Virus record (IMG/VR): IMGVR_UViG_3300042522_001134
Span: 1 to 21,743 of that record
Direction: 5' to 3' (one strand)
DNA: 21,743 bases
DNA from: a virus
Made by a program: the position numbers and the translations under genes
The notes under the pieces: generated by a model
Told to the model about the DNA's origin: nothing
The model's input: the letters and a program-made list of their open reading frames with translations, nothing else
Database searches by the model: none
Shown: positions 1-21,743 of the stretch, in pieces
Layout of the letters: every line of letters begins with the position of its first letter
How positions within the stretch are numbered: the stretch's first letter is position 1

Positions 1-101
1 ACGGATCCACCATCGGGAAGCTTGCTGAGGCTGAGGTAGCCGCCGCCACTGCTTCCGTTGCTGGTAACTGCTGCTGAGGCTGATTTGCTGAGAAAAGGCA
101 T
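1..101 (-). CDS. Unknown protein, N-terminal part only (runs off the left edge)
   Basis: Reading leftwards from an ATG at 101-99, the frame is open to the window edge and begins MPFLSKSASAAVTSN, followed by a Gly/Ser-rich stretch and GGGYLSLSKLPDGGSV. The Ser/Ala/Gly-rich start followed by a YLSLSKLPDGGSV-type segment resembles the start of a conserved cyanophage protein as I remember it, but I cannot name a function. It is divergent from the primase-helicase gene, so the two probably share a control region at 102-241. No good Shine-Dalgarno sequence is visible before the ATG. The start is supported by the continuous open frame and the sensible N-terminus only. Confidence 0.6.
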   Translation of the reverse strand, partial: MPFLSKSASAAVTSNGSSGGGYLSLSKLPDGGS

Positions 102-139
102 GGTTTTGGTGTCTTGTGTGGTCGGCTCAGTGCCAACGT

Positions 140-153
140 CTTACACAGTAACA
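140..153 (-). promoter_or_regulatory. TACTGTGTA-type site in the divergent region (operator or extended -10)
   Basis: The plus strand reads CTTACACAGTA at 140-150. On the minus strand this is TGTTACTGTGTAAG, which fits the extended -10 pattern TGnTAnnnT and lies about 40 bp before the minus-strand start at 101. The same 11 bases recur at 9460-9470, and a palindromic version lies at 9101-9115, next to a ribbon-helix-helix gene. It may be a promoter, a repressor site or both. No convincing -35 box is visible. Confidence 0.4.
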
Positions 154-180
154 CCAACTTGACCTGATGGCTACCATGAG

Positions 181-212
181 AAAACGCCCCTTCAGCGGCA
201 GCTGTTGGGGCG
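181..212 (-). terminator. Intrinsic terminator on the minus strand
   Basis: Read on the minus strand, CGCCCC (212-207) pairs with GGGGCG (190-185). An inner CAGC/GCTG pair encloses the loop TGCC, and the outer stem is followed at once by TTTT and then CTC. This is a classic Rho-independent layout for leftward transcription. It lies upstream of the leftward gene at 101 and just before the rightward primase gene. It may stop antisense transcripts from the right, or act as a structured leader for the plus-strand gene, since the hairpin also forms on that strand without a T tract. Confidence 0.5.
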
Positions 213-241
213 CGTTGAACATTCTCGTGTGAGAGTCTAAC

Positions 242-2683
242 ATGTCTCAAAGTAAGACGCAGGATCTGCTGGCTTTTGTGCGCCAGCTGCCTGTGGGATT
301 TGCTTACGCGCCGATCTATGCCAAGGGTCTGGCGATCCAGTCCGGGAAAATCTCCAAGGGCAAGACACCGCTAGAGCGCAGCCACCATCAGGTGATGGCG
401 CCCTCTGATGTTGTACTTCAGATCGAGCGGAAGCCGGATGTGTTCCAGGCGGTCGGTGTGTTCACCGGCGGTCGCAGCATGGGACTCGTGATTCTCGATG
501 TGGATCGCAATCTCAGCCGTCTCAAGAAAAAGTGGGGCGAGTCGCTGGAGGGTGCTCCAGTCATCACGTCGACCAAGGCGAACGCGGCGAAGTACCTCTT
601 TCGCGTTCCTGAGGCCCTGTGGGGCTCGGTGAAGGGTTTTGGCCTGTCAGATACCGGAGCGGGCTACGAGGTGCTCTGGGGCCGTCAGGGCGTCATCTAC
701 GGGGCTTATCCGGGCTCCAGTGATGGAAAGGCACCGGAAGGTCATTACGGCTTTGAAGGCGACCTGGAGGCGATTCCAGACGCCCCTGAGTGGTTGCTCG
801 CAGAGATGCGGGATCACGCCGGGAAGGAGATCCAGGACGGCGGGTTTATCCGCAACCGCAAGGCGCTGGATTTTTCTGATCGTGATCCAGCTGAAGTGGC
901 TGAAATTGTGCAGTCCGCACTCAAGGTGATTCCGGGGCAGGGCAATGGCAGCCGGGATCACTGGGTCAAGGTGGGCATGGCGATCCACTCGGAGTTGCCT
1001 ACTGAGCTTGGCCTCACCCTCTGGTCCGCGTGGTCTGCGGAAGATCCGGAGTTTTCCCACGAGTGGGCAGATGGCAATCCCTGCGAGGACGTTTGGAAGT
1101 CCTTTCGCAAAGGGCCGGTCAGCCTCGGCACTCTTTTTTGGATGGCCGATCAGCAGATGCCGGGTCGGCTATGGCTTGCGGAAGATCTGCGGAAAGTTGT
1201 TGCAGAAGCTGAGGGCGACAATGTCACCCGCATCCGGCAAGTAACCCTCAGTTACGCCGAAGTCATCAGCCGCGCCAAGGAAATTCAGGAGCTGGATAAC
1301 CCGGCTGAGATGGCGCACCGCATGAATGCTCTGGCGCTTGAAGCTGGTTACAGGGATGCGGGGGCTCTGGAACGGCTGCTAATCAGCCAGATCCAGTACG
1401 AACAGCGCGACGACGATATGGATATCGGCGCTCTGCTCGATAAGGAGGTCACGCTGGATTACCTGATTCCTGACCTGCTGCCGAAACCTGGTGTCGTGAT
1501 GATTCACGGCGCTGGTGGTGATGGCAAGTCCATGACTGCCTGGACACTCGCCAAACACGTTGCTAGAGGCATCCCCTTTTCCATTAGGGGCGCTGATGTT
1601 CCAGTGAAGCAGGGAAAAGTCCTGATCCTCAACGGCGATCAGTCCGAGGTGCAGGTCAAGCAGCAGATGCAGGACCTGGAACTCGGTCATAACGATCCAA
1701 TCCGCGTTGTGATGGGCTGGGACCTGAACTGGTACTTGCGCTTCGTCAAGCTTGTTGAGAAGCACCAGCCAGCCCTCGTGATCATCGATTCGATCACCGG
1801 CTGCAGCAGGGGCTCAGCGTTCGACGAAAACCGTAAGGAGTTCGCCGGCCCGCTCTATTGGCTCGCCAATAACAACGGACGCCTCTTCCCGCCCTGCACG
1901 ATCCTCGTCGTGCACCACAGCAACAAGTCCGGCGGGTTCCGGGGCACCACAGCCCTCAGGGACGCCGTAGACGAGGTCTGGAGCCTCCGTAAGCCCTCCG
2001 ATAAGGAGATGGAGCGTGTGGGCTTCTCCAGCCGCCTCATCACCGTGGAGAAGAGCCGCGCAGGCCGTGGTGGCAGCAAGCTCCTGCTGAAAATGCTCGA
2101 AGACCTCACCTTCGAGCTGAAGGACTACGTCGAGATCACCGCGGAAAGCGCCACACCCGCCTCGATCATTGATCGGGTGCTCCAGCGCCTTCGCTCTGCC
2201 GCTAAAGCCGGCGAAGGGCGCACCAGGCAGGAGCTGGATTCCGATCCGCTTTGTGGTGGCAGCGTCAAGGGAATCAAAAAGGCGCTCCAGCGCCTGGAAG
2301 CCCGCGGTTTGATTTCTAGTACAGAAGAACCGAGCACCAGAAGGGCTGGTTCCAGCGTGAAGAGATACTTCGCTCTGGTCTCGCGTGATATGTGTGAGAG
2401 AGAGTGTCCCCCTATAGCTAATTCCAGTGCTGGACTGGAAAAATTAGGGGGACAAGGGGTAGAGGTGTCCCCCTTAATTTCGGAGGTGTCCCCCATGGCT
2501 GGAGCTGGGGCTGGCGAATCCGCAGATTTAGGGGGACACGAAAATGGTTGTCCCCCTGAGACCACCTGTTCTGATGCGGGTTTTGCTCAGGGGGACACAT
2601 TTTTTGTAACCCCCCAAGAGGAGTCACGCTCTCCGGAGGAGCTTGACGCCATGCTCGATGCCGCCTCTAAGATGTGGGACTGA
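242..2683 (+). CDS. Bifunctional primase-helicase (prim-pol plus RepA-like AAA ATPase)
   Basis: This 813-residue protein probably synthesises primers and unwinds DNA at the phage origin. Residues 1 to about 190 look like a prim-pol (archaeo-eukaryotic-type primase) domain with an acidic pair in LDVDRN (D86, D88). Residues about 220-298 match a PriCT-2 type primase C-terminal domain. Residues about 405-600 form a RepA/RecA-like ATPase with Walker A GAGGDGKS (423-430), Walker B LVIIDS (D516) and a VVHHSNK segment. Residues about 639-712 resemble a winged helix. The tail after residue 720 is low-complexity and is encoded by a repeat array. The stop overlaps the next ATG (TGATG). The start ATG follows a short leader without a clear Shine-Dalgarno sequence. 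The functional class is well supported by motifs; the exact domain families are from memory. Confidence 0.88.
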   Translation: MSQSKTQDLLAFVRQLPVGFAYAPIYAKGLAIQSGKISKGKTPLERSHHQVMAPSDVVLQIERKPDVFQAVGVFTGGRSMGLVILDVDRNLSRLKKKWGESLEGAPVITSTKANAAKYLFRVPEALWGSVKGFGLSDTGAGYEVLWGRQGVIYGAYPGSSDGKAPEGHYGFEGDLEAIPDAPEWLLAEMRDHAGKEIQDGGFIRNRKALDFSDRDPAEVAEIVQSALKVIPGQGNGSRDHWVKVGMAIHSELPTELGLTLWSAWSAEDPEFSHEWADGNPCEDVWKSFRKGPVSLGTLFWMADQQMPGRLWLAEDLRKVVAEAEGDNVTRIRQVTLSYAEVISRAKEIQELDNPAEMAHRMNALALEAGYRDAGALERLLISQIQYEQRDDDMDIGALLDKEVTLDYLIPDLLPKPGVVMIHGAGGDGKSMTAWTLAKHVARGIPFSIRGADVPVKQGKVLILNGDQSEVQVKQQMQDLELGHNDPIRVVMGWDLNWYLRFVKLVEKHQPALVIIDSITGCSRGSAFDENRKEFAGPLYWLANNNGRLFPPCTILVVHHSNKSGGFRGTTALRDAVDEVWSLRKPSDKEMERVGFSSRLITVEKSRAGRGGSKLLLKMLEDLTFELKDYVEITAESATPASIIDRVLQRLRSAAKAGEGRTRQELDSDPLCGGSVKGIKKALQRLEARGLISSTEEPSTRRAGSSVKRYFALVSRDMCERECPPIANSSAGLEKLGGQGVEVSPLISEVSPMAGAGAGESADLGGHENGCPPETTCSDAGFAQGDTFFVTPQEESRSPEELDAMLDAASKMWD
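2404..2598. repeat. Iteron-like array of seven GTGTCCCCCT repeats, candidate replication origin
   Basis: Seven near-identical 9-10 bp units lie inside the 3' end of the primase-helicase gene. Plus-strand copies are at 2404-2413, 2465-2474, 2486-2495 and 2548-2557. Inverted copies (AGGGGGACA or AGGGGGACAC) are at 2446-2454, 2530-2539 and 2589-2598. Successive centres are about 42, 19, 21, 44, 18 and 41 bp apart, close to multiples of two helical turns. The units are read in different codon frames (ECPP, VSPL, LGGH, QGDT), so selection appears to act on DNA or RNA rather than protein. The last two form a 12 bp inverted repeat (TGTCCCCCTGAG and CTCAGGGGGACA), followed by TTTTTT. I saw no other copies in the window. 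Confidence 0.85.
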
Positions 2684-2955
2684 TGTTTAACAGTGAAGAG
2701 GAGGAACTCCGGTTCCTCCGCTGGGCCGAGGATTTGCACAACTACAGAGTCACCGATGTCCCCGTCTACGTGTGGAAAACAGTGACTGATTCGGATCGCT
2801 ACGGAAGGACATTCACAAGGCGCCGCAAGGTCTTTTCCCACTACGAGGTAAAAGGCTCTGGCCCTGGAATTCCAGAGCCAACGGACGAAGAGCTGGAGCA
2901 GGCCTACAAAAGGCCATGCCGTTATCGGAGGGCTGCCCGTGCTTCGCGTGCCTAA
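2683..2955 (+). CDS. Unknown small protein, 90 residues
   Basis: The ATG at 2683 shares its A with the TGA of the primase-helicase gene, so translation is likely coupled. A GTG at 2674 in the same frame is an alternative start. The protein begins MFNSEEEELRFLRW, so its N-terminus is acidic, while the C-terminal half is basic (RRRKVFSHYEVKGSG, then many Arg and Ala). It has no signal peptide or membrane segment. I do not recognise the family. Its place directly behind the replication gene suggests an early role, but nothing in the sequence defines it. Confidence 0.7.
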   Translation: MFNSEEEELRFLRWAEDLHNYRVTDVPVYVWKTVTDSDRYGRTFTRRRKVFSHYEVKGSGPGIPEPTDEELEQAYKRPCRYRRAARASRA

Positions 2956-3277
2956 CTTTTTCGTAGGGCTCATGCGGGTTGCCGCGTGGGTGTTTTGGAG
3001 ACCTCCCGTGGCCAAGCCTGAACCGCCCCAGCCGAAGCGTCCCAGGAAGCCGACACTGGGTTACAACGTCGGCGACATCCCCTTCGAGCTGTTTGCCGTG
3101 GTCCGGGTCTCCTGGTACCGCAAGGGCATCACTTACGAGGTTGAGGAGTACCAGATTGAAGAATCTGAAGACGCCGAGGCCCAGTTCCACTACGTCGTTG
3201 GCACGGCTCTCAAGCAAGGCGCTGACGTGTGCGTACTGACCCAGTACGAGCCGGAAGCCCTGGGAGTGTGTGAATAG
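2939..3277 (+). CDS. Unknown protein, about 100-112 residues
   Basis: The frame opens at GTG 2939, overlapping the previous gene by 17 bp; an in-frame ATG at 2972 gives a 101-residue product and may be the real start. The N-terminal 25 residues from the GTG are hydrophobic with aromatic residues (NFFVGLMRVAAWVFW), followed by a Pro/Lys/Arg-rich linker (PKPEPPQPKRPRKPT-like). The remainder is a mixed, acidic domain (residues about 45-112) with a VSWYRKGITYEVEEYQIEE segment. I do not recognise it. If the GTG start is used, the front could be a membrane anchor. The gene is the last before a 116 bp gap. Confidence 0.6.
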   Translation: MLRVPNFFVGLMRVAAWVFWRPPVAKPEPPQPKRPRKPTLGYNVGDIPFELFAVVRVSWYRKGITYEVEEYQIEESEDAEAQFHYVVGTALKQGADVCVLTQYEPEALGVCE

Positions 3278-3310
3278 GGTGGCCGGTGGCTGAGTTTGTA
3301 ACGGAATGCG

Positions 3311-3374
3311 ACAGCCTGCCCTTGCGGGTGGGCTGTTCGTGTGCAACACTATGAGCAAGCCCGTCAAGGCGGGC
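3311..3374. other. Two hairpins in the gap before the next small-gene cluster
   Basis: ACAGCCTGCCC (3311-3321) and GGGTGGGCTGT (3326-3336) form an 11 bp stem, with two G-T pairs, around a TTGC loop. A second stem, GCCCG (3359-3363) and CGGGC (3370-3374), follows. Neither is followed by a T tract on either strand, so these are terminator-like but not textbook intrinsic terminators. They lie between genes ending at 3277 and starting at 3394 and could be processing sites, a weak terminator or a leader structure. Confidence 0.5.
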
Positions 3375-3393
3375 CCTCCATTACTGATTAACA

Positions 3394-3636
3394 ATGAAAG
3401 ACCCATTCACAGTTCATTTCGACAGATCGAACCTCAGCCCCTGGTATTTCGCCGTCAGCTGGGGCCGCCTCATGCTTGAGCAAAAGATCCAGCAGTACAA
3501 GGACTGGGGATTCACCACCAGCTACGACGAAGTCCAGCTGGAGCGCCTGATCGACCTGGAACAGTTTCTGAAGATGACCTGGGACGAGCGTATGGACGCT
3601 CTCACAGCCGATCAAGCTGCTCAGGAGGTCAAGTGA
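3394..3636 (+). CDS. Unknown small protein, 80 residues
   Basis: The ATG at 3394 follows the hairpin region and has no visible Shine-Dalgarno sequence. The product begins MKDPFTVHFDRSNLSPWYF and is largely helical in appearance, with charged residues throughout and no membrane segment or signal peptide. It starts a compact group of four small genes whose ends overlap by a few bases. Its stop TGA overlaps the GTG of the next gene (GTGA). I do not recognise the family. Confidence comes from its natural composition and its tight junction with the next gene. Confidence 0.65.
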   Translation: MKDPFTVHFDRSNLSPWYFAVSWGRLMLEQKIQQYKDWGFTTSYDEVQLERLIDLEQFLKMTWDERMDALTADQAAQEVK

Positions 3637-3890
3637 GCCAGGTACAAAGCATTGAGGAGCTGCGTTTTGAAGGCGACCATCTTGTTGTCGATGCCGTTGT
3701 TGACGACATGGTTCTGGTCTATGCGCAGACGCACCTTGACCCGCCCGAGTGGGGCCCTGCCCTGTGCCGAGGCACCCTCTACTTTTCAGATGAAGACTTG
3801 ATCCCAGCGACCGATGCCGAACTCAGGGCCATGCTCACCCAACGGGTCGACGACTGGACTCCACTTGACACGTCTGATTGGAACGACTGA
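3633..3890 (+). CDS. Unknown small acidic protein, 85 residues
   Basis: The start is GTG 3633, sharing GTGA with the previous stop. The protein is strongly acidic, beginning MSQVQSIEELRFEGDHLVVD, and ends in WTPLDTSDWND. It has no membrane segment and no motif I recognise. An acidic, short early phage protein of this kind can be an inhibitor or DNA mimic, but that is only a possibility. The neighbouring small genes are equally unassigned. Confidence 0.65.
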   Translation: MSQVQSIEELRFEGDHLVVDAVVDDMVLVYAQTHLDPPEWGPALCRGTLYFSDEDLIPATDAELRAMLTQRVDDWTPLDTSDWND

Positions 3891-4140
3891 ATCCCGTGAG
3901 CTTCGTAACGCTCCGGACTACGACGACTGGGAAGTTGGACTAGAACCTATACCGGGAGACACTCACTGGGTCAGGATCAAAACTCTGACCCAGCTTTACA
4001 GGCACATGATCTACGTGTTCGCCACCAGCGACACGATCAGCTCCACTCAACTCGCACAGCTGGCGATCCACGAGATTCTCAAGTTGAGATTCACGGATCT
4101 CACTCGGTTACGCCAGCAAGATCCCAATTACTTCGCATGA
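3865..4140 (+). CDS. Unknown protein, about 91 residues, start uncertain
   Basis: The open frame ends at TGA 4138-4140, overlapping the next ATG (ATGA). The convincing protein-like part begins around ESRELRNAPDYDDWEVGLE. There is no ATG or GTG near the previous stop. TTG 3865 is the nearest usual start and gives MTRLIGTTESRELR with a 26 bp overlap; ATG 3814 would overlap the previous gene by 77 bp. The central part (HWVRIKTLTQLYRHMIYVF) looks like a folded alpha/beta domain. The RELRxAP stretch recurs in the next gene (LRELRSAP). No function is recognised. Confidence 0.6.
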   Translation: MTRLIGTTESRELRNAPDYDDWEVGLEPIPGDTHWVRIKTLTQLYRHMIYVFATSDTISSTQLAQLAIHEILKLRFTDLTRLRQQDPNYFA

Positions 4141-4322
4141 CTGACTGGTACGCCGACTATTACCGCCAATCGCGGGGCTACAACGACAATGATCTGCGCG
4201 AGCTGCGTAGTGCTCCACGCAAGCCCTCAACGCAGGTGCCGGACGTGTTCAAGCACAGGTTTGCTGATCCAGCTGAGTACGATGCCTGGGTCGAAGAGCG
4301 CCGCCGGGCCTACTTCGGTTAG
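4137..4322 (+). CDS. Unknown small protein, 61 residues, Tyr- and Arg-rich
   Basis: The ATG at 4137 overlaps the previous stop in ATGA. The protein begins MTDWYADYYRQSRGYNDND and contains LRELRSAP, similar to RELRNAP in the gene before it, so the two may share a short motif or a common origin. The C-terminal part (FADPAEYDAWVEERRRAYFG) looks helical and charged. There is no membrane segment. No family is recognised. Confidence 0.65.
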   Translation: MTDWYADYYRQSRGYNDNDLRELRSAPRKPSTQVPDVFKHRFADPAEYDAWVEERRRAYFG

Positions 4323-4324
4323 AT

Positions 4325-4600
4325 GTGATTCAATCCCGAATGACTGAAAACGCAATGGTGCCGTTTTACCGTTCATACCTTTTGAACGGGCGCACCGTTT
4401 ATTTGGACAAGCTGTCCGAGCTGTCCGACGCCGAATTAAACATGCTCAACATTGAGACGCTGGCTTCCCTAGAGGAAGCACGGCGCGATTACGCCGGCGT
4501 TGAAAACAAGCAAAGCGAGGAAGGTGGTTCCGTCTATCGCCGCTTGAAGGTCGCAGGTTATTTCCAGGCAGCCATCCGGCTGGAACTGGAAAATAACTGA
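4325..4600 (+). CDS. Unknown small protein, 86-91 residues
   Basis: The frame opens at GTG 4325, two bases after the previous stop; an in-frame ATG at 4340 (MTENAMVPFYRSYLLNGRTV) is an equally good start. The product has a helical middle segment (LSELSDAELNMLNIETLAS) and a charged C-terminal half. It has no signal peptide or membrane helix. It closes the small-gene cluster that starts at 3394. I do not recognise it. The 30 bp gap after it holds a possible -10-like TACACT at 4609-4614, without a -35 box. Confidence 0.62.
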   Translation: MIQSRMTENAMVPFYRSYLLNGRTVYLDKLSELSDAELNMLNIETLASLEEARRDYAGVENKQSEEGGSVYRRLKVAGYFQAAIRLELENN

Positions 4601-4630
4601 TCCTGTACTACACTGCACCCGTTCTACCTC

Positions 4631-5032
4631 ATGAACATGTACATCCTTTCCGAAGCCCAGTTCGATCAAATCAACAAAGCGCTTGAAGCTGCTCGCTTTG
4701 CTGTTGAAACCTGCCAGCACGTCTCCCTGGATCTGACTGATCCCAGCAAGACAGTGGCACTGCCTAAACTCGCCAAAGCTCCAGCTGCTAAAAAAGCGGA
4801 GTCTCAAGTCAAGACTCGTAAGACCAGCCGCAAGGGTCGGCGTGGTGTTTCTGTGCTGACTGATAGCAAGGTGATGGAGATCAAGCGCCAGCTGGCTGCC
4901 GGCGGTAAATCGGTGGGCAAGATCGCTAAGGAGTTTGGCGTTCACCCCACCACCATCAACTGCATCAAGTGGAATAAGACCTGGAAGCACATCCAGCTCC
5001 AGCAGTCCACTCCCGTTGTGGTGGTTGACTGA
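4631..5032 (+). CDS. Small helix-turn-helix DNA-binding protein
   Basis: This 133-residue protein has an N-terminal helical part (residues 1 to about 45), a basic Lys/Arg/Ala linker (residues about 48-75) and a C-terminal homeodomain-like helix-turn-helix (residues about 78-120). In the last part VMEIKRQLAAGGKSVGKIA is followed by KEFGVHPTTINCIKWNKTWK. The pattern of a GKSVGKIAKEFGV turn and a TTINCIK recognition helix is the Hin/resolvase-like type found in small phage regulators and in HNH companion domains. It likely binds DNA in the cytoplasm as a regulator. Its stop overlaps the dCTP deaminase ATG (TGATG), so they are co-translated. The target is unknown. Confidence 0.75.
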   Translation: MNMYILSEAQFDQINKALEAARFAVETCQHVSLDLTDPSKTVALPKLAKAPAAKKAESQVKTRKTSRKGRRGVSVLTDSKVMEIKRQLAAGGKSVGKIAKEFGVHPTTINCIKWNKTWKHIQLQQSTPVVVVD

Positions 5033-5547
5033 TGGGCGGTGTGCTCTGTGATCACGAGATTCATAACCTGGCGCGGCGAGGCTTGGTCTCTCCGTTTCAT
5101 CAGGAGCTGATTAACCCAGCCAGTCTCGATGTGAGACTCGGTGAGAATCTGCTGGTGGAGTTGCCCACAACAACTTCACTGATGCCGTTCTCGATTGCTG
5201 GGCACACGCAGGAAAAGCCGTTCATGCTCCAGCCGCATGAGTTCGTGCTTGCCGAAACGATGGAGGAGTTCAAGCTGCCTGACTGTGTTGCTGGGCAGCT
5301 TGCTCTCAAGTCGTCTCGTGCCAGGGAAGGGATTGAGCATCTTCTGGCCGGGTATATCGATCCCGGTTATGAGGGGCGCTTAACGCTCGAACTGCAAAAC
5401 GCTAGGTGTATGCATCCCGTGCCGTTGTGGCCCGGAATGCGCATCGCACAGATTGTGTTCCACAAAATGTCGATGCTGCCTGGCAAAAGTTACGCGCTTA
5501 CTGGGCGCTATCAAGGCGACACTGCTGTTCAGGGTTCCAGAGGATGA
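5032..5547 (+). CDS. dcd: dCTP deaminase
   Basis: The 171-residue protein converts dCTP to dUTP in the cytoplasm, feeding dTMP synthesis for phage DNA. The family signature is intact: LKSSRAREG gives S94 and R98, matching E. coli S111 and R115. IDPGYEG (109-115) and LTLELQN supply E120, matching catalytic E138. WPGMRIAQIVF (133-143) is the usual core strand, and YALTGRYQGDTAV resembles the nucleotide-closing tail. Length is slightly short of the roughly 190-residue family norm. A bifunctional deaminase/dUTPase is possible and cannot be excluded by eye. The gene is coupled to the HTH gene before it and, through ATGA, to the DUF3310 gene after it. Confidence 0.92.
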   Translation: MGGVLCDHEIHNLARRGLVSPFHQELINPASLDVRLGENLLVELPTTTSLMPFSIAGHTQEKPFMLQPHEFVLAETMEEFKLPDCVAGQLALKSSRAREGIEHLLAGYIDPGYEGRLTLELQNARCMHPVPLWPGMRIAQIVFHKMSMLPGKSYALTGRYQGDTAVQGSRG

Positions 5548-5783
5548 GCGATTCAGTTGAGCATCCCCGGCATTACACAGCTGGGAAAGTTGAGGTCATC
5601 GAGGTTCTGGAAGATTGGGTGCAGCACGCGCCAGATGCGCGGGTTGGTGCGCTCCAGTGGCAGTGCCTCAAATACCTCAGCCGGATGTGGCTGAAAAAGG
5701 ATCCTCTGGAAGATGCGATGAAATGTCGCTGGTATTTGAACAGGCTAATTAACACTTTGGCGACGGAGCCTTACCAAGACTGA
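5544..5783 (+). CDS. DUF3310 family protein (nucleotide-kinase-like annotation)
   Basis: The start is ATG 5544, sharing ATGA with the dCTP deaminase stop, and gives 79 residues. A longer frame reaching back to 5406 lies inside the deaminase gene and is rejected. The protein has the short DUF3310 pattern seen in many phages: VEHPRHYTAGKVEVIEVLED near the N-terminus, FxxxCxKYLxR-like LQWQCLKYLSRMWLKKD, and a helical end with KCRWYLNRLI. Members are often annotated as nucleotide kinases, but a biochemical function is not established to my knowledge. Its pairing with a deaminase fits a role in nucleotide supply. Confidence 0.88.
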   Translation: MSDSVEHPRHYTAGKVEVIEVLEDWVQHAPDARVGALQWQCLKYLSRMWLKKDPLEDAMKCRWYLNRLINTLATEPYQD

Positions 5784-5947
5784 TGAGGTATTGGTGGCGG
5801 ATTGTCGCCAAGGCATTAGGTGAGAAGGCGCACCAGCACAATCGGGTCGCTGATCAGGTTGCGATGGTGCGTTTTTGCATCTTGTTGGCTTACATGACAA
5901 CTAACTTTTTCATTTGCGCAGGAGTTATCAGGCACTGGAATGGCTAA
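5783..5947 (+). CDS. Small membrane protein, 54 residues
   Basis: ATG 5783 shares its A with the DUF3310 stop (TGATG), and the frame ends at TAA 5945-5947, overlapping the next gene by 8 bp. The sequence begins MRYWWRIVAKALGEKAHQHN and then has a hydrophobic stretch at residues about 29-50 (VRFCILLAYMTTNFFICAGV), ending IRHWNG. This is one transmembrane segment with a basic, amphipathic N-terminal helix. The layout and the tight overlaps on both sides make it a real gene despite its length. I recall similar short proteins in phage genomes, without known function. Confidence 0.8.
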   Translation: MRYWWRIVAKALGEKAHQHNRVADQVAMVRFCILLAYMTTNFFICAGVIRHWNG

Positions 5948-6407
5948 CAATTGCACTCACAGTTTTAGAAGAATCACGAACATCCACCAATGGAAACACA
6001 AACCACATCTGTGCACGTACAGGTTCAAGTGCAAGTACTGCGGGCATTGCTGGAATGTTTACTTTGATCGGGTTGCCAAAAAAGAGGTGCAACTGTCGCC
6101 GCGAGAGTTCCCTAATAATCAGCGCAGGATGACACCAAAAGAGGTGAAGAGGATCCTGGAGGATTGGCGGTTTGATGACACCTTGGCTAAAGCTTTAGGT
6201 ATCTCGATCCATACCGTTCAGTCGATTCGTACAGGTCGCACGTACAAGGAGTTATTTCCTGAGATTCCGCGTCGACGTGCAATGCAGAAAAAACAGGAGG
6301 GCAATGGTTGTACCAGCTGTAAGCACTGGCACGACTACTGCGATTTGGGTATTCCTGAGGCCGGAGAGGCTGGATTTTTTAAGGAGTGTTCTTGTTTTTC
6401 TGAGTAA
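5940..6407 (+). CDS. Zinc-ribbon and helix-turn-helix protein with Cys-rich C-terminus
   Basis: The 155-residue protein has three parts. Residues about 5-45 hold a zinc ribbon (CTHSF, then HLCTYRFKCKYCGHCW). Residues about 64-108 form a helix-turn-helix (MTPKEVKRILEDWRFDD, then LAKALGISIHTVQSIRTGRT). Residues about 124-153 hold a Cys cluster (CTSCKHWHDYCDLGIPEAG, then KECSC). It likely binds DNA as a regulator. The last Cys block, CxxCxHW-x-C-LGxPEaG, is closely matched by the frame at 6678-6860. The ATG at 5940 overlaps the preceding membrane-protein gene by 8 bp, and a GGAG sits about 15 bp upstream. The stop overlaps the next ATG (TAATG). Confidence 0.75.
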   Translation: MANNCTHSFRRITNIHQWKHKPHLCTYRFKCKYCGHCWNVYFDRVAKKEVQLSPREFPNNQRRMTPKEVKRILEDWRFDDTLAKALGISIHTVQSIRTGRTYKELFPEIPRRRAMQKKQEGNGCTSCKHWHDYCDLGIPEAGEAGFFKECSCFSE

Positions 6408-6691
6408 TGGCAGTTTCAATCAACAGCAGGCCGTGCCAAGCGTGCGGTAAAGCAACAACCAATTCAGTTTTGTGTATGCGCTGCTATCGCTGCAGTCCTG
6501 CCGGCAAACAGGAAGAACACATGCAGCGAGTGCGCCAGAACTACAAGCCCCAGGAAGATGGTGGGCTGGTCTGGAATGTTCAGCGGAGGCTTGGAGTACC
6601 TCAACAAACGTCCGCTGGGAAGAGTGACCCCCCTGTTTGGGCATGCCGGAGACCGGCAGAGGCCTGGGGGGTGTTGATGCTGGAAAGGTAG
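6407..6691 (+). CDS. Small zinc-finger protein, 94 residues, C-terminal half doubtful
   Basis: ATG 6407 overlaps the previous TAA (TAATG). The first 45 residues look genuine: SRPCQACGKATTNSVLCMRC is a two-CxxC zinc finger, followed by a charged helix. From about residue 55 onward (VWNVQRRLGVPQQTSAGK and beyond) the composition is less natural, and another frame also looks protein-like: MFSGGLEYLNKRPLG from ATG 6577 to a TGA at 6675-6677. The frame at 6678-6860 downstream encodes a convincing Cys-rich domain without a start. A frameshift, real or a sequence error, may therefore have split one longer protein of about 150 residues. Confidence 0.6.
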   Translation: MAVSINSRPCQACGKATTNSVLCMRCYRCSPAGKQEEHMQRVRQNYKPQEDGGLVWNVQRRLGVPQQTSAGKSDPPVWACRRPAEAWGVLMLER

Positions 6692-6860
6692 CAGGCGGAT
6701 CAACCGTCGCGAGGTCGGCTCAGCAAAACCGCGGCAGCCGAAAGCGTGCAGGCACTGCATCCACTGGAATCGGCGGTGTCTACTCGGGTTTCCCGAGGGT
6801 GGGACACTCGCGGCAGCAGTGCTGTGCTCCGCCAGGGAGGTTGACAGCCTGCTAGAGTAG
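6678..6860 (+). pseudogene. Cys-rich zinc-binding domain in an open frame without a standard start
   Basis: This frame follows a TGA at 6675-6677 and ends at TAG 6858-6860. It reads RRINRREVGSAKPRQPKACR and then HCIHWNRRCLLGFPEGGTLA, with a final LCSAREVDSLLE. The CxxCxHW..RC.LGFPEGG pattern closely matches the C-terminus of the protein at 5940-6407, so it is almost certainly coding. No ATG, GTG or TTG occurs in frame before it. ATC 6699 is the only near-cognate start. ATG 6677 or the gene at 6407 would reach it after a +1 shift, for example at AGG-TAG near 6688. It may be a frameshifted gene, a sequence error or a non-AUG start. Confidence 0.65.
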
Positions 6861-6877
6861 TAGGGTAAACGCCCTAC
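6860..6877 (+). promoter_or_regulatory. Perfect hairpin just before the DNA polymerase start
   Basis: GTAGGG (6860-6865) and CCCTAC (6872-6877) form a 6 bp perfect stem with a TAAACG loop, ending five bases before ATG 6883. No Shine-Dalgarno sequence is present, and the hairpin occupies the place where one would be. TGCTAGAGT (6850-6858) just upstream fits an extended -10 pattern, and TTGACA occurs at 6841 but too close to pair with it. The hairpin could be a translational operator or a DNA-binding site. Confidence 0.4.
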
Positions 6878-6882
6878 CAGGC

Positions 6883-8709
6883 ATGGACATTCTTCAAGGC
6901 ATCGAGCACCTGCACACGCTCGATGATGCAAGCTTCGTTGCGTTCGACGTTGAGACCACTGGACTTCAGCCGAAGTTTGGTGGTCTTCGCTTGTTACAGC
7001 TGGCCACATTCGGCAAAAAGCCGGTTGTGATGGATTGCTGGAGCTTTAGCGATGACGACTGGATCACGCTGGAAGAGTTTTGCGATGTACCACGCACCTG
7101 GCTTGCCCACAATGCAGTGTTCGACTTGGGCTGGCTTCAGGAGCACGAGATCTACCCCAGCGGCAAGGTTTATTGCTCCATGCTGGCTAGCCGGATCCTG
7201 ACGAATGGGCTGCCCAATCTGAAGCACGGTCTCCAGCACGTTGTCCATCGCTACCTCAAGCTGGATATTTCCAAGGAAGAGCAGCGGAGCGATTGGTCGG
7301 GCGATTTGCGCGTGGAGCAGATCGAATACGCCGCCAAAGATGTGGTGGTGTTGACCCAGCTGTGGCAGCCGATCACAGAAAGGATGGCTACCGGAACTTT
7401 GATGCCAGCCTGGGATCTTGAGTGCAAAGCTCTGCCCGCAATGGCGCAACTCTGGCGTACGGGCTTGCCTTTCAATAAAAAGATGCTGGAGCAGCTGATC
7501 GAAGATTTGGATATTGAAAATGTTGAGGTAGGCGAGAAATTTATTGAGGATTTTGATGAGGCCTTACCTTCAGAACACAAGCTGCATCGCGGTCTTGATG
7601 GGAAGTTGTTGTACCAGACAAAACCTGGGCCGAAAGGCAAAAAAGTAGATCCTGATGTGTTTAACCTCAATAGTCCTGCACAGCTACTTAAAAAGTTCAC
7701 CGCTTTGCTGGGTCAGCCGCCAATGGATATGAAGAATGACAAGCCGAGTGCGAGTAGGTCTGCGCTCCAGGAATATGTAGGTGATCACAAAGTTGTTGCA
7801 GATTATTTGCGGTGGAAAAAAGTAGAAAAGCGTAGGCAGATGGCGGAAACTTTGCTTAAAAATTATTCGGCTGATGGTTTTATTCGTGCCAGTTATATGC
7901 AGCTTGGTGCGGATACAGGCCGCATGTCTTGTATTGCGCCAAACCTGCAGCAGATTCCGCGTGATCCGCGCTTTAGGTTGGCAGTCGAAGCTCCAGAAGG
8001 GTGGCGATTGGTTGTAGCGGATTACGGGCAGATGGAGCTGCGACTTGCAGCGGCAGAAGCACAGGATCCCTTAATGACCGAGGTGTTCCAGCAGGGGTTG
8101 GACCTTCATACGATGACGGCGACGCAGATTTATGGGGTTGAGCCGGATGAAGTTACAAAAGAGCAAAGGCAAATTAGTAAATCAGCTAACTTCGGTTTGT
8201 TATATGGAAGCGGTGCAAAAGGACTCAGAAACTATGCAGCAGCGACCGGAATCCAGATGGATCTTGATGAGGCGGCGGAAGTCCGGCAAAAGTTCCACGC
8301 TGCATATAAAGGCATCTCCGACTGGCAGCAGCAGAATGCTCGCGCTGCTGATGCGGCTACGGACAATCCATCTATCCGCATACGCATCTCGAACCTGCGG
8401 CGGTTTTTACCGGGTGAGCACAACAAGCTCACTACCCGTTGCAACACCCCAATCCAAGGCGCCGGTGCAGCAGTCCTCAAACTTACGCTCGGCAAGCTGT
8501 GGCCGTTACTTCACGCCGACGGGGAGGACGTGGTGCGTCTGGCCGGCGTGGTGCACGATGAAATCATCCTGCTCGTAAGGGAAGAACACGCCGAAACTTG
8601 GGCGATTCAGCTCCAGCAAATCATGGAAGAAGCTGAAGCTAAGTGGTTGGGTGATATTCCCCCACTTGCCGAAGCTAAGGTCGGGAAGAGCTGGCAAGAG
8701 GCCAAGTGA
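6883..8709 (+). CDS. polA: DNA polymerase I (family A) with 3'-5' exonuclease
   Basis: The 608-residue enzyme replicates the phage genome. Residues 1 to about 175 are a DnaQ/RNase D-type proofreading exonuclease: Exo I FDVETTGL (D22, E24), Exo II AHNAVFDLGWL (D81) and Exo III EYAAKDVVVL (Y149, D153). The polymerase domain has motif A VVADYGQMELR (D380), motif B RQISKSANFGLLYG (R429, K433, F437, Y441) and motif C VVHDE (H558, D559, E560). F437 occupies the position of E. coli Phe762. A 5'-3' exonuclease domain is absent, as is usual in phage enzymes. The stop shares GTGA with a small gene after it. No Shine-Dalgarno sequence precedes ATG 6883. Confidence 0.95.
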   Translation: MDILQGIEHLHTLDDASFVAFDVETTGLQPKFGGLRLLQLATFGKKPVVMDCWSFSDDDWITLEEFCDVPRTWLAHNAVFDLGWLQEHEIYPSGKVYCSMLASRILTNGLPNLKHGLQHVVHRYLKLDISKEEQRSDWSGDLRVEQIEYAAKDVVVLTQLWQPITERMATGTLMPAWDLECKALPAMAQLWRTGLPFNKKMLEQLIEDLDIENVEVGEKFIEDFDEALPSEHKLHRGLDGKLLYQTKPGPKGKKVDPDVFNLNSPAQLLKKFTALLGQPPMDMKNDKPSASRSALQEYVGDHKVVADYLRWKKVEKRRQMAETLLKNYSADGFIRASYMQLGADTGRMSCIAPNLQQIPRDPRFRLAVEAPEGWRLVVADYGQMELRLAAAEAQDPLMTEVFQQGLDLHTMTATQIYGVEPDEVTKEQRQISKSANFGLLYGSGAKGLRNYAAATGIQMDLDEAAEVRQKFHAAYKGISDWQQQNARAADAATDNPSIRIRISNLRRFLPGEHNKLTTRCNTPIQGAGAAVLKLTLGKLWPLLHADGEDVVRLAGVVHDEIILLVREEHAETWAIQLQQIMEEAEAKWLGDIPPLAEAKVGKSWQEAK

Positions 8710-8876
8710 TCCAGCAGGATTTTGAGTACCGCGTCAGGATGCACTCGCGTCACGGTGGTACTCACGATCTTTTTGTTCTTGCTCCAGATGCTTTCACTGC
8801 AAGGATGAAGGCACTGGCGCTTTGCCCTGAACACCGTCCGCAGTCGATCATCCGAGTCTCAGATCTAGTCTCATGA
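8706..8876 (+). CDS. Unknown small protein, 56 residues, GTG start
   Basis: GTG 8706 shares GTGA with the polymerase stop, and the TGA at 8874-8876 shares ATGA with the next gene. The product begins MIQQDFEYRVRMHSRHGGTH and continues DLFVLAPDAFTARMKALALC to PEHRPQSIIRVSDLVS. It looks like a compact beta-alpha-beta protein. Perfectly coupled junctions on both sides make it real despite its length. I recognise no family; its position suggests co-expression with the polymerase. Confidence 0.75.
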   Translation: MIQQDFEYRVRMHSRHGGTHDLFVLAPDAFTARMKALALCPEHRPQSIIRVSDLVS

Positions 8877-9088
8877 GTCGCGCCCGCACGGGAAGAGAGT
8901 TGGTGATGGACTGGCTCCAGCGGGAGATTCGGACAGCGAAGACCGCGGATTTGCAGCGGGCTGCGGCTTTTTTGGAGTGGGCGCGGGATGTGCGTAAGGG
9001 GTGTGCCAAGCAGAGGGGTGGGGCGCGGGTGGCGCAGTCAAATGCTTGGCGGAAAAATGTGGATGATGATGTGAGGTGGCGTGTCTAA
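8873..9088 (+). CDS. Unknown small basic protein, 71 residues
   Basis: ATG 8873 overlaps the previous stop (ATGA). The protein starts MSRARTGRELVMDWLQREIR and is rich in Arg and Ala, with helices predicted by eye (LQRAAAFLEWARDVRKGCAK). The basic character would suit nucleic-acid binding, but no specific motif is visible. It is the last gene of the polymerase run and is followed by a 43 bp gap holding a palindrome and the next regulator gene. Confidence 0.65.
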   Translation: MSRARTGRELVMDWLQREIRTAKTADLQRAAAFLEWARDVRKGCAKQRGGARVAQSNAWRKNVDDDVRWRV

Positions 9089-9100
9089 TGTGTCGCAGTA

Positions 9101-9115
9101 TGCTACTGTGTAGCA
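9101..9115 (+). promoter_or_regulatory. Palindrome TGCTACTGTGTAGCA before the ribbon-helix-helix gene
   Basis: TGCTAC and GTAGCA form a perfect inverted repeat around TGT. Its first nine bases, TGCTACTGT, also fit the extended -10 pattern TGnTAnnnT, and the ATG of the regulator gene is 17 bp downstream. The core TACTGTGTA recurs at 140-150 and 9460-9470. A palindrome over a promoter directly ahead of a regulator gene is typical of an autoregulated operator. Binding is inferred, not shown. Confidence 0.5.
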
Positions 9116-9131
9116 GACTAGAGACGCAGTA

Positions 9132-9407
9132 ATGCCGCTGAAGCACGGATCTAAAATCTACTGCCAGCTACTGTTAGACAGTAACCGCTACAAGTTGGCT
9201 GAGCAGCTTGCAGCCACCGAAGGTAAGCGGGTAACTGGAATGTTGCGCGACATGGTTTACGCCGCTTTGGAGCGGGCTGTTCCAGTGTCGGATTACAAAG
9301 CTGCTGAGGCTGCTGATAAGGCGGCTTGGGCGGAATCGGTGCAGCGGCGGGTGCAGGGAAGAATGCGCTCCAAGCAACAAGAAGGTGAGTCAGAAAAAGA
9401 CGCATGA
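9132..9407 (+). CDS. Ribbon-helix-helix-like transcriptional regulator
   Basis: The 91-residue protein has a short beta strand (SKIYCQLLLD, residues about 7-16), a helix (NRYKLAEQLAATEG, about 18-31) and a second helix (VTGMLRDMVYAALERAV, about 34-50). This is the Arc/MetJ/CopG strand-helix-helix order, in which paired strands enter the major groove. The rest is a charged Ala/Lys/Gln-rich tail. It probably acts as a dimeric repressor. The palindrome at 9101-9115 before it and the related site at 9459-9470 after it are likely targets. The fold is assigned by pattern only. Confidence 0.68.
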   Translation: MPLKHGSKIYCQLLLDSNRYKLAEQLAATEGKRVTGMLRDMVYAALERAVPVSDYKAAEAADKAAWAESVQRRVQGRMRSKQQEGESEKDA

Positions 9408-9458
9408 GACTCAGTCAAAGTTCTTCATAGTCTGGTTCCAGCAGGCTAAACTTACTAG

Positions 9459-9470
9459 GCTTACACAGTA
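9459..9470 (+). promoter_or_regulatory. Second copy of the CTTACACAGTA site
   Basis: GCTTACACAGTA lies 15 bp before the ATG at 9486 and shares 11 bases with 140-150. On the minus strand it is TACTGTGTAAGC, the same core as the palindrome at 9101-9115. It sits in the 78 bp gap after the ribbon-helix-helix gene. TAAACT at 9447-9452 upstream could serve as a -10 box. I take it as a probable operator for the gene group 9486-10238. Confidence 0.42.
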
Positions 9471-9485
9471 TTCAATTTGAAGGTA

Positions 9486-9701
9486 ATGACTCGCTATGTC
9501 GTCATGGTCGAAGATCGCTGGGTTACGGCGGTTTACGGCCCTGGTAAAGGGATCAGCTTCACAGCCACAAAAGAAGACGCCTCCAGCTGGGTTACCTATG
9601 AACGCGCTGTCGCTGCGGCGAGAGTTGTTTCTGAGTGCTGTAACACTCATGCTGCTGTGCATAGCATCGATGAACCCGCCTACCCCCAGTCATGGAAGTA
9701 A
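9486..9701 (+). CDS. Unknown small protein, 71 residues
   Basis: ATG 9486 gives MTRYVVMVEDRWVTAVYGPG; an in-frame TTG at 9477 is a less likely start. The pattern of a YVVMVEDRWVTAVYG strand pair, a GISFTATKEDASSWVTYE turn and an Ala-rich helix (RAVAAARVVSE) resembles small alpha/beta phage proteins, but I recognise no family. A short AAGG lies close before the ATG. The stop overlaps the next gene by 10 bp. Confidence 0.68.
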   Translation: MTRYVVMVEDRWVTAVYGPGKGISFTATKEDASSWVTYERAVAAARVVSECCNTHAAVHSIDEPAYPQSWK

Positions 9702-10015
9702 CTCCGTTCCAGCAGCAGCTAGACCCTGAACTGCGGCTCGGGGAAGGTCGCTCACGTACCAGTGCAGAAAAAACTGAGTTGTTTGAGCTGACAATTTGGC
9801 TGCCCGGTCAAGGCGCTATGCGTGATCTGGTTCGGGCAGAGTCGCTCCAGCAGGCTTTGCTGTTTGCGCAAAATCGTTACCCGAACTGCAAGATTGAGGT
9901 GCCGTCTACTGCTGCTAAAAAGCCTAAGCTGGTGCGCTCAGTCCGCGGCCCGAAGGAAACGGCTCGTCGGAATCTAAAACTCGTGGAGCAAAAACGTGAG
10001 CAATCTCAAGACTGA
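9692..10015 (+). CDS. Unknown protein, 107 residues
   Basis: ATG 9692 overlaps the previous stop by 10 bp. The protein starts MEVTPFQQQLDPELRLGEGR. Residues about 28-66 form a clear alpha/beta unit (FELTIWLPGQGAMRDLVRAE, then LQQALLFAQNRYPNCKIEV), followed by a basic, disordered tail (KKPKLVRSVRGPKETARRN). The core resembles a small domain common in cyanophage unknowns, in which a strand, a helix and a second strand carry an RYPN-like turn. No catalytic residues are apparent. Function unknown. Confidence 0.7.
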   Translation: MEVTPFQQQLDPELRLGEGRSRTSAEKTELFELTIWLPGQGAMRDLVRAESLQQALLFAQNRYPNCKIEVPSTAAKKPKLVRSVRGPKETARRNLKLVEQKREQSQD

Positions 10016-10238
10016 GCTGTTCCAGCAGAACTGGGCTCGTATCTGTGAGGATCAACAGCGGCAGGATTTTCTTGATTCGCTGTATATCCAATACGGACGC
10101 GATAAAGCCGACCATCCCATGCATAGCTTGTACACAGGTTTGTACCAGCAGTGGCTAGCTGATGGAAACTCTTGTGACGACGCTGTATCTAGTGGTGATG
10201 TACTGGGTGATTTGTGTCCTAGTTCTGTGTCTGTGTAA
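9996..10238 (+). CDS. Unknown small protein, 80 residues, GTG start
   Basis: GTG 9996 gives MSNLKTELFQQNWARICEDQ and overlaps the previous gene by 20 bp. The N-terminal two thirds are helical and Gln-rich with many aromatic residues (FLDSLYIQYGRDKADHPMHS, LYTGLYQQW). The C-terminus is Ser/Asp/Val-rich. No membrane segment or motif is visible. It is the last plus-strand gene of the block and converges with the minus-strand frame ending at 10251, leaving only 12 bp between them. Confidence 0.68.
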   Translation: MSNLKTELFQQNWARICEDQQRQDFLDSLYIQYGRDKADHPMHSLYTGLYQQWLADGNSCDDAVSSGDVLGDLCPSSVSV

Positions 10239-10250
10239 AAAGATCCTGCC

Positions 10251-10481
10251 TTAAGCGGAATCTCGGTCTAGACCGAACTGATCGGCCAGGTTATCTGCGG
10301 CTTCGCGGATAGCCCAGGCCGATTTTGTGCGTTCCAGCTGGTGCAGCGTATTTAGTACCAGTGCCGCTTCGAGTAGGCCGCGATAGTCCTGGCGGTTGAA
10401 CAGGTCGACTAGCCAGCGGTCTGTTGCGGTCTTGTGGAATTGGGATTCCTGGCTGTGTTCGATGTTCGATGGGTCGCATGG
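10251..10481 (-). pseudogene. Unknown protein frame, about 76 codons, start lost or shifted
   Basis: The frame reads DPSNIEHSQESQFHKTATDR, then WLVDLFNRQDYRGLLEAALV, then LNTLHQLERTKSAWAIREAA, and ends at TAA 10253-10251. It looks like a real helical protein with a sensible composition. No ATG, GTG or TTG exists in frame. The likely start, ATG 10479-10477 two bases after the endolysin stop, is in another frame that turns into unnatural Pro/Arg-rich sequence. A one-base shift near 10470 would fuse the two. ATC at 10463 is a near-cognate alternative, and read-through of the endolysin TAA is also in frame. A 14 bp palindrome (10263-10276) lies inside it. Confidence 0.62.
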
Positions 10482-11609
10482 TTACTTGGGGCGAATTTTC
10501 ATGAACCAGCCCGTGTCGTTGCCTTCGATGAGCCAACGAGGTAGCCAGTTTTTGCGGGAGTAGGCGATGCCGGCACCGCCCTTGTTACTGACATAGCCGC
10601 CAGCAACAAGGTTTGCCTCTCCGTAGGGATCGTTGTGGATGAAGTGTGTTGGAGTGAAGCCGGTTACAACGCTCCAGTGGCCCGTGCCGCTGGGGTTGCT
10701 AACTGGGCCTTTGTGGAGCCAGCCGACTGGTACTGGATGGCCGTGGGTAATCTCGGTTTCCAAGTCTTCGACCGTGCCATCCATCTCGAAGGTGGCGGTT
10801 AGTCCCAGTGATTTGAGGGCTGCGATCTGGGCTTTGGGGTCGGTTGTGTCGCCGAAGCGAGCGCGGATCTTGTTGTACTCGTAATCGCCTGAAATCTTGC
10901 CGTAATAGCGGGCCACCATTGCGCAGCTGGAACTAAAGCACTGGCGGTAGCCGTATGCTCCGTCATCTGCACCAAGCTGATATTCATACGCAACCTTCAG
11001 GATTTTTTCCTTGGGTGTGACCAGTGGTTGCGTTCCAGAGTGCTGATTCATCAGCTCAATTAATTTGCCCGGATAGTTGGGATCCGTAGCGTACTTTTCC
11101 TTGTACAACCACTTGGCTGCTTCATCGCGGGTGGCTGCGTTATTGCAACCTTTGAAAGTCTTGTAGTCCTTGTACCAGTGATCGACTAGATAGCAGACAG
11201 CCGAAAGCAGGTCTGGGAAGTCGATAAAAGAGTCCGTAATACTGATCCACTGATTGTTGATAAATTCTTGCGTTTTCTTGTCGCTACCTTCACCTTTTAG
11301 ACCGAAAAAATTATTCCGGCCGGAGACAAGTTTTCCATAATTTGATTCGAGGGCCCATTGGGCTGAAACTAGCTCTGGAAATTTTGCTCCAGCGACTCGG
11401 GCGGCTTCTAAAACGCCTTCCCAGCTATTAGGGAAGTTGGTTTGTTTGCCGGCGACACTCCAAGTCTTGAACCAGCCTTGGTCGCGGCCCAAAATGTGGG
11501 GGTTGGCCTTGATGATGGCTTGCTCCAGTTCTGTGATGGCTGCCATCTGATGTGGCAGGCCTTTATAGAACCGAAAAAGGTCACTGAGGCGGAGCTTGTT
11601 GCTTGTCAT
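10482..11609 (-). CDS. Endolysin: glucosaminidase plus C39-like peptidase
   Basis: The 375-residue protein probably degrades the host peptidoglycan at lysis. Residues about 60-192 match the FlgJ/LytD-type N-acetylglucosaminidase fold, with the catalytic Glu in WALESNYG (E88) and the GRNNFFGLKG core. Residues about 205-372 match a C39-like cysteine peptidase, with YRQCFSSSCAM (C224 in the place of the CGPTS Cys), TGHWSVVTGF (H311) and HNDPYG (D327). The pair would cut both glycan strands and peptide cross-links. No signal peptide is visible, so export would depend on a holin. ATG 11609 lies inside the 3' end of the preceding gene (29 bp overlap). The last domain could also bind rather than cut. 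Confidence 0.85.
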   Translation of the reverse strand: MTSNKLRLSDLFRFYKGLPHQMAAITELEQAIIKANPHILGRDQGWFKTWSVAGKQTNFPNSWEGVLEAARVAGAKFPELVSAQWALESNYGKLVSGRNNFFGLKGEGSDKKTQEFINNQWISITDSFIDFPDLLSAVCYLVDHWYKDYKTFKGCNNAATRDEAAKWLYKEKYATDPNYPGKLIELMNQHSGTQPLVTPKEKILKVAYEYQLGADDGAYGYRQCFSSSCAMVARYYGKISGDYEYNKIRARFGDTTDPKAQIAALKSLGLTATFEMDGTVEDLETEITHGHPVPVGWLHKGPVSNPSGTGHWSVVTGFTPTHFIHNDPYGEANLVAGGYVSNKGGAGIAYSRKNWLPRWLIEGNDTGWFMKIRPK

Positions 11610-11862
11610 TGGACCAAGGGGAGTGGATGGTCATTGCGCCACCCAGAAGGCGGCTTTCGCCGGTTTGGAGTTCGTCATCAGGTGGTTCGTGAACCACAAC
11701 AGGGTTTGGTGTTGATGGTTGATCCGCGTGCCAGTCTTCGATGGCGCGATCTAGGCGAGGGCCAAGCGTTGCGTGGAACTTGTGGTCTTGCGCTTGTTTC
11801 TGGAGATGATCCAGCCAGTCCTTGTCGCCGAATCGCGCCAGCCAGATGGTGTCGGATCTCAG
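11581..11862 (-). CDS. Unknown protein, 93 residues, probable CTG start
   Basis: The frame begins CTG AGA TCC, where CTG overlaps the TGA of the 45-residue gene as CTGA, and ends at TGA 11583-11581. It reads RSDTIWLARFGDKDWLDHLQ, then KQAQDHKFHATLGPRLDRAI, then EDWHADQPSTPNPVV and a Pro/Asp-rich linker. The natural composition makes it convincing. There is no ATG or GTG near the front; the first in-frame ATG (MTIHSPW) would leave only 17 residues. The CTGA junction mirrors the ATGA and GTGA junctions used elsewhere here. It sits between a holin-like gene and the endolysin, so a lysis-linked role is possible. No family is recognised. Confidence 0.65.
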   Translation of the reverse strand: MRSDTIWLARFGDKDWLDHLQKQAQDHKFHATLGPRLDRAIEDWHADQPSTPNPVVVHEPPDDELQTGESRLLGGAMTIHSPWSNDKQQAPPQ

Positions 11863-11996
11863 CGCTTTGGGAAAATGATCTTCAGCGCTTTGATGATCAG
11901 CTGCACCCAGCTGTTTTCCTTGATGGGCAGCAGTGCGATTACTTCGCTGCCTGCTGCAACGACAATCGCAATAACGGCCAGAGTGGTGGGATCCAT
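11859..11996 (-). CDS. Small holin-like membrane protein, 45 residues
   Basis: ATG 11996 opens MDPTTLAVIAIVVAAGSEVI, a hydrophobic segment at residues about 5-24, followed by ALLPIKENSWVQLIIKALKI and IFPKR. This gives one membrane helix, then an amphipathic helix ending in basic residues. It is just upstream of the endolysin, which suits a holin or another small lysis membrane protein. I recall very similar short proteins in cyanophage genomes, without proven function. The stop overlaps the CTG start of the next gene. Confidence 0.75.
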   Translation of the reverse strand: MDPTTLAVIAIVVAAGSEVIALLPIKENSWVQLIIKALKIIFPKR

Positions 11997-12095
11997 CTGA
12001 AATAAGGCTTCTACGACAAGTTTAGCTGTACTAAAGAAGAAGGCTAGTGCGCGTAATAGTTTCTACCGCTACATTTCATTGAGCCACTGCTGGGT

Positions 12096-12413
12096 ATGGA
12101 CCATCGCATCGAGGATGGCGAATACTTAAACAAAAAAGAAGCAAAGGCGCGATTTAGGCAATCAATCCTTAAACATTGGGAGAACAAGTGTGCTTACTGC
12201 TCTACCGATTTAGGTAGGTCCGCCACGCTGGACCACGTGCATCCAAAAATGCGTGGTGGGCATACGCACCAGCGCAACTTGGTGGCTTGCTGTTTTGGCT
12301 GCAATATCTCCAAGTCCGCCCAGGACTGGCTGGAATGGTTCAGGCAGCAGGATTTTTGGGAGCCGCACCGCGAGGATGCGATCATCCACTGGATCAGTGA
12401 AGGTCTGCTTTAG
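12096..12413 (+). CDS. HNH endonuclease, free-standing, on the strand opposite its neighbours
   Basis: The 105-residue protein has the HNH/zinc layout of phage homing-type nucleases: CAYC (C32, C35), LDHVHPKMRGG (D46, H47), QRNLVACC (N61) and a second Cys pair in CFGCN (C66, C69). It probably nicks or cuts DNA. It lies on the plus strand between minus-strand late genes and overlaps the 3' end of the gene at 12394-12576 by 20 bp, so it must have its own promoter. Candidate -10 boxes in the 12000-12095 gap (for example TACATT at 12071) have no clear -35. The orientation suggests it was inserted into the late block as a mobile nuclease. Confidence 0.85.
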   Translation: MDHRIEDGEYLNKKEAKARFRQSILKHWENKCAYCSTDLGRSATLDHVHPKMRGGHTHQRNLVACCFGCNISKSAQDWLEWFRQQDFWEPHREDAIIHWISEGLL

Positions 12414-12576
12414 GGTCCCAGCCCATGCCTTCGAGGTACATCATTGCGATGTAGTGGTCCTCGGCGTAACGGCAGACGCTGTTTAGGCAGGCCCGGTAGT
12501 AGAGTTCGCCGCGTTCGTTTTCCAGCTGATCCAGGCTGTAGCCGTTACCGAAGTCAGTGGTGTTGACGACGCTCAT
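12394..12576 (-). CDS. Unknown small protein, 60 residues
   Basis: The gene starts at ATG 12576, which shares ATGA with the stop of the gene upstream. It reads MSVVNTTDFGNGYSLDQLEN, then ERGELYYRACLNSVCRYAED and HYIAMMYLEGMGWDPKADLH. It is mostly helical with two Cys residues and no membrane segment. Its last 20 bp overlap the convergent HNH gene. The tight junction upstream supports it as a real gene. No family is recognised. Confidence 0.65.
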   Translation of the reverse strand: MSVVNTTDFGNGYSLDQLENERGELYYRACLNSVCRYAEDHYIAMMYLEGMGWDPKADLH

Positions 12577-12827
12577 TTGTTGTGGCGGCCGACGGTCATT
12601 TCAATCTGGCGCACTCTGTTTTCGAGATCACTAAGCCTTTCTTTAGAGTCGTTTTTCAGTTCTTGAATATCGGATGCAACCGTGTTTACGGATTGATCCA
12701 GCTTGGCTACTTGAATAAAAAGACCGCCCAGCCCCACCACTGCGGTGGCGAGTAAAGCAGGGACAGCCTGATTAAAAGGGTTAGGTGGTTCGGGCGCGGC
12801 GGCCTGTATTTCCTCGTGTCTTTCCAT
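12573..12827 (-). CDS. Membrane protein with coiled coil, 84 residues (holin- or spanin-like)
   Basis: After a short polar N-terminus, residues about 22-44 form one transmembrane segment (VPALLATAVVGLGGLFIQVA). Residues about 45-80 form a heptad-like coiled coil (DQSVNTVASDIQELKNDSKE, then RLSDLENRVRQIEM). The small single-helix and coiled-coil layout is common among phage lysis membrane proteins and resembles holin- or spanin-like proteins, but no specific family motif is visible. It sits in the lysis region, upstream of the holin-like and endolysin genes. A run of A and GG about 20 bp before the ATG is a poor Shine-Dalgarno sequence. Confidence 0.72.
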   Translation of the reverse strand: MERHEEIQAAAPEPPNPFNQAVPALLATAVVGLGGLFIQVAKLDQSVNTVASDIQELKNDSKERLSDLENRVRQIEMTVGRHNK

Positions 12828-12858
12828 TGCGAGGCATACTGCCGACCTTTTTTATAGG

Positions 12859-12996
12859 TTAGCGTCCTTGACCGCGCAGGGGTTTCTTACCCTTACGGCG
12901 AGGGCGTGAGTGTTGTCCCATGCCCTGGGAAGTTGTTTTGGGGCGGCCGGTTTTGTGCTCAACACGCCCCAGTGCCGTTTTGCTTTTTACAGCCAT
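12859..12996 (-). CDS. Small basic protein, 45 residues
   Basis: ATG 12996 overlaps the TGA of the membrane peptide upstream (TGATG). It reads MAVKSKTALGRVEHKTGRPK, then TTSQGMGQHSRPRRKGKKPL and RGQGR. It is very basic (about a third Lys, Arg or His) with Gly and Gln and looks disordered, ready to bind nucleic acid. I recall near-identical short proteins with the pattern KTGRPKxTSQGxGQHSRPRRKGKK in several phages, which argues it is a conserved phage gene. Function unknown. Confidence 0.78.
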   Translation of the reverse strand: MAVKSKTALGRVEHKTGRPKTTSQGMGQHSRPRRKGKKPLRGQGR

Positions 12997-13082
12997 CAAT
13001 CATCATCGCGTGGGTTGATTGCCAACAAGCTAAAGCCCATCAGCATCAGAAAACTAAGGCTCAGGAAGGCTGCGGTGGCCAT
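12996..13082 (-). CDS. Tiny membrane peptide, 28 residues
   Basis: ATG 13082 opens inside the end of the preceding gene (22 bp overlap). The peptide, MATAAFLSLSFLMLMGFSLL then AINPRDDD, is one hydrophobic helix with an acidic tail. Its stop shares TGATG with the basic-protein gene after it. The consistent overlaps on both sides favour a real gene. The length makes it less certain. A role in lysis or membrane targeting would fit, but nothing proves it. Confidence 0.55.
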   Translation of the reverse strand: MATAAFLSLSFLMLMGFSLLAINPRDDD

Positions 13083-13516
13083 TCAATCGTCCAGGGGAAA
13101 CCTTGCTGTTGTGGCACCATCCGCAGGGTTTCGCGGTACAACTGCCAAGCGCCTCGGCCATCTGGATCCAAGGGGCTATCGATTAGCTGGGTCCAGTCGC
13201 AGGCAGCAAGCCGACTGTTGCGCTCAGTCCGAACAACGTCACCTTGGGCGGCGTCCATTGCTGCTTTTTGGTCAGCGTCGGGAGTGACGGCGATGTAATG
13301 GGTGAACCACTGCCCATTGACTTCCACCACACCATCGCGCTGGGCGTATTGGTAAGGAGGGATCAACGTGGGCTGGGGGCCTTCCAGTACTGGGTCATAA
13401 CCGAAGTCTTCGATTACATCCGGTGTGAGCGGTTGCGGGAAACTGGTGTTGGGATTCTCAGCCCGAAACTGAGAGTCAGTGACGACGGCGCCAGTGGCGC
13501 GATTGCGGAGTTCCAT
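13061..13516 (-). CDS. Tail fibre assembly-like protein, 151 residues
   Basis: The protein begins MELRNRATGAVVTDSQFRAE and contains the layout of phage tail fibre assembly or chaperone proteins: an N-terminal beta part with a VNGQWFTHYIAV strand, then a helix (DQKAAMDAAQGDVVRTERNS) and the C-terminal RLAACDWTQLIDSPLDPDGR, WQLYRETLRMV and GFPWTIEWP. This last pattern, xxLxxxDWTQLxDxPL...YRxxLR...FPW, is common in such proteins. It follows the two large fibre genes in transcription order, which suits a fibre assembly helper. The ATG lies four bases after the preceding stop. The family is inferred from pattern. Confidence 0.75.
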   Translation of the reverse strand: MELRNRATGAVVTDSQFRAENPNTSFPQPLTPDVIEDFGYDPVLEGPQPTLIPPYQYAQRDGVVEVNGQWFTHYIAVTPDADQKAAMDAAQGDVVRTERNSRLAACDWTQLIDSPLDPDGRGAWQLYRETLRMVPQQQGFPWTIEWPPQPS

Positions 13517-13520
13517 GGCT

Positions 13521-15377
13521 CTAGGCTATCGCCAAATAAATGTATGTACCACCTGAAGCGTTGATGGCGACAGGGGCGGTGGAGCTGATTTGGAAGCCTG
13601 AGCTAAGGGGGTCGATGTAGTCAGTGTTGGTTACTTCTGCTGCGGCGGAGTTCAATAAGAGATATGGATCATTGCCACTGATGATGCCGCGTGCAGTGTC
13701 CCAGACGTACCAGTCACCCGTGCTGTCGGTGCGCTTAATGAGGACGAAGCGGGCTCCGTTGGTGAAGCCGCAGTCAACGTTGAGCGTGGTGCCAGTGCCG
13801 GTGTAAGATCCGGTTTTGCTAATTCCTGGACAGCTAGCGAAGAGATATGCTATGTAAGTATTGCTTCCGGTGTTAATAAGACTATTGACGATGAAATTTG
13901 AGCTATTTCGACCTGAGGCCGGGAAAAGATTGTTTGCAAAAGGAGGAGCACCGTCACCGTTAAGATCTAAGTTTGCAGATGTATTAGTAAATGCTGCACT
14001 CCAAACCCGCCAGGATCCGCTATTGTTTCTGCTTTTAACGATGATAAGTTCAGGAGTAACACTCAGATTGTGGGGAATAGCAAGGTTGCTTGTTCCATCT
14101 CCCGTATAAGCCACCACGTCGAAGAAGCCGGGGGCGCGGCGGAAGTAATAATCAAGCTGCAATCTACTTGAAGCATTTGCCCGGCTTCCGGTAGTCAGTT
14201 GGAGTCCATCGTTTGTAAAAAGCAACGGCGCACTGTTGCCGCTACTTTCTGCGTCGATGGAATTAGAATTTAGGTACGTAAGAGGAGAGCGTAGTTTGTC
14301 ATAAAAAAGATTTGAGGAAACAGAGAGGCGTGTTGGTTCGGCATTTATTAGCGTGTCAGGGGCAAATCCAACTCCAGTCACAAAACCAGTGGTTCCAGTT
14401 CCTGTTCTCGTCAGCGCCTTAAACACCTTTGTTGCATCCGTAGGCGTCTTCATCGGCCCGCGACGAATTGCGATGTAGATGTAGTCACTTCCTGAAGCGT
14501 TGTATCCAGTATTTGTCGTATTTAATTGAAAACCGGTTGCGGTTGGCGTGACAAAGGTTCCCGTACTTTCTGCGTTTGTTAGGTTTGGATTAAGTTCAGC
14601 GTCAGTGCCACCAACAACGAAGCCGCGAAGGTTGTCGATCAGATTCCAGTCGGCAACTGCATCAACGCGCTTGATCAATAACCACTGTGGTTCCCAGCCC
14701 AGTGTCACCGTTGGTCCGCTTGCGCTGCCATTGCCGGTATAGGCTCCGCAACTGATCACATTGTCATTGCCGCTATCGCCAAATCCGCCGGCATCGTGCG
14801 CAAAGAGGTAGGCGACAAATGTATCTCCATTGGAATTTCCGTCGGCTGCATCTCCCAAAGTGAATTGTGTTGCAGTTGGAGTCGTATTATTCCACCTATT
14901 TATAAGAAGTGCAGCTGCTGCGGTTGTATTAAGCTTAAATGCCGCTGTGGGGCCAAATCCTCTATGGTAAACCTGCCAATCAGAAGTTGCAGTTACCTTT
15001 TTAATCAGAATGCAACCAGGGACAGAACCAAGATTGTGCGCAACGGTGCGTGTAGTCCCCGTGCCCGTATAGGTCACCACATCAAAGAATTTAGCGGCCT
15101 TGCGAAAGGTCCAAGAGGCGTAGGTAGCTGCATTCTCATTTGTGCCATTATCTGAACTATTTAGTGTAAATCCTGAGCTTGAGAACGAAACACCATTGGG
15201 GGTTTGATTGATACTTGCATCAGTCGCTTGTGATTGCAATAGTTGATTAGCTCCGCGTGCCGTGTCTGTTAAGGAATGAAAGTAAGCTGCAGAGCGTGAT
15301 TTAATCCAAACCAATCCACCTTTTCCGCTCAGATCAATCCCGTTTGTAATAGTCTGTGTGCTGCCATTGCCTGTATA
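13521..15377 (-). repeat. Six protein repeats of 100-111 codons in the fibre gene
   Basis: The YTGxGT-type repeat starts are at residues 33, 135, 245, 356, 456 and 557, giving spacings of 102, 110, 111, 100 and 101 codons. The repeats are divergent at both DNA and protein level, and the fourth has an Arg in place of the leading Tyr. The pattern indicates old duplications in a modular receptor-binding protein. Confidence 0.7.
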
Positions 15378-15473
15378 AAGCCAAGTGCTAAATACGTCTT
15401 CAATGTAGTTTTTATCGACTGCTGCTCCAGCTCCAGAGGAGCCCATCAGTAGTTGCAGTGTTTTGGGATCCAT
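13521..15473 (-). CDS. Large tail fibre-like protein of six tandem ~105-residue repeats
   Basis: The 650-residue protein, probably a receptor-binding tail fibre or spike component, is built from about six repeats. Each starts with a YTGxGT/S or RTGTGT motif at residues 33, 135, 245, 356, 456 and 557, and continues with a hydrophobic strand and a short LIKR/WIKS segment followed by Trp. Repeats end with strands such as YIYIAIRRGP or TYIAYLFA. This is a beta-rich, laminin-G or jelly-roll-like arrangement, not an enzyme. A perfect AGGAG (15485-15481 on the minus strand) lies 7 bases before the ATG and confirms the start. It is next in transcription to the 868-residue fibre. I recall such repeats in DUF7483-type cyanophage proteins. 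Confidence 0.78.
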   Translation of the reverse strand: MDPKTLQLLMGSSGAGAAVDKNYIEDVFSTWLYTGNGSTQTITNGIDLSGKGGLVWIKSRSAAYFHSLTDTARGANQLLQSQATDASINQTPNGVSFSSSGFTLNSSDNGTNENAATYASWTFRKAAKFFDVVTYTGTGTTRTVAHNLGSVPGCILIKKVTATSDWQVYHRGFGPTAAFKLNTTAAAALLINRWNNTTPTATQFTLGDAADGNSNGDTFVAYLFAHDAGGFGDSGNDNVISCGAYTGNGSASGPTVTLGWEPQWLLIKRVDAVADWNLIDNLRGFVVGGTDAELNPNLTNAESTGTFVTPTATGFQLNTTNTGYNASGSDYIYIAIRRGPMKTPTDATKVFKALTRTGTGTTGFVTGVGFAPDTLINAEPTRLSVSSNLFYDKLRSPLTYLNSNSIDAESSGNSAPLLFTNDGLQLTTGSRANASSRLQLDYYFRRAPGFFDVVAYTGDGTSNLAIPHNLSVTPELIIVKSRNNSGSWRVWSAAFTNTSANLDLNGDGAPPFANNLFPASGRNSSNFIVNSLINTGSNTYIAYLFASCPGISKTGSYTGTGTTLNVDCGFTNGARFVLIKRTDSTGDWYVWDTARGIISGNDPYLLLNSAAAEVTNTDYIDPLSSGFQISSTAPVAINASGGTYIYLAIA

Positions 15474-15486
15474 CAGTTATCTCCTA

Positions 15487-18093
15487 TCAGTTGGTGTAGT
15501 TCAGAAGGGAAGAACCGCGCCAGCGGGTGCCGCCATCGTCAGTGACAAACATAAATAAGTGCGTCTTGCCGGCAGTCAATGTTGGTGCAACGCCTCCTGG
15601 CCATTCAACACCGCTAAACCACGTCACTGCGCCACTGGTTTGAGTCAGTTCAAGTGTAAAGGCATAGGCCCGGCTGGCTGGAACATTGCTGACCGTGAAG
15701 GTAGAGGCGCCATTGATCGTCTTGATGAAGTAGTTACCCGTGGAGCAATCAATGTCCAGCGCCGAGACCGTAACGACTGTTTGCGCGTAAGTGCCAGCCA
15801 GGTCCAGATCGGTATTTGTGGCGACGCTGGTTTGACCGACTGCAAGTGTGCCGCTGGAAGCAAGGCCGCTTGTGGCGATTGTTCCAGAAGTAGAAACGGC
15901 AGTGGAGCCACCGATCGTGCCGCTTGTGATTGCGCCGCCGCTGACCTTACCTGCGGTCGAGATTGTGGCGAGTTTACTGTCGGCAATAGCAGCAGAGGCG
16001 TTGATGTCGGCGTCAACGATTACGCCACTTGCGATGGCAGTAACACCAGCATTGCTGATGGTGATGTCGCCAGTTACGGCTGTGCTGGTCGCCACGTTGC
16101 TGGCGTTACCGATCAGGATATTACCGCTGGTAAGGGCTGCCAGTTTGCTGTAATCAATCGCAGCCGAGGCATTGATATCGGCGTTGACGATGACGCCACT
16201 GGAAATGGCAGTAACGCCTGCGTTGCTAATGGTGATATCACCCGTAATGGATGTGCTGGTGGGAACGTTGCTGGCGTTGCCTAGAACAATGTTGCCACTT
16301 GTTAGAGCCGCAAGTTTGCTGTAATCAATCGCTGCGCCGGCGTTAATATCGGCATTAACAATCGTGCCATCAGCAATCAACGCGCTGGTAACGGTTCCAG
16401 TGTCACCGCTGGTGATGACCGTGCCGGAGACATTTGGCAGGTTAATTACGTTATCTGCTGTGGGATCAACAACACCAAGCGTGGTCTCGAAAGCGTTGTC
16501 GGTGGCGCCTTCAAACACCAAACTGCCGGCTGAGCCAATTAGCAGTTGACCCGTCAGTGTGCTGCCTGCTGCTTGCAGTGCTTCTGAAGCGACTTCAGCA
16601 ATCGCGGCCTGTACGTTACTGGCTGCAATAGTTCCAGTCGGTGAAAACGAAATGTTGACAGCGCTTTGACTAGTGAAGGTCTGCGATACGTCAATAAGGA
16701 TGTAGTTCGTGCCGTTCGACAGCAGAATGTCGGGCGGTTGCAATGTGACTGTGGGTGCTGGCGAAGTACCAGTGCCGCCGTTGTTCACCACGACGTAATA
16801 CCGGCTGTTGCCGCCTGCCGCTGCCGGAAGGGCGCTGCCATTAACGAAGCCAGCAGCGGATCCTTCGGAGGTAACAGAACTCAGTGTGTTAGTAGCAGCG
16901 TCATAAGTACCAGCGAAGACGATTTCACCGGCACTGATACCAACCGGCTGGTAAACATTGCCATCCCACAGCGATAGATCGCGGGAGAGCGGGTTAAAGA
17001 AGAATTGGCCGATGCTATCCGCTGAAGGGATTGTGCTACCAATCTTTGTGATTGCAAAGTTGGCCAGCTTCACGCCGGTAACTGCGTTGCCACCAATCCG
17101 ATCGATATCGAGGGTGCCAGTGGTGATCTTGGCGGCCGACAGGTTGGGGATATCTGCTTCAACAAGTGATGCAGCGCCAGTGATGTGGCCTTCGGTGTCA
17201 AAACTGAGCTTGACGCCAGAACCAGCACCAATCGCGTTGGTGTGATTGAGTGTGCCGCTACCGTTTACACCTAAACCGGATCCGGGCTTGATAATGCCGT
17301 TTGTTGATGCAGTGGCGATTGGTACGTCACTGGCACTGATAACACGGCCAGAAGTGACAAGACCTTTGGAGTTGTACTGAACAATGTGAAAGTTACTAGC
17401 TTCCGCCGTAACCGTATTGTTGATGGTGATTGTGTCACCGGACAGGGTTAGGCCATTGCCGTTAACAATGACGGCGCCTTTGGTCGTCGTAGTAGCAGTC
17501 GGAAGGTCGGCACCAACAATCGGGCGATAACCAACAGTGCCAGCCGAAGCGGTTGGGCCAGCGAGAAACTCAGCGGCGGCCGTGGTGTTATCAAGTGTGG
17601 CGCTGATCGTTACTTGGTCGCCGACTGTGGTGGCAACAATGTTGATGACACCTGCGGTGCTACCGAGTACAGCGTTTACGCCGCCCGCTGCTTTGATGCT
17701 TACCCAGGTGCTGCCGTCCCAGCAGTAAATCTTGCTGTCGTCAGTATCGAGCGCCAGTTGACCGACAAAAGCGCCGCTAGCTGGAAGCGTGGTTACAAGG
17801 TCAACGCTCGATTCGTCGGCAAGCTTGGCGGCAGTAACTGCATCATTTGCCAGCTGGCTTGCCGTAATGCTGGCATTCGTGAGCGAGCCACCGGGAATTG
17901 TATTGGCACCAAAAACAATCTTGGCGCTTGGGATGGTCGCATCAGCAATCAGCGTCGTGGCATTACCGACCAGATCGGTAACCGTGATCTTTTTCGTCTC
18001 GCTGGCGCTGGTGTCCGCAATGGGCAAAAAGTCGCCGGCCGCAAGATTGGCACCCGCAAGCGTGGCTAGTTCGCTGATCCTTAGGTCGGCCAT
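15487..18093 (-). CDS. Large Ser/Thr/Ala-rich tail fibre protein, 868 residues
   Basis: This protein is likely the main tail fibre. The N-terminus, MADLRISELATLAGANLAAG, resembles the attachment segment of cyanophage fibres as I remember them. The body is a long beta-rich shaft with repeated ASQLANDAVTAAKLADES-like and GDITISNAGVTAIxS motifs, very rich in Ala, Ser, Thr, Gly and Asn. The C-terminus includes a knob-like region (TGNYFIKTINGASTFTVSNV, then SGAVTWFSGVEWPGGVAPTL, ending RWRGSSLLN). A good Shine-Dalgarno AAAGGAAG (18108-18101 on the minus strand) lies eight bases before the ATG. Two 57-codon repeats lie at residues 576-689. No enzymatic motif is visible. Confidence 0.82.
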   Translation of the reverse strand: MADLRISELATLAGANLAAGDFLPIADTSASETKKITVTDLVGNATTLIADATIPSAKIVFGANTIPGGSLTNASITASQLANDAVTAAKLADESSVDLVTTLPASGAFVGQLALDTDDSKIYCWDGSTWVSIKAAGGVNAVLGSTAGVINIVATTVGDQVTISATLDNTTAAAEFLAGPTASAGTVGYRPIVGADLPTATTTTKGAVIVNGNGLTLSGDTITINNTVTAEASNFHIVQYNSKGLVTSGRVISASDVPIATASTNGIIKPGSGLGVNGSGTLNHTNAIGAGSGVKLSFDTEGHITGAASLVEADIPNLSAAKITTGTLDIDRIGGNAVTGVKLANFAITKIGSTIPSADSIGQFFFNPLSRDLSLWDGNVYQPVGISAGEIVFAGTYDAATNTLSSVTSEGSAAGFVNGSALPAAAGGNSRYYVVVNNGGTGTSPAPTVTLQPPDILLSNGTNYILIDVSQTFTSQSAVNISFSPTGTIAASNVQAAIAEVASEALQAAGSTLTGQLLIGSAGSLVFEGATDNAFETTLGVVDPTADNVINLPNVSGTVITSGDTGTVTSALIADGTIVNADINAGAAIDYSKLAALTSGNIVLGNASNVPTSTSITGDITISNAGVTAISSGVIVNADINASAAIDYSKLAALTSGNILIGNASNVATSTAVTGDITISNAGVTAIASGVIVDADINASAAIADSKLATISTAGKVSGGAITSGTIGGSTAVSTSGTIATSGLASSGTLAVGQTSVATNTDLDLAGTYAQTVVTVSALDIDCSTGNYFIKTINGASTFTVSNVPASRAYAFTLELTQTSGAVTWFSGVEWPGGVAPTLTAGKTHLFMFVTDDGGTRWRGSSLLNYTN
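16027..16368 (-). repeat. Two tandem 171 bp repeats, plus a partial third, in the fibre shaft
   Basis: Two consecutive 171 bp units (16368-16198 and 16197-16027) each encode 57 residues beginning VNADINAsAAIDYSKLAALT and ending GDITISNAGVTAI. A shorter third copy (VDADINASAAIADSKLAT) follows down to about 15958. The units differ mostly at synonymous positions, which points to an old duplication under protein-level selection. Such repeats allow fibre length change by recombination. Confidence 0.8.
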
Positions 18094-18140
18094 CGCGGGG
18101 CTTCCTTTTAGCGCTTACAGTTACAACGAGTCTAAGGCTC

Positions 18141-19037
18141 CTACTCCGGCTCTTCCAGTAGGACAAAGGCCGCGCCATCCTGCTCCAGCTTGATCTTGCC
18201 GGTGTCCTCCTGCAGCAGGCGGTTGGGAACCTGAGTTGAAGCCCGTAACTTGATCGGGCCAGTTGAAATAAAGTCGATAACGGCGGTGATGACCTGATCA
18301 GCAGCAAAACTGACGGCCGAAGCCGTAATAATGCCGTTCAAATCCCAGTAAACAGAATCGTTAATTTGAGCCGCTTCAAATGAACCCGCAAACGCGGGGG
18401 TATCCGGCGCCTTGATGTAAAAACGTCCGTGGAATGTAGAACCAACCTCTGTACGCAGTACCAGCTGCATCAGATAGTTGACGGGTTCTTCGTGGCGGTT
18501 GTTCGTGTAATCCCAGCGTGCGGTTAGCCTGCCGCTCCCGCTAATAAGACTGCTGTACTGCTGGCGGTATTCATCGCTCAGCGTCGTGATGTCAACTGTT
18601 TCGCGGTTTGTATTCAGTTCGTACTCAATGATGTCGCCAAGCACGCGTGATTCACGGTCTCGGATAATCACATTGATTGGGATATTTCGATTGATAGCAA
18701 CCAATGGCACGCGGCCTTGTGTACCGCCATCTAGGCTTGCTGCGAAGCTGGTATAAAGACGGACTCCGCCAAGCTCGTCAACAAAGATGTACCAAGCGCC
18801 GCTGGAATGGAGGGAATTATTTGCCCAACCGCTCGGATCAATAAAATCAAGATTTGTGCCGTCTGTCGTGGTGATCTCGATGAAATCACCTGTAACCAGA
18901 AAGCCTTCTTGAAAGTCAAAACTAAAACGGTCTTGACTGGCGTTTACATCACTTGGGTTTATGGTGCTTTGCTTGGCACCTTCAAGAGCTGTGCGGGTTA
19001 GCTCGATGTTGCCGATCAGGCCAAGATAAATGCCCAT
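18141..19037 (-). CDS. Tail structural protein with tail-tube-like C-terminus, 298 residues
   Basis: ATG 19037 shares its A with the TAA of the gene upstream (TAATG). It begins MGIYLGLIGNIELTRTALEG. The N-terminal half (residues about 1-150) is a beta-rich region of aspartate and glycine turns. The C-terminal part (LTARWDYTNNRHEEPVNYLM, then QLVLRTEVGSTFHGRFYIKA, and WDLNGIITASAVSFAADQVI) is organised like a tail tube or baseplate beta-sandwich ending in an ITAVIDFISTGPI strand. A similar ending, NAWITSVSYGANVGEVSSAQ, closes the 141-residue protein before it, so both may share a fold. An exact assignment is not possible from sequence alone. Confidence 0.68.
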   Translation of the reverse strand: MGIYLGLIGNIELTRTALEGAKQSTINPSDVNASQDRFSFDFQEGFLVTGDFIEITTTDGTNLDFIDPSGWANNSLHSSGAWYIFVDELGGVRLYTSFAASLDGGTQGRVPLVAINRNIPINVIIRDRESRVLGDIIEYELNTNRETVDITTLSDEYRQQYSSLISGSGRLTARWDYTNNRHEEPVNYLMQLVLRTEVGSTFHGRFYIKAPDTPAFAGSFEAAQINDSVYWDLNGIITASAVSFAADQVITAVIDFISTGPIKLRASTQVPNRLLQEDTGKIKLEQDGAAFVLLEEPE

Positions 19038-19462
19038 TAGATCGTCACCGCAGTGAGTGCTCCAGTGGCTTGGAAGCTGATCTGGGCGCTGCTGACTTCA
19101 CCGACATTGGCGCCATACGACACGCTAGTAATCCAAGCATTCAACGAAACATCGTTTGCAGCGTTGCCTTGAACAAAACGCAGCGTAATAGTTACCGTAT
19201 CGGTATCAGAAACACTGCCGACTTTAAGGATATTTTTCAGTGCTGTGGCGGCATCGTTGCGGCCTGATGCTTCGCTGTAATACAGCAGTGTGGCGCTACC
19301 GCTAAATTCTTGGACGCCCGGCACATAAGTGCGCTGGGTATCGCCGAGGCTGGTGGTTTCCAGCGCTTCGAGGTTGCCGGTTAGGGTCCAGCTGGTGACC
19401 TTAATTTGCTCGGAACCGTCGATCAGCAGGCGGCCGTCGCGTCCGGTATATGCTTTCTGCAT
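19037..19462 (-). CDS. Tail-tube-like structural protein, 141 residues
   Basis: The protein begins MQKAYTGRDGRLLIDGSEQI and has the layout of phage tail tube or tail terminator proteins: a strand-rich VTSWTLTGNLEALETTSLGD hairpin, a VPGVQEFSGSATLLYY strand, and a final WITSVSYGANVGEVSSAQIS sheet. In a siphophage this fold would form rings in the tail. Its position downstream of the tail tip protein is unusual for the main tube gene, so it may be a decoration or baseplate relative of it. Both junctions are one-base overlaps (TGATG upstream, TAATG downstream). Confidence 0.72.
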   Translation of the reverse strand: MQKAYTGRDGRLLIDGSEQIKVTSWTLTGNLEALETTSLGDTQRTYVPGVQEFSGSATLLYYSEASGRNDAATALKNILKVGSVSDTDTVTITLRFVQGNAANDVSLNAWITSVSYGANVGEVSSAQISFQATGALTAVTI

Positions 19463-19836
19463 CAGATCACAGCCACCAAACTTACTGTAACGCTACTGCG
19501 ACCGGGCCGAACTGCCTGTATTACAGGAGCGGAGTCGTAGCGCCAGCGTGCCGTAGGTGGTGCGTCAATTGTCGCTGCTGATCCAGTCCAACCGGCGCGT
19601 ACATCACTCGGCAAAGTAAACGTACGGAAGGTTCCGAGTTGGGCGTCGTAGTCAGCAGCAAACAGCTGGGCGTTGGCGTCGGTGATGTTGTCGTAGCTGA
19701 GGCTCAGTGTGGCGTTGGTGCGGCGGTTGCCGTAGAGGATGCGAACCTCAGCGCCGGATTGGGCGTTAAAGCGTTTGATCGGAAAGTCGCCTGCGTTGAA
19801 CTCGCGGCCGGTTGGTTTCAAGGTCGGGAACGCCAT
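19462..19836 (-). CDS. Minor tail protein, 124 residues
   Basis: ATG 19836 shares TGATG with the stop of the tail tip gene; a GTG at 19839 in the same frame is the weaker choice. The protein reads MAFPTLKPTGREFNAGDFPI, then KRFNAQSGAEVRILYGNRRT and ATLSLSYDNITDANAQLFAA. The YGNRRTNATLSLSY turn and the DYDAQLGTFRTFTLP strand resemble a minor tail protein family from tail-tip regions of siphophages and cyanophages, which I recall but cannot name precisely. It is in a conserved type of place directly after a J-like gene. Confidence 0.7.
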   Translation of the reverse strand: MAFPTLKPTGREFNAGDFPIKRFNAQSGAEVRILYGNRRTNATLSLSYDNITDANAQLFAADYDAQLGTFRTFTLPSDVRAGWTGSAATIDAPPTARWRYDSAPVIQAVRPGRSSVTVSLVAVI

Positions 19837-21662
19837 CACTCAGTCACCCTGAAGTTGCCGGGAGTCAATACATCCTTTGCAACAATGCTAGCTCCGCTCG
19901 AATCAACAGGTACTTGCACGGCAGAGACATTGATCAGGCCTTCTTCGTCAAGCGTGAGCTGTTCGACTTGGAAGATGCTGCTGTTGTTCTGCTGGCTGCG
20001 GATCATAAACAGAGTGTTGTGTAGCGCTGGATCGGAGATCACGTTGCCGGAGACAAAGAACGAACGTTCAATAAACTCACCAGTGGTCGGGTTGAAAAAC
20101 ATGGCGTCGTAGCTGCCGTCATCAATCGGATTGATGGAAGTCAAGCTGCCTGCATCGGTGATGGCACCCACGCTGTTGGTGTTAAAGGTGGTAGCCGTCG
20201 TCATCACGCGGATATAAGAACCAGGCTGGATACTGAGCGCATCCGGCACCGTTTTGAACGTGACTGTTTGCGTAACGCGGCGCCGCACACTCAACAAGAA
20301 TCGAGCTGTACGCAAAGCCTGTTCACGGTTGGTGCAGAAGTCGCTGAGATCAAACACCTGCTGGGTGGCGGATGCGTCGTCTTCGGCAATGTCGGCCCAT
20401 TCCACCAACGCTGAGGCTTGCGTCGGCAGATCGTTTTCAACGGTGACGCGCCAAGAGACCAAAGCTTTGAAGTTGGTGCGCTGGGCAATATCGATGTACT
20501 GCAGCTGCAGCGAGTCTTCGATGATGTTGCCAGCCGTGAAGATCTGTTCGACAGCGATAGGGCTAGTACTGATCTGAAAGCTGCTGTTGAACGGCAATGC
20601 CGGCATCAAGCCAAAACGACCATTTTTGATCGTGAAGTTACACAGCTGTAGCGGCGCTGTATTGAAAATGAACGAGCGGAGTGATTCGGTATCTTCTAGT
20701 ACGCCGTCGTAGAAAATCTTGTTGGCACGAAGGTAACGCCCTGTCGTTTGCAGTGAGGCGACATCGACAAGCTCCAGTGGCACGACATTGCCGACGCCTT
20801 GCTTGATATCGGTCAACAGGTAGTAGACGAGATCAGAGAACAGGTTGCTGGGGCCGTTTCCGCCGTCTACCAGCCGTTGGACACTGATGCCACTAGGAAT
20901 CCAAGCGCGTATTTGTCCGACGCTTCCGATCTGACCGCTTGATTTGACGGAGATAGCAAGGACGGATAGGTCGTCGTAATTTGCATCCGATACGTTTTCT
21001 AGATATTCGTTGACATAAACAATTTCATGCTCTGGATTTGATTGATTGGATTTTGTAAGTTCTTGATAAAAGCTGACATCGGCAATTTGTGATTGCTGCT
21101 CAAAAATGCGTTGAGCCCTTGAAACACCGTTGTCATCTACAGGGCGTCCCGGTATCGGTGTCGGCGCCGCTGTTGGCGCTGGCGTTGGCGCAGGCGTTGG
21201 CGCAGGTGTTGGACCGGGAGTAGGGTTTGGATTGGGCGGCGCGGGAGTTGGGGTTGCTGTTCTAACAGCTGCGGTTACTCGGTAACTGAGTGTGCTTAAA
21301 CCTCTACCAAGCGGGTTGTTGACTAACTTTTCAAAAGTAAAGATTGCGCCAACAGGTCCATCGCCGACCGACCGAATGACTTTATAGGTAAAGTTTCGCC
21401 ATATAAGCCGTGAGCCAGTTAAATCAACGTATTTCTGACCAACGTCAACCCCGATGGTGCCTCTAATTACTTCCGCCCTAATGCGAATGGTAATCGTTGA
21501 ATTGCCAGCAAGGCAGATTAGATCTTCTTCCTGTCTAGCCCCGACCGACTTAGTCGTTGGATCTCCAAAGATATCAAAGTAGATTGCATTTGCGGGAAAC
21601 GGATTTAATGTCGTTGCCGGCGATACGCTAGCTAGATCAACTTCGGTCGGGGTAAAAGACAT
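19836..21662 (-). CDS. Tail tip / host-specificity (J-like) protein, 608 residues
   Basis: The protein has three parts. Residues 1 to about 135 are an N-terminal beta domain beginning MSFTPTEVDLASVSPATTLN. Residues about 136-172 are a Pro/Thr/Ala linker (PTPGPTPAPTPAPTPAP-like). Residues about 173-608 resemble the central region of phage J-like tip attachment proteins. An RTARFLLSVRRRVTQTVTFK segment followed by LSIQPGSYIRV matches the family's helix-strand region, and WRVTVENDLPTQASALVEWA and strand repeats surround it. It probably sits at the tail tip, holds the fibres and takes part in host attachment. No Shine-Dalgarno is evident before ATG 21662. The J-like label is inference from pattern and gene order. 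Confidence 0.72.
   Translation of the reverse strand: MSFTPTEVDLASVSPATTLNPFPANAIYFDIFGDPTTKSVGARQEEDLICLAGNSTITIRIRAEVIRGTIGVDVGQKYVDLTGSRLIWRNFTYKVIRSVGDGPVGAIFTFEKLVNNPLGRGLSTLSYRVTAAVRTATPTPAPPNPNPTPGPTPAPTPAPTPAPTAAPTPIPGRPVDDNGVSRAQRIFEQQSQIADVSFYQELTKSNQSNPEHEIVYVNEYLENVSDANYDDLSVLAISVKSSGQIGSVGQIRAWIPSGISVQRLVDGGNGPSNLFSDLVYYLLTDIKQGVGNVVPLELVDVASLQTTGRYLRANKIFYDGVLEDTESLRSFIFNTAPLQLCNFTIKNGRFGLMPALPFNSSFQISTSPIAVEQIFTAGNIIEDSLQLQYIDIAQRTNFKALVSWRVTVENDLPTQASALVEWADIAEDDASATQQVFDLSDFCTNREQALRTARFLLSVRRRVTQTVTFKTVPDALSIQPGSYIRVMTTATTFNTNSVGAITDAGSLTSINPIDDGSYDAMFFNPTTGEFIERSFFVSGNVISDPALHNTLFMIRSQQNNSSIFQVEQLTLDEEGLINVSAVQVPVDSSGASIVAKDVLTPGNFRVTE
21158..21255 (-). repeat. Pro-Thr-Ala repeat linker, with tandem 12 bp units
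   Basis: The DNA contains repeats of the GGCGTTGGCGCA unit at about 21179-21214, read on the minus strand as Ala-Pro-Thr-Pro units. The full Pro-rich tract covers about residues 136-172 of the tail tip protein. It separates two folded domains and is likely extended and stiff. Such simple repeats can change in number by slippage. Confidence 0.7.
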
Positions 21663-21695
21663 CGATCTCTGGGTGAGTGGTAGTGAATAAAACCT

Positions 21696-21743
21696 TTAGC
21701 CAGGAATGAACGTACCACCAACAAATGCGGTACTTGCGTTGGT
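21696..21743 (-). CDS. C-terminus of an upstream tail gene (runs off the right edge)
   Basis: The minus strand frame from 21743 is open and reads TNASTAFVGGTFIPG before TAA 21698-21696. A short C-terminus of the form FVGGTFIPG is typical of structural proteins, and the orientation matches the late block. Only 15 residues are visible, so the identity cannot be given. The 33 bp between this stop and the tail tip start show no promoter or Shine-Dalgarno sequence that I would trust. Confidence 0.5.
   Translation of the reverse strand, partial: TNASTAFVGGTFIPG

Follow-up and report, generated by a model that had tools for sequence, protein, structure and literature searches.

An iteron-like array inside a viral primase-helicase gene, a likely replication origin, changes in step with the upstream-encoded winged helix

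The 3′ part of a phage primase-helicase gene carries an array of short repeated words that is under selection at the DNA level and whose word switches as a set in each phage. We hold with good confidence that this array is a cis-acting site of replication initiation, most likely the phage origin, read by the winged helix that is encoded just upstream of it. The window, i.e. the whole stretch of DNA analysed, comprises 21,743 bp; the relatives with which it was compared are 213 unique complete genes obtained from scans of viral contigs.

The gene encodes a protein of 813 aa, in which Pfam detected the domains PriCT_2 (aa 224–302) and a RecA-like AAA_25 (aa 395–564). PHROG matches of the protein were DNA primase, DNA polymerase/primase and primase-helicase. 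A conserved LDVD motif, taken together with PriCT_2, points to an archaeo-eukaryotic primase domain at the N-terminus. The structure prediction for the full-length protein was poor (mean pLDDT 47), and the winged-helix part alone was used. The AF2 model of this domain (mean pLDDT 81) exhibits an H-H-H-E-E layout with predicted helices at residues 639–655, 662–667 and 675–687 and strands at residues 691–697 and 705–711. Many winged-helix proteins of the MarR, PadR and TFE types were among its PDB matches, with modest scores. Model and matches confirm a suggestion of the first-pass annotation, which had placed a winged-helix-like domain directly 5′ of the array in the same protein. The features of the gene are as follows:

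242–2683, + strand: primase-helicase gene, 813 aa, with the array in the linker after the C-terminal winged helix (ORF, Pfam, PHROG)
2156–2377, + strand: winged-helix domain, aa 639–712, the presumed reader of the array (AF2 model, PDB matches, covariation)
2264–2302, + strand: recognition helix, aa 675–687, with the K679 codon at 2276–2278 (structure model, covariation)
2333–2353, + strand: wing, aa 698–704 (structure model, covariation)
2633–2677, + strand: short C-terminal helix, aa 798–812, after a disordered linker, with ordinary codon use (structure model, codon-bias map)

The C-terminal helix is encoded 3′ of the array-coding linker, contains a conserved EEL...A..W and may be a protein-interaction tail; the DNA-constrained element stops 5′ of it. 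Further along the window (4631–8709), genes for helix-turn-helix/HNH-like and dCTP deaminase-like proteins and for a family A DNA polymerase with an exonuclease domain would fit a replication module.

Exact TGTCCCCC/GGGGGACA words occur seven times in the window compared with 0.56 expected, a number that was reached in none of 100 shuffles, and all seven are confined to 193 bp (2405–2597). The count of four forward words (2405, 2466, 2487 and 2549) and three inverted words (2447, 2531 and 2590) agrees with the one originally given. Start-to-start steps between successive words are 42, 19, 21, 44, 18 and 41 bp, and the spacing of about 21 or 42 bp stated before is correct to within 3 bp. The array thus consists of multiple short sites in a compact region with helical-turn spacing, as in an iteron-type cluster. 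Translation of the ORF also bore out that the words are read in several codon frames and yield unlike peptides (ECPP, LGGQ, VSPL, VSPM, LGGH, GCPP and QGDT). The sites and the elements around them are:

2378–2617, no strand: DNA-constrained element, putative origin, with codon bias through sites and spacers that eases after about residue 792 (codon-bias map)
2380–2385, + strand: CTCGCG, left boundary word (aligned sequences)
2405–2414, + strand: site A, TGTCCCCCTA (this and all other sites: word search and aligned relatives)
2424–2438, no strand: CCAGT-GCTGG-ACTGG dyad in the A–B spacer (aligned sequences, codon bias, pairing analysis)
2445–2454, − strand: site B
2466–2475, + strand: site C
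2487–2496, + strand: site C′, an additional central site, optional among relatives
2529–2538, − strand: site D
2549–2558, + strand: site E
2588–2597, − strand: site F

Alignment of relatives had been proposed as a check, and it showed that the repeats persist while the peptide changes. The tail after the winged helix contains on average 7.1 TGTCC words per gene, and at least four are present in 204 of the 213 genes. Place, orientation and helical spacing of the sites are stable across the 213 relatives; the word differs. The canonical layout in the relatives is A> <B C> ... <D E> <F, i.e. six sites arranged as two mirror-image triplets, with a centre of variable length between the triplets that may hold up to two additional sites. 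Among 117 representatives, the spacing of neighbours in the same orientation peaks at 10–11 bp, and convergent pairs are mainly about 50 bp apart, with minor peaks at about 29, 39–40 and 59 bp. In some groups of relatives, the canonical layout is replaced by 10-bp iterons in tandem (TGTCCGTTTT and the inverse of this word). The array is retained within the gene even in two distant relatives (L570 and L636, with 37% and 31% identity, respectively). A search of bacterial genomes for relatives yielded one locus, from a proteobacterial MAG.

The word TGTCCCCC is common to the window and its nearest relatives. Elsewhere among the relatives we found TGTCCCACTG, TGTCCCACC, TGTCCAACTG, TGTCCAGCTG, TGTCCCATTG, TGTCCGTTTT, TGTCCACC, TGTCCTCTTTT and others. 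The TGTCC core is near-constant, and the next 5–6 bp are uniform inside one array and differ between phages. For 86 clusters, identity of the three bases 3′ of TGTCC was 0.68 within arrays compared with 0.35 (sd 0.007) when words were shuffled among genomes; array specificity covers approximately 5–6 bases on the 3′ side of TGTCC and none on the 5′ side. The 9–10 bp block described in the first-pass annotation is a real repeat, but the site is asymmetric, being composed of TGTCC and the array-specific 3′ bases with an unspecific 5′ side.

Codon usage in this region is exceptional. In the relatives, Cys722 is encoded by TGT in 81 of 81 cases and Cys770 in 93 of 93, whereas 39% of all Cys codons in the gene body are TGT. 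For Gly737 the codon is GGA in 75 of 76 cases (7% in the gene body), and for Ser743 it is TCC in 83 of 87 (20% in the gene body). According to the codon-bias map, sites and spacers alike are strongly biased between about residues 713 and 792, and codon use is ordinary beyond. As codon choice is constrained over nucleotides 2378 to 2617 or so and then relaxed, selection acts on the DNA. This agrees, as do the words shared within arrays, with the previous view that the sequence is kept for its DNA. The extent of 2404–2598 proposed at that time encloses all of the words, but the constraint on the DNA reaches wider. The array hence lies inside the coding sequence of the protein that would bind it, binding being deduced from the covariation described below, and its DNA is what is kept. 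Several sites of the tail encode conserved CP and GQ residues, and it might be argued that these peptide motifs, or chance, simply yield similar DNA. We give this practically no credence, since one and the same word is read from either strand and in more than one frame to give unlike peptides, the codon extremes coincide exactly with the sites, and the words switch together; codon bias and frame usage rule out an explanation at the peptide level.

For a detailed characterization of the relationship between word and protein, word similarity was compared with the identity of each protein segment in the 117 representatives, with the effect of overall identity removed. In close pairs, three segments covering residues 660–719 gave partial r values of 0.43–0.58, and every other segment reached 0.24 at most. 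Column by column, the strongest signals came from S704 (wing) and K679 (recognition helix); of the 30 highest-ranking columns, 22 fall within residues 655–722. The partial r was 0.72 for residues 674–708, 0.26 for the synonymous third bases of the same region and 0.06 for the 300 nt downstream of the gene. Physical linkage alone is therefore insufficient to account for the covariation and was rejected as its cause.

Residue 679 was examined further in 58 disjoint nearest pairs, a method that does not fully remove phylogeny from the covariation. Pairs with the same residue had the same word in 35 of 35 cases, and pairs with different residues had different words in 16 of 23 (p = 3 × 10−9, best of 440 columns); S704 was the second-best residue. 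By parsimony, the word changes at least 42 times on the tree of 117 phages, and residue 679 changes on 17 word-change branches compared with six expected (p = 1.7 × 10−6). Recombination that moves winged helix and array together as a block could contribute to the covariation (synonymous partial r 0.26). In the pairs L017/L034, L027/L051 and L035/L048, the protein body is 96% identical and both winged helices and words are different, which suggests that the 3′ part of the gene has been exchanged as a unit.

The first variable bases follow residue 679 in a recognizable, though incomplete, code: K occurs mostly with CC, R mostly with CA, G mostly with T, Q with A followed mostly by C or G, and T or H with A followed mostly by G; R679 was found also with GT and GG words. 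Residues K680 and R684 of the recognition helix are invariant in 117 of 117 representatives. Because the word tracks residue 679 and the wing, the gene's own product very probably binds the array through its winged helix. Binding by the product had been proposed before, and the covariation that it predicts, between the word and the winged helix of the same protein, was found in the sequences.

Replication origin is the simplest function for a cis site that is read by the phage's own primase-helicase, and by analogy with P4 alpha, SaPI Rep, lambda O and SPP1 gp38 an origin function of the array is likely. In the proposed mechanism, K680, R684 and similar invariant residues would make contacts to the constant TGTCC, and the variable 3′ part of the site would be read by K679 and the wing. 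Several copies of the protein would occupy both mirror-image modules of three sites, and two helicase rings would be placed on these triplets in opposite orientation. The AAA_25 motor would then open the DNA, and the N-terminal primase would prime. Lock and key are adjacent in one gene and so may mutate or move together, and such joint mutation or transfer would allow origin specificity to shift with the rest of the protein nearly unchanged.

Other functions of a bound array have to be weighed against this. Cumulative GC skew was monotonic in seven large related records and did not turn at the array, where the first-pass annotation had proposed to look for an inflection. Furthermore, an AT-rich unwinding element was found neither in nor beside the array, whose spacers have 45% AT compared with 42% in the gene body; for this reason we describe the array as origin-like and do not class it as a proven iteron origin. 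Both results would suit a replication-control site comparable to P4 crr or to the incompatibility iterons of plasmids; the same winged helix would bind it, and replication would start elsewhere. The binding evidence would be shared by this explanation. P4, however, possesses both ori and crr, whereas in the large records tested the word forms no cluster other than the array, and we regard a control site as unlikely. MarR- and PadR-type winged helices are often transcription regulators, so that an operator array for autoregulation by the winged helix, or else a partition or centromere-like site, could also be considered. Yet the sites are located at the gene end, approximately 2.2 kb from the gene start, and partition genes were not recognized near the array. 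In three records of 42–43 kb from close CCC-word relatives, the word was found solely in the array, with no copies elsewhere in the genome, promoters included, which argues against a regulon; the regulon was rejected, and an operator or partition role is given little probability.

Nested mRNA hairpins that govern translation or stability had been named in the first-pass annotation as the other explanation. The 216-nt RNA of the region indeed folds far better than shuffles (z −7.6), and some A–B spacers contribute a further inner stem (mean z −1.4). A strong RNA fold is, however, expected of any array of this type, since inverted identical words force stems. In the L016 group, the sites hold their places despite poorly pairing words, and an RNA stem predicts neither the covariation with residue 679 nor the helical-turn spacing. 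A search of Rfam with the array region gave no family match. Hairpins are thus disfavoured and in our judgement quite improbable, and a site for replication initiation, most likely the origin, is the reading that we retain.

Sequences between and around the sites show some further regularities. The CCAGT...ACTGG dyad of the A–B spacer is present as CCCAGTCAGGGACTGG in many relatives and is strongly codon-biased, as is a CCCAGTGATACC...GGATCTG stretch in the E–F spacer; both are possible second binding sites or structures. Pairing of the CCAGT/ACTGG dyad as a hairpin was inconsistently kept in the aligned relatives. Some distant relatives have CTCGCG 5′ of site A and CGCGAG 3′ of site F, and the whole element therefore has a larger dyad symmetry in these cases; the window lacks the CGCGAG counterpart at the right end.

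A similar arrangement was found in the cultured Synechococcus phages S-CBS1 (gp41) and S-CBS3 (gp45, annotated as RepA-like helicase), in which a helicase of AAA_25 type is followed by a winged-helix-like C-terminal segment and then by in-gene repeats. The repeat words are TTTC[GT]CAC in seven copies (S-CBS1, L439:3894–4051) and TTTGTCAC in four copies (S-CBS3, L442, 3′ part of gp45). Compared with the window protein, these proteins are shorter (approximately 578 and 551 aa), have low identity and use other words. No published origin assignment for S-CBS1 or S-CBS3 was found in the literature searched, and both phages are usable as laboratory models. The distant AAA_25 genes of S-CBS4, SPI1 and PA-SR01 have no such array. 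In MW202742 (L441), CGCGGAAA occurs up to seven times at about 2450–2950, upstream of a short repA gene, and this cluster is possibly another origin array. Absence of the array in the former three and its upstream position in MW202742 limit the generality of the layout. Clusters of TGTCCCCC or TGTCCCAC were observed also in L495, L501, L444, L449, L462/L517, L534, L544, L563, L573, L598 and L638. The reading frames over these clusters are unrelated to the window primase; some clusters lie inside small replication-organiser-like ORFs and some outside long ones. TGTCCC arrays occur in unrelated viral contexts too, and phage origin sites may commonly share TGTCC as a core.

P4 ori and crr are located outside the alpha gene. 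For the reader domain, the winged helix of P4 alpha is a precedent (PMC4234260). The window protein likewise combines primase, helicase and winged helix in one chain, its primase catalytic domain being predicted from motifs, but P4 alpha has a Toprim-type primase, whereas PriCT_2 points to the archaeo-eukaryotic type. The window protein showed no Toprim or P4-family match in Pfam and no sequence match to P4 alpha; we therefore do not class it as a P4 alpha-like member, although its mode of action may be similar. In lambda, ori forms part of the O gene, with O and ori paired specifically in each phage (PMC4488673). Both systems thus have an iteron array in the initiator's own gene, bound in lambda, and very probably here, by its product. 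Lambda O, however, uses its N-terminal half for binding and is not a primase or a helicase; the reader here is the C-terminal winged helix of a primase-helicase. Lambda ori comprises four 19-bp iterons beside an A-T-rich segment, compared with asymmetric sites of about 10 bp in two mirror triplets and no AT-rich element found here. In SPP1, oriL is inside gene 38, and direct repeats are located in the gene of the binding protein gp38 (PMC6316719). In contrast to the present case, gp38 cooperates with a separate loader and helicase, and SPP1 has an additional origin, oriR; an AT-rich element is present in oriL as well as in oriR.

SaPI Rep is a helicase that recognizes its own iteron origin via a C-terminal domain, with two hexamers proposed (PMC7581432). 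The likeness to SaPI Rep/ori and SCCmec Cch2 is that a helicase reads its own iteron origin (PMC7581432), but in these elements the origin is just 3′ of the gene and not within it, the helicase is a different one and the SCCmec primase is a separate protein. For the PLE satellites of Vibrio cholerae, it has been tested experimentally that the DNA-binding domain of RepA and the iterons covary and were module-swapped several times (PMC8263062). The PLE origin is intergenic, with few variants and an unrelated initiator, compared with at least 42 word changes on the tree of 117 phages. A phage nuclease that imitates the PLE initiator cuts the PLE origins (PMC8263062). By comparison with these systems, the array appears to be a variant of the in-gene iteron origins; in-gene origins and origin-specific initiators are already known.

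A more far-reaching reading, which we put forward tentatively and at somewhat less than even probability, is that the 3′ end of the gene is a compact lock-and-key cassette of winged helix and origin array with which phages of near-identical replication proteins have repeatedly re-tuned origin specificity, perhaps under conflict, and that yields a natural protein–DNA code over about 40 word changes. Such conflict might come from satellites, from nucleases directed at origins, from superinfecting relatives or from decoy origins. The unusual interest of the system arises from the matched changes of site and reader being so numerous and clear: in many genomes of wild phages, the reading domain of an initiator and its putative origin have changed repeatedly and in matched fashion. 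This raises the question why origin specificity turns over fast, for which the PLE nuclease work offers one possible reason (PMC8263062). It also places the likely origin, without mapping, for a large group of environmental phages on which there is otherwise little work, links residues to bases in a winged-helix code that is open to testing, and predicts which co-infecting phages could have an origin in common.
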